DNA from: Luteibacter sp. dw_328
GTDB taxonomy: Bacteria > Pseudomonadota > Gammaproteobacteria > Xanthomonadales > Rhodanobacteraceae
NCBI RefSeq assembly: GCF_018449605.1
Contig: NZ_JAAVUW010000003.1
Location: 248,001 to 312,000, forward strand
Reading direction: 5' to 3'
Length of the DNA: 64,000 bases
Positions 1 to 64,000 of this stretch are shown here, one piece after another. Below the pieces are notes generated by a model. It saw only the letters and a program-made list of their open reading frames with translations. It was not told the DNA's origin and ran no database searches. The position numbers were made by a program, and so were the translations under genes. Each line of letters starts with the position of its first letter. Within the stretch, counting starts at the first letter, position 1.

Positions 1-480
1 GTTGAGACGCTCGCGCATGGTCAGAATCTCACGGGCATGAATCTCAATGTCCGTGGCCTGACCCGAGATGCCGCCAGCCCAGGGCTGGTGGATCATGATG
101 CGCGAATGCGGCAGCGAGTAACGCTTGCCCGCCGCACCTGCGGCCAGCAGCAGGGCGCCCATCGAGGCGGCCTGACCGATGCACATGGTGCTGACGTCCG
201 GCTTCACGAACTGCATCGTGTCGTAGATCGCCATGCCGGCCGTGACGGAACCGCCCGGGCTGTTGATGTACAGATTGATGTCCTTGTCCGGGTTTTCCGA
301 CTCAAGGAACAGCAGCTGGGCGACAATCACATTGGCCATGTAATCGTCGACCGGCCCCACGGCGAAGATGATGCGCTCCTTGAGGAGACGCGAGTAAATG
401 TCGTACGAACGCTCACCGCGTGAGGTCTGTTCGACGACGATGGGCACCAGGTTGAGGTTCTGGATCGGAGCCATGGACAT
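1..480 (-). CDS. clpP: ATP-dependent Clp protease proteolytic subunit (3' end cut by window)
   Basis: Serine protease subunit that forms the double-heptamer chamber working with ClpX or ClpA in cytosolic protein turnover. The 160 visible residues start at ATG 480 behind an AGGAGA ribosome site. The N-terminus resembles known ClpP propeptides ([10 protein letters not shown], then [12 protein letters not shown]). The nucleophile Ser106 lies in GQAASMGA and the catalytic His131 in MIHQPWAG; the catalytic Asp and the remaining roughly 45 residues lie beyond base 1. The gene follows tig on the same strand with a 49-bp gap, the order usual in proteobacteria (tig-clpP-clpX-lon). Confidence 0.97.
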
Positions 481-529
481 GCGGTCTCTCCTTCGTGTGG
501 GGCCCGGCTGTTGCAAGTGACCGATGCGA

Positions 530-1822
530 TTAGGCACCGATCGGGCGCATTACCTCGTCGAAGGTCAGTTCCTGGTCGGTGGATTTGGCGTGATCCGCCA
601 CCCACTCAGCCACCTGATCTTCCATAACGCGATTCTGCAGTCCCGACATCAGTTGGGGATCGCTGTTATACAGTTCAATGACCTGCTGCGGCTCTTCATA
701 GGTCGAAGCGATCGCGGTAAGCATTTCCGCCATGCGCTTACGATCGATCCGGATCTCATTCTTGCGTGCGATTTCACCCATCAGCAGTGCGGCGAGCACG
801 CGCTTGCGGGCGAACGGCGTGGCTTCGGCAACCATCTGCGCGCTCGGCTCCTGGCCGCGCGGCAGGTTGCTGGCGGCGAGGCTGCGGGCTTCGGCATCCG
901 CCATCAGGTCGGGCACGTCGAGGTCCGGGAAAGCGTTGGCCAGCTTCTCGGCGACTTCGGACTTCAGGCGGGCCATGACCGTTGCCTTGAGCTCGCGCTC
1001 GAGGTTGGCCCGCACTTCCTTGCGGAAGCTGTCGATGTCGCCGTCGGCCACGCCGAACAGCTGCACGAACTCGGCATCGACGACCGGGAGATTCGCCGCC
1101 TGCACCTTGACGATCTTGAACGTGACCTTGGCGGTCTTGCCGGCGAGGTCCGCGTTACGGAAGTCTTCCGGGAAAGCCACGTCCTGAACCAGGTCTTCGC
1201 CGGCGGAACGGCCGGTGAGGGCCTCGTCGAGCGCCTTGAACAGGGTGCCCGAGCCGAGCACGCTACCGGCACGCTCCAGGCCTTCGGTCGGGAAGCGGTA
1301 GTCACCGGCTTCGGCGGAGTACTCAAACATGACGAAATCGCCGTCCTTGGACGCGCGAGCCACCTCGTCGAAGCTGCGGCGCTGCGTACGAAGGGTCTCG
1401 ATCATCTTGTCGATGTCGGTGTCCTTGACCTCAGCCTTCGGACGCGCGATTTCCAGCGCGGCGACGTCGATGACCGGGAACTCCGGCATGATCTCGAAGA
1501 CGGCGGTGTAGGCGATCTCGCCGTTCTCGGCGTTACCCGTGGTATCCACCGCCGGATTGGCGATCGGCTGGAGCTTTTCCTGCTCGACGGCCTGGCGCAG
1601 CGTGGAACCGATCAGCTCGGACAGCGCCTCGCCACGGACCTGCGCGCCGAAGCGCTGCTTGATCACGTTGGTGGGAACCTTGCCGGGACGGAAGCCCTTC
1701 AGACGCACCGTGCGACCCATTTCCGCGATGCGCTGGCTGACCTGCGACTCGAGGCGCTCAGCCGGGAACTTCACCGTGAGCTTGCGCCCGAGCTTGCCGA
1801 CATTCTCAACCGAAACCTGCAT
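530..1822 (-). CDS. tig: Trigger factor, ribosome-associated chaperone and peptidyl-prolyl isomerase
   Basis: Binds ribosomal protein L23 at the exit tunnel and folds nascent chains. The 430-residue product matches the family length (E. coli 432). The N-terminal ribosome-docking signature GFRPGKVP is at about residues 44-51, followed by the FKBP-like isomerase domain ([12 protein letters not shown] region) and a long helical C-terminal chaperone domain. The ATG at 1822 is chosen because it has a TCAGGAGAGG ribosome site and begins [14 protein letters not shown] like other trigger factors. The reading frame stays open for 57 further codons upstream, but that part has no family similarity. Upstream of clpP and probably transcribed with it or just before it. 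Confidence 0.97.
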
Positions 1823-1922
1823 GACCTCTCCTGAAACCACCACGAGTGTGGCGCGATGGGGTGAAAAACCCCGCAAATGACTGCCCATTCTACGTTTTGC
1901 CCCTCTACCGCCGCAACAGGCG

Positions 1923-2357
1923 TCAGGCGGGCGTCCAACGCCTCGGACCACCACCATCAGCCGCCAGCGTGTCGCCCGGATTGGCCAGGGCACACGCCGT
2001 CAGCGAAAGGCAGCCGCAGCCGATGCATTCGGTCAGTTTTTCCTTCAGATTCATCAGCTGATTGATCCGATCCTCAAGCTCTTCCTGCCATGCCGCCGAC
2101 ATCTGCGCCCACTCCTCACGGCTGGGCGTCCTCTCATCCGGCAGGGTGGAAAAGGCCCGCCGCACGGCCTCCAGCGGGATGCCGACCCGCTGGGCGACCC
2201 GGATCACCGCGATCCGACGGAGTACGTCGCCTGCGTAGCGCCGCTGATTCCCGGATGTTCGCAGGCTCCGGATCAGCCCTTTTCGTTCATAAAAGTGCAG
2301 CGCCGAGACCGCCACACCGGCGCGCTTCGCCGCGTCGCCCACGCTCAATTCGCGCAT
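1923..2357 (-). CDS. soxR: Redox-sensitive transcriptional activator SoxR (MerR family)
   Basis: A 144-residue MerR-type regulator. The N-terminal winged helix (VGDAAKRAGVAVSALHFYE) is followed by a dimerisation helix and the [2Fe-2S] ligand cluster Cys111, Cys114, Cys116 and Cys122 in CIGCGCLSLTAC. This spacing is the SoxR hallmark and separates it from other MerR proteins. Oxidation of the cluster by redox-cycling drugs switches on target promoters. It diverges from an MFS efflux gene, and an 18-bp SoxR operator lies between them, so the neighbour is the likely target. No soxS is visible, as expected outside the enterobacteria, where SoxR acts directly on export and detoxification genes. 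Confidence 0.95.
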   Translation of the reverse strand: MRELSVGDAAKRAGVAVSALHFYERKGLIRSLRTSGNQRRYAGDVLRRIAVIRVAQRVGIPLEAVRRAFSTLPDERTPSREEWAQMSAAWQEELEDRINQLMNLKEKLTECIGCGCLSLTACALANPGDTLAADGGGPRRWTPA

Positions 2358-2360
2358 CGC

Positions 2361-2391
2361 TTGACCTCAACCAAAGTTGAGGTCCCATCCT
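2361..2391 (+). promoter_or_regulatory. SoxR-dependent promoter with overlapping SoxR box
   Basis: A palindrome at 2365-2382 reads CCTCAA-6 bp-TTGAGG, the same half sites and 18-bp length as the E. coli soxS operator; the dyad extends two more bases each side. It sits in the spacer between a -35 TTGACC (2361-2366) and a candidate -10 CATCCT (2386-2391). The spacer is therefore 19 bp, the over-long spacing that MerR-family activators need. It faces the MFS gene beginning at 2450 and lies only a few bases from the soxR start codon. Confidence 0.88.
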
Positions 2392-2449
2392 GCTCGCCCC
2401 AGACGCCGCACGCAAGCGTGCGAAACTCCCAATCCCCAAGGAAGAAAGA

Positions 2450-3835
2450 ATGAATGTGGGCATGTCGAACCCAGACCTTACCCAGCCTTCGGCGACACCC
2501 CACGCCGAAGGCATCCTCTCCCCGACCTACCGAGCCGCAACGATCGGCATGGTCGCGCTGATCTCCCTGCTCGCCTTCGAGGCACTGGCCGTGACGACGG
2601 CCATGCCGACGGTCGCGCGTGAGCTGGACGGCCTTCGCCTGTACGCCCTCGCCTTCGGCGGACTCCTCGCGACCAGTGTCATCGGCATGGCCCTCTCGGG
2701 ACGTTGGAGCGACCGCAAAGGACCCGCCCCTGCCGTCTGGACCGGTCTGGTCGGCTTCGTGGCCGGCCTGCTGATCGCGGGTTTCGCCCACAACATGCCC
2801 ACCCTGATCGTGGGTCGGTTGGTACAGGGCCTCGGAGCGGGCTGCCTGTCGCCTGCCCTCTACGTGATTGTTGCGCGCCTGTATCCGGACCACCTCAGGC
2901 CGAAAGTCTTCGCCTCGTTCTCCGCGGGGTGGGTCGTACCCGCCCTGATCGGACCGGCGATCAGCGGCGCCATCGTCGAGCACTTCGGTTGGCGCTGGGT
3001 GTTCCTTGCGGTGCCCCTGCTTGCCCTGCCCGCTGCGGCAGCGCTTCGTGGCGCATTGAGCTCCCTTGCACCGCCGACGCACGTCCAGGAAGAGAAGCCT
3101 GGTCGCATGATGAACGCCATCGGTGCTTCCGTCGGTACGTGCCTGCTGTTCGTCGCCGGGCAGGAACAGGGGTGGATCGCCGTCGCTCTCTTCGTGCCCG
3201 CCGTCGCCCTGATCATCGGATGTGGACGCCAGCTGCTTCCCACCGGCACGTTACGCGCGGCGCGCGGGCTTCCGGCAGTCATCGCGCTGCGTGGCGTCGC
3301 TGCCTCGGCCTTCTTCGGCGCCGAAGCCTTCCTGCCACTCGTGTTCTCGCAGCAACATGGTCTGTCGCCTACGTGGTCTGGTCTCGCTATCAGCGTCGGC
3401 GCGATCGGTTGGTTCTCGGGCTCGTGGTACCAGGGCCATTACGCAACGATTTCGCGACAGGCCCTGCTTACACGTGGCACGGCGCTCATGGTGATCGGCG
3501 TGATCACCGCGTCGCTCGCTACGTTTCCATGGATGCCGGTGTTCGCCGCTGTGCTGGGATGGCTACTGACCGGCCTGGGCATGGGCATGCTCTACGGCAC
3601 CGTCGCCGTTCTCGCACTTTCCATGTCGGGGGAGCACGAACAAGGCAGCAACAGTTCGGCGCTGCAGCTGTGCGAATCATTGATGGTCGCCACCACGCTG
3701 GCGATCGGCGGTACGTTATTCGCCGCACTGCTGAATGCGTCGCATACCGCGGCGTTTGCGGCGAACTTTGCGATTACGGTAGTGCTTGCCGTTTTGGGAA
3801 CAATCGTAGCCCGGCGAACACAGGCACCCACCTGA
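2450..3835 (+). CDS. Major facilitator superfamily drug/redox-compound exporter
   Basis: A 461-residue inner-membrane transporter with about 12-14 hydrophobic segments, in the length range of the drug:H+ antiporter families. The loop after the second helix carries the MFS motif A variant LSGRWSDRKGPAPA. The long N-terminal cytoplasmic tail has no signal peptide. ATG 2450 has an AAGGAAG ribosome site; the next in-frame ATG is four codons downstream. It is divergent from soxR and controlled by the promoter in between, so export of redox-active antibiotics, dyes or self-made pigments such as phenazine-like compounds is the natural inference. The actual substrate cannot be read from sequence. Confidence 0.9.
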   Translation: MNVGMSNPDLTQPSATPHAEGILSPTYRAATIGMVALISLLAFEALAVTTAMPTVARELDGLRLYALAFGGLLATSVIGMALSGRWSDRKGPAPAVWTGLVGFVAGLLIAGFAHNMPTLIVGRLVQGLGAGCLSPALYVIVARLYPDHLRPKVFASFSAGWVVPALIGPAISGAIVEHFGWRWVFLAVPLLALPAAAALRGALSSLAPPTHVQEEKPGRMMNAIGASVGTCLLFVAGQEQGWIAVALFVPAVALIIGCGRQLLPTGTLRAARGLPAVIALRGVAASAFFGAEAFLPLVFSQQHGLSPTWSGLAISVGAIGWFSGSWYQGHYATISRQALLTRGTALMVIGVITASLATFPWMPVFAAVLGWLLTGLGMGMLYGTVAVLALSMSGEHEQGSNSSALQLCESLMVATTLAIGGTLFAALLNASHTAAFAANFAITVVLAVLGTIVARRTQAPT

Positions 3836-3973
3836 TCGCATGGTAGCGAAGGCGAGGTCACCCTGTACTTTTTAGCGACATTGGCTGACAGCGCAGCGCT
3901 TGCTACCTCTCTAACCTTGCGTGCGGCGTCGCAGCTGCGCATATCGTGAGCAGCCGTAACGACGCAACGATAA

Positions 3974-4516
3974 TTACGCCTGTCGAGCCACCCGCCCCTT
4001 CGCTCCCGGCCCGCATAGAAAATAGAAGACCGGGACCAGGTAGAAGATGAGGATGTGGCCCGACCAGAAACGGGCCTGCCATCCCAGGTAGTCCCTGTAC
4101 TCGTCGTCCGTGAGGACGCGTGAAACGCCTGACACGTAGGCAATAGCCTTACCATTCGAGACTTGCACCTTTTCGCCGTGAGCGACCAGGCACCAGACGA
4201 AGTTGAGAGCAACATAGGCGGCACACACGGCTATCGCTGCGCGCGCCCAGGTCGGCATGCCCGCTGCAATTCGCGAATTCGATACCGGACCGATCCGACC
4301 GTCACTCGCGTCGCGAACCATGGGCATGAACACGAGAAAGGCGCCAGCAAACAGAGAGAAAGAGAGCGGACAACCCGGCCAGGATTCCGCTGGAATCGGC
4401 AGATTCAGAATGGCTCGTACGTGGATCGTCAGCGCGACGCAAAAGCCGGCGAGTGCCGCAACGCCGGCAACTCTCGACCACCAGAATCTAGCCTCGCTTC
4501 CCTGCACTGAGTTCAA
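3974..4516 (-). CDS. Hypothetical membrane protein with about four transmembrane segments
   Basis: A 180-residue protein that I do not recognise. Hydrophobic segments lie near residues 14-36, 47-66, 90-112 and 150-168, with an Arg-rich cytosolic C-terminal tail (GAKGRVARQA). A central hydrophilic part (roughly 112-145) contains the run SRVLTDDEYRDYLGWQARF. No catalytic motif is evident. It stands alone between the MFS gene and tRNA-Leu. Codon use is a little less GC-biased than in the housekeeping neighbours, which would fit an accessory gene. Confidence 0.62.
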   Translation of the reverse strand: MNSVQGSEARFWWSRVAGVAALAGFCVALTIHVRAILNLPIPAESWPGCPLSFSLFAGAFLVFMPMVRDASDGRIGPVSNSRIAAGMPTWARAAIAVCAAYVALNFVWCLVAHGEKVQVSNGKAIAYVSGVSRVLTDDEYRDYLGWQARFWSGHILIFYLVPVFYFLCGPGAKGRVARQA

Positions 4517-4593
4517 GGCGACTATCCTGCCGCGACCCTTCGGGCCGGGTAAGTGAGAGAGCTACTTGTCTGTGGCCGCGATCGACCCCTGGT

Positions 4594-4678
4594 TGGTGCG
4601 AGAGGCGGGACTCGAACCCGCACGGTTTTACCCGTCAGAACCTAAATCTGGTGCGTCTACCAATTCCGCCACTCTCGC
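4594..4678 (-). tRNA. tRNA-Leu (anticodon TAG)
   Basis: An 85-nt class II tRNA with a GCGAGAG/CTCTCGC acceptor stem, encoded CCA and a long variable arm. The anticodon loop TTTAGGT gives UAG, and the T arm GGTTCGAGTCC is standard. Confidence 0.97.
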
Positions 4679-4849
4679 TCGCGGCGCCATTCTAGGTCTC
4701 GCGCCGTCTCAGGTCTATCACCGGGGACGGATGTGGCCCAGAGGACGCCGCGAAGCGCAAATCAAAATTCAGGCCATTTTTCAGAATTTACGTATTCAAT
4801 CGGCTTGCGCATACGCCGATCCTGCTCCTCCCAACCAAGGAGGCAACCC

Positions 4850-5518
4850 ATGCGATATCTAATCCCCCTCACTGCCGCGGCGTTCCCGGCCCTCGTCATC
4901 GCGCAGGTTACTCAGCAAAGCGCAAGCATTTCGCCCGAGGGCGAAAAACGCGTCGTTCGGCAAGTGATCCTGAAGGACGAGCACGGGATGGACGTGCTCG
5001 TCGAGCAGCACCTAATCGAGCTCGAGAATGGTGATTATCTGTACTTGCACAGCTCTCAGCCCGGCGCCACTCGGGAGCTCGACGAACGGATCTGCGCCAG
5101 TTTTGGCTCACAGGTCTCCAGGGGCAGCGTCATCAGGCTGAGCCCCGATACGCTTGGAGGCGGAGCATGTCGATCCGAATCTCCCGTGGACCCCAGTGCT
5201 GCCACTCCAAAAGGGACTCGTGCCCCTTATCTACAAGCGGTCGCCCCCGGAAACTATGTTGTCTCCGCAAATCAGAACTCGGTGCACCGTGGCACATCGA
5301 CGCATCGCCTCGACTCCGCGAGCACGGTCACCAGCGACCTTGTCATAGACAATCGGTGCCGCCAGTCGGCCAGCGACCCGACACCTGGCGGGGTTTCTGG
5401 CACCAGCGACGTCTACGTCAACTGTTTCATGCCTTCGGCAGGCACAGCACCCACCCGAATGACCACATGCGGCGGAGGCCAATGTGCGCACGATGGAAAT
5501 TCTTTCAGCGTCTTCTGA
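4850..5518 (+). CDS. Secreted hypothetical protein
   Basis: A 222-residue protein of unknown function. The ATG at 4850 is preferred over an upstream in-frame start because it has a perfect AAGGAGG ribosome site and opens a signal peptide (MRYLIPLTAAAFPALVIAQ, probable cleavage near AQ). The mature part begins with a polar segment containing charged stretches (EGEKRVVRQVILKDEHGMDV). The C-terminal half has five cysteines (CRQ, NCF, TTCGGGQCAH and one earlier), which suggests disulfides in the periplasm or outside. No domain is recognised. It has no same-strand partner and lies between tRNA genes; lower codon bias suggests an accessory gene. Confidence 0.65.
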   Translation: MRYLIPLTAAAFPALVIAQVTQQSASISPEGEKRVVRQVILKDEHGMDVLVEQHLIELENGDYLYLHSSQPGATRELDERICASFGSQVSRGSVIRLSPDTLGGGACRSESPVDPSAATPKGTRAPYLQAVAPGNYVVSANQNSVHRGTSTHRLDSASTVTSDLVIDNRCRQSASDPTPGGVSGTSDVYVNCFMPSAGTAPTRMTTCGGGQCAHDGNSFSVF

Positions 5519-5775
5519 TCCGCGAAGGCGACGGTCACTCCGAGATTTCTGGATCTTCAAGACTTCGATCGTGTCGAGCGGCGGACTGGCCGCTTGACCT
5601 TGTCCCAGCAGAGCCAGAACGGTTATCCGCCCGCCCACCCGACTTCACCCGCGTCTCCGCCCCGGCATGTGGCCGGATCAGCAGGCCCGAGCCTGGACGA
5701 CCATCGCGGCGCGGCGTTCTCGGCTTGCCTGGCTTGCCGGTATCCATCGCTCAACCCTCGGGAAGATTACGGGCA
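5519..5775. other. Gene-poor gap before the tRNA operon terminator
   Basis: No convincing gene, promoter or repeat is seen here. Short open frames on both strands have no ribosome site or family likeness. Confidence 0.6.
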
Positions 5776-5810
5776 AAAAGAAAAGGCGCTTAGGTTTCCC
5801 TAAGCGCCTT
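5776..5810 (-). terminator. Rho-independent terminator of the tRNA operon
   Basis: On the minus strand a perfect 12-bp stem (AAGGCGCTTAGG with its complement, loop GAAA) at 5783-5810 is followed by TTTTCTTTTT (5776-5784). It lies just past the last tRNA (Lys) of the operon. Confidence 0.92.
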
Positions 5811-5816
5811 CCAAAA

Positions 5817-5892
<76 letters not shown>

Positions 5893-5919
5893 ATTTTGAA
5901 ACACATCGCACGTTGCAAG

Positions 5920-5996
5920 TGGGGTGGACGATGGGACTCGAACCCACGACATCCGGAATCACAATCCGGTACTCTAACCAGCTGAGCTACGCCCAC
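5920..5996 (-). tRNA. tRNA-His (anticodon GTG)
   Basis: A 77-nt tRNA with loop TTGTGAT (anticodon GUG), acceptor GTGGGCG/CGTCCAC, discriminator C and encoded CCA. A G that can serve as G-1 is encoded at 5997. Confidence 0.97.
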
Positions 5997-6010
5997 CATA
6001 AAACACGATC

Positions 6011-6087
6011 TGGCGCGCCCGACAGGAATCGAACCTGCAACCGTCGGCTTAGAAGGCCGATGCTCTATCCGGTTGAGCTACAGGCGC
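6011..6087 (-). tRNA. tRNA-Arg (anticodon TCT)
   Basis: A 77-nt tRNA with loop CTTCTAA (anticodon UCU), acceptor GCGCCTG/CGGGCGC and encoded CCA. Third gene of the operon. Confidence 0.97.
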
Positions 6088-6111
6088 AGGCACTGTACGT
6101 AGAACGCCGAC

Positions 6112-6188
6112 TGGTCGGGGCAGAGGGATTCGAACCCCCGACATCCAGCTCCCAAAGCTGGCGCTCTACCAGACTGAGCTATACCCCG
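6112..6188 (-). tRNA. tRNA-Pro (anticodon TGG)
   Basis: A 77-nt tRNA with loop TTTGGGA (anticodon UGG), acceptor CGGGGTA/TGCCCCG and encoded CCA. Second gene of the operon. Confidence 0.97.
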
Positions 6189-6298
6189 AAACTTAAAGCA
6201 CTCACCGATACAACCGGGTGAAGCCTTCAAATGTTACGGGTCTAGCCCAAGCCCGTCAATCCGTATGAACACACCACACTTTCAACTGCATTTAAAGA

Positions 6299-6375
6299 TG
6301 GTGCGCCCGGAGAGATTCGAACTCCCGACCACCAAGTTCGTAGCCTGGTACTCTATCCAACTGAGCTACGGGCGC
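6299..6375 (-). tRNA. tRNA-Arg (anticodon ACG)
   Basis: A 77-nt tRNA with loop CTACGAA. The ACG anticodon is normally edited to ICG by TadA and reads CGN codons. Acceptor GCGCCCG/CGGGCGC, encoded CCA. First gene of the operon, about 65 bp from the promoter. Confidence 0.97.
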
Positions 6376-6439
6376 ACACTTTAAACCTTTGACTCGTTGC
6401 CTGCCGCTGTGAAGCGTTGGCGCCGTGTCGAGAAGCGGA

Positions 6440-6468
6440 ATTATTCAGATATCGAGTGTGTGCGTCAA
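6440..6468 (-). promoter_or_regulatory. Sigma-70 promoter of the tRNA operon
   Basis: On the minus strand a -35 TTGACG (6463-6468) and a -10 AATAAT (6440-6445) are separated by exactly 17 bp. The bases after the -10 are C- and G-rich (TCCGCTTCTCG), as in stringently controlled tRNA promoters. Confidence 0.85.
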
Positions 6469-6548
6469 CACTTTTCTGAAAGTTTTTTTCTCGGAACGGT
6501 AACAAGTGGGGTAATTGGCCGTTTGGTTGAACGAACGATGGCGAATTC

Positions 6549-6583
6549 GCGAGCACCCTTTCGCCGATGAATCGGCTCCTACA
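6549..6583. repeat. REP-family palindrome, half copy
   Basis: Carries the right end of the repeat family (GCACCC spacer remnant, then TCGCCGATGAATCGGCTCC and TACA at 6561-6583), with no left end. Located between the tRNA operon promoter and the ftsH terminator. Confidence 0.85.
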
Positions 6584-6606
6584 ACAGCTGTTGCTTCCCT
6601 AGCCCT

Positions 6607-6640
6607 CAAAAAAGAAGGGCGGCCAATGGCCGCCCTTCCC
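6607..6640 (-). terminator. Rho-independent terminator of ftsH
   Basis: Minus-strand stem AAGGGCGGCC/GGCCGCCCTT (6615-6637) with a 3-base loop, followed by CTTTTTTG. It begins just beyond the ftsH stop codon. Confidence 0.9.
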
Positions 6641-6643
6641 TTC

Positions 6644-8575
<1,932 letters not shown>

Positions 8576-8592
8576 GCGGTGTTCTCGCCAGG

Positions 8593-9222
8593 TTACCGGG
8601 ACGCCGACTTGAGGCCGGTCGCCAGTGCATACACCTCCGCCGAACGTGCGCGGGAGGCTTTCGGTTTACGCATCGTCACGCGACTGAAGTCAGCGCGCAA
8701 GTTCTTAAGGTACTCGTCGAAACCCACGCCCTGGAACAGCTTCACCAGGAACGACCCGCCCGGTTTGAGCCAGTCGAGACTGAACTGCCGGGCCAGGTCA
8801 CAAAGGTCCATCGCACGGATCTGATCGGCCAGTGCCACACCTGACATATTGGGGGCCATGTCCGACAGGACAAGATCGACCTTCTGGCCGTCGAGCATGG
8901 CCTCCAGCTCGCGGAGCACGGCTTCCTCGCGGAAATCGCCCTGCATGAAGTCCACCCCGGCCAGGCTGGCCATGGGCAGGATGTCCATGGCGATGACCCG
9001 GCCGGTATCGCCCAGGCGCCTGCGCGCCAGCTGGGACCAGCCGCCCGGGGCGGCGCCAAGGTCGACGATGGTCATGCCGGGCTTGATGAGGCGATCGCGC
9101 TCGATCAGCTCCTCGAGCTTGTAGATGGCTCGCGAGCGCGCACCTTCCGCCTGAGCTCTTTTGACGTAGGGATCGTCGAAGTGCTCTTTGAGCCACTGGG
9201 AGCTGGTCTTGCTGCGTGCCAT
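8593..9222 (-). CDS. rlmE: 23S rRNA 2'-O-ribose U2552 methyltransferase
   Basis: Methylates U2552 in the A loop of 23S rRNA using S-adenosylmethionine, a late step of 50S assembly. The 209 residues match the family (E. coli 209). The SAM motif [12 protein letters not shown] is at 53-64. The catalytic tetrad K-D-K-E is present as Lys35, Asp121 ([10 protein letters not shown]), Lys161 (FLVKLFQG) and Glu196 (SAEVYAL). The start at 9222 ([15 protein letters not shown]) matches the family; the open frame upstream has no similarity and runs antisense to other genes. Operon with ftsH, divergent from yhbY as in E. coli. Confidence 0.97.
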
Positions 9223-9306
9223 GGCTTTCGACCAGAGTCTTAATAAGGAGCGGGCCTTGCATGATACCCTTTGACGCCTGTCAGCCGCACATCGAACCTG
9301 AACGCA

Positions 9307-9603
9307 ATGTCGCTTTCCCCTACACAGTCCCGCTATCTCCGCAGCATGGCCCACGATCTCAAGCCGGTCGTCCTGCTGGGTAACAAGGGCGCCACCGAGG
9401 CCGTGGCCAAGGAGCTCGCCCAGGCCCTGGATATCCACGAGCTGGTCAAGGTCAAGCTCTCCGGAGGCGACAAGGACGAGCGCCAGGCCCAGATCGACTT
9501 CCTGACCAGCCAGACCGGCTCCGAAAAGGTCCAGGAAATCGGCCATATCGTCGTCCTGTTCCGCCGGAACGAGCAGGACCCGAAGCTCGCCCTGCCCCGG
9601 TAA
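9307..9603 (+). CDS. yhbY: Ribosome assembly RNA-binding protein YhbY (CRM domain)
   Basis: A 98-residue single CRM-domain protein associated with pre-50S particles. The family signature [18 protein letters not shown] (residues 27-44) is followed by HELVKVKL and the C-terminal VLFRR strand. The start at 9307 gives [20 protein letters not shown], the usual family N-terminus; a start 12 codons upstream is open but not conserved. Divergent from rlmE-ftsH, a conserved arrangement in gammaproteobacteria that groups ribosome-assembly functions. Confidence 0.95.
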
Positions 9604-9609
9604 CCCGCC

Positions 9610-9987
9610 ATGGACCTCTCGTTCGAGCACCCTGGCGAGTACCTCTTCGTGCGCCGGGTGGGCGCGAACACGGTCACGATCGTCGACCGCGACTTTCACA
9701 AGAGCCTCCTCCTGACCCCGGAAAAGGTCGTGGAAGACTGGCCTGTGACCGACGCGAAGCAGCTCACCCTGGCCGATGTCGCCCTCATCGCGGACCTGAA
9801 GCCCGAGCTGGTCATCATCGGCACCGGCGAGCGCCAGGTCTTTCCGCCTGCTGAAGTCATGGCCGGCTTCCTGCGTCAGGGCATCGGCGTCGAGGCGATG
9901 ACCAACGGCTCGGCCGCCCGCACCTACAGTCTCCTGGCCGGTGAGGGCCGTAAGGTCCTGGCGGCCTTCATCCTGCCCCAAGGCTAA
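9610..9987 (+). CDS. Mth938-like domain protein (DUF498)
   Basis: A 125-residue protein of the Mth938/NDUFAF3 superfamily. Visible family features are the N-terminal beta region ending in [12 protein letters not shown], the core strand [16 protein letters not shown] (about 65-80) and the [30 protein letters not shown] block. The biochemical role in bacteria is not established; the mitochondrial relative assists complex I assembly. Starts 6 bp after yhbY and ends 7 bp before panE, so it is probably translated from a common transcript with both. Confidence 0.85.
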
Positions 9988-9994
9988 GAACGCC

Positions 9995-10930
9995 ATGCGC
10001 ATCCTCATTCTCGGGGCCGGCGGCACCGGCGGTTACTTCGGCGGTCGCCTGCACCAGGGTGGCGCGGACGTGACGTTCCTGGTCCGACCAGACCGGGCAC
10101 GGGCACTGGATGCGAACGGACTCATCATAAAAAGCCCGTTCGGCGATGCCACCCTGACGGTGAAACACGTCACGGCCGACACGGTCGCCGCGGCAGGCGC
10201 CTTCGACCTGGTCCTGCTCTCCTGCAAGGCGTACGACCTGCATTCGGCGATCGAGGCGATCGACCCGGCGGTCGGCGAGGCCACGGCGATCCTGCCGATC
10301 CTCAACGGGCTGGCCCACTATCCGGTGCTCGACAATCGCTTTGGTCCGGACCGGGTCATCGGCGGCATGTGCGTCATCAGTGCCGCGAAAGGGCCGGCGG
10401 GCGAGATCCTGCACTTTGGCAACGGCGCATCGGTGACCTTCGGCGAGCGCGACGGTAACGATCATGGCGGCCGTTGTGGGGCCATAGCGGATGCTTTCGC
10501 CAAGGCGAACGTCGACCACACGCATTCGTCCGATATCGAACGCGATCTCTGGGCCAAGTTCTCCTTCCTCGCCACCCTCGCCGGCGCAACCTGCCTGTTC
10601 CGCGCCAGCGTCGGCGACATCGTCGCCACGGACGACGGTCGCCAACTCACTGAGCAGATGTACGAGGAATGCCTGGCCGTGGCCCGCGTGTCGGGTCACG
10701 CCGTGCCAGATAACGCCCGCGCATTTGCCTGGAAAACGCTGACGCAGGAAGGCTCGCCGCTGACGGCGTCCATGCTCCGCGACCTCGAATCCGGGCAGCG
10801 CATCGAAGCCGACCACATCGTCGGCGACATGTTGCGACGTGCGCGGGATGCGGGGATCAGGGCACCGATGCTGGAGGTGGCGTTTGCGCACCTGCAGGCG
10901 TTTGAAGCCCGGCGTAAGCGCCAGGGCTAG
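9995..10930 (+). CDS. panE: 2-dehydropantoate 2-reductase (ketopantoate reductase)
   Basis: NADPH-dependent reduction of ketopantoate to pantoate in coenzyme A synthesis. The 311 residues start [19 protein letters not shown], a Rossmann fold with the GxGGxGG variant. Conserved family parts are the LSCKAYDL strand (catalytic Lys region), [10 protein letters not shown] (the Asn of the N-G block) and the C-terminal [12 protein letters not shown] with NAR. Third gene of the yhbY unit. The panBCD genes are elsewhere in the window (29-31 kb), so this supplies the missing pantoate-branch step. Other ApbA-family ketoacid reductases look similar, so the substrate is inferred. Confidence 0.88.
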
Positions 10931-10939
10931 GCAGCTCTG

Positions 10940-11058
10940 TGTAGGAGCCGATTCATCGGCGAGCTTTTCCTCCCGACTGAGGCTGAGGCCAGCAACCGGA
11001 GGGAGGCGCTGCTGCGCAGCGCGTTTGTTTGCCATTCGCCGATGAATCGGCTCCCACG
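10940..11058. repeat. REP-family element with atypical interior
   Basis: Both ends of the family are present and inverted (10940-10962 and 11037-11058), but the 74-bp interior is unlike the usual 37-bp spacer. It holds its own small dyads, such as GCTGCTGCGCAGCGC. It lies between the convergent panE and nlpD genes. Confidence 0.82.
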
Positions 11059-11093
11059 GGGTGGTTGCCTCGGGCTACGCCCGAGGCCGTGTT

Positions 11094-12098
11094 CTATCTG
11101 GCCGGCAGATACTGCAGCGGATCGACCGGATTGCCGTCGCGGCGAATCTGGAACTGGAGTTCGTCGCGCGTCGCGCCGCTCGAACCCATTTCCGCGACCG
11201 ACTGGCCGGCTTTTACCTTCTCGCCTTCCTTGACCAGTCGCTTGCGGTTGTGGCCGTAAGCGGAGAGGAAGCTGTCGCTGTGCTTGATGATCACCAGCTC
11301 GCCGTAACCGACCAGGCCATTGCCGCTGTAGACCACCACGCCATCGGCGGCGGAACGCACCGGGTCGCCGGCCTTGCCACCGATTTCGATACCGGGAATG
11401 GCGTCGCTGGATGAGAATTTCTTCAACATCGTGCCGTCGGCAGGCCAGCGCCAGGCGATACCGCCCGCGCTGCGCGAAGCGCCGCTGGTGACGATGGGCG
11501 TGGCGGCAGAGGGATTCTCCACAGGCGCCGGTGCCGGGGCGGGCACGTTCGGTGTGCTCGGCGGCGGCACCGGAACAGGAACGACGGACTCTGCAGGCTT
11601 TCCAGCCACGACGACCGGTGTGTTCGTCGTAGTCGCCGGCGCCGGAACGGGCGGGGGCGCTACGTCAGCGTCCGTCACAGCCTGGAAGGCGGGCTGCGCG
11701 GGCGGTGGCGCACCATGGGGCGGACTACCGCCAGGCGGCGGCGTCGCCGCCACGACCACCGGCGCGGCGTGCGCCGGGGCTGGCTTGTTGTCGTGCCCCG
11801 GCGGCGAGAGCCGCAGGTCCTGGCCCGGCCAGATGGTGTACGGCGAATCGATGCCGTTCCACCCGGCAAGATCGCGAAAATCGACTTTGTTGCGGAACGC
11901 AATGCTGTAGAGCGTGTCGCCCTTCATCACCCGATAGCTGCCGCCCGGTGGCGCCGGGGGTGGCGTCGCGGCGTGCGTGGGCGTGTAACCACCGGGGCTG
12001 CGCGTGACGACAACGGAACTGCGCGTGACATCGCAACCGGCCACGAGCACGGCGGCCGACAGCACGCCCGCCAGGGCGAGCGGGCGGATCATGAGCAT
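11094..12098 (-). CDS. nlpD: Lipoprotein with LysM and degenerate LytM (M23) domains, NlpD-like amidase activator
   Basis: The 334 residues begin with a lipoprotein signal (LVAGC, lipidated Cys22), then one LysM peptidoglycan-binding domain (about 54-97), a long Pro/Ala-rich linker and a C-terminal LytM domain (about 233-334). The LytM domain lacks the zinc ligands: the usual HxxxD position reads GIEIGG and the HLHFE position reads ELQFQI. This matches NlpD/EnvC proteins, which activate cell-wall amidases at the septum rather than cutting peptidoglycan. ATG 12098 has an AAAGGAAA ribosome site; an alternative ATG at 12125 overlaps the upstream stop as ATGA. The order surE-pcm-(yqaA)-nlpD is conserved. 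Confidence 0.9.
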   Translation of the reverse strand: MLMIRPLALAGVLSAAVLVAGCDVTRSSVVVTRSPGGYTPTHAATPPPAPPGGSYRVMKGDTLYSIAFRNKVDFRDLAGWNGIDSPYTIWPGQDLRLSPPGHDNKPAPAHAAPVVVAATPPPGGSPPHGAPPPAQPAFQAVTDADVAPPPVPAPATTTNTPVVVAGKPAESVVPVPVPPPSTPNVPAPAPAPVENPSAATPIVTSGASRSAGGIAWRWPADGTMLKKFSSSDAIPGIEIGGKAGDPVRSAADGVVVYSGNGLVGYGELVIIKHSDSFLSAYGHNRKRLVKEGEKVKAGQSVAEMGSSGATRDELQFQIRRDGNPVDPLQYLPAR

Positions 12099-12121
12099 CG
12101 CGGATTTCCTTTCACGGGCAC

Positions 12122-12730
12122 TCATCGCAGCAGGAACCACCACACGGCCAGGAGGACGACTGCAACGATAGCAGCCCAACCTATCCACTCTATGTGTTTA
12201 TGCAGGACCCGTTCGGCACGTTCACCGAACAGCCGGACAAGCAAGGCCAGCAGCCAGACCCGCTTGCCCCGGCCAATCAACACGCAAAGCAGGAAGGGCA
12301 GCAGCGGCACGCCGACGATGCCGGCGGCCCAGGTCACGAACTTCATCGGCACGACCGGCTGCAGCGCCGCCATCGCCAGCACGACGTAAAGGCCGAACGA
12401 ATGCGCGGCCATGTCGGCCTGCAGGCTGGCCACGCCCTTCTCGATAGGGGCGAGCAGGTGCATCGACTCGAGGAGGGGCTTCAATGCCTCGTAGGCGTAG
12501 TGCCCGAGCATGTAGCCCACCAGCGAGCCCGCCAGTGAAAACAGCAGGCTCCAGTTCGCGTAGCGGAACGCCTTGCGCGGCTCGGCCAGCATCATCGGCG
12601 CGAGCATCACTTCCGGCATGATCGGGAAAATGAAAGCTTCGACGAAGGACAGCCCCGCCAGATAGCGGACGGCGTGGCGATGACGCGCCCAGACGATGGC
12701 GCGTTCGTAGAGAGAACCAAACATCCGCAT
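12122..12730 (-). CDS. yqaA: YqaA/DedA (SNARE-associated, VTT domain) family inner-membrane protein
   Basis: A 202-residue integral membrane protein of the DedA superfamily, members of which have been linked to lipid flipping and envelope homeostasis. Features seen are the amphipathic N-terminus, re-entrant region FVEAFIFPIMPEVMLAP, a glycine-rich helix (SLAGSLVGYMLGHYAYE), the PMKFVTWAAG segment and a terminal TM (WAAIVAVVLLAVWWF). Start choice is between ATG 12730 and ATG 12724. Lies between pcm and nlpD on the same strand. Exact substrate unknown. Confidence 0.88.
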   Translation of the reverse strand: MRMFGSLYERAIVWARHRHAVRYLAGLSFVEAFIFPIMPEVMLAPMMLAEPRKAFRYANWSLLFSLAGSLVGYMLGHYAYEALKPLLESMHLLAPIEKGVASLQADMAAHSFGLYVVLAMAALQPVVPMKFVTWAAGIVGVPLLPFLLCVLIGRGKRVWLLALLVRLFGERAERVLHKHIEWIGWAAIVAVVLLAVWWFLLR

Positions 12731-12759
12731 TCAGCGGTTTTCCCTGTAGTAGAGGCGCA

Positions 12760-13440
12760 TCAACCGATGCCGCCGAGCAGCGGCACGAAGCTGACTGCAC
12801 CGAGTTCTTCCCGGATCACGTCGCCGTTCTCACCCTTGCGCAGGCGCAGGAGCACCTGCTGGCTAGGGCTACCCACCGGCGCGACGAGCACGCCGCCGGG
12901 CTTCAGCTGATCGAGCAGCTTCAGGGGCACGCGATCGCCCGCGGCCGTGAGGATGATCGCGTCGAAGGGCGCATCCGACTCCCAGCCCAGTTTGCCGTCG
13001 TCGTGCCGCGAACGGAGGTTCTCGATCCCGAGCTGACGGAACCGGCGACGGGCCTGGCGCAGCAATTCTTCGATCCGCTCGACCGTGTACACCGTCGTCA
13101 CGATGCCGGCGAGTACGGCGGCCTGATAACCGGAGCCCGTGCCGATTTCGAGCACGCGGTCGGGCACGCCGTGTTCGATCAACGCTTCGGTCATCCGGGC
13201 GACGATCCATGGCTGCGAAATGGTCTGGCCATGGCCGATCGGTAGCGCGGTATTTTCATAAGCCCGAGAGTGCAGCGCCTGGTCGATGAAATGATGGCGT
13301 GGCAGTTGCCGGATGACTTCGAGCACCCGCTCGTCGCGGATGCCCTCCTCGACCAGTTTCGCGACCAGGCGGTCGCGTGCGCGTTGCGACGTCATTCCTT
13401 CGCCGCGGAGCGCCGACGCAGGCAGGGCATGCAGATTCAC
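12760..13440 (-). CDS. pcm: Protein-L-isoaspartate O-methyltransferase
   Basis: Repairs isoaspartyl residues in aged proteins using S-adenosylmethionine. The core begins [30 protein letters not shown] and the SAM motif [16 protein letters not shown] follow. The start is uncertain. GTG 13440, just after the surE stop and preceded by GAGGAGG, gives 226 residues, and the extra 15-residue leader resembles related sequences. ATG 13395 would give the shorter enterobacterial-type protein. Cotranscribed with surE, a pairing known for stationary-phase survival. Confidence 0.93.
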
Positions 13441-13444
13441 CACC

Positions 13445-14227
13445 TCAGGCCGCCTCCTCGTTGTCCATCGCCGAAGACAGCGGGAGCATCCAGCTACTGA
13501 CCTTTTCCAGCGCCTGGAAGCGCGTGAGATCCGTGTGGATCGGCGTGACCGAGACGAAACCACGGCTGACCGCGTTGAAATCGGTGCCGGGACCGGCATC
13601 GTCGATCTCACCCGGCGGACCGATCCACCACATGGTGCGACCACGCGGATCTTCCGTGCGGATGGCCGGCGCCGCGCGATGGCGCTTGCCCAACCGGGTC
13701 ACTTCGAACCCACGGATTTCCGCCCACGGCAGGTCAGGCACGTTGACGTTGAGGATGGTGTCCGCCGGCAAGGGATCGACGATCAGGCGACGCATGATCA
13801 TCAACACCGCGCTTGCCGCCGAATCGAAGTGACGGCCGGAGCCTTCCCTGGTCACCAGGGAAACGGCGATAGCGGGAAGGCCGAGGAACCGCCCTTCCAT
13901 GGCCGCCGACACCGTGCCCGAGTAGATGACATCGTCACCGAGGTTGGCGACGTTGTTGATCCCTGAGACGACGATGTCGGTCTCATGGTCGAGCATACCG
14001 GCCAGCGCCAGGTGGACGCAGTCGGTCGGGGTGCCCGAAACGCGGTAGAAGCCGTTCTCCATGCGGTGGGCACGGATGGGCGCATCGAGGGTGAGCGAAT
14101 TGCTTGCGCCAGAGCGATCGCGGTCGGGGGCGACCACGGTCACCGTGCCGAACTCGGCCAGACGCCCGGCGAGAATCCGGATGCCCGGAGCCTCCACGCC
14201 GTCGTCGTTGCTAACCAGAACTTGCAT
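13445..14227 (-). CDS. surE: 5'/3'-nucleotidase SurE
   Basis: Divalent-metal nucleoside monophosphatase with a role in stationary-phase survival. The 260 residues start [16 protein letters not shown], where the adjacent Asp-Asp pair binds the metal. The family motifs [12 protein letters not shown] and [20 protein letters not shown] (metal Asn, catalytic site) follow. Length matches the family (E. coli 253). First gene of the surE-pcm-yqaA-nlpD series. It is divergent from an Smr gene across 115 bp, so both promoters must lie at 14228-14342. Confidence 0.97.
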
Positions 14228-14342
14228 GCTGATCCAGATCGAAAATCGGGTGCGGCGGCCCTATATCGACATGGCCGCCCGACCGGTCCAAGTCTACCGG
14301 AGCGGGCAGCGGGATTCACGAAACGCGGCTAGGATGAGGGCA

Positions 14343-14885
14343 ATGAAGCGACGCACGCCACCCCTGCATGACGACGATAGCCGGCTCTTTCGTGAGGCGA
14401 TCGGCGACGTTCGGCCCATGGCGCCCGTGGAGTCGCTGCCGGAGCGCCCGCGCCCCGAACCGTATCCGCACATGCGCGATGCCGACGAGGCCGCCGTCCC
14501 GGCGGAGTCGCTGCTGTTCGACTACGACCCTGCCGATCTCGAAGTAGGTGAAGAACTGTCGTATCTGCGCGACGGCTACCCGCCGAAGCTGCTGAAACAG
14601 CTCAAGCGTGGCCAGTTCAGCATCCAGGCTGACGTGGACCTCCACCAGATGAATGCCGCCGCCGCGCAAATGACGATTGCCGAGTTTCTCGCCGAGTGCC
14701 GTCACGATGGGATTCGCTGTGTGCGAATCATCCACGGCAAGGGCCTGCGCTCGAAAGCCGCGGGCCCGGTCTTGAAGGGCCTCACGGACCGGCTACTGCG
14801 GCGGCGGGACGACGTAGTGGCGTTTGCGTCGGCGCGGCCGATGCAGGGCGGCACGGGAGCGGTCGTCGTCCTGCTGAAAGGTTGA
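14343..14885 (+). CDS. Smr-domain nucleic-acid processing protein
   Basis: A 180-residue protein with a disordered acidic/proline N-terminus and a C-terminal Smr domain (about 95-180). Domain hallmarks are DVDLHQMN (DLHG-type motif with Gln for Gly), the strand IRCVRIIHGKGL (HGKG motif) and the final GGTGAVVVLLK strand. Small MutS-related proteins of this type are nucleases or ribosome-rescue factors (SmrB cuts mRNA at collided ribosomes). The ATG at 14343 follows GAGGG; an ATG three codons upstream is possible. Single gene, divergent from surE and convergent with truD. Confidence 0.9.
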   Translation: MKRRTPPLHDDDSRLFREAIGDVRPMAPVESLPERPRPEPYPHMRDADEAAVPAESLLFDYDPADLEVGEELSYLRDGYPPKLLKQLKRGQFSIQADVDLHQMNAAAAQMTIAEFLAECRHDGIRCVRIIHGKGLRSKAAGPVLKGLTDRLLRRRDDVVAFASARPMQGGTGAVVVLLKG

Positions 14886-14903
14886 AGACCTGCGCAGATC
14901 TTG

Positions 14904-14986
14904 TGTAGGAGCCGATTCATCGGCGAATGGGTGCTGGCGGCGGACTGGCCCGCTGCCGCGGGATCGCCGATGAATCGGCTCCTACA
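14904..14986. repeat. REP-family element, full length
   Basis: An 83-bp element with inverted ends GAGCCGATTCATCGGCGA and its complement, the spacer GGGTGCTGGCGG and the inner hairpin CCCGCTGCCGCGGG. Its right end overlaps the truD stop codon by three bases. Confidence 0.93.
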
Positions 14987-15998
14987 GGGTTACGGCGACT
15001 TCGCGGAGAACCGTCGTCGCGTACGCCCCGGCCGGCAAGCCGAACGACACTTCCAGCGCCCCATCGTCAAGCCAGCGCCACGTCATATCGCGCGGCAGCA
15101 AGCGTAACGCGCGACGCTCCTGATCCATGCGAATCCCGTTCAGCCCCTTCGCCAGATCCTCGTCGCGCGCAGCCACCGCGCGCTCGAGTTCGCCGACCGC
15201 GCCGGCCGATGGCGGCTCGCCGTCACCCCACAACGGACCGGACGGATGAATATCGAAACGCGCGAGACGCTCCGCCAGCGTGTCGTTGAACGCTTCCGGG
15301 CCAAACCACGAACGCGAACCCTCGAGCGACCAGATCTCGCCATCCATCGGTGTGTCCCACTGCCCTGCCCCGACGCGTTCTGCCAGCACGCCATTGAAGA
15401 TGTGCGAGCGTGCGGCCGAAAGCAGGATGGAACGCTTGTCGCGATCGACGCGGCGACCACCGAACATCTGCTTCGCCTGCGCCACGTTGTTGCCGCCGAG
15501 GCCGAAACGCTGCTCACCGAAGTAATTGGGCACGCCGCGCTTCGCGATCGCATCAAGGCGCTCTTCGGCTGCAGCGCGATCTCCCTCCACCTCACGCAGC
15601 ACCAGGACGAAGCGGTTGCCGCGCAGGGCGCCACGCTTGATCTTGCGCGAATGACGAGCGGAGGAAAGGATTTTCAAGTCATCGGACGGCAGCGCCGACC
15701 AGTCGGGATCGGCCTTGCCCGGAAGGTGCACGGTAAATACCTGGCGCGTGACCGCGTGGCGATCCTTCATGCCGGCGTAGCCGACATTCATCGGCTGGAT
15801 GCCGGCGAACTTGGCGAGTTCGCGCGCCGCCCACTCGGTATTCGCGCCGCGCTTCTCCACCAGGAGAAACGCATGCTCGCCAGCGCCGTCGGCTTCGTAA
15901 CCGAGGATTTCCTCGACGAAGAAATCCTCGGGCGCGGAACGCAGGCGGCCACGCAGCGGCGGGGCGCCGAAGGCGAAGGGAAGTTCGTTGTCTGTCAT
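14982..15998 (-). CDS. truD: tRNA pseudouridine(13) synthase TruD
   Basis: Isomerises U13 of tRNA-Glu. The 338 residues carry the N-terminal block FAFGAPPLRGRLRSAPEDF, the catalytic motif GYAGMKDRHAVTRQ with Asp79 as nucleophile, the NYFGEQRFG motif and the TRUD insertion domain. Slightly shorter than E. coli TruD (349). Its TAG stop (14984-14982) is formed by the TGTAGGAG end of a REP element, so the last residues may have been altered by insertion of the repeat. Follows mgtE with a 13-bp gap. Confidence 0.96.
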   Translation of the reverse strand: MTDNELPFAFGAPPLRGRLRSAPEDFFVEEILGYEADGAGEHAFLLVEKRGANTEWAARELAKFAGIQPMNVGYAGMKDRHAVTRQVFTVHLPGKADPDWSALPSDDLKILSSARHSRKIKRGALRGNRFVLVLREVEGDRAAAEERLDAIAKRGVPNYFGEQRFGLGGNNVAQAKQMFGGRRVDRDKRSILLSAARSHIFNGVLAERVGAGQWDTPMDGEIWSLEGSRSWFGPEAFNDTLAERLARFDIHPSGPLWGDGEPPSAGAVGELERAVAARDEDLAKGLNGIRMDQERRALRLLPRDMTWRWLDDGALEVSFGLPAGAYATTVLREVAVTL

Positions 15999-16011
15999 GT
16001 CTTGCGGCCTT

Positions 16012-17439
16012 CTAGAGCAGGAAAATAGTCGCCAGCCCCAGGAAAATGAAGAAACCGCCGCTATCGGTCACGGCGGTGATGAGCACGCTGGAGCCCAGCG
16101 CGGGGTCGCGACCGAGCTTGACCATCAGCATGGGAATGCCGACGCCCATGAAGGCGGCGAGCAGGAGATTCAGTGTCATGGCGGCCGTCATGACCAGGCC
16201 AAGCGCGGGATTGCCGTAGAGCAGCCATGCGGCGATGCCGATCACGGTGCCCCAGACCAGGCCGTTGAACAAGGATACGCCCAGTTCCTTGCGCCAGAGC
16301 CGGCGCACCTGCGAAGGACCCACCTGATCCAGCGCCATGGCGCGAACGATCATGGTGATGGTCTGGTTGCCCGAGTTGCCGCCGATACCGGCGACGATGG
16401 GCATCAGCGCGGCCAGCGCCACGAGCTTCTCGATGGAGTGCTCGAACAGCCCGATCACGCGCGAAGCGACGAACGCCGTGACCAGGTTGATCGCCAGCCA
16501 CGCCCAGCGGTTACGCACGGACTTCCAGACCGAGGCGAAGATATCTTCCTCTTCGCGCAGGCCGCCGCGCGACAGCGCTTCGGTCTCGCTCTCCTCGCGG
16601 ATGAAGTCCAGCATCGCATCCACGGCAATACGGCCAATCAGGCGCATGCCCGCATCGACCACCGGCGCCGTGACGAGGTCGTATCGTTCGAAGGCCTGAG
16701 CCACGTCGTACGCGTCGTCTTCCGGGCGGAACGTATTCACGTCCGGCGCCATGATTTCGTGGACCATCTTGTCCGGTGAGTTCACCAACAACCAGTGCAG
16801 CGGCAGTACGCCGGTCAGCACGCTGTCCGCATTGACCACGAACAACTTGTCGGTCTGCGCGGGCAACTCGTCGAAACGACGAAGGTATCTCAGCACCACT
16901 TCGAGGCTGATGTCTTCGCGGATGGTGACCATGTCGAAGTCCATCAGCGCGCCAACCTGGTCGTCCTTGTAGGACATGGCGGCCTGCACGCGCTCGCGGT
17001 CCTGCGCATCGAGGCTGGCCATGAGTTCGGGCAGCACTTCGGTCGGCAGATCGTCGACGAGGTCAGCGAGCTCGTCGGCATCCAGCGGTTCCACCGCGGC
17101 GAGAATCTCGCGGTCGTCCATGTCCGCGATGAGAGATTCGCGCACCGAGTCGGACACTTCGAGCAGGATGTCACCGTCGCGGTCGCTTCGAATCAGTTGC
17201 CAGACGGCGAGGCGGTCTTCGAGCGGTAACGATTCGAACACGTCGGCGAGATCGGCTGGATGCAGGCCGTCGAGGAGTGCCTGGAGCTGCGCATCGGCCG
17301 CGCCGAGGGGCGAGTCATCGCGATCGGGCGCCGCGCCGGCGAACGCCAGCAAGCCTTCACGGCGACGCAGCAGATCGGTAATCGCCTCCAGCCTGTCGTG
17401 CAGGCGCGGCGTGGCGGCGCGTGACTCGCCTTCGCTCAT
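16012..17439 (-). CDS. mgtE: Magnesium transporter MgtE
   Basis: Homodimeric Mg2+ channel gated by cytosolic Mg2+. The 475 residues show an acidic N domain (about 35-140, e.g. [13 protein letters not shown]), a CBS pair (about 145-270, with [15 protein letters not shown]) and five C-terminal TM helices. The pore loop is the conserved [10 protein letters not shown], with [19 protein letters not shown] near the end. ATG 17439 overlaps the ispF stop (ATGA), so it is translationally coupled to the isoprenoid genes. No M-box riboswitch is possible in that position. An mgtE gene between ispF and truD is not seen in E. coli. Confidence 0.96.
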
Positions 17440-17909
17440 GCTCGCTGGACCAGCACCGTCGCCAGGGCGGCAATGCCCTCGCGGCGCCCCGTGAAACCGA
17501 GGGTTTCCGTGGTGGTCGCCTTGATGCTGATGCAGTCGATGTCGACACCGAGATCGGCGGCGATAACCTCACGCATGGCCTGCGCGTGCGGCCCCACCTT
17601 CGGCGCTTCGCAGATGACCGTGATGTCGGCATTGCCGAGGGAGTAGCCGCGCTCGGCGAGCATGTTCGCCACGGCACGAACGAAGCTGCGGCTATCCGCG
17701 CCACGCCACGCTTCGTCCGACGGCGGGAAATGCTTCCCTATGTCACCCAGTGCCAGCGCGCCGAGCAGCGCATCGCAAAGCGCGTGCAGGACAACATCGC
17801 CGTCCGAATGCGCAAGCACGCCCTGCGAGTGCGCCACGCGCACGCCGCCAAGCATCACATGGTCGCCTTCACCGAAGGCGTGGACATCGAATCCTTGTCC
17901 GATACGCAT
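17436..17909 (-). CDS. ispF: 2-C-methyl-D-erythritol 2,4-cyclodiphosphate synthase
   Basis: Fifth step of the MEP isoprenoid pathway, releasing CMP. The 157 residues begin [22 protein letters not shown], where the DxH pair binds zinc. [19 protein letters not shown] (third zinc His and substrate pocket) and the C-terminal [15 protein letters not shown] follow. Length matches the family (E. coli 159). Its ATG overlaps the ispD stop by one base (TAATG), and its own stop overlaps the mgtE start. Confidence 0.98.
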
Positions 17910-18598
17910 TAACGAGTTCTCCCGAGCAGGAACTCCGCCAGTGCGAAATCCGCCGGCGTGGTCACCTTGATGTTGTCTTCCGAACCTTCCACGAGCAGCG
18001 GCATGACGCCCGTGCGCTCCATCGCCATCGCTTCGTCGCTGACGACGATACCTTCCGCGGCGGCAAGGGCGAGTGCATGCGCCAGTGCGCCGCGCCGGAA
18101 CATCTGCGGCGTGAATGCCCGCCATCGACCTTCGCGCGGTTCGGTGGCGGTGCTGTGACAGCCTGCGTCTGCCCGCTTGAGGGTATCGCGCAGGGGGGCG
18201 CCAAGCAGACCACCCTCCCCGCTGCCTGCCTGGTCGATCAGGCGCGTGATGTCGTCGGCACGCACGCACGGCCGCGCGGCGTCGTGGACCAGGACGAAGT
18301 GATCCTGCGCGACGGCGGGCGGCAAGGCGAGCACGCCGGCCAGAACGGAATCGCTGCGTTCACCACCGCCGATGGCAGTGATGAGCGGCTTGCCGCCGAT
18401 CGCGTCGACGGCAGAAAAATGGGGGTCGTCCGCCGCGATGACGACGACCAGCCCGACGATGCGGGGATGCGCCGCCAGGCGTTCGAGCGTGTGATCGAGC
18501 AAGGGACGACCGGCAAGTGGCTGGTACTGCTTTGGCCGATCGCCGCCGGCCCGGACGCCTCTGCCGGCGGCCGGAACCACGCACCACAGCGCATCCAT
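17909..18598 (-). CDS. ispD: 2-C-methyl-D-erythritol 4-phosphate cytidylyltransferase
   Basis: Third step of the MEP pathway (CTP + MEP). The 229 residues carry the N-terminal nucleotide-binding signature [18 protein letters not shown], the family motif [10 protein letters not shown] and the C-terminal [18 protein letters not shown] 18598 overlaps the ftsB stop as TGATG; a GTG one codon earlier is also possible. In E. coli the same ftsB-ispD-ispF order occurs. Confidence 0.97.
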
Positions 18599-18942
18599 CA
18601 CTGCGTGCCAGGACCGACGGGCGGCGGAGGCGGCGGCGCGCTGGTCGCCGCTCCCGGCTCGACGATCTGGTAGAAGGTCTCGTTTGGCTTGATCAGGCCA
18701 AGCTCCTGGCGCGCACGCGCTTCCGTCGCCTGTTCACCGTGTTTGAGATCTTCCACGTCTGCGGCAAGCGCCTGGTTACGCTTGAGCAGCGTCGCGTTTT
18801 CCTCGGTCTGCTTCTGGACCGATGCGCGTAAGGAATCGACCTCGGCCATGCCCCCACCGCCGACCCACAGCTTCAGCTGCAGCGCGATGAGGACGATGAC
18901 GAGGATCAGGCCGATCCAGCGCAGGAGTGCCGCGTTGCTCAA
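18598..18942 (-). CDS. ftsB: Cell division protein FtsB
   Basis: Bitopic divisome protein that joins FtsQ and FtsL and relays activation to FtsWI. The 114 residues show one N-terminal TM (about 7-26), a coiled coil (about 32-72, EVDSLRASVQKQTEENATLL) and the family motif ARQELGLIKPNETFYQIVE. A proline-rich tail with six consecutive prolines follows, which the E. coli protein lacks. Eight bases separate it from eno upstream, so transcription from eno is likely. Confidence 0.95.
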   Translation of the reverse strand: MSNAALLRWIGLILVIVLIALQLKLWVGGGGMAEVDSLRASVQKQTEENATLLKRNQALAADVEDLKHGEQATEARARQELGLIKPNETFYQIVEPGAATSAPPPPPPVGPGTQ

Positions 18943-18950
18943 GGCACGAC

Positions 18951-20643
<1,693 letters not shown>

Positions 20644-20710
20644 CCAGCCCGTCTCCCCGGGACCTTTGCGGTCCCGCTATACCGTCAATCATACCGTTCC
20701 GGAGGAACGA

Positions 20711-25082
<4,372 letters not shown>

Positions 25083-25105
25083 GTCCCTGATTGCCCGTAC
25101 GACTG

Positions 25106-25188
25106 CGTAGGAGCCGATCTATCGGCGATTGGGTGCTCGCGGCAGCCTTGCCCGCTGCCGCGGGATCGCCGATGAATCGGCTCCTATA
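25106..25188. repeat. REP-family element, full length
   Basis: An 83-bp element of the family with the spacer GGGTGCTCGCGG, inner hairpin CCCGCTGCCGCGGG, and ends slightly diverged (GATCTATCGG for GATTCATCGG on the left, CTATAG for CTACA at the right). Between the aminopeptidase gene and parE. Confidence 0.92.
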
Positions 25189-25281
25189 GGAATCTCGCCG
25201 GGTGATATCCACTAGCCTCAGGCTTGACCATCCACGCGACCTGACCCCATCCTGCCCGGCTACGAACGGCCTCGATACCTA

Positions 25282-27171
25282 ATGAATACTCGTTACAACG
25301 CTGCAGACATCGAAGTCCTCAGCGGCCTTGACCCGGTCAAGCGCCGCCCTGGCATGTACACCGACACCTCGCGACCGAACCACCTGGCGCAGGAAGTCAT
25401 CGACAACTCGGTCGACGAAGCCCTTGCCGGCCATGCGAAAACCATCGACGTCACCGTTTTCAACGACGGCTCGGTGGAAGTCACCGACGACGGCCGCGGC
25501 ATGCCCGTGGATATCCATCCCGAAGAGGGCGTTCCCGGCATCGAGCTGATCCTCACGCGCCTGCACGCCGGCGGCAAGTTCTCGAACAAGAACTACGCGT
25601 TCTCTGGCGGCCTGCACGGCGTCGGCGTCTCGGTGGTGAATGCGCTGTCGCACAAGGTCGACGTGACCATCCGTCGCGACGGCCAGGAATACCGCATGAG
25701 CTTCGCCAATGGCGACCGCTCCAGCGAGCTCGAAGTCATCGGCACCGTCCCCAAGAAGAAGACCGGCACCACCTTGCGTTTCTGGCCGGACGCGAAGTAC
25801 TTCGATACACCGAAGATCCTCGTCTCCAAGCTCAAGCACCTGCTGCGCGCCAAGGCCGTGCTCTGCGCGGGCCTTACCGTGCGCCTGCTCGATGAAGCCT
25901 CCGGCGAAACCACCGAGTGGTACTTCGAAGATGGCCTGCCCGACTATCTGCGCGGTGAGTTGCAGGGGGCGGAAGCGCTGCCGTCGGGCCTGTTCGTCAA
26001 GCATTTCGCCCGCGAGACCGATGCACTCGACGTCGCCCTCGCCTGGCTGCCGGAAGGCGACCTGGTCCAGGAAAGCTACGTCAACCTGATTCCCACCGCG
26101 CAGGGCGGCACGCATGTGAACGGCCTGCGTTCCGGCCTCACCAACGCCATCCGCGAGTTCTGCGACCTGCGCAACCTGCTGCCGCGAGGCGTGAAGCTGG
26201 CCCCGGAAGATGTCTGGGAACGCCTGGCCTTCGTACTCAGCGTGAAGCTGCAGGACGCCCAGTTCGCCGGCCAGACGAAGGAGCGCCTGTCGTCGCGCGC
26301 CGCCGCCGGCATCGTCGAGGGCGTGGTGCACGACGCCTTCAGCCTGTGGTTGAACCAGCACGTGGAAACGGGCGAGAAGATCGCCCAGCTCGCCATCGAG
26401 CGCGCTAGCGCACGCCTCAAGGCCGCCAAGCAGGTGGTTCGCAAGAAGATCACCTCGGGCCCTGCCCTGCCCGGAAAGCTCGCCGACTGCGCCTCGACCG
26501 ATCTCACCCGCACCGAAATCTTCCTCGTCGAGGGTGATTCGGCAGGCGGCTCGGCCAAGCAGGCCCGTGACAAGGACTTCCAGGCGATCCTTCCGCTACG
26601 CGGCAAGATCCTCAACACCTGGGAAGTCGAATCGACCGCCGTGCTCGCATCGCAGGAAGTGCACGATCTCGCCGTGGCGATCGGCTGCGATCCCGGCAAG
26701 GACGACCTCAGCGGCCTGCGTTACGGCAAGGTGGTCATCCTCGCCGACGCGGACTCCGACGGCCTGCATATCGCCACCCTTCTCTCCGCCTTGTTCCTGA
26801 AACACTTCCCCACCCTGGTCAGCCTGGGCCATGTCTTCGTCGCCATGCCGCCGCTGTTCCGCGTGGACGTGGGCAAGCAGGTGTTCTACTGCCTCGATGA
26901 AGAAGAAAAGCGCCTGATGCTGGAGAAGGTCGAGCGTGAAAAGATGAAGGGCGCCGTGAGCGTCACGCGCTTCAAGGGTCTGGGCGAGATGAATCCCGCG
27001 CAGTTGCGCGAGTCCACCGTCCATCCGGATACGCGTCGCCTGGTGCAGCTCACCATCGAAGCCGACGATGGCACCGCCAAGCTCATGGACATGCTTTTGG
27101 CCAAGAAGCGCGCAGGCGACCGCAAGCAGTGGCTGGAAGACAAGGGCGACCTGGCCACCCTCGAGGTTTGA
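25282..27171 (+). CDS. parE: DNA topoisomerase IV subunit B
   Basis: ATPase subunit of topoisomerase IV, which unlinks daughter chromosomes. The 629 residues match E. coli ParE (630) rather than GyrB (about 804) and lack the GyrB insert. Motifs seen are the GHKL ATPase site (EVIDNSVDEALAGHAK, VTDDGRGMPVD, GGLHGVGVSVVNALS), the QTKERLSS transducer region and the Toprim motif VEGDSAGGSAKQARD with DADSDGLHI. It ends TLEV as a complete protein. Not linked to parC in this window. Confidence 0.97.
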   Translation: MNTRYNAADIEVLSGLDPVKRRPGMYTDTSRPNHLAQEVIDNSVDEALAGHAKTIDVTVFNDGSVEVTDDGRGMPVDIHPEEGVPGIELILTRLHAGGKFSNKNYAFSGGLHGVGVSVVNALSHKVDVTIRRDGQEYRMSFANGDRSSELEVIGTVPKKKTGTTLRFWPDAKYFDTPKILVSKLKHLLRAKAVLCAGLTVRLLDEASGETTEWYFEDGLPDYLRGELQGAEALPSGLFVKHFARETDALDVALAWLPEGDLVQESYVNLIPTAQGGTHVNGLRSGLTNAIREFCDLRNLLPRGVKLAPEDVWERLAFVLSVKLQDAQFAGQTKERLSSRAAAGIVEGVVHDAFSLWLNQHVETGEKIAQLAIERASARLKAAKQVVRKKITSGPALPGKLADCASTDLTRTEIFLVEGDSAGGSAKQARDKDFQAILPLRGKILNTWEVESTAVLASQEVHDLAVAIGCDPGKDDLSGLRYGKVVILADADSDGLHIATLLSALFLKHFPTLVSLGHVFVAMPPLFRVDVGKQVFYCLDEEEKRLMLEKVEREKMKGAVSVTRFKGLGEMNPAQLRESTVHPDTRRLVQLTIEADDGTAKLMDMLLAKKRAGDRKQWLEDKGDLATLEV

Positions 27172-27185
27172 GGCTGGCGGGCTCT

Positions 27186-27268
27186 TGTGGGAGCCGATTC
27201 ATCGGCGATTGGGTGCTTGCGACGCCCTGGCCCGCTGCCGCGGGATCGCCGATGAATCGGCTCCTACA
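27186..27268. repeat. REP-family element, full length
   Basis: An 83-bp element, both ends intact, spacer GGGTGCTTGCGA and inner hairpin CCCGCTGCCGCGGG. Sits 15 bp after the parE stop in the convergent parE/pgi gap. Confidence 0.95.
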
Positions 27269-27283
27269 AAAAAAAGGCGGGCA

Positions 27284-27315
27284 CAAAAAAAACCGGCGCG
27301 AGCCGGTTTTTTTCG
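27284..27315. terminator. Bidirectional terminator between parE and pgi
   Basis: Stem AAAACCGGC/GCCGGTTTT with loop GCGA at about 27286-27313, flanked by A-runs on the left and T-runs on the right. It can terminate parE on the plus strand and pgi on the minus strand. Confidence 0.9.
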
Positions 27316-27330
27316 TCAACAACCATGCTC

Positions 27331-28965
27331 TCAACGACGCGAACGAATCGCCGTGATCAGCGCACGCGTTGCCCCGTCGAACTGCGACAGATCACCGGCG
27401 TCCTTGTCGTTCGACAGCGAGGGGTAGATCTGCTTGGCGATGACCTTGCCCAGCTCCACGCCCCACTGGTCGAATGCATTGATACCCCACAGGTGACCGA
27501 GCAGGAATACCTTGTGTTCGTACAGCGCGATCAGCGCACCCAGCGAATGCGGGGTGAGCGAGTCGAGCATGAACACGGTGCTCGGGCGGTCGCCCTTGAA
27601 CGTGCGCTGCGCGGCGAGGGCATGACGCTCTTCGTCCGTGCCTGTCTTCGCTTCGGCCAGGGCTTCTTCGTACGTCTTGCCCAGTGACAGCGCGGCCGCC
27701 TGCGCAAGCAGGTTCGACGTCAGCACGTCCTGGTTCTCGCGCAGCGGATGCGCCGGCTTGACCAGACCGATGAACTCCAGCGGCACGATATCGGTGCCCT
27801 GGTGCAGCGCCTGGAAATAAGCGTGCTGCGCGTTCGTGCCGATGCTGCCCCAGACCACCGGGACGCTCGCCTGCTTCACTTCGCTGCCATCGCTCGGATG
27901 CACATGCTTGCCGAGGCTTTCCATCTCCAACTGCTGGAGGTAGGACGGCAGGTCCACGAGCGAATCCACATAGGGAATCACAGCACGGCTGGTGGTACCG
28001 AGGATGTTGCGGTTCCAGATCTCGGCGATGGCAAGCAGTACCGGGAGGTTGTCCTTCCATTCCGCACTACGGAAATGGTCGTCCGTTTCGGCGGCGCCGG
28101 CGAGCAGGTCGCGGAAGCCCTTCATGCCGATGGCGAACGCAATGGACGCGCCCACTGCCGACCACAGCGAATAACGACCGCCGACGTAGTCCCACATCGG
28201 AAGTACCTGCGAGGCACCCCACTTGTGTACGGCTTCGTCGTTGGAGCTTACGGCGATGAAATGCTTCGAGGCCTTCGCCTCGTCACCGCCCTCGGCCTTG
28301 AGGATCCAGTTGCGGAACACGCCGCCGTTGAGCAGCGTTTCCTGCGTGTTGAAGCTCTTGGACACCAGGATGACCAGCGTGCGCGCCGGATCCAGTACCT
28401 TCATCAGGTCCGTCGCGGCCTGGCCGTCGACGTTGGTGAGGAAGTGGCTCTTGATGCCATCGACGTGGAACTGCTCGAGCGCATGCACGGCCAGGCGCGG
28501 GCCCAGATCCGAACCACCGATGCCGATGTTCACGACGTCGGTGACCCGACCGATCAGGCCGACCGACTCGCCTTCGCCCTTGTGCACGGCGTTGACGAGC
28601 GTTTCCATCTTGTCGAGCGCATCGGCGACTTCCTTGCGGACATCGGCCGGTGCTGCCGGATTGCGCGATGAGCCACCGCGCAAGGCGGTGTGCAGCACGG
28701 CGCGGTCTTCCGACGTGTTGATGTGCTTGCCTTCGAACATCGCATCGCGCGCGGCTTTCCAGCCGGTGCTTTCGATGTACTCGCCAACCGCATCGAGCGC
28801 GGCGACGTCGAGCTTCTGGCGGGAGGCGTCGAGAAGGATCGGACCCATGCGTCGGCGCAGGCGCTCACCGCGGGCTTCGTCCTGGACGAGCGCGCGGAGG
28901 TTGGTGGCGGCGAGACGGGAGGCGTGCTCCTCGAAGGAGGGCAGACGGTCGTGCTTTGATTCCAT
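27331..28965 (-). CDS. pgi: Glucose-6-phosphate isomerase
   Basis: Interconverts glucose 6-phosphate and fructose 6-phosphate. The 544 residues match the family (E. coli 549). Visible motifs are VVNIGIGGSDLGPRLAVHAL (phosphate binding), the LVSKSFNTQETL loop, the signature GGRYSLWSAVGASIAFAIG with catalytic Glu region, MESLGKHVHPSDG and the C-terminal INAFDQWGVELGK with catalytic Lys. ATG 28965 is used; a GTG three codons earlier also opens the frame. Next to panD, as in the E. coli pcnB-folK-panBCD area and related genomes. Confidence 0.97.
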   Translation of the reverse strand: MESKHDRLPSFEEHASRLAATNLRALVQDEARGERLRRRMGPILLDASRQKLDVAALDAVGEYIESTGWKAARDAMFEGKHINTSEDRAVLHTALRGGSSRNPAAPADVRKEVADALDKMETLVNAVHKGEGESVGLIGRVTDVVNIGIGGSDLGPRLAVHALEQFHVDGIKSHFLTNVDGQAATDLMKVLDPARTLVILVSKSFNTQETLLNGGVFRNWILKAEGGDEAKASKHFIAVSSNDEAVHKWGASQVLPMWDYVGGRYSLWSAVGASIAFAIGMKGFRDLLAGAAETDDHFRSAEWKDNLPVLLAIAEIWNRNILGTTSRAVIPYVDSLVDLPSYLQQLEMESLGKHVHPSDGSEVKQASVPVVWGSIGTNAQHAYFQALHQGTDIVPLEFIGLVKPAHPLRENQDVLTSNLLAQAAALSLGKTYEEALAEAKTGTDEERHALAAQRTFKGDRPSTVFMLDSLTPHSLGALIALYEHKVFLLGHLWGINAFDQWGVELGKVIAKQIYPSLSNDKDAGDLSQFDGATRALITAIRSRR

Positions 28966-29045
28966 GGCTTCCACTTGGCGGCGACGGAGAGGGGAATCCC
29001 GATCTTACCGCAGTGCAGCGTAGGCGGATTGCAAAAATCAGACGA

Positions 29046-29136
29046 TGTAGGAGCGGACCGCCGGCACCGATGAGGTTCAAAGCCTCATTCGGTGCCGGGG
29101 AAAGCCTGAGGGTTCGCGGACAAGTCCGCTCCTACA
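29046..29136. repeat. Palindromic repeat, divergent relative of the REP family
   Basis: Outer arms TGTAGGAGCGGA and TCCGCTCCTACA match the family ends, but the inner arm is different. The interior folds as a separate hairpin (CACCGATGAGG pairing with CCTCATTCGGTG). Lies between pgi and panD. Confidence 0.82.
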
Positions 29137-29147
29137 ACGCAGGCTGC

Positions 29148-29528
29148 TTACGCAGCCTGCTTGGGAATCGAATGGTTCGTATGCGTGATGCGGTTGTTCG
29201 CGTCGACGTAGACCAGGTCCGGCTGGTACTTGGCCATCTCGGCCTCGGACAGGCCGACGAAGGCGGCGATGATCACCAGGTCGCCGGTGGACACGCGGCG
29301 CGCGGCGCTACCGTTCACGGAGATGATGCCCGAGCCCTCTTCCGCACGCAGCGCGTACGTGACGAAGCGTTCGCCGTTGCTGATGTTCCAGGCATGGATC
29401 TGCTCGTACTCGCGGATACCCGCGGCGTCGAGCAGGTTGCCGTCGATGGCGATCGAACCTTCGTAGTTCAGCTCGGCGTGAGTCACCGTGGCCCGGTGGA
29501 TCTTGCACTTGAGCATGTTGAGGTGCAT
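29148..29528 (-). CDS. panD: Aspartate 1-decarboxylase precursor
   Basis: Makes beta-alanine for pantothenate. This pyruvoyl enzyme self-cleaves between Gly24 and Ser25 (NYEGSIAID) to create the cofactor. The 126 residues match E. coli (126). Conserved parts are [14 protein letters not shown], the substrate Tyr/Arg region and [19 protein letters not shown]. Last gene of the pan cluster, 138 bp after panC. Confidence 0.97.
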
Positions 29529-29666
29529 GGCGGTCTCTGGAGTTTGGCGGTTACAAAAACGCCCATTCTAACGGAGGGTTGCCCGCTCCGTCGCATGGGC
29601 TTCCTCTGTCGGTGCGCTTTATGGGGGACGACGCCCGGAAACGCAAGTCCCCGTTCGTGAAGGGAT

Positions 29667-30512
29667 TCAGTCGAAAGGCAGGTTGTCGATCAGGCGGGTC
29701 GCGCCCAACCGGGCGGCAACCAGCGCCACCAGGCCTTCCCGCTCGTCCGGAGCCGGCTCGGCAAGGTCTTCGGCACGGCGGATGGCCAGGTAATCCGGCA
29801 CGAAGCCGGCGCGCTCCAGCCGGGCCTTGGCGGCCTGCTCCAGCGCCTGCCAGTTATGCCCCTGGCGAAAGAGCTCACGGGTCTGCTGCAGCGTCGAGTA
29901 GATCTGCGGCGCGCGGGCCCGTTCCTGGGGCGAGAGGTACTGGTTGCGTGAGCTCATGGCCAGGCCATCCTCTTCACGCAGGGTCGGTCCCGACATGACC
30001 TTCACCGGCAGGGAGAGGTCCCGGACCATCCGCTCGATCACCTTGAGCTGCTGGAAGTCTTTCTGGCCAAACACGGCGAGGTCCGGCTGGACCAGGCTGA
30101 AAAGCTTGGCAACCACGGTGGCTACGCCGTCGAAATGACCCGGACGATGAGCACCTTCCAGGGTTTCGGTCAGGTCGGGCACGTGGATGCTCACGCTGGA
30201 GGCCGCGCCGAACGGATAGAGCGTCGAGACCTCCGGCGCGAACAGGATGTCGCACTCCGCCTCGGCGAGTCCGGCCTGGTCCTGGGCCAGGGTGCGGGGA
30301 TAGCGCTCGTAGTCCTCGCCCGGGCCGAACTGGGTCGGATTGACGAAGACGCTGGCGATCACACGGTCGGCGCGGGCACGGGCCAGCTTCAGCAGCGAAT
30401 AATGCCCGGCGTGGAGGTTGCCCAGGGTCGGCACGAAGCCGACGTTCAGGCCAGCACTGCGCCAGCCGCGAACAGTGGCGCGAAGTGCAGCGGCATCGGT
30501 AACGGTCTGCAT
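29667..30512 (-). CDS. panC: Pantothenate synthetase (pantoate--beta-alanine ligase)
   Basis: ATP-dependent joining of pantoate and beta-alanine. The 281 residues show the class I synthetase HIGH-like site GNLHAGHYSLLKLARA, VFVNPTQFGPGEDYERYPRT, FGQKDFQQLKVIERMVRDL and the KMSKS-equivalent MSSRNQYLSP. The usual PTMGxLHxGH reads PTLGNLHAGH. Nine bases separate it from panB upstream, indicating one transcript with panB, folK and pcnB. Confidence 0.97.
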   Translation of the reverse strand: MQTVTDAAALRATVRGWRSAGLNVGFVPTLGNLHAGHYSLLKLARARADRVIASVFVNPTQFGPGEDYERYPRTLAQDQAGLAEAECDILFAPEVSTLYPFGAASSVSIHVPDLTETLEGAHRPGHFDGVATVVAKLFSLVQPDLAVFGQKDFQQLKVIERMVRDLSLPVKVMSGPTLREEDGLAMSSRNQYLSPQERARAPQIYSTLQQTRELFRQGHNWQALEQAAKARLERAGFVPDYLAIRRAEDLAEPAPDEREGLVALVAARLGATRLIDNLPFD

Positions 30513-30521
30513 GGGGAGCCC

Positions 30522-31349
30522 TCAGCTGAAACTGTGTTCGACGCCGGGGAAGCGCTGTTCACGCACGTCCGCGACGTAGGCGCCAATGGCAGCCTGGATG
30601 GAATCGCGTCCAGCGAGGAAATCCTTGGAAAACTTCGGTCGTTTACCCGGTGTCAGGCCGAGCAGGTCGTAGACGACCAGCACCTGGCCGTCGCAGTCGA
30701 TACCCGCCCCGATCCCGATGACGGGGATGGACAGCTCAGCCGTGATGCGTGCCGCCAGCGCCGAGGGGACGCATTCGAGAACGAGCAGGTCGGCACCGGC
30801 GGCTTCGACCGCCCTCGCATCGGCAAACAGCTTGTCGGCGGTGTCCTGGGTCTTGCCCTGGACCTTATAGCCGCCGAACTTGTTCACCGACTGGGGGGTG
30901 AGGCCCAGGTGGCTGCACACCGGGATATCACGCTCGGCCAGGGCGGAGATGACCTCGCAGATGCGACCGGCGCCCTCGATCTTGACCATGGCCGCACCGC
31001 CCTGCCCGATCAGCCGCGCAGCGGCTTCCATCGCCGTGGGAACGTCACGGTCACTCATGAACGGCAGGTCGGCGACCAGCAGCGTGGCCGACAGGCCGCG
31101 TGCCGTCGCAGCGGTGTGATAGACCATCTCGTCGACGGTCACCGGCAAGGTGCTCGAACGTCCTTGCACCACCATGCCCAGCGAATCGCCGACCAGAGCT
31201 ACGTCGACACCGGCGGATTCCAGTTGGGCAGCGAAACTCGCGTCGTAGGCGGTGAGCATCACGATCTTCCGGCCTTCGGCTTTCATCGCCTTCAGACCCG
31301 GCACGGTCACCGGCTTTCGCGCCGGCGCGCTCGTTTTTTCCACGTACAC
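30522..31349 (-). CDS. panB: 3-methyl-2-oxobutanoate hydroxymethyltransferase
   Basis: First committed step to pantoate, adding a one-carbon unit from 5,10-methylene-THF to ketoisovalerate. The 275 residues hold [30 protein letters not shown] (metal Asp), [11 protein letters not shown], the [20 protein letters not shown] region and the catalytic Glu segment [11 protein letters not shown]. Two metal-site aspartates are present. Upstream is folK; downstream panC and panD. Confidence 0.97.
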
Positions 31350-31414
31350 GCTGTGTCGCCTCGTTGGGTGAAACGGGAATTGTCCGCCTTGATGAGCGCT
31401 AGCTCAACCAAGAC

Positions 31415-31900
31415 TCACGAAAGCGGTATGCAGCCTTGGGTATCTATCTTCCCGAGCAGGTCGCTTACGCGCCCCACACCGGGCAACTCCGCATTGGCGG
31501 CGATATCGGCCAGGGGCATCAGCACGAAGGCGCGCTCGGCAATGCGCGGGTGCGGCACGCTCAGGCGTTCGTTGTCGATCACGTCGTCACCGTAGGCCAG
31601 CAGGTCGAGGTCCAGCGTCCGCGGCCCCCAGCGCTCGCCATCGCGAATACGACCGAAGGCACGCTCGGTCGCCAACAAGGCATCCAGAAGCTCCAGCGCC
31701 GGCAAACTCGTCTCGACAGCGATGGCCGCGTTGATGAAGTCGGGCTGCGCCACAGGCCCCCAGGGGGCCGTGCGGTAGAACCGCGAGCGCGCCGCGACAG
31801 CCACACCGGGCAACACGTCCAGGGCGGCGATCGCGGCATCGAGCCGTTCGCGCACTTCACCCAGGTTGCCGCCCAGTCCGATCAGGGCACGAACGATCAC
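31415..31900 (-). CDS. folK: 2-amino-4-hydroxy-6-hydroxymethyldihydropteridine pyrophosphokinase
   Basis: Transfers pyrophosphate from ATP to 6-hydroxymethyl-7,8-dihydropterin in folate synthesis. The 161 residues carry GLGGNLGEVRERL, RSRFYRTAPWGPVAQPDFIN and the metal/substrate motif RWGPRTLDLDLL with LSVPHPRIAERAFVL. The start is the GTG at 31900, which overlaps the pcnB stop (GTGA); upstream frame continues but antisense to nothing conserved. Length equals E. coli FolK (159). Confidence 0.95.
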   Translation of the reverse strand: MIVRALIGLGGNLGEVRERLDAAIAALDVLPGVAVAARSRFYRTAPWGPVAQPDFINAAIAVETSLPALELLDALLATERAFGRIRDGERWGPRTLDLDLLAYGDDVIDNERLSVPHPRIAERAFVLMPLADIAANAELPGVGRVSDLLGKIDTQGCIPLS

Positions 31901-33264
31901 GCGCCGCCCGAATCGCCCTTGCCGCGACCACCGGGCTTGCGCCGACGGCGGCGCTTGCGCGCAGGCGCCGTGGCTGCAACGGTGGTTTCGTGCACGGGAA
32001 CGCCACCGCCACCGAGTGCTGCCGCGAGCATCTCCGGCGGCAGCTGCTGCGCGTGCGCCCACCATTCACCAAGCTCACGCATGCGCTCGGATTCGTGCGC
32101 ACGCAGGAGGAGGAAGTCGAACGCCGCGCGGAAACGCGGATGCGACATCAGGCGGAACACACGCTTGCGATGGATCTGCTCGAAGCGGGGCTGGAGCGAC
32201 CAGATTTCTTCCATCGTGAAGGTAAAGCGGCGCGGAATAGCGACGCGCTGGCATTGCTCGCCCACCACGTGCACGGCAGCGCGCTGCCAGGCTTCATTGA
32301 TGTCGAAACCCTGGGCAATCCAGCCGTGCGCCTGATCACGCACCTCACCCCACAGCAGCACGGCATAGAGGAAGGCCGGGGTGACCGACTTGCCTTCGGC
32401 GATACGGGCATCGGTATTGGCCAGGCCCTGCTCGACCAGCGCACGGAGCGCCTGGTCGCCGCGCTCGAGCGCGCGTGCGGTGGCCGGAAAGAGGAACTTC
32501 AGGAGGCCGCAGGCTTCGAGCATCCGGAAGCTCTTCAGTCCGTGACCGGCAAGGAAGAGTTTCAGCGACTCGTCGAACAATCGGGCCGGCGCGGCCTCGC
32601 CCAGCAGGTGACCCAGCGAGGCGAACGGCGCCAGGGCTTCCTTGTCGATGGTGAAGCCCAGCTTGGCGGCGAGACGCGCCGCGCGAAGCATGCGCACGGG
32701 ATCTTCGCGATAGCGCAGGTCGGGGTCACCGATCAGTCGCATGGTCTTGTCTTCGAGATCCTGCATGCCGCCGACGTAGTCGCGCACGCTGAAGTCCGAG
32801 ATGTCGTAATAAAGGGCGTTGACGCGGAAGTCGCGGCGGACGGCGTCTTCCTCGATCGTCCCCCAGATATTGTCGCGAACGATCCGGCCGTCGACGATGT
32901 GGCGGTCGCCCTCACCCCCCGTGCCGTCCTCACCCGTGCCACGGAAGGTGGCCACCTCGATGATCTCCGGCCCAAAGACGACGTGGGCCAGCCGGAAGCG
33001 GCGGCCGATCAGGCGGCAATTGCGGAACAGCCCCTTGACCTCGTCCGGGGTGGCGTTCGTCGCCACGTCGAAGTCTTTCGGGTGACCGCCTAGCAAGAGG
33101 TCGCGCACGGCACCGCCGACCAGGTAGGCCGCGAACCCCGCGTCGTGCAGACGATAGAGGACGCGCAGCGCGGCCTTGCTGATGTTCTTGCGGGAAATGG
33201 AGTGGTGTTCGCGCGGGATGACGCTGAGCGTCGGCGCAACCTCATTCCTGGTTTCGGGATTCAA
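31897..33264 (-). CDS. pcnB: Poly(A) polymerase I
   Basis: Adds 3' poly(A) tails that promote RNA decay. The nucleotidyltransferase core holds YLVGGAVRDLLLGGHPKDFD (GG plus DxD metal site), VTFRG-like EVATFRGTGEDG and RDFRVNALYYD. RNA-binding neck and a very basic tail (KRRRRRKPGGRGKG) follow. No in-frame ATG is available near the expected N-terminus. TTG 33264 (455 residues, AGGA upstream) is chosen; TTG 33345 would add 27 residues. The conserved core begins VIPREHHSISRKNIS, so both starts cover it. Heads the pcnB-folK-panBC(-panD) operon as in E. coli. Confidence 0.92.
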   Translation of the reverse strand: MNPETRNEVAPTLSVIPREHHSISRKNISKAALRVLYRLHDAGFAAYLVGGAVRDLLLGGHPKDFDVATNATPDEVKGLFRNCRLIGRRFRLAHVVFGPEIIEVATFRGTGEDGTGGEGDRHIVDGRIVRDNIWGTIEEDAVRRDFRVNALYYDISDFSVRDYVGGMQDLEDKTMRLIGDPDLRYREDPVRMLRAARLAAKLGFTIDKEALAPFASLGHLLGEAAPARLFDESLKLFLAGHGLKSFRMLEACGLLKFLFPATARALERGDQALRALVEQGLANTDARIAEGKSVTPAFLYAVLLWGEVRDQAHGWIAQGFDINEAWQRAAVHVVGEQCQRVAIPRRFTFTMEEIWSLQPRFEQIHRKRVFRLMSHPRFRAAFDFLLLRAHESERMRELGEWWAHAQQLPPEMLAAALGGGGVPVHETTVAATAPARKRRRRRKPGGRGKGDSGGA

Positions 33265-33352
33265 GCGGTCGTGGTCCTGGCGGGCGCGGTGGCGTCCTTC
33301 AAGTGGGAAATGTAACGAATTAGACCCCGGCCGACGAGCCTGCAAAAAACCG

Positions 33353-33380
33353 TTGCCCGGCTCCGGGATTTCGCTATACT
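33353..33380 (+). promoter_or_regulatory. Sigma-70 promoter of tRNA-Glu/fdxA
   Basis: A -35 TTGCCC (33353-33358) and a -10 TATACT (33375-33380) with 16-bp spacing, followed by a GC-rich discriminator (AGCGCGC). It ends 28 bp before the mature tRNA. Confidence 0.8.
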
Positions 33381-33408
33381 AGCGCGCTTCGTACCCCACG
33401 TACGACCT

Positions 33409-33484
33409 GCTCCCTTCGTCTAGTGGTCTAGGACACTGCCCTCTCAAGGCGGGAACACGAGTTCGAACCTCGTAGGGAGCACCA
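33409..33484 (+). tRNA. tRNA-Glu (anticodon CTC)
   Basis: A 76-nt tRNA with acceptor GCTCCCT/AGGGAGC, loop CTCTCAA (anticodon CUC) and encoded CCA. The same-strand fdxA gene follows 29 bp later with no terminator between. Confidence 0.97.
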
Positions 33485-33513
33485 CTTTTCCTCTTTCGGC
33501 GCCCATTCTTCGC

Positions 33514-33837
33514 ATGACCTTTGTCGTCACTGACAACTGCATCAAGTGCAAGTACACGGATTGCGTCGAGGTTTGCCCGGTGGATGCCTTCCACCAGGGC
33601 CCAAACTTCCTGGTGATCAATCCGGACGAGTGCATCGACTGCACCCTGTGCGAGCCGGAATGCCCGATCAACGCGATCTACCCCGAGGACGACGTCCCCG
33701 CGGGTCAGGAAGTGTTCGTCGCGCTGAATGCCGAGCTCGCCAAGGCCTGGCCGGTCATTACCGAGCGCAAGGACGGCCTCCCGGACGCCAAGGAATGGGA
33801 AGGCAAGCCGGGCAAGATCGACCTGCTCGAGCGCTGA
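33514..33837 (+). CDS. fdxA: 7Fe ferredoxin FdxA
   Basis: Small cytosolic electron carrier with one [3Fe-4S] and one [4Fe-4S] cluster. The 107 residues begin [20 protein letters not shown]. The cysteine patterns are C-x2-C-x4-C-x3-CP for the first region and [12 protein letters not shown] for the second. The C-terminal extension (about 60-107) is typical of the Azotobacter FdI/FdxA type. No good ribosome site is seen in the short leader left after tRNA maturation. Probably expressed by read-through from the tRNA-Glu promoter. A terminator follows 19 bp after the stop. Confidence 0.95.
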
Positions 33838-33856
33838 TCCACCCCCGAACATCACG

Positions 33857-33884
33857 AAAAAACGGCCTCACGGCCGTTTTTTTG
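33857..33884 (+). terminator. Rho-independent terminator of fdxA
   Basis: Stem AAAACGGCC/GGCCGTTTT with loop TCAC, followed by a run of seven T. Confidence 0.93.
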
Positions 33885-33888
33885 CTTT

Positions 33889-33970
33889 TGTAGGAGCCGA
33901 TTCATCGGCGATAGGGTGCTTGCCAGAACCCTGCCCGCTGCCGCGGGTTCGCCGATGAATCGGCTCCTAC
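33889..33970. repeat. REP-family element, full length
   Basis: An 82-bp element with intact inverted ends, spacer AGGGTGCTTGCC and an inner hairpin CCCGCTGCCGCGGG that continues GTTCG instead of GATCG. Between two terminators in the convergent fdxA/bamC gap. Confidence 0.94.
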
Positions 33971-34003
33971 CAACAGCTGCGCTTCGTTTTCAGAGTTACC
34001 CAT

Positions 34004-34036
34004 AAAAAACGCCGCCTCGAGGGCGGCGTTTTTTAT
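34004..34036. terminator. Bidirectional terminator downstream of the BamC-like gene
   Basis: Stem AAAAAACGCCGCC/GGCGGCGTTTTTT with loop TCGAG-type centre at about 34004-34034; A- and T-runs on both sides. Confidence 0.9.
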
Positions 34037-34052
34037 GCAGCGGCTAGCAGGC

Positions 34053-34646
34053 TTACTTGCTGCCCATCCGCGACTTCAGCGCGTCGACCACGCGACGGAC
34101 GCCATCGGCGTCGCCCTGGGCACGGACTTCGCTGCCGGTGCCGCTCGGATTGATGGTCAGCACGACCGTGTGGCTCGCGCCCTGCGCCGAGGCCGGGGCG
34201 TCCTTGGCGTCCTGGTTTGCGTCCTTGCCACCACCGAACATGCGGCGGAACAGGCCCGGACGGGCTTCCGGACGGCCAGGCTTCGCGGCGATCTGGTAGG
34301 TATGGTTGGTGTCGTCGTGCGAGATCACGCTACCCAGGTCGCCCTGGGCCAGCTGTTCGCCGATGCGCTTGTAGGCGGTCTCGACATCGTCAGCCAGGAT
34401 GAAGCCGTCGGAGACCGGCGCGGCGTTGGTTGCAGCGGCATTGGCCGCCGCGGCACCCGAGCCCACTTCCGGAATCACCAGAGCGGCGCTCGTCGACGGC
34501 GTATCCAGGCCCGGCGGAATCTCGAGCGGAGCTTCCTGCTGGGCACGATCCCAGTCCTTCTTCGAGCGGAACGCACCGCAACCGGACACCAGCAGGGCGG
34601 AAAGAATCAATGCCGGGACGACCAGCGCGTACGAGGTTTTCTTCAT
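34053..34646 (-). CDS. Outer-membrane lipoprotein, BamC/NlpB-like
   Basis: A 197-residue lipoprotein with signal MKKTSYALVVPALILSALL ending in the lipobox VSGC (Cys23). The mature N-terminus RSKKDWDRAQQEAPLEIPPG has the extended, Pro-containing segment typical of BamC. A compact domain with a hydrophobic beta-hairpin (TVVLTINPSGTGSEVRAQGD) ends the protein. It is much shorter than E. coli BamC (344), so it has at most one of the two helix-grip domains. Directly downstream of dapA, the nlpB position in E. coli. The Bam role is inferred from context and N-terminal pattern. Confidence 0.72.
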   Translation of the reverse strand: MKKTSYALVVPALILSALLVSGCGAFRSKKDWDRAQQEAPLEIPPGLDTPSTSAALVIPEVGSGAAAANAAATNAAPVSDGFILADDVETAYKRIGEQLAQGDLGSVISHDDTNHTYQIAAKPGRPEARPGLFRRMFGGGKDANQDAKDAPASAQGASHTVVLTINPSGTGSEVRAQGDADGVRRVVDALKSRMGSK

Positions 34647-34675
34647 GAACTCGGGTTCCGTTGAATAAGGTTGCT

Positions 34676-35569
34676 TCAGGCAGCGGACGACAATGGTGCC
34701 AGAGCGGCGAGCGTTTCGCGCACCCTGTCCAGCGCCGGGCCCGCTTCCAGCTCGACCAGGGGCAGCCGTGGAGCGGCCGAACCGAGCCCCAGGGCAGCCA
34801 GACCGGCCTTGACCGGGATGGGGTTCGGCGCACAGTTGAGCGCGTCGATCAGCGGGGCCAGCCGTGCCGATTCCCTCGCAGCCCGCTCCGGGTCGCCCGA
34901 ACGGGCGGCATCGCAGAGGGCGCGGAAGGCTTCGGGCACAAGATTGGCCACGACCGAAATGGTTCCGGCAGCGCCCGCCAGCATGGCCTGTGGGGCCGAG
35001 CCGTCGTCACCGCTGAGGTAGACGAAATCCGGACGAATAAGTTCCGCGAGGGCGCGAATGCGCTCGGCGTCGCCCCGGGCTTCCTTGATGCCGATGATGC
35101 CCGGATGGTCGCGCAGTACCGCCACGGTCTCCGGCGCGATGTCGCAGCCGGTGCGCGGGGGCACGTTATAGAGGATGACCGGCAGGCCGCCCTCATCCGC
35201 CACGGCGAGGAAATGCCGGCGCATGCCTTCCTGGGTCGGGCGAACGTAGAACGGCGCGACCACCAGGGCCACGTCCGCACCCAGGGTCTTCGCGAGGCGT
35301 GTGGTGGCAATGGTTTTCGCGGTACCCGCCTCGCCGGTGCCGGCGATGACGGGAATGCGGTGGTTCACGTGCTTCACGGCGAAGCCGAGCAGCCGCTCGA
35401 ATTCGTCGTGCTCGAGAAAGTGGGACTCGCCCGTGGACCCGGCGACCACGACAGCCTGGGTGCCACCGGCGATCTGCTGGTCGAGCAGTCGGCCGAACGC
35501 GTCTAGATCGAGGGAGCCGTCGTCGGCGAACGGCGTCGCCAGCGCGGTGATACTTCCGGAGATGTCCAA
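34676..35569 (-). CDS. dapA: 4-hydroxy-tetrahydrodipicolinate synthase
   Basis: Condenses pyruvate with aspartate semialdehyde for lysine and diaminopimelate. The product contains GSITALATPFADDGSLDLDA, VVVAGSTGESHFLEHDE, ILYNVPPRTGCDIAPE (catalytic Tyr) and the Schiff-base lysine in IIGIKEARGD. TTG 35569 gives MDISGSITALATPF, the natural family start (297 residues); an ATG at 35602 would add 11 residues. Followed by a BamC-like lipoprotein and divergent from gcvR-bcp, exactly the E. coli arrangement. Confidence 0.95.
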   Translation of the reverse strand: MDISGSITALATPFADDGSLDLDAFGRLLDQQIAGGTQAVVVAGSTGESHFLEHDEFERLLGFAVKHVNHRIPVIAGTGEAGTAKTIATTRLAKTLGADVALVVAPFYVRPTQEGMRRHFLAVADEGGLPVILYNVPPRTGCDIAPETVAVLRDHPGIIGIKEARGDAERIRALAELIRPDFVYLSGDDGSAPQAMLAGAAGTISVVANLVPEAFRALCDAARSGDPERAARESARLAPLIDALNCAPNPIPVKAGLAALGLGSAAPRLPLVELEAGPALDRVRETLAALAPLSSAA

Positions 35570-35749
35570 GGTGAAACCCGTTGAGTTACCAGCCGTTCGC
35601 ATGTTACCGGGGCACCTGCGGCGAGTCCATTCGGGGCGTGCACCCATCATTCCATGCGGAGTGTCTTGCTAGCGTGCGACGGGGCCAAGTAAGCTCGGGC
35701 CCGTAGCGACGCCCTGCGCCCCGCGGGTCGCGCCATCGGTAGTCGAGCC

Positions 35750-36310
35750 TTGAATCGTTCCGCAGTACGCAGCACCACCACCGACAACCAGCTCCTCATC
35801 TCGACGCTGTCGCCGGCACACCGCGCCCCGATCCTCGCGCTGGCCAAGCGCATCGCGGATTCCGGCTGCAACATGGCCGACGCCCGCGTCTCCACGATCG
35901 GCAACGACACCTCCGTGATGCTGCTCGCCTCCGGCGCCTGGGACGCCGTCGCCAAGCTGGAAACGGCGCTGGGCAAGCTCGCCCGCGACGAAGAGCTACA
36001 GATTGTCCATTACCGCACCACGCCGCGGGAGCCCACCTCGCACCTGCTGCCTTACCTGGTCGAAGTGATCGCCGCCGACCGGCCCGGCATCCTGGTCAAG
36101 ATCATCGAGTTCTTCTCGCGCCGCGACATCAGCGTCGAGCAGCTCACCTCCATGCGTTATCAGGCCATGCAGACCGGCGCCGAAATGTTCCAGGCGCAGA
36201 TCACCATCGGCATTCCGTCGGAGACGCATATCGCCGCCTTGCGCGACGATTTCCTCGAGTTGTGCGATGGCCTCAATCTCGACGCCATCATGGACCCCGT
36301 GAAGTTCTGA
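35750..36310 (+). CDS. gcvR: Glycine cleavage system transcriptional repressor GcvR (ACT domains)
   Basis: A 186-residue protein with two ACT domains. The first covers about residues 15-85 (SPAHRAPILALAKRIADSGC, NMADARVSTIGNDTSVMLLA), the second about 98-175 (VIAADRPGILVKIIEFFSRR, DISVEQLTSMRYQ). In E. coli GcvR binds glycine and restrains the activator GcvA; a gcvA gene is not in this window. The start is a TTG at 35750. Divergent from dapA and 23 bp ahead of bcp, as in E. coli. Confidence 0.9.
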   Translation: MNRSAVRSTTTDNQLLISTLSPAHRAPILALAKRIADSGCNMADARVSTIGNDTSVMLLASGAWDAVAKLETALGKLARDEELQIVHYRTTPREPTSHLLPYLVEVIAADRPGILVKIIEFFSRRDISVEQLTSMRYQAMQTGAEMFQAQITIGIPSETHIAALRDDFLELCDGLNLDAIMDPVKF

Positions 36311-36333
36311 CCCAAGGGAAGACAAACCTACGC

Positions 36334-36795
36334 ATGATCGGCAAGGGCAAGAAGCTACCCAAACTCGAAGGCGCGCTGGGCGATGGCACGAGCCTGTCGC
36401 TGGCCTCCCTCCACGGCAAGTGGGTCGTGGTCTTCTTCTACCCGAAGGACAACACGCCAGGCTGTACGAACGAGGCGAAGGACTTCCGCGATCTCTACGG
36501 ACAATTCCAGGCCCGAAACGCCGAAGTCATCGGCGTGTCCCGCGACTCCGTGCGTTCGCATGCGAACTTCGCGACCAAACACGAACTGCCCTTCCCACTT
36601 GTCTCCGATGCCGACGAGGCCTGGTGCCAGGCCTTCGACGTCATCCATGAGAAGGTGCTGTATGGCAAACGCTACCTCGGCGTGGTCCGCAGCACGTTCC
36701 TGATCGACCCCAACGGCAAGCTCGCCGCGGAATGGCGTGGGATCAAGATCCCCGGCCACGCACGAGCCGTTCTCGAGAGTGTTCCCACCGCGTGA
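36334..36795 (+). CDS. bcp: Thioredoxin-dependent thiol peroxidase (Bcp/PrxQ)
   Basis: Reduces hydrogen peroxide and organic peroxides. The 153 residues have the peroxidatic Cys44 in FYPKDNTPGCTNEAKDF and the conserved Arg/Phe region RSTFLIDPNGK. The usual resolving Cys five residues later (E. coli Cys50) is replaced by Lys in TNEAKD, and the alternative helix-3 Cys (Xanthomonas PrxQ Cys84) is Ala80 in HANFATKH. The only other Cys is Cys98 (AWCQAF). It may therefore act as a 1-Cys enzyme. ATG 36334 follows AAGGGAAG. Confidence 0.94.
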   Translation: MIGKGKKLPKLEGALGDGTSLSLASLHGKWVVVFFYPKDNTPGCTNEAKDFRDLYGQFQARNAEVIGVSRDSVRSHANFATKHELPFPLVSDADEAWCQAFDVIHEKVLYGKRYLGVVRSTFLIDPNGKLAAEWRGIKIPGHARAVLESVPTA

Positions 36796-36876
36796 CGGAT
36801 ACCGCGTCATGCGGCTCCTCCCCCCGGCCGTCGCCGTGCGGCCGGTATTGCAACCTCTGCAAGAGGTCACTTCCGT

Positions 36877-38265
36877 ATGACCGGAAGCAAGCGCATCTAC
36901 GCCCTCGACACCAACGTGCTGCTGCACGACCCGACATCGCTGTTCCGCTTCGAGGAGCACGACGTCTTCATACCAATGACGGTGCTGGAGGAACTGGACG
37001 ACAAGAAGAAAGGCGGCTCGGAAGTTTCGCGCAATGGCCGCCAGGTAAGCCGTTTCCTCAATGAACTGATCGAACACGGCGGCGGCGATGGCATCCGCAA
37101 CGGCGTGGAACTGATCAACCCGCAGGGCATCAAGCTCAAGCGTGGTGCCGTGGGTCGGCTGTTCTTCCAACAGCGCACGGGCCACGGCAACGGCAAGGCC
37201 GACAACCAGATCCTGGCCGCCGTCATCGATCTACGCGACCAGTATCCCGACCGGCCGGTCATCCTCGTCTCCAAGGACATCAACCTTCGGATCAAGGCGT
37301 CGATCTACGGCATCACCGCCGAAGATTACGAGAACGACCGCGCGCTGGATGACTTCGCCCTGCTCTTTACCGGCTCGGACGAGCTCCCCGAAGACTTCTG
37401 GACACGGCATCCGGAACTGCGCTCCTGGAACGAGCGTGGCCGCACGTTCTATGAAGTGGACATGCTCGAGGAAGAAAACTGGTACGCCAACGAATGCCTG
37501 TACATGCCCGGCGAGAACGATGTCGAGCTGCGCGTACTGGAAATTCGCGGCGATGAGGAGAACCGCAAGGCAAAACTCGTCCTGCTCGACGATCACACGC
37601 ATGCCGCGCACGGCGTGTGGGGCATCGCGGCGCGCAATCGCGAACAGAATTTCGCGATGAACCTGCTGATGGATCCCGACGTCGACTTCGTCACCCTGCT
37701 GGGCACGGCCGGTACCGGCAAGACCCTGCTCGCGCTCGCGGCAGGCCTGGCCCAGGTGATGGACCAGCAGCGCTATCGCGAAATCATCATGACCCGCGCC
37801 ACGGTCTCGGTCGGCGAAGACATCGGCTTCCTGCCGGGTACCGAGGAGGAGAAAATGACGCCGTGGATGGGCGCCCTGACGGATAACCTCGAAGTACTCG
37901 CCAATCCGGAGGAAGGCGGTTCCTGGGGTCGCCAGGCAACCAACGACCTGCTCGCGTCACGCGTGAAGATCCGTTCGCTGAACTTCATGCGTGGCCGCAC
38001 CTTCCTCAGCCGCTATCTCATCATCGACGAGGCCCAGAACCTCACACCGAAGCAGATGAAGACCCTGATCACGCGCGCCGGCCCAGGCACGAAGATCGTC
38101 TGCCTGGGCAACGTCGAGCAGATCGACACGCCGTACCTGACGGAGACCACATCGGGCCTCACCTACGCGGTGGACCGCTTCAAGATGTGGGCCCACTCGG
38201 GGCACATCACGCTCAAGCGCGGCGAGCGGTCGAGACTGGCCGATTTCGCTTCCGAAGCGTTGTAA
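36877..38265 (+). CDS. PhoH family protein with N-terminal PIN domain
   Basis: A 462-residue fusion of a PIN nuclease-like domain (about 6-135, starting YALDTNVLLHDPTSLFRF with acidic residues of the PIN site: Asp, Glu in TVLEELDDKKKG) and a C-terminal PhoH ATPase (about 235-455). The ATPase has Walker [14 protein letters not shown] and Walker B LIIDEAQNLTPKQMKTL. The architecture matches PhoH2-type RNA unwinding/cleaving proteins. Despite the name, phosphate regulation is not certain; no Pho box is evident upstream. Stand-alone gene with its own terminator. Confidence 0.93.
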   Translation: MTGSKRIYALDTNVLLHDPTSLFRFEEHDVFIPMTVLEELDDKKKGGSEVSRNGRQVSRFLNELIEHGGGDGIRNGVELINPQGIKLKRGAVGRLFFQQRTGHGNGKADNQILAAVIDLRDQYPDRPVILVSKDINLRIKASIYGITAEDYENDRALDDFALLFTGSDELPEDFWTRHPELRSWNERGRTFYEVDMLEEENWYANECLYMPGENDVELRVLEIRGDEENRKAKLVLLDDHTHAAHGVWGIAARNREQNFAMNLLMDPDVDFVTLLGTAGTGKTLLALAAGLAQVMDQQRYREIIMTRATVSVGEDIGFLPGTEEEKMTPWMGALTDNLEVLANPEEGGSWGRQATNDLLASRVKIRSLNFMRGRTFLSRYLIIDEAQNLTPKQMKTLITRAGPGTKIVCLGNVEQIDTPYLTETTSGLTYAVDRFKMWAHSGHITLKRGERSRLADFASEAL

Positions 38266-38271
38266 GCAGCA

Positions 38272-38307
38272 GCAAAAGCGCGGGTAGCGATGCCCGCGCT
38301 TTTTTAC
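38272..38307 (+). terminator. Rho-independent terminator of the PIN-PhoH gene
   Basis: Stem AAAGCGCGGG (38275-38284) with CCCGCGCTTT (38293-38302), 8-base loop, then TTTTT. Confidence 0.92.
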
Positions 38308-38340
38308 CGGATAGCTCGCTGCGCGAGCTCATGCTCTTAA

Positions 38341-38363
38341 TGTAGGAGCCGATTCATCGGCGA
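38341..38363. repeat. REP-family left half
   Basis: Single left end (GAGCCGATTCATCGGCGA with TGTAG before it) and no matching right end nearby. Confidence 0.88.
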
Positions 38364-38425
38364 AAGCCAACGGAGCGGTAACGCCGTAAGCCTGTCACCG
38401 CCTATGACGCGGGTTGCACTGGAGA

Positions 38426-38555
38426 GCCGCGAGGGGCAAGGCCCTTGGGGCCGCAGGCGCGGCTCTTCGAGACGGGCCGTAGCACCGCGTTCGCATTCCA
38501 TGTGAACTGAGCGGCCCTCAGCTTATGCGGCCCCAAGGGCCTTACCCCTCGCGGC
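38426..38555. repeat. 130-bp inverted-repeat element with nested stem
   Basis: Arms of 29 bp at 38426-38454 and 38527-38555 are complementary with one mismatch (GCCGCGAGGGGCAAGG opposite CCTTACCCCTCGCGGC). Inside, a second stem GGGCCG (38474-38479) pairs with CGGCCC (38512-38517). Not a terminator (no T-run) and not REP-family. Confidence 0.85.
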
Positions 38556-38620
38556 ACCAAACGTCGAAGTTCGTTGTGGTCGAGAGCGCACCGCCGACAA
38601 ACATGCCGCGCGCCCGCTAT

Positions 38621-38643
38621 CGTAGGAGCCGATTCATCGGCGA
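38621..38643. repeat. REP-family left half, second copy
   Basis: CGTAGGAGCCGATTCATCGG followed by CGA, same orientation as the copy at 38341; about 30 bp before the thiD start. Confidence 0.88.
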
Positions 38644-38673
38644 ACGCTCTTGCCTTACAGCTATCCTTTCGCG

Positions 38674-39465
38674 ATGACCAAGACCGTCAAAGCCAAAGCC
38701 AAACCCAACACCCTGACCATCGCCGGCTCAGACTCCGGCGGCGGCGCAGGCATCCAGGCTGACCTCAAGACCTTCCACGCGCGCGGTACGCACGGGCTCA
38801 CCGCGCTCACCGCGGTGACGTCGCAGAACACCCGCGGCGTCACCGCGGTTCATACCCTGCCCCTTGCGCACATTCGCAGCCAGATCGATGCGGTGTTCGA
38901 TGACTTCCCTATCGCGGCGGTGAAAACCGGCATGCTCGGCAGTGCGGCAGTGACCCGGCTGGTGGCGAAGGAAATGCGTGTGCGCAAGCCAACGTGGCTG
39001 GTAGTGGATCCCGTGATGATCGCCACCAGCGGTGCACGCCTGCTCGACGACGATGCGATCGAAGCGATGGTGACCCGCCTGATCCCGCTGGCTGACGTGC
39101 TTACGCCGAACCTGCCCGAAGCCGAAGCCCTGCTTGGTCGCCCCCTGGGGCGTGACATGGACGCAGTGGGTGCTGACTTGCTCGCCCTCGGCGCACGTGC
39201 CGTGTTGTTGAAAGGCGGCCACGGAAAAGGCCGCCAGGTGGTCGACCGTTTTTACGACGCGAGGGGCGTGATTGAAGTTCGGCACCCTCGCCTGCCCATC
39301 GAGGGTCATGGCAGCGGCTGCACCCTGGCCTCGGCCGTGGCGGCGGCCCTGGCTCGGGGCAAATCGCCGCATGTGGCTGCCCGCGAGGCGATTGCCTGGG
39401 TGAACAAGGCCTTCCAGCGCGCCTGGAAGCCCGGTGGCGGCGCGGTTCATGTGCTTGGGCATTAA
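38674..39465 (+). CDS. thiD: Hydroxymethylpyrimidine/phosphomethylpyrimidine kinase
   Basis: Phosphorylates HMP and HMP-P for thiamine synthesis. The 263 residues (E. coli 266) show the ribokinase-fold motifs [19 protein letters not shown] (substrate site), [33 protein letters not shown] and [18 protein letters not shown] (anion hole and catalytic Asp position replaced by the GxGC type). A lysine-rich N-terminal tail [10 protein letters not shown] precedes the core. ATG 38674 is preferred; an upstream in-frame start at 38650 falls next to a REP half. Confidence 0.95.
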
Positions 39466-39541
39466 GGCCGGAGTATCCTAGGCGCGTTGATACAGGCCGC
39501 GCGCGGCCCTACGTATCGCTTGTCCTGGTCGAGTCCAACCC

Positions 39542-40498
39542 ATGAATTTCCTCGGGCCCCGCTTCATCGTCCTGTATGTGCTGATCCTGTTCACGCTCTG
39601 CGTGTTGCTGGTGCATCTGCGCGGACGCTCACGCCTGCGCTTCGATCGCCAGCTGGTCGATCACTCGGCCATCTTCGCGCCGTACAACCTGCTGATGTAC
39701 GCCTTCTCCGCCGTGCCAGCGCGGCCGATCCTGGATCGCGCCGGATTCCCGCAGCTCGATCTGCTGCAGGGCAACTGGGAGAAGATCCGCGAAGAAGCCA
39801 TGCACCTGTTCGACGAGGGCTTCATCCGCTCCGCGGAAAAGCACAGCGATGCCAGCTTCAACTCGTTCTTCAAGCAGGGCTGGAAGCGTTTCTATCTGAA
39901 ATGGTACGGCGAGCCGCTGGCCTCGGCCGAGGCGCTCTGCCCGGAAACGGTGAAGCTGCTCAACGCCATCCCGAGCGTGAAGGCGGCAATGTTTGCCCTG
40001 CTTCCGCCGGGTAGCAAGCTCAATCCGCACCGCGATCCGTTCGCCGGCTCGCTGCGCTACCACCTGGGACTGATCACGCCGAACTCGGACGACTGCCGCA
40101 TCTTCGTCGACGGCGAAATGCACGCGTGGCGCGACGGCAAGGACGTCGTGTTCGACGAGACCTACGTGCACTGGGCCGAGAACCGCACGGACCAGACCCG
40201 CGTGATTCTGTTTGCCGACGTCGAGCGCCCTTTGAAGAGCCGCCTTATGACCGGCATCAACAAGCGCGTCGGCGCCTTCATGGGCTCGATCACCGCATCG
40301 CCGAATGATGACGAAAGCAGCGAACAGGTCGGCTTCGTCAATCGCATGTTCGCGATGAACAACCGCGGGCGCGACCGCACACGGAAGTTCAAGAAAGCGA
40401 ATCCGAAGCTGTTCCGCGTGATCAAGTACATCGGCATCGTGCTGATGATCTGGCTGATCTTTCTGGCGCCGTACCCCTTCTTTCGCGGCAACAACTGA
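39542..40498 (+). CDS. LpxO-like aspartyl/asparaginyl beta-hydroxylase family membrane protein
   Basis: Probable Fe(II)/2-oxoglutarate dioxygenase of the type that 2-hydroxylates secondary acyl chains of lipid A. The 318 residues have an N-terminal TM (about 8-25), a cytosolic catalytic domain with the iron site HRDPFAGSLRYHLGL (HxD) and the distal His in FDETYVHWAENRTDQTR (with the 2-oxoglutarate Arg). A C-terminal TM lies at about 293-312. This fits LpxO of Salmonella and Pseudomonas (about 300 residues). Peptidyl hydroxylase activity cannot be excluded. Stand-alone gene before a large repeat-rich gap. Confidence 0.9.
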   Translation: MNFLGPRFIVLYVLILFTLCVLLVHLRGRSRLRFDRQLVDHSAIFAPYNLLMYAFSAVPARPILDRAGFPQLDLLQGNWEKIREEAMHLFDEGFIRSAEKHSDASFNSFFKQGWKRFYLKWYGEPLASAEALCPETVKLLNAIPSVKAAMFALLPPGSKLNPHRDPFAGSLRYHLGLITPNSDDCRIFVDGEMHAWRDGKDVVFDETYVHWAENRTDQTRVILFADVERPLKSRLMTGINKRVGAFMGSITASPNDDESSEQVGFVNRMFAMNNRGRDRTRKFKKANPKLFRVIKYIGIVLMIWLIFLAPYPFFRGNN

Positions 40499-40536
40499 TG
40501 CCATGACGCGACTCGCCTTCGGTGCGTGGACGTCGC

Positions 40537-40610
40537 GGCGCAGAGCCTTCGGCGTGGCGCGGTGAGGCGCAGAGCTTTCGGCCTTGCGGGGTGAGGCGCA
40601 GAGCCTTCGG
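40537..40610. repeat. 29-bp tandem repeat, about 2.5 copies
   Basis: Unit GGCGCAGAGCCTTCGG plus 13 bp, at 40537-40565, 40566-40594 and a partial third copy at 40595-40610 whose CTTCGG end runs into the terminal inverted repeat of element copy A. Copies differ by a few bases. Confidence 0.85.
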
Positions 40611-40738
40611 TGCCCACCCTCGCTGCTCAGACAGGTCCTCCGCGCTTCGTACCGGAAAGTCCGCTGCGCGGACCATGTTTCTATTGGCCTACGGCCGCTC
40701 CACTTGTGCGGAACTCGCCTCGAGGGTGGGCACCGAAG
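40605..40738. repeat. Structured repeat element, copy A
   Basis: A 134-bp element: 18-bp perfect terminal inverted repeats CTTCGGTGCCCACCCTCG (40605-40622, complement at 40721-40738) around a 98-bp core (40623-40720). The core contains a hairpin GTCCGC-3-GCGGAC and a possible stem CCGC..GCGG near its right end. Confidence 0.9.
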
Positions 40739-40984
40739 ACTCTTCCCATCCCTGAGGTTCGTGCGGTCGAGCCGACGAAGCAACGCCGCTTCGGCGGCTG
40801 GTTCGTCGCCATCGTCAAGCGGCCAACTCAAGCACGCCGAGCGCGATCGCCCGCGCGAGGATGCGCGGCGGCAAGGAATGCGCTCACCGATCTGGAATGT
40901 CCGTACCACCACGACTGCCGTACCGGCCTCTGGCGGACACACCCACGCCAACGGCTCTCCGTCCGGTTGACCGTATCGTCGTGA

Positions 40985-41126
40985 GAGACCTTGGTGTCCA
41001 CCCTCGAGGCGAGTTCCGCACAAGTGGAGCGGCCGTAGGCCAATAAGAACATGGTCCGCGTAGCGGACTTTCCGGTACGGAACGCGGAGGACCTGTCTGA
41101 GCAGCGAGGGTGGACACCAAGGTCTC
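40985..41126. repeat. Structured repeat element, copy B (inverted relative to copy A)
   Basis: A 142-bp element: 22-bp perfect terminal inverted repeats (40985-41006 and 41105-41126, inner part TTGGTGTCCACCCTCG) around a 98-bp core (41007-41104). The reverse complement of this core matches copy A at 93 of 98 positions. Confidence 0.9.
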
Positions 41127-41244
41127 CCCGCGAGACGCCCAAGTGTACGAGGCGACGGCGAAGCCGAGCCCGCGAGGCCGAAGGCGAGCCATGCGCGAGG
41201 TGCGAGGTGCGAAAGAATGTCCGACCTGACAGCCACGATGATCC

Positions 41245-41277
41245 AAAAAAAAGACCCCGCATTGCTGCAGGGTCTCT
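41245..41277 (-). terminator. Rho-independent terminator of the isocitrate dehydrogenase gene
   Basis: Minus-strand stem AGACCCTGCA/TGCGGGGTCT (one mismatch) followed by eight T, 22 bp after the stop codon. Confidence 0.9.
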
Positions 41278-41298
41278 CTTCACCACCTGGCGAACGAC

Positions 41299-42321
41299 TT
41301 ACGCCGTAGCGCGGAGCCGCTCGACGATCGCGTCGCCGAAGGTATCCGTGGTACCGGTGCCGCCAACGTCCGGCGTCGTACGGTCGCGGGCTTCCATCAC
41401 GTCGCGGATGGCGGCGCGCAGGCGCGTGGCCTTGGCGACCATGTCGAGGTGGTCGAGCATGTCCGCGGCAGCGAGCAGCAGCGCGCACGGGTTGGCCTTC
41501 TTCTGGCCGGCGATATCCGGAGCGGAGCCGTGGACGGCTTCGAAGATCGCCGCGTCCTTGCCGATGTTGGCACCCGGCGCGAGACCCAGGCCGCCGACGA
41601 GACCGGCGCAGAGGTCGGAGAGGATGTCGCCGAACAGGTTCGTCGTGACGATCACGTCGAACTGGTACGGGTTCATCACCAGCTGCATGCAGGCGTTGTC
41701 GACGATCATTTCGCCGAACTCGATGTCCGGGTAGTCCTTCGCCACTTCGCGCGCCACCGTCAGGAACAGGCCCGACGAGGTCTTCATGATGTTGGCCTTG
41801 TGCACCGCCGTGACCTTCTTGCGACCCTTCTTGCGGGCCATCTCGAAGGCGTACTTGCAGATGCGCTGCATGCCCGGGCGGGTGTTGCGGATCATCGAGG
41901 TGGCGACTTCGGAATCACCCTCACCCGTGGTGGTCTGGCCTTCGGCCAGGTACGCACCCTCGGTGTTTTCACGCACCGTGATGATGTCGATGTTCTCGTA
42001 ACGCGCCTTCGTGCCCGGGAAGCTGATCGCCGGACGGACGTTGGAGTAGAGGTCGAACTTGCGACGCAGGGTCACGTTGATCGAGGTGAAGCCACCGCCG
42101 ATCGGCGTGGTCAGCGGGCCCTTCAGCGCGACCTTGTGTTCGGCGATCTTGTCGATCGTGTTCTGCGGCAGGAGATCGCCATGCTTCTCGAGGGCAACCA
42201 CGCCCGCGTCGACGTAATCGTACTTCAGACCGCAGTCGAGGGCGTCGAGAACGCGAATGGTCGCGTCCATGATCTCGGGGCCGATGCCGTCGCCGGGGAT
42301 CACGGCAATCGTCTTGCTCAT
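41299..42321 (-). CDS. icd: NAD-dependent isocitrate dehydrogenase (short, type II-like)
   Basis: Oxidative decarboxylation of isocitrate in the TCA cycle. The 340 residues belong to the beta-decarboxylating dehydrogenases and match the short homodimeric/IDH3-like form, not the 416-residue E. coli enzyme. Substrate block [20 protein letters not shown], metal site [10 protein letters not shown] and the cofactor loop [15 protein letters not shown] are visible. The Asp-Ile pair in that loop, where NADP enzymes have Lys-Tyr, indicates NAD use. Similar enzymes occur in Xanthomonas. Homoisocitrate or isopropylmalate use is less likely because of the isocitrate-type Ser/Asn in the substrate block. 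ATG 42321 follows AGGAG. Confidence 0.9.
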
Positions 42322-42456
42322 GGGGATAACTCCTGAAGGGAAGCGGGTCGCATGCGGCGCCAAAGGCGCGCGCGGGGAGAAAAATCGCCCAATTATCGGC
42401 GATCCGACCCACTTCCTTCAAGGATGCCGCCCCGACCGGAGCGGCATGGACGCAAT

Positions 42457-42846
42457 TCAGGCCGCCGGGTGGTCCGCGCAGGCTTCGGCGTCGGTGGCCA
42501 CCTCGCCTTCCAGCGAGTCGAGGAAATCGACTGCGCGGCGCAGATGGGGGATCACGATGGAGCCGCCGACCACGAGGCCCACGCTGAAGACTTCGAAGAA
42601 TTCATCGCGGTTGACTCCCGCTTCCTTGCACTGGGCGACGTGGTAGCTGATGCAGTCGTCGCAGCGCAGGACCATCGAGGCAACCAGGCCGAGCATCTCC
42701 TTGGTCTTCACGTCCAGGGCGCCCGCACGGTACGTCTGGGTGTCCAGGGCAAAGAATCGGCGGACGACCTGGTTGTCCTCACCGAGGATGCGCTCGTTCA
42801 TTCGCTTGCGAAACGCGGTGAACTCTTCGACGCGGTTATCGCCCAT
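42457..42846 (-). CDS. Carboxymuconolactone decarboxylase / AhpD-like family protein
   Basis: A 129-residue all-helical AhpD-fold protein. Its redox motif RCDDCISYHV has Cys62, Cys65 and His69, the CxxC-x3-H arrangement of alkylhydroperoxidase D rather than of true gamma-carboxymuconolactone decarboxylase. A role in thiol redox or peroxide defence is therefore more likely than aromatic degradation. Its ATG overlaps the stop of a glutaredoxin gene by one base (TGATG), so the two thiol proteins are translationally coupled. Confidence 0.88.
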   Translation of the reverse strand: MGDNRVEEFTAFRKRMNERILGEDNQVVRRFFALDTQTYRAGALDVKTKEMLGLVASMVLRCDDCISYHVAQCKEAGVNRDEFFEVFSVGLVVGGSIVIPHLRRAVDFLDSLEGEVATDAEACADHPAA

Positions 42847-43115
42847 CAGTGCGCTGCCTCGAGGATTTCGGCCAGGCGGCCGCTACGGTCGGCTGCCGAG
42901 AGGTCGTCGAAGCCGCCCACGTGCGTGCCGTTGATGAAGATCTGCGGCACGGTGCGGCGGCCACCGCTCTTTTCGAGCATGAGGTCACGCTGGGCCGGAT
43001 CCATGTCGATGCGAACCTCGTTCCACTCCAGGCCCCTGGCCTTGAGGAGGTTCTTGGCGGCGACGCAGTAAGGGCACACCGCGGTGGAATAGATGGTGAT
43101 ATCGGGGGTGGACAT
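42846..43115 (-). CDS. grxC: Glutaredoxin 3
   Basis: An 89-residue glutathione-dependent disulfide reductase with active site CPYC (Cys14, Cys17), cis-Pro loop RRTVPQIFING and GSH-binding GGFDDL. The ATG at 43115 gives MSTPDITIYSTAVCPYC; a longer open frame upstream is not conserved. Leads the pair with the AhpD-like gene and is divergent from the BepA-like protease across 159 bp. Confidence 0.95.
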   Translation of the reverse strand: MSTPDITIYSTAVCPYCVAAKNLLKARGLEWNEVRIDMDPAQRDLMLEKSGGRRTVPQIFINGTHVGGFDDLSAADRSGRLAEILEAAH

Positions 43116-43274
43116 GGAGGGGGATGCTCCGGAAACGAATAGCCAAAAGATGGCGTCGCAGGGCGAATTTTGCAAGACGGGCGAACCCCGCCCCGCCGGC
43201 GCGGTCAAAGGCGATCGGACTCCCACGGCTGTGGAAGTTATCTATCCGTTTGGTGATGGTATCGTCCCCGACCT

Positions 43275-44891
43275 ATGCGCACGCCCCTGCCCCGCCTCGC
43301 CCTGCTCGCTGCCAGCACCCTGGTCACCTTCGCCGTGGGTGCCCAGGACAACGTGCGCCTGCCCGACCTGGGCAGCTCCGCAGCCGGCCTCCTGAGCCCG
43401 CGCGAGGCGAATGAGTACGGCGACCAGATGCTCCGCCAGATGCACACCCTCGGGCTCACCGTGGACGATGCCCTGGTCGACCAGTACATCAACGACCTCG
43501 GCTTCCGGCTGGTCGCCGCCAGCGACCGGCCGAAGGACCACTTCCAGTTCTTCATCGTCAACGACAGCCAGATCAACGCCTTCGCGGCGCCGGGTGGCTA
43601 CATCGGAGTGAACGCCGGACTGATCGACATCACCACCAGCGAGAGCGAGCTGGCGGGCGTGATCGCGCACGAAATCGGCCATATCACCCAGAACCACCTC
43701 TATCGCGCCTTCGAGGACTCCAAGAAGAACGCCCCGCTCATGGCCCTGGTGTTGCTCGGCGCGATCGCCGCCGGCGCGGGTGGCGGGGCCGGTGACGCCG
43801 CCCCGGCGGTTCTCATGGGGGGCCAGGGCCTGATCATGCAGCGGCAGATCAACTTCACCCGAAAGGACGAGATCGAGGCCGATCGCACCGGCATCCAGAC
43901 CCTGGCCAATGCCGGCTACGACCCGGAAGCCATGGCCGAGTTCTTCGGGCGCATGCAGGACACCCTGCGCGTGGGCGAGGACGAAGAGGCGCTGCCGTCG
44001 TTGCTGCTGACCCATCCGGTCACCCTGGAGCGCATCAGCGATGCCAAGGGACGCGCACGGGCGATCGAGCAGCGCAACGCCGGCAAACCGCGCCAACCCA
44101 CCCTGGACAAGGCTTCCTGGGAGAAGAGCACGGCACCCGTGCTTTTCGTCAAGGACAACACCCAGCTGGCCCCGAATCGCAACAAGATCGTTCCCGATAG
44201 TGCTGGCGACACCTACGCCCTGATGCGCGAACGCATCCGCGTGCTCTCCAGCGATGCCCGCAAGCTCGCGGATATCTACGCCACCAACCTCAAGCGCAAG
44301 GACTTCGACACGGCGGCGAACCGTTACGGCTACGCGATCGCCCTTATCCGCAGCGGCCACGGCATGCAGGCGGCGGAGCAGATCCAGCCCCTGCTGGTCA
44401 GCCAGCCGGCCAGCGTGGTGCTGCGACTGGCTTTGGCCGATGCCTACGTGGAGGCTGGCCGCCACGGCGACGCCATGGCGATCTACAAGACCCTCCACGA
44501 AAACTCGCCGCGCAACGGCGCCGTCACCCTGGGCTACGCCCGGGCCCTGACCGATACCGGCCGCGCCGACGAATGCCGGACGGCGGCGGCCCTCCTCAAG
44601 CCCATGCTCGACGACAGCGAAGACCCGGAAATCTTCCGTACGTTCGCCCGCGCCAGCGAGCGTGCGGGCGATTCGGTGCGTGCGGCAGAGGCTTATGCCG
44701 ATAGTGCGTACCTCGCGGGGCGTCCGTTCGACGCGATGGAGCAACTGCGCCGCCTGCTCAAACGTGACGACCTGGACTACTACCAGCGCTCCCGGATCCA
44801 GGCCCGGATCAGCGACCTGACCCCGCTCCTGCTGGAGTTGCGCAAGAAACGCGTGACAACGGATGACAACCCGGACGGGCGTAGTCAGTAA
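43275..44891 (+). CDS. bepA: Periplasmic M48 metalloprotease/chaperone, BepA-like
   Basis: A 538-residue protein with a signal peptide (cleaved near VGAQ, about 23). It has a zinc metalloprotease domain with HEIGH (His132, Glu133, His136) and third ligand Glu in KDEIEADRTG (about 201), then TPR repeats (about 320-530, e.g. NRYGYAIALIRSGHGMQAAEQ). BepA assists or degrades outer-membrane proteins such as LptD in E. coli (487 residues). First in the plus-strand series preceding phoB, but 102 bp separate it from phoB and no coupling is seen. Confidence 0.92.
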   Translation: MRTPLPRLALLAASTLVTFAVGAQDNVRLPDLGSSAAGLLSPREANEYGDQMLRQMHTLGLTVDDALVDQYINDLGFRLVAASDRPKDHFQFFIVNDSQINAFAAPGGYIGVNAGLIDITTSESELAGVIAHEIGHITQNHLYRAFEDSKKNAPLMALVLLGAIAAGAGGGAGDAAPAVLMGGQGLIMQRQINFTRKDEIEADRTGIQTLANAGYDPEAMAEFFGRMQDTLRVGEDEEALPSLLLTHPVTLERISDAKGRARAIEQRNAGKPRQPTLDKASWEKSTAPVLFVKDNTQLAPNRNKIVPDSAGDTYALMRERIRVLSSDARKLADIYATNLKRKDFDTAANRYGYAIALIRSGHGMQAAEQIQPLLVSQPASVVLRLALADAYVEAGRHGDAMAIYKTLHENSPRNGAVTLGYARALTDTGRADECRTAAALLKPMLDDSEDPEIFRTFARASERAGDSVRAAEAYADSAYLAGRPFDAMEQLRRLLKRDDLDYYQRSRIQARISDLTPLLLELRKKRVTTDDNPDGRSQ

Positions 44892-44927
44892 GCCGGCGTC
44901 GCAAGATTCGGTGGACTTTCGTGACAA

Positions 44928-44945
44928 TTGTCATTGCCGTGTAAC
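44928..44945 (+). promoter_or_regulatory. Possible PhoB box ahead of phoB
   Basis: TTGTCAT (44928-44934, six of seven to the CTGTCAT half site) and, after 4 bp, GTGTAAC (44939-44945, weaker). The 11-bp spacing fits a pho box, but the second half is poor. Confidence 0.35.
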
Positions 44946-44993
44946 ACAGCATGGCTGCAATATGACCGTCACAGCCAACGAGCGGCCTTACGC

Positions 44994-45683
44994 GTGCATA
45001 AACGCATTCTCATCGTGGAAGACGAAGCTTCGATTCGCGACATGGTCGCTTTCGCGCTTCGCAAGGCGGGTATGGACGCGGCTCACGCCGCGGACGCCCG
45101 CGCCGCACAGATGGCCATCTCCGAGCGTGTGCCGGACCTGATCCTGCTCGACTGGATGCTCCCGGGCACCAGTGGACTGGAACTGGCTCGCCGGTTGCGC
45201 CGCGAGGAGCTCTCCCGGGAAATCCCGATCATCATGCTCACCGCCCGCGGCGAGGAGATGGACCGGGTGAACGGCCTGGAAGCCGGCGTCGACGACTACG
45301 TCATCAAGCCCTTCTCCACCCGCGAGCTGATCGCCCGGATCAAGGCGGTGCTCCGCCGCAGCCAGGGCGACGACGGGTCCGGCATCGTCGAACTGGGCGG
45401 CTTGCGCATCGACGGGCCTGCCCATCGTGTATTCGCCGGCGAGGAAGCCGTGCCGATCGGGCCAACCGAATACCGTCTCCTCTTCTTCTTCATGACGCAT
45501 CCGGAGCGCGTGTACTCGCGTGCCCAGTTGCTCGACCATGTCTGGGGCGGCAGCGTGTACGTGGAGGAGCGCACGGTGGACGTCCACATCCGCCGCCTGC
45601 GCAAGACGCTGGAGCCGTGGAAGCTCGACGACATGGTGCAGACCGTTCGCGGTGCGGGTTACCGCTTCTCCGCGAATACCTAG
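44994..45683 (+). CDS. phoB: Phosphate regulon response regulator PhoB
   Basis: OmpR/PhoB-family regulator; phosphorylated by PhoR it activates the phosphate-starvation regulon. The 229 residues equal E. coli PhoB in length. The receiver domain starts [18 protein letters not shown] with the phospho-acceptor Asp53 (LLDWMLPG) and Lys in [13 protein letters not shown]. The winged-helix DNA-binding domain ends [29 protein letters not shown]. Start is GTG 44994, because the preceding frame is not conserved. Followed 34 bp later by phoR. Confidence 0.95.
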
Positions 45684-45717
45684 GCTAGCGCGGGGTAGCC
45701 GCGCTATCTTGGGCGCC

Positions 45718-46998
45718 ATGTCACCTCGCATCCTTACTTCCTGGCGACTGCCAGCCGCGTGCGCCGCCCTGCTTCTCGCGGGCGGCGTCGTTGGCGCGCT
45801 CGTGGGTGCGGCAGTGGCTGGCGTGACCGTTGTCGCGCTGGCGGAAATCGTCGCACTGCTGTCGCTGTTCCGTCACAAGTCGGGGCCAATGTTGCAATCG
45901 TCCGCCACACCCGCCCCCGAGTATGACCGTCTCATGACCCGCACCCGCCGTATTGCATCCCGCCTGCGCGATCTGCGCAGTGCGGCCGGGACCCTTCCCG
46001 ATGCCGTGGTCCTCCTGGATCACTCGCTGCATGTCCGCTGGTTCAACCACGCGGCGGAAGAATTGCTCGGCCTGAAACGTCCGCGCGATCGCGGCCGCCT
46101 CCTGGCCGACCTCATGCGCAACTCCGAGTTGGCTGAGTGGCTCTCCGAAGGCGCGCGCGAACCGCTCAACGATGTGACCGCACCGGGCCATCCGAACCGC
46201 CACGTTACCGCCACCTTGCTGCCATTCGGCAGCCGCCAGCGCCTGTTGTTGGCCAGAGACACCAGCCATCTGACACGCCTGGAGCAAATTCGCCGGGATT
46301 TCGTCGCCAACGTGTCGCACGAACTGCGCACGCCGCTGACCGTCATCCACGGCTACCTCGAGCTACTCGATCCCGAAGACGTGCCTGAACTGGCACCCGT
46401 GCTCGACGAGATGCGCGCGCAGTCAAAGCGCATGGGACAGATCGTCGAAGACCTCCTCACCCTGTCACGCCTGGAAACCCAGGACCACGTGGCCGACGAA
46501 CATGTGCAGATGGCCCCGTTGCTGGCCAGCCTGCGCAAGGAGGCCGAGGCCCTGAGCCAGGGCCGGCACACCGTCTCGCTCGACATGGCGACGGCCTTCG
46601 ATGTCCTCGGCTCGCCGAAGGATCTGCACAGCGCGTTTTCGAATCTGGTCAGCAATGCCGTGCGCTACACACCTACCGGCGGGCGTATCGCCATCCGCTG
46701 GGCAGACTCCGAAGGCGGCGGCGCGAAGTTCTCCGTGCAGGATTCGGGCTTCGGCATTCCGGCCACCCATATCGCGCGCCTGACCGAACGTTTTTACCGC
46801 GTGTCGTCCAGCCGCTCGCGTGATTCCGGTGGCACCGGCCTGGGCCTGTCCATCGTCAAGCACGTGCTCAACCTCCACCAGGCCCGCCTGGTGATCGAGA
46901 GCGAACCTGGCAAGGGCTCGACGTTTGCCTGCGTCTTCGGTAGCGACCGCCTCCTCGATGGCGCCCGGCTGCAGGAAGCCGCCGGCCTGCACCTGTAA
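45718..46998 (+). CDS. phoR: Phosphate regulon sensor histidine kinase PhoR
   Basis: Membrane histidine kinase, partner of PhoB. The 426 residues (E. coli 431) have two close TM helices within about 12-50 and no real periplasmic sensor, as in PhoR. A PAS domain (about 90-180, VVLLDHSLHVRWFNHAAEELLG), the dimerisation H-box NVSHELRTPLTVIHGYLE (His201) and the ATPase with NLVSNAVRYTPTGG and GGTGLGLSIVKHVLN follow. Sensing depends on the Pst system, not seen here. Upstream of ppk by 99 bp. Confidence 0.95.
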   Translation: MSPRILTSWRLPAACAALLLAGGVVGALVGAAVAGVTVVALAEIVALLSLFRHKSGPMLQSSATPAPEYDRLMTRTRRIASRLRDLRSAAGTLPDAVVLLDHSLHVRWFNHAAEELLGLKRPRDRGRLLADLMRNSELAEWLSEGAREPLNDVTAPGHPNRHVTATLLPFGSRQRLLLARDTSHLTRLEQIRRDFVANVSHELRTPLTVIHGYLELLDPEDVPELAPVLDEMRAQSKRMGQIVEDLLTLSRLETQDHVADEHVQMAPLLASLRKEAEALSQGRHTVSLDMATAFDVLGSPKDLHSAFSNLVSNAVRYTPTGGRIAIRWADSEGGGAKFSVQDSGFGIPATHIARLTERFYRVSSSRSRDSGGTGLGLSIVKHVLNLHQARLVIESEPGKGSTFACVFGSDRLLDGARLQEAAGLHL

Positions 46999-47097
46999 TC
47001 GATGGCAGGCAAGCGCCGCCCGGTTGCTGCGATGCCGCTTTCCGGCATGATGACCGATAGGCCACCATCGGGTGTCGTGAAAGGATCAGCCGAAAGC

Positions 47098-49173
47098 ATG
47101 AGCGAGTCTGTCGACCTCGGCGCCCCTGCGCTGTACATCAACCGCGAACTGGCGGCGCTGGAGTTCAATTTCCGCGTGCTGGCCCAGGCACGCGACCCGG
47201 ATGTGCCTGTCCTGGAGCGCCTGCGTTACCTGACCATCGTCAGCAACAACCTCGACGAATACTTCGAGGTGCGCGTGGCGGTGCTCAAGCATAAGCACGC
47301 ACTGGGTGCGGCTACACCGGGGGCGGATGGCCTCTCGTCCACCGAGATTCTCGCGCGTATCCGCGAGCGTACCCTCGAGTTGGTCGCGGAAATTTACGCC
47401 ATCTGGCACGAGGAACTCGGTCCCGCGCTCGCCGCGGAAGACATTCGTTACCTGACGCGCGACCGGTGGACCGACAAGCAACGCCGCTGGCTGCTGGGCT
47501 ATTTCCAGAACGAGATCCAGCCGGTCCTGTCGCCGCTCGGTCTCGACCCTTCGCATCCGTTCCCGCGTATCCTCAACAAGACCTTGAACCTGGCGGTCGT
47601 ACTCAAGGGCCGGGACGCTTTCGGTCGCGAAGGCCACATGGCCCTGGTCCGCGCGCCGCGCTCCTTGCCGCGCATCATCAAGCTGCCCGCCGAAGTATCC
47701 GAAGGCGACGGCGACTTCGTGTTCCTGGCCGAGGTGTTGCAGGCCTTTGCGGACGAAATTTTTCCCGGCTTCGATGTCTGCGCCTCGTACCAGTTCCGCG
47801 TTACGCGCAACAGCGAACTCGTGGTCGAGGAAGCGGAAGTCGAAAACCTGGCGCGCGCACTGAGCGAGGAGCTCGTCGGCCGCGGCTATGCACGGCCGGT
47901 ACGCCTCGAAGTCGGTGCGGATTGCCCGCGCGCGATCACCGACATGCTGATTGCCAATTTCCAGCTCGAGGAAGCCGACGTCTATCGTTGCGATGGACCG
48001 GTCAACATCATCCGTTCCAGCCTCATCTACGACCAGGTCGACCGCCCCGAACTGAAGTTCCCGCGCTTCACCCCGCGACTGTCACCGGCGTTCGGCAAAG
48101 GCGTGAACGAGTTCGACGTACTCGGTGTGCGCGACGTGCTGCTCCACCATCCGTATGAGTCCTTCGCATCGGTGGTCGAACTGCTGCGTCGCGCCTCGCA
48201 AGACCCCGGCGTCCTGGCGATCAAACAGACGCTGTACCGCGCCGGCAAGGATTCCCCCCTGGTCGACCTGCTGGTGGAAGCCGCGCGCAACGGCAAGGAC
48301 GTCACGGTCGTGATCGAGCTACGCGCGCGTTTCGATGAAGAGGCCAACATCGGCCTGGCCAACCGTCTGCAGGAAGCCGGTGTACAGGTGGTTTACGGCG
48401 TCGTGGGTTACAAGACGCACGCGAAGATGCTGCTCATCGTGCGCCGCGAGGGCTCGGGTTTGCGCCGGTACGTGCATCTGTCCACCGGCAATTATCACCA
48501 GGGCAACAGCCGCGGCTATACGGATATCGGCTTGATGACTTCGCATCCGGAAATCGGCGAGGACATCCACAAGGTGTTCCAGCAGCTTTCCGGCCTGGGT
48601 CCGATGATCCAGCTCAAGCGCCTGCTGCATTCGCCGTTCACGCTCTACAGCGGCGTCATGGCGCGTATCGAACGCGAGATCGAGCACGCGAGCCATGGAC
48701 GCCCCGGGCGTATCGTCGCCAAGCTCAATGCACTCAACGAGGCACACGTCGTCGAAGCGCTGTACCGCGCCTCGGTGGCCGGTGTCCAGATCGACCTGAT
48801 CATCCGCGGTGCCTGCACGCTTCGCCCGGGCATTCCGGGAGTGTCGGAAAACATCCGCGTGCGCTCGATCATCGGTCGCTTCCTCGAGCACAGCCGCGTC
48901 TACTGGTTCGGCAACGACGGCGACCCGGAGCTGTTCTGTGCGAGTGCGGACTGGATGGAACGCAACCTCATGCGGCGCATCGAAGTGGGCGTGCCCATCC
49001 TGGATCCGGCACTGGCGCAACGCGTCTACAACGAAACGCTCGACAACTACCTGCGTGACAACACGCAGGCCTGGATGCTTGGTGAGGACGGGCGTTACAC
49101 GCGTCGTATACCGGCTACGGGCGAAGCGCCCTATAGCGCGCAGCAATCGCTGCTGGCCGAATACTGCGCGTGA
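47098..49173 (+). CDS. ppk: Polyphosphate kinase 1
   Basis: Reversible polymerisation of the ATP gamma phosphate into long-chain polyphosphate at the membrane. The 691 residues (E. coli 688) show the N domain YINRELAALEFNFRVLAQA, the head domain FEVRVAVLKHKH, and two phospholipase-D-like catalytic domains. The phospho-histidine lies in GYKTHAKMLLIVRR, with HLSTGNYH and the KLNALNEAHVVEALYRAS helix. Several ATGs precede the chosen start, but MSESVDLGAPALYINREL fits the family best. The stop overlaps the next start (GTGA). Confidence 0.96.
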   Translation: MSESVDLGAPALYINRELAALEFNFRVLAQARDPDVPVLERLRYLTIVSNNLDEYFEVRVAVLKHKHALGAATPGADGLSSTEILARIRERTLELVAEIYAIWHEELGPALAAEDIRYLTRDRWTDKQRRWLLGYFQNEIQPVLSPLGLDPSHPFPRILNKTLNLAVVLKGRDAFGREGHMALVRAPRSLPRIIKLPAEVSEGDGDFVFLAEVLQAFADEIFPGFDVCASYQFRVTRNSELVVEEAEVENLARALSEELVGRGYARPVRLEVGADCPRAITDMLIANFQLEEADVYRCDGPVNIIRSSLIYDQVDRPELKFPRFTPRLSPAFGKGVNEFDVLGVRDVLLHHPYESFASVVELLRRASQDPGVLAIKQTLYRAGKDSPLVDLLVEAARNGKDVTVVIELRARFDEEANIGLANRLQEAGVQVVYGVVGYKTHAKMLLIVRREGSGLRRYVHLSTGNYHQGNSRGYTDIGLMTSHPEIGEDIHKVFQQLSGLGPMIQLKRLLHSPFTLYSGVMARIEREIEHASHGRPGRIVAKLNALNEAHVVEALYRASVAGVQIDLIIRGACTLRPGIPGVSENIRVRSIIGRFLEHSRVYWFGNDGDPELFCASADWMERNLMRRIEVGVPILDPALAQRVYNETLDNYLRDNTQAWMLGEDGRYTRRIPATGEAPYSAQQSLLAEYCA

Positions 49174-50315
49174 CGAGGCGCATCCTGCTCCTTTCGGTTT
49201 CCGCCGGCGCCGGTCACGTCCGCGCCGCCGATGCCCTCGAAGCGACGATCGGTGCGCTGGCAGCGGACGGACTGGACGTGGAAGCGCGACACCTGGACGT
49301 GATGGACTTCGTGCCATCGAGCTTCCGGCGCATCTACGCTGACTTCTACCTTGGCCTGATCACGCACTACCCGCGCCTGTGGGGCATGCTCTATCGCATC
49401 ACCGACGACGCGCGCCCCGAGGCCGTGACGCAACGTATGCGCCGGACCATCGAGCGACTGAACACGCGACGGTTGCGCGCGGCCATCAGCGACTTCGCGC
49501 CCGACGCCATCGTCTGCACCCATTTCCTGCCTGCCGAGATGCTGATGCGGCAGATCCGCAAGGGCCGGGTGAACGCACCGGTCTATCTGCAGGTGACGGA
49601 TTTCGACCTGCATCGGATGTGGGTGATACCGGGAATGACCGGCTACTTCGCTGCCAATCCGGAAATCGCCCACCGCATGCGCGCCGTCGGTCTGCCGCCC
49701 GAGCGCGTGCACGTCACGGGCATTCCGGTGATGCCCGCCTTCGCCCAGGCGCACGACCGTCGCGCACTGCGCGAAGAACTGGGCATCGATCCGGACCGGC
49801 CCGCGTACCTCGTCATGGGCGGCGGCGCAGGCGTCGGCGCGCTCGACGAACTGGCCGATACCCTGCTCACGGGTGGCGGCGATTTTCAGCTGGTCGTGCT
49901 GGCCGGGCGCAATACGGACATGCTCGGCCGCCTGCGCACGCTGGCCAGCACGCGGCATGCGGGACGCCTGTTTCCGCAGGGCTTCACCCGCCAGGTGGAG
50001 CGACTGATGGCCTGCTGCGACCTGGCGATCACCAAGCCCGGCGGCCTGACCACGTCGGAGTGCCTGGCCGTGGGCCTGCCGATGATCGTCAATGCGCCCA
50101 TTCCCGGTCAGGAAGAACGTAACGCGGATTACCTGCTCGAACAGGGTGCCGCATGGAAAGCCATCGACGCGGTCGCCCTGGCCTGGCGTATTCACGAGTT
50201 TCAGGCGCACCCCGCACGGTTGGCCGCCATGGCCGCCAGCGCACGAGCGATCGGTCGCCCGCATGCGGCGCGCGACGTGGTCGATACCGTGCTCGCCCTG
50301 CTGGATAGCCGATGA
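49170..50315 (+). CDS. Glycosyltransferase of the MGDG synthase/UgtP family (diacylglycerol glucosyl/galactosyltransferase-like)
   Basis: A 381-residue GT28-type enzyme. The N domain begins RILLLSVSAGAGHVRAADAL (MGDG-synthase signature GxGHxxAAxAL) and includes VCTHFLPAEML, and the C domain carries the sugar-nucleotide motif KPGGLTTSECLAVGLP followed by GQEERNADYLLEQGAA. Relatives are plant MGD1, Bacillus UgtP and the bacterial Agt enzymes that make glycolipids when phosphate is scarce. GTG 49170 overlaps the ppk stop, and its own stop overlaps the next ATG. Placement within a phoBR-ppk-ppx group supports phosphate-sparing lipid synthesis, but product and sugar are unknown. Confidence 0.85.
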   Translation: MTRRILLLSVSAGAGHVRAADALEATIGALAADGLDVEARHLDVMDFVPSSFRRIYADFYLGLITHYPRLWGMLYRITDDARPEAVTQRMRRTIERLNTRRLRAAISDFAPDAIVCTHFLPAEMLMRQIRKGRVNAPVYLQVTDFDLHRMWVIPGMTGYFAANPEIAHRMRAVGLPPERVHVTGIPVMPAFAQAHDRRALREELGIDPDRPAYLVMGGGAGVGALDELADTLLTGGGDFQLVVLAGRNTDMLGRLRTLASTRHAGRLFPQGFTRQVERLMACCDLAITKPGGLTTSECLAVGLPMIVNAPIPGQEERNADYLLEQGAAWKAIDAVALAWRIHEFQAHPARLAAMAASARAIGRPHAARDVVDTVLALLDSR

Positions 50316-50815
50316 GTCATTCGCCGCGCCGCCGCCTCGTCGCTACCCTGGCGACTGCGGCGTTCACGTTCCTGCTCGCCTTCATGTTCGCCCACGTCGA
50401 AGTCGAAATCGAAGGGCCGCATGGCTGGGCCACGAGCCTGCCGACCTGGCGCGTCGAGAACCACTGGCTGCTCGACCTGCTGTGGGGCGGCCGACCGATG
50501 ACCGGGTACCATGCCTGGGTCTTTCCTTTTATCGCCGCCTTTTTCCATTTTCCCATGGTGTTCCAGGGCTACTGGAGCTGGCGTGCGCAGGTTCGCGTCA
50601 TTGCCTGCGTCATGCTGTTCTGGGTTGCCGAAGACGGCCTCTGGTTCATCCTCAACCCCGCCTTCGGCATCGCGCGCTTCGACCCCGTGAACGTGCCCTG
50701 GCACCGACACTGGTGGGGGCCGGCGCCCACGGATTATTGGGTGTTCGGTTTCCTTTGCATCGTCTTGTTCGTTCTTTCTGCCTTGCCCAAAACTCGCCTC
50801 GCAAAGCCAGCCTGA
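50312..50815 (+). CDS. Hypothetical membrane protein coupled to the glycosyltransferase
   Basis: A 167-residue protein I do not recognise. Four hydrophobic stretches lie near residues 9-28, 66-86, 92-114 and 140-158. The loop between TM1 and TM2 contains WRVENHWLLDLLWGGRPMTG, and another aromatic run HRHWWGPAPTDYWVFG precedes TM4; both are rich in Trp and His. Its ATG overlaps the glycosyltransferase stop (ATGA), so coupled translation is likely. It might help the glycolipid step or a polyphosphate-related membrane process; this is only context. Confidence 0.75.
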   Translation: MSHSPRRRLVATLATAAFTFLLAFMFAHVEVEIEGPHGWATSLPTWRVENHWLLDLLWGGRPMTGYHAWVFPFIAAFFHFPMVFQGYWSWRAQVRVIACVMLFWVAEDGLWFILNPAFGIARFDPVNVPWHRHWWGPAPTDYWVFGFLCIVLFVLSALPKTRLAKPA

Positions 50816-50845
50816 CAAAAGGCGTTGCATGCAAGCCCCGGCGCC

Positions 50846-52402
50846 ATGCCAGAATCCCCCGATACGCCGCTGCGGACAGATCTCTTGCCGACCTCAGGTA
50901 AATCGCAGATCAACGAAGGCGAATTTCTCGCCGCCGTTGACCTCGGCTCCAATAGCTTCCACATGGTGGTGGCTCGCTACGAACACGGTGAACCCCGTGT
51001 CATCGACCGCTTGCGCGACTCCGTGCGCATGGCCGTAGGCCTGCGCCCGGATGGGACGCTCGATGCGACCCACCGCGCGTCGGCCCTGGCCAGTCTGGCC
51101 CGCTTCGGCCAACGCATCGCCGGCATCCCCGCCCTGCACGTGCGCGCGGTCGCGACCAATACCGTGCGCCGCCTCGCGTCGCCGCATGCCTTCCTGTCCG
51201 CGGCTGAGGCCGCGCTGGGGCATCCGGTGGAAATCGTCTCGGGCCGCGAAGAGGGCCGACTGATCTTCCTGGGCTCGTCACACGATCTGCCAGCGTCGCG
51301 CGACCATCGCCTGGTCATCGACATCGGCGGTGGCAGTACCGAATTCATCATCGGCCGCGGTACGGCGCCATTGTTGACGGAAAGCGTCCAGGTGGGCTGC
51401 ATCGCCTCAACCCTTCGCTTTTTCCCGGGCGGCAAGATCACCCGCAAGCGCTGGCAGAAGGCCCGCCGGGAAATTGGTGTGCTGCTTCAGCAGTTCTCCG
51501 AGGACTACCGGGAAGCGGGCTGGGCCGACGCCTACGGCTCGTCGGGTACCGCCAAGTCCATCGGCTCCGTCGTCCGCGCGATGAAGCTCTCCGACGATGG
51601 CATTACGCCCGAGTCGCTGGCCGCCGTGCGTGAAGCGCTGATCGAACAGGGCTCGTCGGGGACGCTCAAGCTGCCCGGCCTGGCCGAAGATCGTGCCGAG
51701 GTATTCGCTGGCGGCGTGGCCATTTTCGAAGCGGCGTTTGAAGCGCTCGGCATCGAGCGCCTGCGCGTGTCGGAAAGCTCGATGCGTGAAGGCCTGCTCT
51801 GGGACCTGATCGGCCGTTCCGCCGGTACCGATCCGCGCATGGCCAGCATCGATTCGCTGGCCAGCCGCTACGGCGTGGACCGCGCCCAGGCGCGCCGCGT
51901 TGAAACCACCGCGCTCGGGTTGTTCGACCAGCTCTGCAAGGCCTGGAAACTCGACGACGACGGCCGTGAATGGCTGTCGTGGGCAGCGCGCGTGCACGAG
52001 CTCGGCCTGGCCATCGCGCATAGCCAGCACCAGCGTCACGGCGGCTATATCCTCCGCCACGCCGATCTGGCCGGCTTCTCCCGGCAGGAACAGCAGCTAC
52101 TGGCGGCTATCGTGGAATGCCATCGCCGCAAGCCCGAGAAATCGGTGATCTCGGCGCTGCCCGTGCGCTATCGGGCGCTGGCCCGGCACATTACGGCCAT
52201 CCTCCGCCTGGGCGTCCTGTTCCGCCGCGCCCGCCGCGCCGAAGCCCTGCCCCGCATCCGGGTGAGTGCATCTCGCCAGCGCCTTCGCCTGTCGTTGCCG
52301 GCGGACTGGCTGGACCAACACCCGCTGACCGAAGCCGACCTCGATCAGGAGCGCGAGCCACTGGCCGAGCTCGGGCTGGATCTCGAGATCGTCACCGAAT
52401 GA
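50846..52402 (+). CDS. ppx: Exopolyphosphatase
   Basis: Removes terminal phosphate from polyphosphate, opposing Ppk. The 518 residues (E. coli Ppx 513) show the ASKHA nucleotide-binding motifs AAVDLGSNSFHMVVARY and VIDIGGGSTEFIIGRG, the AYGSSGTAKSIG motif, VFAGGVAIFEAAFEALGI and SSMREGLLWDL, plus a C-terminal HD-like domain (HELGLAIAHSQHQRHGGYI). A GppA-type guanosine pentaphosphatase is the main alternative, but proximity to ppk favours Ppx. ATG 50846; a TTG at 50825 also opens the frame. 30 bp after the orphan membrane gene. Confidence 0.93.
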   Translation: MPESPDTPLRTDLLPTSGKSQINEGEFLAAVDLGSNSFHMVVARYEHGEPRVIDRLRDSVRMAVGLRPDGTLDATHRASALASLARFGQRIAGIPALHVRAVATNTVRRLASPHAFLSAAEAALGHPVEIVSGREEGRLIFLGSSHDLPASRDHRLVIDIGGGSTEFIIGRGTAPLLTESVQVGCIASTLRFFPGGKITRKRWQKARREIGVLLQQFSEDYREAGWADAYGSSGTAKSIGSVVRAMKLSDDGITPESLAAVREALIEQGSSGTLKLPGLAEDRAEVFAGGVAIFEAAFEALGIERLRVSESSMREGLLWDLIGRSAGTDPRMASIDSLASRYGVDRAQARRVETTALGLFDQLCKAWKLDDDGREWLSWAARVHELGLAIAHSQHQRHGGYILRHADLAGFSRQEQQLLAAIVECHRRKPEKSVISALPVRYRALARHITAILRLGVLFRRARRAEALPRIRVSASRQRLRLSLPADWLDQHPLTEADLDQEREPLAELGLDLEIVTE

Positions 52403-52467
52403 CCGCGATCCGCCCGGCGAACGGGCGTATCATGGCGCGATTGTTTCGCCGTCACGACCGGTAACCC

Positions 52468-53208
52468 ATGCTCAAAGCCGTCTTCGCCAGCCTCTTACTC
52501 GCCCTGCCCGCTGTGTCCATGGCGCAGCAGACGACCAAGCCGGCGGCGCCAGCGCCGGCGTCCGTCGACCACCCGCGCGTGGTCATGCGTACCACCCAGG
52601 GCGATGTCACGTTCGAGCTGTTCCCGGACAAGGCGCCCAAGAGCGTGGCGAATTTCCTGCAGTACGTTCGCGACGGCTTCTATGACGGCACGGTGTTCCA
52701 CCGCGTGGTCAATGGCTACATGGTGCAGGGTGGCCTCTACAGTCGCGATCTCACCCAGCGCCGCACGCGCGCCGCCATTCCCAGCGAAGCCGACAACGGC
52801 CTGTCGAACCTGCGCGGTACGCTCGCCGTGGCGCGTGGTGGCGATCCGAACTCCGGGACGGCGCAGTTTTTCGTCAACCTGGTCGACAACCGCCGGCTCG
52901 ACTACGTCAGCAACCAGAGCGGCCTGACCTGGGGCTTTGCGGTGTTCGGCAAGGTCGTCTCGGGCATGGACGTGGTCGACAAGATCGCCGCCCTGCCGAC
53001 TCGCGCGCAGGGCCCCTTCGTCGGCGATGTTCCCAATCCGATCGTGATCATCGACTCGGCCAATGTCGTCGGCGAAGAGAGAGCCCGACCGGCCCCCGCC
53101 TCGACGAGCGCCACGCCCGCTACGCCGACGAAGGCCGCGCCGGAGCCGACCAAGCCGGCCGCACCGAAGAAGGGTGAGAAGAAAACCGCTGCGCCGAAGG
53201 CTGCATGA
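52468..53208 (+). CDS. Periplasmic peptidyl-prolyl cis-trans isomerase, cyclophilin type
   Basis: A 246-residue protein with a signal peptide (MLKAVFASLLLALPAVSMAQ). The cyclophilin domain (about 35-195) has FELFPDKAPKSVANFLQYV, FYDGTVFHRVVNGYMVQGG, GTLAVARGGDPNSGTAQFFV and WGFAVFGKVVSGMDVVDKIA. A low-complexity Ala/Pro/Lys tail (about 205-246) is absent in E. coli PpiA. It assists folding of envelope proteins. Its stop overlaps the lpxH ATG (ATGA). Order ppiB-lpxH is known from E. coli, though ppiB is cytosolic. Confidence 0.93.
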   Translation: MLKAVFASLLLALPAVSMAQQTTKPAAPAPASVDHPRVVMRTTQGDVTFELFPDKAPKSVANFLQYVRDGFYDGTVFHRVVNGYMVQGGLYSRDLTQRRTRAAIPSEADNGLSNLRGTLAVARGGDPNSGTAQFFVNLVDNRRLDYVSNQSGLTWGFAVFGKVVSGMDVVDKIAALPTRAQGPFVGDVPNPIVIIDSANVVGEERARPAPASTSATPATPTKAAPEPTKPAAPKKGEKKTAAPKAA

Positions 53209-53933
53209 GTACGCTGTTCATCGCCGATCTGCACCTCGACGAAGCGCGCCCGGATATCACCGCCTTGTTCGAGCGCTTCCTCGCGTCGGACGAGGCTCGC
53301 TCGGCGACGGCCTTTTACATCCTCGGCGACCTCGTCGAGGCATGGATAGGGGACGACGACGACGCGGAGCTACCAACGCGGATCGCCGCCGCGACGCGTG
53401 CCCTCAGCGACAGCGGCGTGCCGGTGTACTTCATGGCCGGTAACCGTGACTTCCTGCTCGGCCAGCGTTTTGCCGAACGCGCGGGAATGACCCTGCTCGA
53501 CGATGGCACGGTGCACGACATCGAAGGCACCCCCACCTTGCTGATGCACGGCGACGTGCTCTGCACCGACGACGTGGAATACCAGGCCGTGCGCGCCCAA
53601 GTGCGCACGGCCGCCTGGAAACAGCAGATTCTGTCTATGCCGCTGGAAGCGCGCCGTGCCTTTGCGGCGAAGGCGCGCAGCGACAGCAAGGCACGCACCG
53701 GCCAGAACGACGAGACGATCATGGATGTGAACCAGGGCGCGGTGGAAGCAGCGCTACGTCATGCTGGCGTTCACCGCCTCATCCACGGGCATACGCATCG
53801 CCCGGCCATCCATCCGTTCGCGTTCGACGACGCGAATGCGGAACGCATCGTGCTGGGTGATTGGTACGACCATGGGTCGGTATTGGCGATCGATGGGGAT
53901 CGGTTGGATTTGCGTGGAATTTGGCAGGTTTAA
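53205..53933 (+). CDS. lpxH: UDP-2,3-diacylglucosamine diphosphatase
   Basis: Cleaves UDP-2,3-diacylglucosamine to lipid X and UMP in lipid A synthesis, at the inner membrane. The 242 residues (E. coli 240) carry the metallophosphatase motifs IADLHLDE (Asp8, His10), YILGDLVEAWIGDDD, MAGNRDFLLG, LLMHGDVLCTDD and LIHGHTHRPAIH. A basic helix KARSDSKARTGQ follows the insertion-lid region. Last gene of the plus-strand series, ending shortly before a pair of REP halves. Confidence 0.96.
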   Translation: MSTLFIADLHLDEARPDITALFERFLASDEARSATAFYILGDLVEAWIGDDDDAELPTRIAAATRALSDSGVPVYFMAGNRDFLLGQRFAERAGMTLLDDGTVHDIEGTPTLLMHGDVLCTDDVEYQAVRAQVRTAAWKQQILSMPLEARRAFAAKARSDSKARTGQNDETIMDVNQGAVEAALRHAGVHRLIHGHTHRPAIHPFAFDDANAERIVLGDWYDHGSVLAIDGDRLDLRGIWQV

Positions 53934-53940
53934 GCCCGTC

Positions 53941-54030
53941 CGCGAGCACCCATCGCCGCTGAAGCGGCTCCCACATACTGCGGCTTCGCCCCAACACACC
54001 GGCTCTGTGTGGGAGCCGATTCATCGGCGA
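53941..54030. repeat. REP-family element, diverged and with left arm altered
   Basis: Left part 53941-53974 reads GCACCCATCGCCGCTGAAGC with inner change GCTGAAGCGG, and the right part 54007-54030 is the standard GAGCCGATTCATCGGCGA. The arms face each other (order of a full element reversed). In the convergent lpxH/DUF455 gap. Confidence 0.8.
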
Positions 54031-54040
54031 TGCTCTTGCC

Positions 54041-54841
54041 TCACCCCAGCGTCTGCAACCAATCCAGCTCGCTCTCCGAAAATCCGGCCTCGCGCCGTGC
54101 GTCCAGATTGAACGGCCCCCTCAACGACCCATTCATATAGTCGTTGAGCAAGGTGGCAAACGTCGCTTCCGGATCGATGCCATCGCGCGCGCAGCACCAG
54201 TGAAACCAGCGCGTGCCTGCCGCCACATGGGCGACTTCCTCTCGCAGGATCACCTCGAGAATGCCCACCGTGCGTTCGTCATTTTGCCGACGCAGCCGTT
54301 CCATCATGCCCGGCGTCACGTCCAGTCCGCGCGCCTCGAGCACACGCGGCACAAGGGCCATGCGTGCGGTGTCGCTGTGCGCGGTCTTCTCCGCCATTTC
54401 CCACAAACCGTTGTGGGCGTCGAAGTCCCCATAGGCATGACCGAGTTCGGCTAGCCGGCCGGCGAGCATCGTGAAATGACGCGCCTCGTCGTTCGCGCAC
54501 GACGCCCAGTCGCGATAGAACGCAGCGGGCTTGCCGCGAAATCGGTAAACCGCATCCCAGGCAAGGTCGATCGCATTGAATTCAATATGCGCGATCGCGT
54601 GCACCAACGCGGCACGTCCCTCAGGCGTACCGAGCCCTCGCTGGGCCAGCTCACGTGAAGGCACCAGCCGCGGACGCTCAGGGCGTCCCGGCGGACCGAT
54701 TGGCAAAGGCGCAGCGGAGGCCGGATCCGGCGCAAGCAAGCCGTCGCCCAGCGCCGCCCACGTCTCGAAACTCAGACGGGTCTTCTCGACGGGATCGGTC
54801 GCCTCGAGGCAACGGCGCGCGGCAGCGTGGAGATCGTGCAT
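54041..54841 (-). CDS. DUF455 ferritin-like domain protein
   Basis: A 266-residue all-helical protein with the diiron ferritin-like pattern: HAIAHIEFNAIDLAWD (Glu, His), SCANDEARHFTMLAGRLAEL (ExxH) and EVILREEVAHVAAGTRWFHW (ExxxH). These supply the two Glu-x-x-His pairs expected for a carboxylate-bridged metal site. DUF455 proteins are widespread but uncharacterised; an oxygen-dependent tRNA or metabolite hydroxylase role has been guessed. Stand-alone, 48 bp after purF. Confidence 0.86.
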   Translation of the reverse strand: MHDLHAAARRCLEATDPVEKTRLSFETWAALGDGLLAPDPASAAPLPIGPPGRPERPRLVPSRELAQRGLGTPEGRAALVHAIAHIEFNAIDLAWDAVYRFRGKPAAFYRDWASCANDEARHFTMLAGRLAELGHAYGDFDAHNGLWEMAEKTAHSDTARMALVPRVLEARGLDVTPGMMERLRRQNDERTVGILEVILREEVAHVAAGTRWFHWCCARDGIDPEATFATLLNDYMNGSLRGPFNLDARREAGFSESELDWLQTLG

Positions 54842-54889
54842 GACGGAGGGTGGCGGCGTGGCGGCGCGCGGAAACGCGCCGCCCCTCGC

Positions 54890-56368
54890 TCAGGCGCTAC
54901 GGCGTTCGTTCTTTGCCGAATCCGAACGCATGGCTTCCTGCTGTTCGAGGAAGCCGGCATCGACGCCCGTCACGTATTCACCGGAGAAGCACGAGGTGTC
55001 GAACTGGGTCAGTGATTCGTTACCGTCAGCCACCGCCTGGATCAGGTCTTCCAGGTCCTGGTAGACCAGCCAGTCGGCGCCCAGCGCCTTCTCCACTTCT
55101 TCCACCGTACGGCCCGCGGCCACCAGCTCGGACGCCGCCGGCATGTCGATGCCATAGATGTTCGGGTAGCGCACCGGCGGCGCGGCGGAGGCGAAATACA
55201 CGTTCTTCGCGCCGGCATCCCGGGCCATCTGGATGATCTGGCGCGAGGTGGTGCCACGCACGATCGAGTCGTCCACCAGCAGCACGTTCTTCTTGCGGAA
55301 TTCCAGCTCGATGGCATTGAGCTTGCGGCGCACGGATTTCACGCGCTCACCCTGGCCCGGCATGATGAAGGTACGGCCGATGTAGTGATTCTTGACCAGG
55401 CCCTCGCGCATCGGCACGCCGAGCGCCTGGGCCAGCGAGCTGGCCGCGGTGCGCGAGGTGTCGGGAATGGGGATGACCGCGTCGATGCCGTGATCCGGAC
55501 CGCGCTCGCGGAGGATCTTCTCGGCCAGCTTCTCACCCATGCGCAGGCGTGCCTTATAGACCGAGACGTCCTCGATCATCGAGTCTGGACGTGCCAGATA
55601 GACGTATTCGAAGATGCACGGGGCGTGGATCGCGCCTTCCGCGCAACGCTGCGTGTGCAGCTCGCCGCCTTCGGTGACGATGACGGCTTCGCCCGGTTCG
55701 ATGTCGCGGATGCGCTTGAAACCCAGCACATCGAAGGCGACCGACTCGGACGCGATCGCGTACTCATGACCTTCGGCCGTGATGCGCTCGCCCAGTACCA
55801 GAGGACGGATGCCGTTCGGGTCACGGAAGGCGATGAGGCCGTAGCCCAGCACCAACGCGATGCAGGCGTAGCCGCCGCGGGCGCGCGCATGCACGCCTGC
55901 GATCGCCTTGAAGACGTGCTCCGGCGTGAGGTCGCCGCGGTCGTCCACCTGAAGCTCGTGCGCGAGCACGTTGAGCAGCACTTCGGAGTCGGAGTCCGTG
56001 TCGATGTGACGACGGTCGTCCTCGAACATCTCCTTGCGCAGGGCCTCGGTGTTGACGAGGTTGCCGTTGTGCGCAAAAGCGATGCCGTAAGGGGAGTTGA
56101 CGTAGAAAGGCTGGGCTTCGTCCGTACCCTCCGAACCCGCGGTCGGATAGCGGCAGTGGCCGATACCGATGCGTCCGCGCAGCTTGCTGACGCCAGCCGA
56201 GTTGAAGACGTCGCGAACCAGCCCGTTGCCCTTGTGCAGGCGCAGGCGTGCGCCGTCCACGGTGGCAATGCCGGCGGCATCCTGCCCACGATGTTGCAGG
56301 ACGGTCAGGCCGTCATACAGGGCCGACGCCACTTCCGTGGTGCCGACGATGCCGATGATTCCGCACAT
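54890..56368 (-). CDS. purF: Amidophosphoribosyltransferase
   Basis: First step of purine synthesis (PRPP + glutamine). The 492 residues start [13 protein letters not shown]; after Met removal Cys2 is the glutaminase nucleophile. Ntn domain motifs [22 protein letters not shown] and the PRPP-binding loop [19 protein letters not shown] are visible. GxRPLVLG region and the [17 protein letters not shown] block are intact. E. coli PurF is 505. Downstream of cvpA by 12 bp; the cvpA-purF order is conserved. Confidence 0.98.
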
Positions 56369-56380
56369 GGGTGTTGCCTT

Positions 56381-57013
56381 CTACGAAGTGGCCGCCGTGG
56401 TCGCGGCGGCAGGGTGAACATGATCTTTGTCCGGTTGCGCGGGGGTGGAGAAGTCGCGCAACCTCATGAGGTCGTCCTTGCTGGGCAGCTTTACGTCCGG
56501 CATCTTCAGGTTTTCCAGAGCGGCAGGCGGATGCATGTATCCGCGCACGTTCTCCGGCACCTGCTGACCCAGCCATTCAGCCGCGCCACGGAACTGCGGC
56601 ATCATCGCCGACTCACGCCACATCGGGGCGTTAGCCAGGGGCGTGAAGCTCACGACGAACACGACCAGGGCCACGATGAGTACACCGCGAGCCAGGCCGA
56701 AAAGCATGCCGAACAACCGGTCGGTGCCGCCCAGTCCCGTGCTCGCGACCAGGCGCGAAATCATGAACCGGATCAGCCCGCCGACCAGAAGCACGGCGAT
56801 GAAACACAAGCCATAACCGATCGCCACGCGCGCCGAAGGCAGGGACACGCTGCTTTCGAAGTAATGCGCCAGTGACGGGCCGTACGTCCAGGCCACCCAG
56901 AAGGCGGCGACCCAGATGACGAGCGAGAGCACTTCCGAAATGAGGCCGCGCACGAGGCCGATCAAGACCGAGATGAACAGGATCGCGAGGATGACGCAGT
57001 CGATCCAATTCAC
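56381..57013 (-). CDS. cvpA: CvpA family inner-membrane protein (colicin V production protein homologue)
   Basis: A 210-residue protein with four predicted TM helices (about 5-22, 27-46, 65-86, 104-124) and a hydrophilic C-terminal region with HPPAALENLKMPD. The motif WIDCVILAILFISVLIGLVRG at the N-terminus is family-typical. Links to envelope stress tolerance are known; molecular role unclear. Between the SPOR gene and purF, as in E. coli. Confidence 0.93.
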   Translation of the reverse strand: MNWIDCVILAILFISVLIGLVRGLISEVLSLVIWVAAFWVAWTYGPSLAHYFESSVSLPSARVAIGYGLCFIAVLLVGGLIRFMISRLVASTGLGGTDRLFGMLFGLARGVLIVALVVFVVSFTPLANAPMWRESAMMPQFRGAAEWLGQQVPENVRGYMHPPAALENLKMPDVKLPSKDDLMRLRDFSTPAQPDKDHVHPAAATTAATS

Positions 57014-57055
57014 GTGACAGTCCCCGGTTTCACGGTGAGAGCGGGTCGCAGCGCC

Positions 57056-58135
57056 TTACGGCGCCGAAACGACGACGCCATCCAGGCCGACCTTGGCCTT
57101 GATCTGGTCTTTCAGGCGCACGGCGTCGTCGCGCTGGGTCTGCGGCCCGGCGCGCACCCGCCAGAGCTTGGCTCCCGCGCTGGAGGCGACGCTGTCCACG
57201 TAACCGGCAATCCCCGCCCCGCGCAGCTTGTCGCGCAGGCGCGTAGCCTCGGCCTCGCTGCTCACGGCAGCGACCTGAACGGCAAATCCGCCCGCGTGCG
57301 GAGGCGCGACCGGTACGGTGGCGCTGGCTGCGGCGGGCGCGGGTGCGGCGGCCGGCTTGGGCGGCGCCGGAACGTCGGCGGTCTGGGTCTCTGCCCGGGA
57401 CGAGAGCGTGGCGGGTGCACCCGGCGCGGCAGCGGTGATCTTGAGGCGGGCCGCTTCGGCGGCGGCGCGGGATTCGAAGGGGCCCGCCGTCACGCGGGTC
57501 AGTGCCTTGCCGGCCTGGTTGGAGGCCGACGTGCTGACCGGGTAGCCGAGCGCCCGAACCTTCTGCACCAGCGCGTCAGCCTTGCTGTGATCGGCGTAGG
57601 CGCTGAGATTGATGGTGAAGCTGCCGCGTGCGGCCGTACCGACCGGAAGGGCGGCAGCCGGCGGCGTCGCGACCACCGGGGACGGCGCCGGGGCAGGCGT
57701 CTGCTTCGGCGGCTTGCTGGTCACGGGCGCCGTGGGCGTGGCGGCGGGTTTGCTGCCGGCCGGTGCATTGGCGAAGTCTTCCGGCAGTGCATCCACGGGC
57801 TTGCGCGAGGCGATGTCCACCGAGGCGAGCTTGCTGCCATTACCCGGTGTCACCGTGGCGGCCGGCGGCGTCGCGTCTGCCGGGGCGACAGCGGCCGGAC
57901 GGACCGGGCCACCGGCGGCCTGCGGGCCGCTGACCGAGGCCGGCGAGCCATTCGGTGCCACGTCGAGCGTGCGCGTCTGCAGTTCACGATCCGGTGCCGG
58001 CGGAATCTCGAGGCTGACCGTCTGGTCGGCGTCGCTCTTGGGCGGCGTGGTGGAGAAGATCATCGGCACGAACAGGACCGCCAGAGCAATCAGGACGGCG
58101 GCACCCAGCAGGCGTGTTTTCAAGGAAAGCTCCAT
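57056..58135 (-). CDS. DedD-like protein with two SPOR domains
   Basis: A 359-residue bitopic protein: TM about 9-27, a long Ala/Pro-rich periplasmic linker, a first SPOR domain about 171-236 (GSFTINLSAYADHSKADALV, RVTAGPFESRAAAEAARLKI), a second linker and a second SPOR domain about 282-358 (GFAVQVAAVSSEAEATRLRD, LWRVRAGPQTQRDDAVRL). SPOR domains bind denuded glycan strands at the septum. E. coli DedD (220 residues) has only one SPOR. Position folC-dedD-cvpA-purF is as in E. coli. Confidence 0.9.
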   Translation of the reverse strand: MELSLKTRLLGAAVLIALAVLFVPMIFSTTPPKSDADQTVSLEIPPAPDRELQTRTLDVAPNGSPASVSGPQAAGGPVRPAAVAPADATPPAATVTPGNGSKLASVDIASRKPVDALPEDFANAPAGSKPAATPTAPVTSKPPKQTPAPAPSPVVATPPAAALPVGTAARGSFTINLSAYADHSKADALVQKVRALGYPVSTSASNQAGKALTRVTAGPFESRAAAEAARLKITAAAPGAPATLSSRAETQTADVPAPPKPAAAPAPAAASATVPVAPPHAGGFAVQVAAVSSEAEATRLRDKLRGAGIAGYVDSVASSAGAKLWRVRAGPQTQRDDAVRLKDQIKAKVGLDGVVVSAP

Positions 58136-58209
58136 ACGACCGACGCAATGCGAATCGCGGCGATTATAACCGGCAATCGAGGCCCCCGCCGTCGCTTACG
58201 CCCCGGCGT

Positions 58210-59478
58210 TCACGTGCGGTGAGAGAGCGCTGCGGCGGCGACGAAGAACGACCCGAACAACAGGAGCACATCGTCATCGCCGGCCTCCGCCCGAGCCGCC
58301 TGCCAGGCGGATGTCACGTCCTCGAATGACTGTCCGTCGGCGGTCGGCCGTACCGCCGCCAACGTGGCCGCCAGGGCCGCTGAGGGCAGGCCTCGTGGGG
58401 TGTCCCGCTCCAGGCCGGCGAGGTACCAGTGGTCTACCCGGTCGACGAGCGCCTCGATGACCCCGCCGACGTCCTTATCGGCCAGTGCGCCGTAGACCGC
58501 GCGCAGCTTCCCGCGGCGCGGCGTGCTGTCGAGCCACGCGGCCAGCGCCCGCGCAGCCTGCGGGTTGTGGCCGACGTCCACCAGCGTCAGGGGATGTTCC
58601 GCGATCCGCTGCAGGCGGCCGGGGACACGGACGCCGGCCAGCGCTCGCCGGATCGCATCGGCAGAGACATCGACACGCGGCCCGAGGGCATGAAGGGCGG
58701 CGATCGCCGAGGCGGCGTTGTCGATCTGCACGGGCGCGTCGAGCCGCGGCCGCGGCAGGTCGAACACCGTGCCGTCGCTATGCGACCAGCGCCAATCGCC
58801 CGCTCCGGGCACGTCGGTGGCCCAGAAAGCACTGCCGCTTGCCACGACGTCGGCGCCGATGCCGCCCAAGGCATCCATCAAGCCAGCGGGCGGTCGATGC
58901 TCGCCGACGATCGCGGGCCGCCCTGCCCGGGCGATGCCGGCCTTCTCGCGGCCGATGCTGTCCCGATCGCCGCCGAGCCAATCCTGGTGATCGAGATCGA
59001 TAGTGGTGATAACGGCAACATCGGCATCGATGATATTCACGGCGTCGAGACGACCGCCAAGGCCGACTTCGATCACGGCGACATCGAGCCCGGCGCGGGA
59101 CATCAGATCGATCGCCGCCAAGGTGCCGAACTCGAAATAGGTCTGGGGGATGGCGCCACGTGCGGTCTCGATACGCTCGAAAGAGGCCACCAGCGCTTCG
59201 TCGGACGCGTCCTCACCTTCGATGCGCACGCGCTCGTTGTAACGAAGCAGGTGGGGCGAGGTATAGCAGCCCACGCGATAGTCGGCGGCACGCAGCATGC
59301 CCTCGATGAAGGCGACCGTGGAGCCTTTCCCGTTGGTCCCACCGACGGTGATGACGATCGGCGCGGGCCGCGGCGCACCCATGGCTTCCCACACGGCACG
59401 CACGCGATCGAGGCCGAGCTCGATCTCGCGCGGATGCGTGCGTTCCTGATAAGAAAGCCATTCGGCGAGCGTGCGCAT
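58210..59478 (-). CDS. folC: Bifunctional folylpolyglutamate/dihydrofolate synthase
   Basis: Joins dihydropteroate with glutamate and extends the glutamate tail. The 422 residues (E. coli 422) show P-loop VITVGGTNGKGSTVAFIEG, Y-loop GCYTSPHLLRYNERVRIEGE, GLGGRLDAVNIIDADVAVIT and the folate Mur ligase C-domain with LVDVGHNPQAARALAAWL. ATG 59478 gives MRTLAEWLSYQERTHPREIELG; the upstream open frame reads through a REP element and is not coding. accD, often upstream, is absent here. Confidence 0.95.
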   Translation of the reverse strand: MRTLAEWLSYQERTHPREIELGLDRVRAVWEAMGAPRPAPIVITVGGTNGKGSTVAFIEGMLRAADYRVGCYTSPHLLRYNERVRIEGEDASDEALVASFERIETARGAIPQTYFEFGTLAAIDLMSRAGLDVAVIEVGLGGRLDAVNIIDADVAVITTIDLDHQDWLGGDRDSIGREKAGIARAGRPAIVGEHRPPAGLMDALGGIGADVVASGSAFWATDVPGAGDWRWSHSDGTVFDLPRPRLDAPVQIDNAASAIAALHALGPRVDVSADAIRRALAGVRVPGRLQRIAEHPLTLVDVGHNPQAARALAAWLDSTPRRGKLRAVYGALADKDVGGVIEALVDRVDHWYLAGLERDTPRGLPSAALAATLAAVRPTADGQSFEDVTSAWQAARAEAGDDDVLLLFGSFFVAAAALSHRT

Positions 59479-59529
59479 GAAGTCGGTACCTTGTGGAAGA
59501 GCGATAAAGCTTAGTCCTGCGCAAGACAA

Positions 59530-59612
59530 TGTAGGAGCCGATTCATCGGCGATCCCGCGGCAGCGGGCCAGCCTGCCGCGAGCACCCGTTCGCCGATGAA
59601 TCGGCTCCCACA
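59530..59612. repeat. REP-family element, full length, opposite polarity
   Basis: An 83-bp element like the others but inverted inside: the left end is followed by CCCGCGGCAGCGGG and then CGAGCACCCG, the reverse complement of the standard order. Between folC and purA, next to the purA terminator. Confidence 0.94.
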
Positions 59613-59644
59613 CAAAAACGCCAGCCCGAAGGCTGGCGTTTTCA
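59613..59644 (-). terminator. Rho-independent terminator of purA
   Basis: Stem AAAACGCCAGCC/GGCTGGCGTTTT with loop CGAA (59615-59642); T-run on the minus strand after the stem. Confidence 0.9.
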
Positions 59645-59677
59645 CAACAACGAATCAACCCGACCGATCGCTACAGA

Positions 59678-61036
<1,359 letters not shown>

Positions 61037-61906
61037 TTAGCGCGCGCGGCCGGGGCCGTCATTGAGATAGCGCAGGAATTCGGAATCGGGCTTGAGCACC
61101 AGCACGCCCTTGCCGTCGGCGAAGGATTTACGGTACGCCGCGAGGCTTCGGTAGAACGAGAAGAACTCGGGATCCTGGCTGTAGGCCTGGGCGTAGATGG
61201 CGGCCGCCTGCGCGTCGCCGTCGCCCTTGACCTTGGTCGCGTCGCGATTGGCGTCGGCGAGCAGGACCACCTTCTGGCGATCGGCATCGGCACGAATCTT
61301 CTCGGCGCTTTCCTGGCCCGTGTAACGCAGTTCGTTGGCGAGCTGGAGGCGCTCGTTACGCATGCGCTTGTAGACCGAGCCACTCACTTCGTCGGGCAGG
61401 TCGATGCGCTTGATGCGAACGTCGACGATGGCGATGCCGAGGTTCTTCCGCGCCGCCACATCGGTGTCCTTGCGCACCTGCCCGGTGATGTCCTCGCGGC
61501 CACCGGCGATCAGGTCTTCGAGGTTGCGTGAGTTGAACTCGTGGCGCAGGGCGTCTTTCACGATCGGCGTCAGGCGCTGAATAGCCTGCGTTTGCTCGCC
61601 CGACGTGGCGCGGTAATACGCCGCGTTATCGGCGATGCGCCACTTCACGTAGAAGTCGACGTTGACGCTCTTCTTCTCGAGTGTGAAATAGCGCTCGGGC
61701 TGCGCATCCAGTCCGAGGATACGGTTATCGAAGCGCATCACCTGCTGCACGACGGGAATCTTGAAGTGCAGGCCGGGCTGGTAGTCGGCTCGCACGATGC
61801 GGCCGAACTGCAGCAGGAGGGCATTCTCGCCTTCCTTGACGACAAAGGCACTGTTGAAGCCCAGCAGGACGACGACGAGGACGATGAGGCCGGAAATGTA
61901 TTTCAC
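61037..61906 (-). CDS. hflC: FtsH modulator HflC (SPFH/stomatin family)
   Basis: Partner of HflK in the membrane complex that surrounds and modulates FtsH. The 289 residues have an N-terminal TM (about 4-22), the SPFH domain (about 23-190, e.g. GLHFKIPVVQQVMRFDNRIL) and a coiled-coil region with RADADRQKVVLLADANRDA. Length matches family (E. coli 334, somewhat shorter). ATG overlaps the hflK stop (ATGA). The ftsH partner gene is 54 kb away at 6.6-8.6 kb. Confidence 0.96.
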   Translation of the reverse strand: MKYISGLIVLVVVLLGFNSAFVVKEGENALLLQFGRIVRADYQPGLHFKIPVVQQVMRFDNRILGLDAQPERYFTLEKKSVNVDFYVKWRIADNAAYYRATSGEQTQAIQRLTPIVKDALRHEFNSRNLEDLIAGGREDITGQVRKDTDVAARKNLGIAIVDVRIKRIDLPDEVSGSVYKRMRNERLQLANELRYTGQESAEKIRADADRQKVVLLADANRDATKVKGDGDAQAAAIYAQAYSQDPEFFSFYRSLAAYRKSFADGKGVLVLKPDSEFLRYLNDGPGRAR

Positions 61907-63033
61907 TGCGCATTCCCCTGCGGATTCGGGTTCGCGTCGGTGGTGGCCGACTGGATGACCGGACCCACGCCAGGCACGTTGCGAACCGTGCCGCCGTTCG
62001 ACTCGACCGGAAGCTGAATGATGTTCTTGCCGTTGGTGCCGTCGACGACCTTCGGGTTGCCGGCCATGACTTCCTCGACGGTCTCGAGCCAGAGGCGACG
62101 ACGCGTGACTTCCGGCGCGGCGCGGTATTCCTTCAGCAACGCATTGAAGCGGTCGACGTCACCGTTGGCGCGTGCGATGCGCTCCACGCGCTCGCCCTGC
62201 GCTTCGGCGGCAGCACGCGCGGCATCGCCACGGGCAACCGGCACGACCTGGCTCTCGTAGGCGCGAGCCTTGTTCTCTTCGCTTTGCTTGTCTTCGCGGG
62301 CGGCGTTGACGTCGTCGAAAGCGTCCTTCACTTCCTTCGGCGGCGACACGTTCTGGAAGCTCACACCCGTGACCAGGATGCCGGCGTCGTACTTGTCGAG
62401 CGTGGCCTGAAGGATGTCGCGCGTCTGCTGCTGCAGGGTTTCCTTCGCCGCCGGAGCGACGCCTGCCACGGGAGCCTGCGCCGGCGTAGGCGTATCGACG
62501 CCCGGCGTGGTCAGGATGTTGTCCATGATGTTGGCACCGACGACGGAGCGGACAGCCGCTTCCGACGCATTCTTCATCGTGCCGTTTTCGATGTCGTTGT
62601 TCGAATACAGGAACTTGCGCGCATCGGAAACCTGGTACTGCACGTTGAAGTCGATCGCGATGATGTTCTCGTCGCGGGTGAGCATCGACACGTTGTCCGA
62701 GATCGAACGGACCTGGGTCATCTCGACCTTGGTGACCGTTTCGATCGGGCTGGGTGCCTTCAGGTGGAAACCGGGCGGAAGTACGCGAGAGAACTGGCCG
62801 AAGCGCAGCACCACACCCACCTGCCGGGCGTCGATCACCGTGTAGCTGCTGACCAGCAGCCAGGCCACGACGAAGACGAGGACGACAGCGAGTACGCCGC
62901 CGCTCCCCGCGCCGAACTTGCCAAAGCGAGCCTTGAGGCTTTTGAGCATGCCGTCGAGATCGGGCTTGCGCCCGCTCGACCGGTTGCGGTTCCAGGGATC
63001 CTTCTGGCCGTTACCGGGTTCGTTCCAAGCCAT
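61903..63033 (-). CDS. hflK: FtsH modulator HflK (SPFH family)
   Basis: The 376 residues have a Gly/Asn-rich cytoplasmic N-terminus (NEPGNGQKDPWNRNRSSGRK), a TM (about 42-62), the SPFH domain (about 63-250, VLRFGQFSRVLPPGFHLKAP) and coiled-coil REDKQSEENKARAYESQVVP. Length fits E. coli HflK (419). It contains a Pro/Gln-rich insert near TPTPAQAPVAGVAPA within the SPFH domain, not seen in E. coli. Downstream of hflX by 172 bp. Confidence 0.96.
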   Translation of the reverse strand: MAWNEPGNGQKDPWNRNRSSGRKPDLDGMLKSLKARFGKFGAGSGGVLAVVLVFVVAWLLVSSYTVIDARQVGVVLRFGQFSRVLPPGFHLKAPSPIETVTKVEMTQVRSISDNVSMLTRDENIIAIDFNVQYQVSDARKFLYSNNDIENGTMKNASEAAVRSVVGANIMDNILTTPGVDTPTPAQAPVAGVAPAAKETLQQQTRDILQATLDKYDAGILVTGVSFQNVSPPKEVKDAFDDVNAAREDKQSEENKARAYESQVVPVARGDAARAAAEAQGERVERIARANGDVDRFNALLKEYRAAPEVTRRRLWLETVEEVMAGNPKVVDGTNGKNIIQLPVESNGGTVRNVPGVGPVIQSATTDANPNPQGNAQ

Positions 63034-63205
63034 GGGCGACAGTCTCCTTGGGGGACCGGAGGGTGGGCGGCTGGCAAGCCTTCAGGTGAACCCGAACAGC
63101 GGGGATGGGCGGTGGGCGTGGTGGCGCCCGCCGCCGCGCCGAATGGGCACGCAAACGTTGTGAATTCTAGCAGACGGGGGCGGATCGGTGCTCGATGGCG
63201 ACCGA

Positions 63206-64000
63206 TCAGAACTCCGCGTGGGGTGGGTCGATCAGGTCACGGAGCGATCTGGCGTTGGCATCGTCGCCGATCAACGGCGCCAGCACTGAGCGCGGCGCGT
63301 CGATATCCAGGTGCCAGCCGTGCTCGTCGATGGCCTCCCCGGCGATCGCGCCAGCCGCTTTCAAACGGGCATGAAGGCGGCCGGCACTGAGAGGAAGCTC
63401 AAGACCCGCACGAATCCGGTCGCCACCAAGCAACTCGCCCAGCGCCTCACGCAGCCCTTCAAGCCCGGCGCCACTCGCCGCCGAGAGCCAGACCTGGCGT
63501 GGCTTGCCGTCTTCGCCGCGATCGACCCGCGGTTCGGCGTCGATCAGATCGACCTTGTTCATCACCGACAGCTGGGGCACGTCGCCGGCACCGATCTCCT
63601 CGAGCACGTCGTTGACCACCCGGCGAAGCATGTCGCGCTCCTCGTCGGCGGCATCACTGACGTGGATGAGCAGGTCGGCGTCGCGGGCCTCGGCCAGCGT
63701 GGCGCGGAAAGCGGCGACGAGGTCATGCGGCAGTTCCCGAATGAAACCGACCGTGTCGGCGATCACCGCGGGGCCGCAGGACAGGCCGTCGATCTTGCGA
63801 ACCGTGGGGTCCAGGGTGGCGAATAGCTGGTCGGCGACGTAAACGCCGCCGGTGGTCAGCGTATTGAATAACGTGGACTTGCCGGCATTGGTGTAGCCGA
63901 CCAGGGCCACGCGCGGCACCGTGTTGCGCAGGCGCGAGCGACGCTGCTGGTCGCGCTGTGTCTGCACTTTCTCCAGACGCTTGCTCAGCATCTTCACCCG
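63206..64000 (-). CDS. hflX: GTPase HflX (5' end cut by window)
   Basis: Ribosome-splitting GTPase for heat-stalled 50S/70S particles. About 265 C-terminal residues are visible; the frame continues past base 64000. Visible motifs are the basic linker RLEKVQTQRDQQRRSRLRN, G1 VALVGYTNAGKSTLFNTL, G3 DTVGFIRELPHDLVAAF, G4 MNKVDLID and the C-terminal domain (LPLSAGRLHARL). The N-terminal HflX-specific domain lies outside. Precedes hflK-hflC as in E. coli hfq-hflX-hflK-hflC. Confidence 0.95.
   Translation of the reverse strand, partial: RVKMLSKRLEKVQTQRDQQRRSRLRNTVPRVALVGYTNAGKSTLFNTLTTGGVYVADQLFATLDPTVRKIDGLSCGPAVIADTVGFIRELPHDLVAAFRATLAEARDADLLIHVSDAADEERDMLRRVVNDVLEEIGAGDVPQLSVMNKVDLIDAEPRVDRGEDGKPRQVWLSAASGAGLEGLREALGELLGGDRIRAGLELPLSAGRLHARLKAAGAIAGEAIDEHGWHLDIDAPRSVLAPLIGDDANARSLRDLIDPPHAEF

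Follow-up and report, generated by a model that had tools for sequence, protein, structure and literature searches.

The two inverted copies at positions 40605-41126 of the window (the whole stretch of 64,000 nucleotides analyzed here), together with the spacer between them, very probably represent the interior of a non-autonomous transposable element of ISL3 type (ISRta1-like) in Luteibacter that carries structured arms. Directly visible in the sequences are an element that lacks a transposase, its 22-bp ends, 8-bp A/T-rich flanking duplications, a terminator-like hairpin on one side only, 27 near-full-length copies in the window's genome, and element-free sites.

A preliminary description of the window had reported the two copies with perfect 18- and 22-bp repeats and oppositely oriented cores identical at 93 of 98 positions, and all of these values, lengths included, proved exact on re-measurement (Table 1). 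The inverted similarity is wider than the copies, extending over 148-bp arms (40596-40743 and 40984-41131) that are 90% complementary and are separated by 240 bp.

Table 1. Features of the element copy in the window and of its immediate surroundings.
Feature	Positions	Strand	Remarks
Small-gene remnant (first codons)	40503..40522	+	ATGACGCGACTCGCCTTCGG vs ATGAAGCGACTCACCCTCGG in G006, 17/20, by-eye comparison
29-bp tandem repeat, 2.6 copies	40537..40610	none	overlaps outer edge of arm A
Arm A, structured module	40599..40744	sense strand minus, reads outward from spacer	model R1 score
Copy A, 134 bp	40605-40738		perfect terminal inverted repeat, 18 bp
Spacer	40744..40983	none	conserved near arms; middle variable with many indels; no common reading frame
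Arm B, structured module	40983..41128	sense strand plus, reads outward from spacer	model R1 score
Copy B, 142 bp	40985-41126		perfect terminal inverted repeat, 22 bp
Right subterminal region	41129..41225	none	holds GCCGAAGGCGAGCC, the motif forming outer ends in G003 and G011
Decayed right terminal inverted repeat	41226..41244	-	GGATCATCGTGG vs GGTTCATCGCGG, by eye
T8 tract (A8 on +) and hairpin, intrinsic terminator candidate	41245..41276	-	by eye

When the interval 40560-41160 was searched against the window's own genome (G000; 5.05 Mb, 21 contigs), 118 matching pieces were obtained, of which 27 cover at least 500 of the 601 query bases, spacer included; the core is thus present at many other loci. 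The spacer had been said to resemble nothing else, which holds within the window but not in the genome, where the whole A-spacer-B unit recurs. The 26 near-full-length matches besides the window copy show 77-88% identity, and the remaining pieces are partial copies, contig ends, and arm-to-arm matches. Some cores at different G000 sites are nearly identical (up to 99.8%; L020, L022, and L025; L029 and L031), pointing to recent copying, though no ISL3 transposase was found in this genome. For the alignment with flanks, 29 of 39 stretches around matches were combined with the window; fragments (L038-L042) and stretches at contig ends (L043-L047) were omitted.

The 18- and 22-bp repeats had been taken as the bounds of each copy, but the true ends of the element lie outside 40605-41126 and beyond the arms. 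They consist of a 22-bp inverted repeat of ISL3 type, GGTTCWTCGCGGAnTnCCGGGG, present in 41 copies from several Luteibacter genomes (left GGTTCTTCGCGGAATGCCGGGG, right CCCCGGTAATCCGCGAAGAACC). The earlier likening to a MITE or non-autonomous element was right in kind, but the repeats given there as terminal are stems within two structured arms. It is the ends, and not the core, that match a known IS family. Among the 30 aligned G000 copies an end was recognized with at most 5 mismatches on the left in 17, on the right in 18, and on both sides in 13. Searching all of G000 with the end pattern at no more than 2 mismatches gave 38 matches, and the reversed-pattern control gave none. At 9595-9616 (-) the window also contains an isolated ISL3-type end (GGTCCATGGCGGGTTACCGGGG; 3 mismatches, chance expectation 0.01), possibly a remnant of another element.

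The preliminary description had seen no target duplication. This is correct at the arm edges, but these are not the element ends, and duplications were found at the true ends of other copies. The 41 distinct elements scored were those with both ends within 6 mismatches in the scanned loci of several Luteibacter genomes, 15 of them in G000. Their 8-bp A/T-rich flanks agree on average at 6.02 of 8 bases (permuted mean 3.29, maximum 4.61 in 2000 permutations), and agreement at 7 or 8 bases occurs in 19/41 (permuted mean 5.9, maximum 13). Seven duplications are exact at all 8 bp, in G000 those of L031 and L034 (TTTAATAA). Because many targets are single-base runs, the persuasive cases are exact duplications of mixed sequence, namely TTTAATAA of L034 in G000 and CTTTTTTA, TTTTTTAT, TTTTTCTT, and AAAAAAGA in other species. 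Some elements fit poorly, for example L247 with none and L287 with two of 8 flank bases in agreement. Most elements (28/41) are 646-819 bp long, and five of 291-364 bp, also bounded by ISL3-type ends, contain a single arm motif (L040, L091, L116, L117, and L280). In G022, two elements with ends of the same type and matching flanks contain no arm motif (L082 406-658, 253 bp; L080 1088-2265, 1178 bp), so ISL3-type ends carry different passengers.

The ends are homologous to those of ISL3 insertion sequences. An ISL3 transposase match adjoins one such end in G014, and a complete IS in G118 (L115, 3-1306), which encodes a 406-residue transposase (PF01610, E 2.1e-68; also PF13542 and PF14690), has ends of the same kind. 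Plasmid-borne relatives are annotated as ISL3 family or ISRta1 family. Six loci were inspected; at five, which are plasmid or viral-contig copies, the IS measures 1303-1307 bp, its ends are of the same type, and 8/8 bases are duplicated (CTTTTTCT, ATCCTTTT, TTTTTTTT, TTTCAAGT, and AAAAAAAA); no ends were found at the sixth, L315, and an inverted-repeat search in L068 found nothing. The only PF01610 match in G000 was rejected as a transposase: the gene encodes a fatty acid desaturase (PF00487, E 2.1e-17), its PF01610 score of 22.4 bits is below the cut-off of 23, and a weak match of this kind is present in 23/23 genomes of the genus.

A terminator-like hairpin with a T-run is located on exactly one side of 36 of the 41 elements (right in 21, left in 15), on neither side of five, and on both sides of none, where 1.4/41 one-sided cases are expected when the 8-base tract is kept and the flank is shuffled. 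A hairpin on one side only is what T-tract insertion with duplication predicts, and, judged from these flanks, the target is the T-tract of a terminator. In a gene-context count using a simple codon-usage gene call, 35 copies were examined and 34 classified; 24/34 lie between convergent genes, 7 between co-directional and 3 between divergent genes, as compared with 8 convergent pairs among the 54 adjacent gene pairs of the window. The site occupied by copy L017 is element-free in G010, G022, G012, and G006 (with L387 aligned only in part). A single A8 tract precedes a CCCCGC hairpin at this site in G010 and G012, and the arrangement in G000 is A7-element-A8; G010 has about 7 differences next to the tract, and in the others the left flank has diverged.

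The window's own site could be read in part of the 22 relatives. In G007 and G020 it is an 89-bp gap without the element, G006, G003, and G011 have arms detectable by BLAST, and a motif search revealed diverged arms in G005 and G021. The neighboring genes encode an Asp/Asn beta-hydroxylase-type protein (PF05118) and, at 41299-42363, an isocitrate/isopropylmalate dehydrogenase-type protein (PF00180, E 1.1e-107). The terminator candidate of Table 1 probably belongs to the convergent dehydrogenase gene; a similar hairpin is present in G007 and G020 without the element, and the consensus terminator scan omits it since its loop is above the scan's size limit. The gap between the hydroxylase and dehydrogenase genes in G006 contains a small gene (a 146-aa ORF), which by eye other relatives also keep. 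In the window, the stop codon at 40498 is followed by a start resembling this gene and then directly by the element's tandem repeat (by-eye comparison). Because the small-gene start runs straight into the repeat, a single deletion probably took both the small gene and the left end, and the window copy, having lost that end, is probably immobile. GC-rich units resembling the tandem repeat are found to the left of arm A in many other copies. The decayed right end was missed by pattern searches at 5 and at 3 mismatches, and no element end was detected within 400 bp on either side of the copy at 5 mismatches. The four overlapping ORFs of the spacer have no Pfam match.

A consensus fold of the arms (model R1) was derived with RNAalifold from 38 arms of 12 genomes and contains 40 pairs, arranged as an outer stem, an inner stem UUCCGC:GCGGAG, a GGCC-GUA-GGCC hairpin, and a variable hairpin. 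Its cells are paired in 99.4% of cases as compared with 93.3% after shuffling, and sliding the partners reduces pairing to 37-48%. Compensatory, double-sided changes were found at 11 pairs and in 89 cells, as compared with 5.4 and 20.6 after shuffling. It is the outer stem and the variable hairpin that provide this support; the nearly invariant inner stem and GGCC hairpin contribute little. The interior of the fold is unsettled, as RNAalifold gave other inner helices on a 46-arm alignment and single-sequence folds often yield yet another arrangement.

The fold is asymmetric with respect to strand. At variable pairs read in the outward orientation, G.U occurs in 34 cells and A.C in 5 (10 and 4 distinct pair/type cases), with 26 of the 34 G.U cells at two pairs. 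The outward strand is the more stable in 92/93 short arms, 7/7 medium arms (G003), and 12/13 long arms, counts that overstate the evidence given that the arms share ancestry and 49 of the 93 short ones come from G000; the asymmetry is seen in all 12 genomes with short arms. The two tests overlap, so that the G.U counts overstate the evidence as well, and the stability asymmetry partly follows from the G.U pairs. The z-score was lower on the outward strand in 5/5 arms folded both ways. In the window, arm A scores 153.1 bits on the minus and 43.6 on the plus strand and arm B 156.8 bits on the plus and 46.4 on the minus strand, both being among the 38 training arms of R1. Taken together, the individual fold of each arm appears to have been preserved by evolution on one strand, the outward-reading one.

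The arms occur in a short form of about 142 nt and a long form of about 250 nt; G003 also has a variant of 186-188 nt that encloses a GTAGGAGCGC-type hairpin, in L130 and L131 on both arms and also in L132 and L155. All 12 long arms aligned contain a hairpin loop with (U/A/G)GGA, which is AUGGA in 10. No Rfam family scored above its gathering threshold for the element, and a known RNA family was thus rejected as the identity of the arms. Of the models matching over an arm, TwoAYGGAY came nearest: in L134 it reached 39.1 bits (E 0.0019; gathering score 43) in the extra domain of a long arm, on the sense strand. TwoAYGGAY belongs to the same Rfam clan as RsmY. GGA loops of this kind are binding sites of CsrA/RsmA proteins, and, as a lead for function, the long arms could titrate a regulator of this type.

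Within the searches made, the arms were found only in Luteibacter. Model R1 matched 12 of 197 family genomes, all in the window's genus (12/19 genus genomes, 0/178 others), under filters strict enough to miss a diverged arm of G005, so that negatives are soft. A DNA pattern for the short arm matched 74 stretches in an 84,980-species collection, all titled Luteibacter. Short matches of 30-45 bp in six genomes outside the genus (E at least 6.8e-5) were taken as chance. Carriage by plasmid, phage, or E. coli was rejected, as no element match was obtained in such sequences. Among the open PMC papers listed, judged by titles and abstract openings, none on the Luteibacter arm element was found. At 38424-38558 the window contains another structured repeat, about 135 nt in length and with a long outer stem. 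It has 19 arm-length matches in its own genome, 12 of them forming six inverted pairs with starts about 400-770 bp apart, and it matches the arm model weakly (24.5 bits). One strand folds better in 8/9 sequences; where pairs were read (three), the better-folding strand points inward and not outward.

Arm pairs also occur with other ends. In G003 and G011 they are bounded by GGCTCGCCTTCGGC... and its reverse in place of ISL3-type ends, two of which are located elsewhere in the G003 genome. No clear target duplication was found for 13 arm pairs with plausible ends (7 in G003, 5 in G011, and 1 in G008), with 2.6 of 8 flank bases in agreement (permuted mean 2.25, maximum 3.3); this test leaves out 5 of 18 elements whose end was placed inside an arm. 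As such pairs lack both ISL3-type ends and a clear duplication, the arms are independent of ISL3 and form a separate module.

Some sites are shared between species: excluding the window's own site, which was found by its flanks, of the 14 elements sampled in each of G003 and G010, 4 and 3, respectively, lie in gaps that also hold a G000 element. When 71 cores were placed in a tree, the G010 copies came together in one group and the G000 copies fell into two, one of which groups with G006 copies. Same-site copies are no more alike than others in four of four pairs (85.1/85.1, 85.6/86.4, 81.6/80.9, and 80.6/79.9%), which simple recent transposition does not predict; both junctions were recovered for 6 of 11 pairs. 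Ancient insertion with homogenization and repeated insertion are both possible.

Several other accounts of the paired arms were considered. The preliminary description had suggested that RNA spanning both copies would form a 120-bp duplex, and its folding estimate was borne out: the minimum-energy fold pairs A with B in 142/142 element-strands (71 elements, three genomes), so the duplex is energetically possible. The same counts are the argument for a long A:B duplex, as double-stranded RNA or a giant foldback, being the functional form. We nevertheless regard this as very unlikely, and the duplex was rejected as the conserved form. Arms of types A and B are stably distinct within genomes (A-A 93.5-95.7%, B-B 94.1-95.2%, A-B 85-88%), and those of one element are at most 0.3 points more alike than those of different elements (86.0/85.7% in G000 and 88.2/88.1 and 85.4/85.2% in the other two of three genomes), so the two arms do not co-evolve as a duplex; moreover, the five elements of 291-364 bp have one arm motif. 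These one-arm elements would in turn suit the earlier proposal that each arm is a small transposon bounded by its own 18-22-bp repeats, but they were detected by their ISL3-type ends, and A and B differ and recur together with the spacer as one unit, leaving that proposal hardly credible. A coding function was also rejected: 19/41 cores are open end to end, yet in different frames, spacer lengths are spread evenly modulo 3 (12, 14, and 15), and 152 of 539 gap runs have a length divisible by three.

More weight, though still little, is given to two further accounts. In one, which we consider unlikely, the arms are single-stranded DNA hairpins recognized by an HUH-type (RAYT-like) transposase, and the pair is an oversized REPIN that acquired ISL3 ends later. 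Inverted pairing around a spacer is as outlined for REPINs in PMC3116915, GTAGGAGC-type motifs lie inside two spacers (L126 of G003 and L134 of G011), the G003 and G011 pairs lack a clear duplication, and a strand-specific fold equally suits single-stranded DNA. However, the arms measure about 142-250 nt as compared with the 20-40 bp given for REPs in the account of PMC3733652, and the G000 copies with recognizable ends have ISL3-type ends and duplications. The other account, which we judge similarly improbable, attributes the covariation to quasi-palindrome correction, in which template switching repairs a stem to itself without any function being involved. The outer stems are indeed long and nearly perfect, and most double changes lie in stems; but correction should erase G.U and A.C alike, in conflict with the 34 and 5 cells observed, and it leaves unexplained both the invariant positions outside stems and the stability asymmetry, which every one of the 12 genomes with short arms displays.

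For the non-autonomous ISL3-type element, the proposed course of events is that an ISL3 transposase supplied in trans moved it into the T-tract of a terminator. Because the tract would be duplicated on insertion, a terminator stem would keep its T-tract and the flanking genes would be spared. The arms would then act as RNA, the least certain step: in read-through from either flanking gene, the last module of the transcript would be one correctly oriented arm, which could shape or protect the 3' end or limit antisense read-through. Weighing against this course are the failure to find an ISL3 transposase in the window's genome, the recovery of both ends in only 13/30 aligned G000 copies with neither recognizable by pattern in the window copy, the poorly fitting elements among the 41, the shared sites whose copies are no more alike, and the arm pairs of G003, G011, and G008 that lack both ISL3 ends and a clear duplication. 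Against the RNA step, a consensus scan of 40400-41400 found no sigma-70-like promoter; the only terminator-like sites it listed there, 40659-40673 (+) and 41068-41054 (-), correspond to the inner hairpin of each arm on the strand that reads inward. It is conceivable, though we hold it only tentatively and somewhat doubt it, that the arms constitute an undescribed family of structured RNA (or single-stranded DNA) confined to Luteibacter, in short and long forms, arranged as outward-facing pairs such that transcription in either direction would give one copy with the correct fold, carried on at least two kinds of ends, and kept by selection and not by copying alone.

The case described is that of a terminator-targeting ISL3 system with a non-autonomous passenger, a structured one whose fold evolves as if one strand matters. 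It is a candidate example of a selfish repeat that carries, or is turning into, a functional nucleic acid, and the four pairs of same-site copies that are no more alike across species bear on homogenization versus repeated insertion.

Among known systems, the ISL3/ISRta1-like IS shares with the element its 22-bp ends (GGTTCWTCG...CCGTGG / ...CCGGGG) and 8-bp A/T-rich duplications, which for the IS are pure T or A runs in two of five cases; an 8-bp duplication is also tabulated for ISPpu12a of the ISL3 family in PMC4133298. The IS differs in being about 1305 bp long with a transposase, whereas the element lacks a transposase and has an unrelated interior. MITEs and mosaic elements such as TIMEs, as presented in PMC4133298, likewise have many intergenic copies, ends like those of autonomous elements, and no transposase. 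The same source puts MITEs at about 30-300 bp, however, and with 28/41 copies at 646-819 bp the Luteibacter element is longer than that strict size range; TIMEs, as described there, have Tn3 ends, where the Luteibacter element has ISL3-type ends and paired structured arms. The window also contains a GTAG-type REP motif (GTAGGAGCCGATTCATCGGCGA), matched 17 times between 6561 and 59611 when as many as 3 mismatches are allowed (0.08 expected); 14 of the matches form seven close inverted pairs, an arrangement resembling REPINs. With REP, BIME, and REPIN sequences, as outlined in PMC3116915 and PMC3733652, the arms have in common inverted pairing, intergenic location, often between convergent genes, and G.T stem pairs. 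They form an inverted doublet as REPINs do, but the unit is a branched fold of about 142-250 nt and not a 20-40-bp REP, and the recognizable G000 copies are bounded by ISL3-type ends with target duplications.
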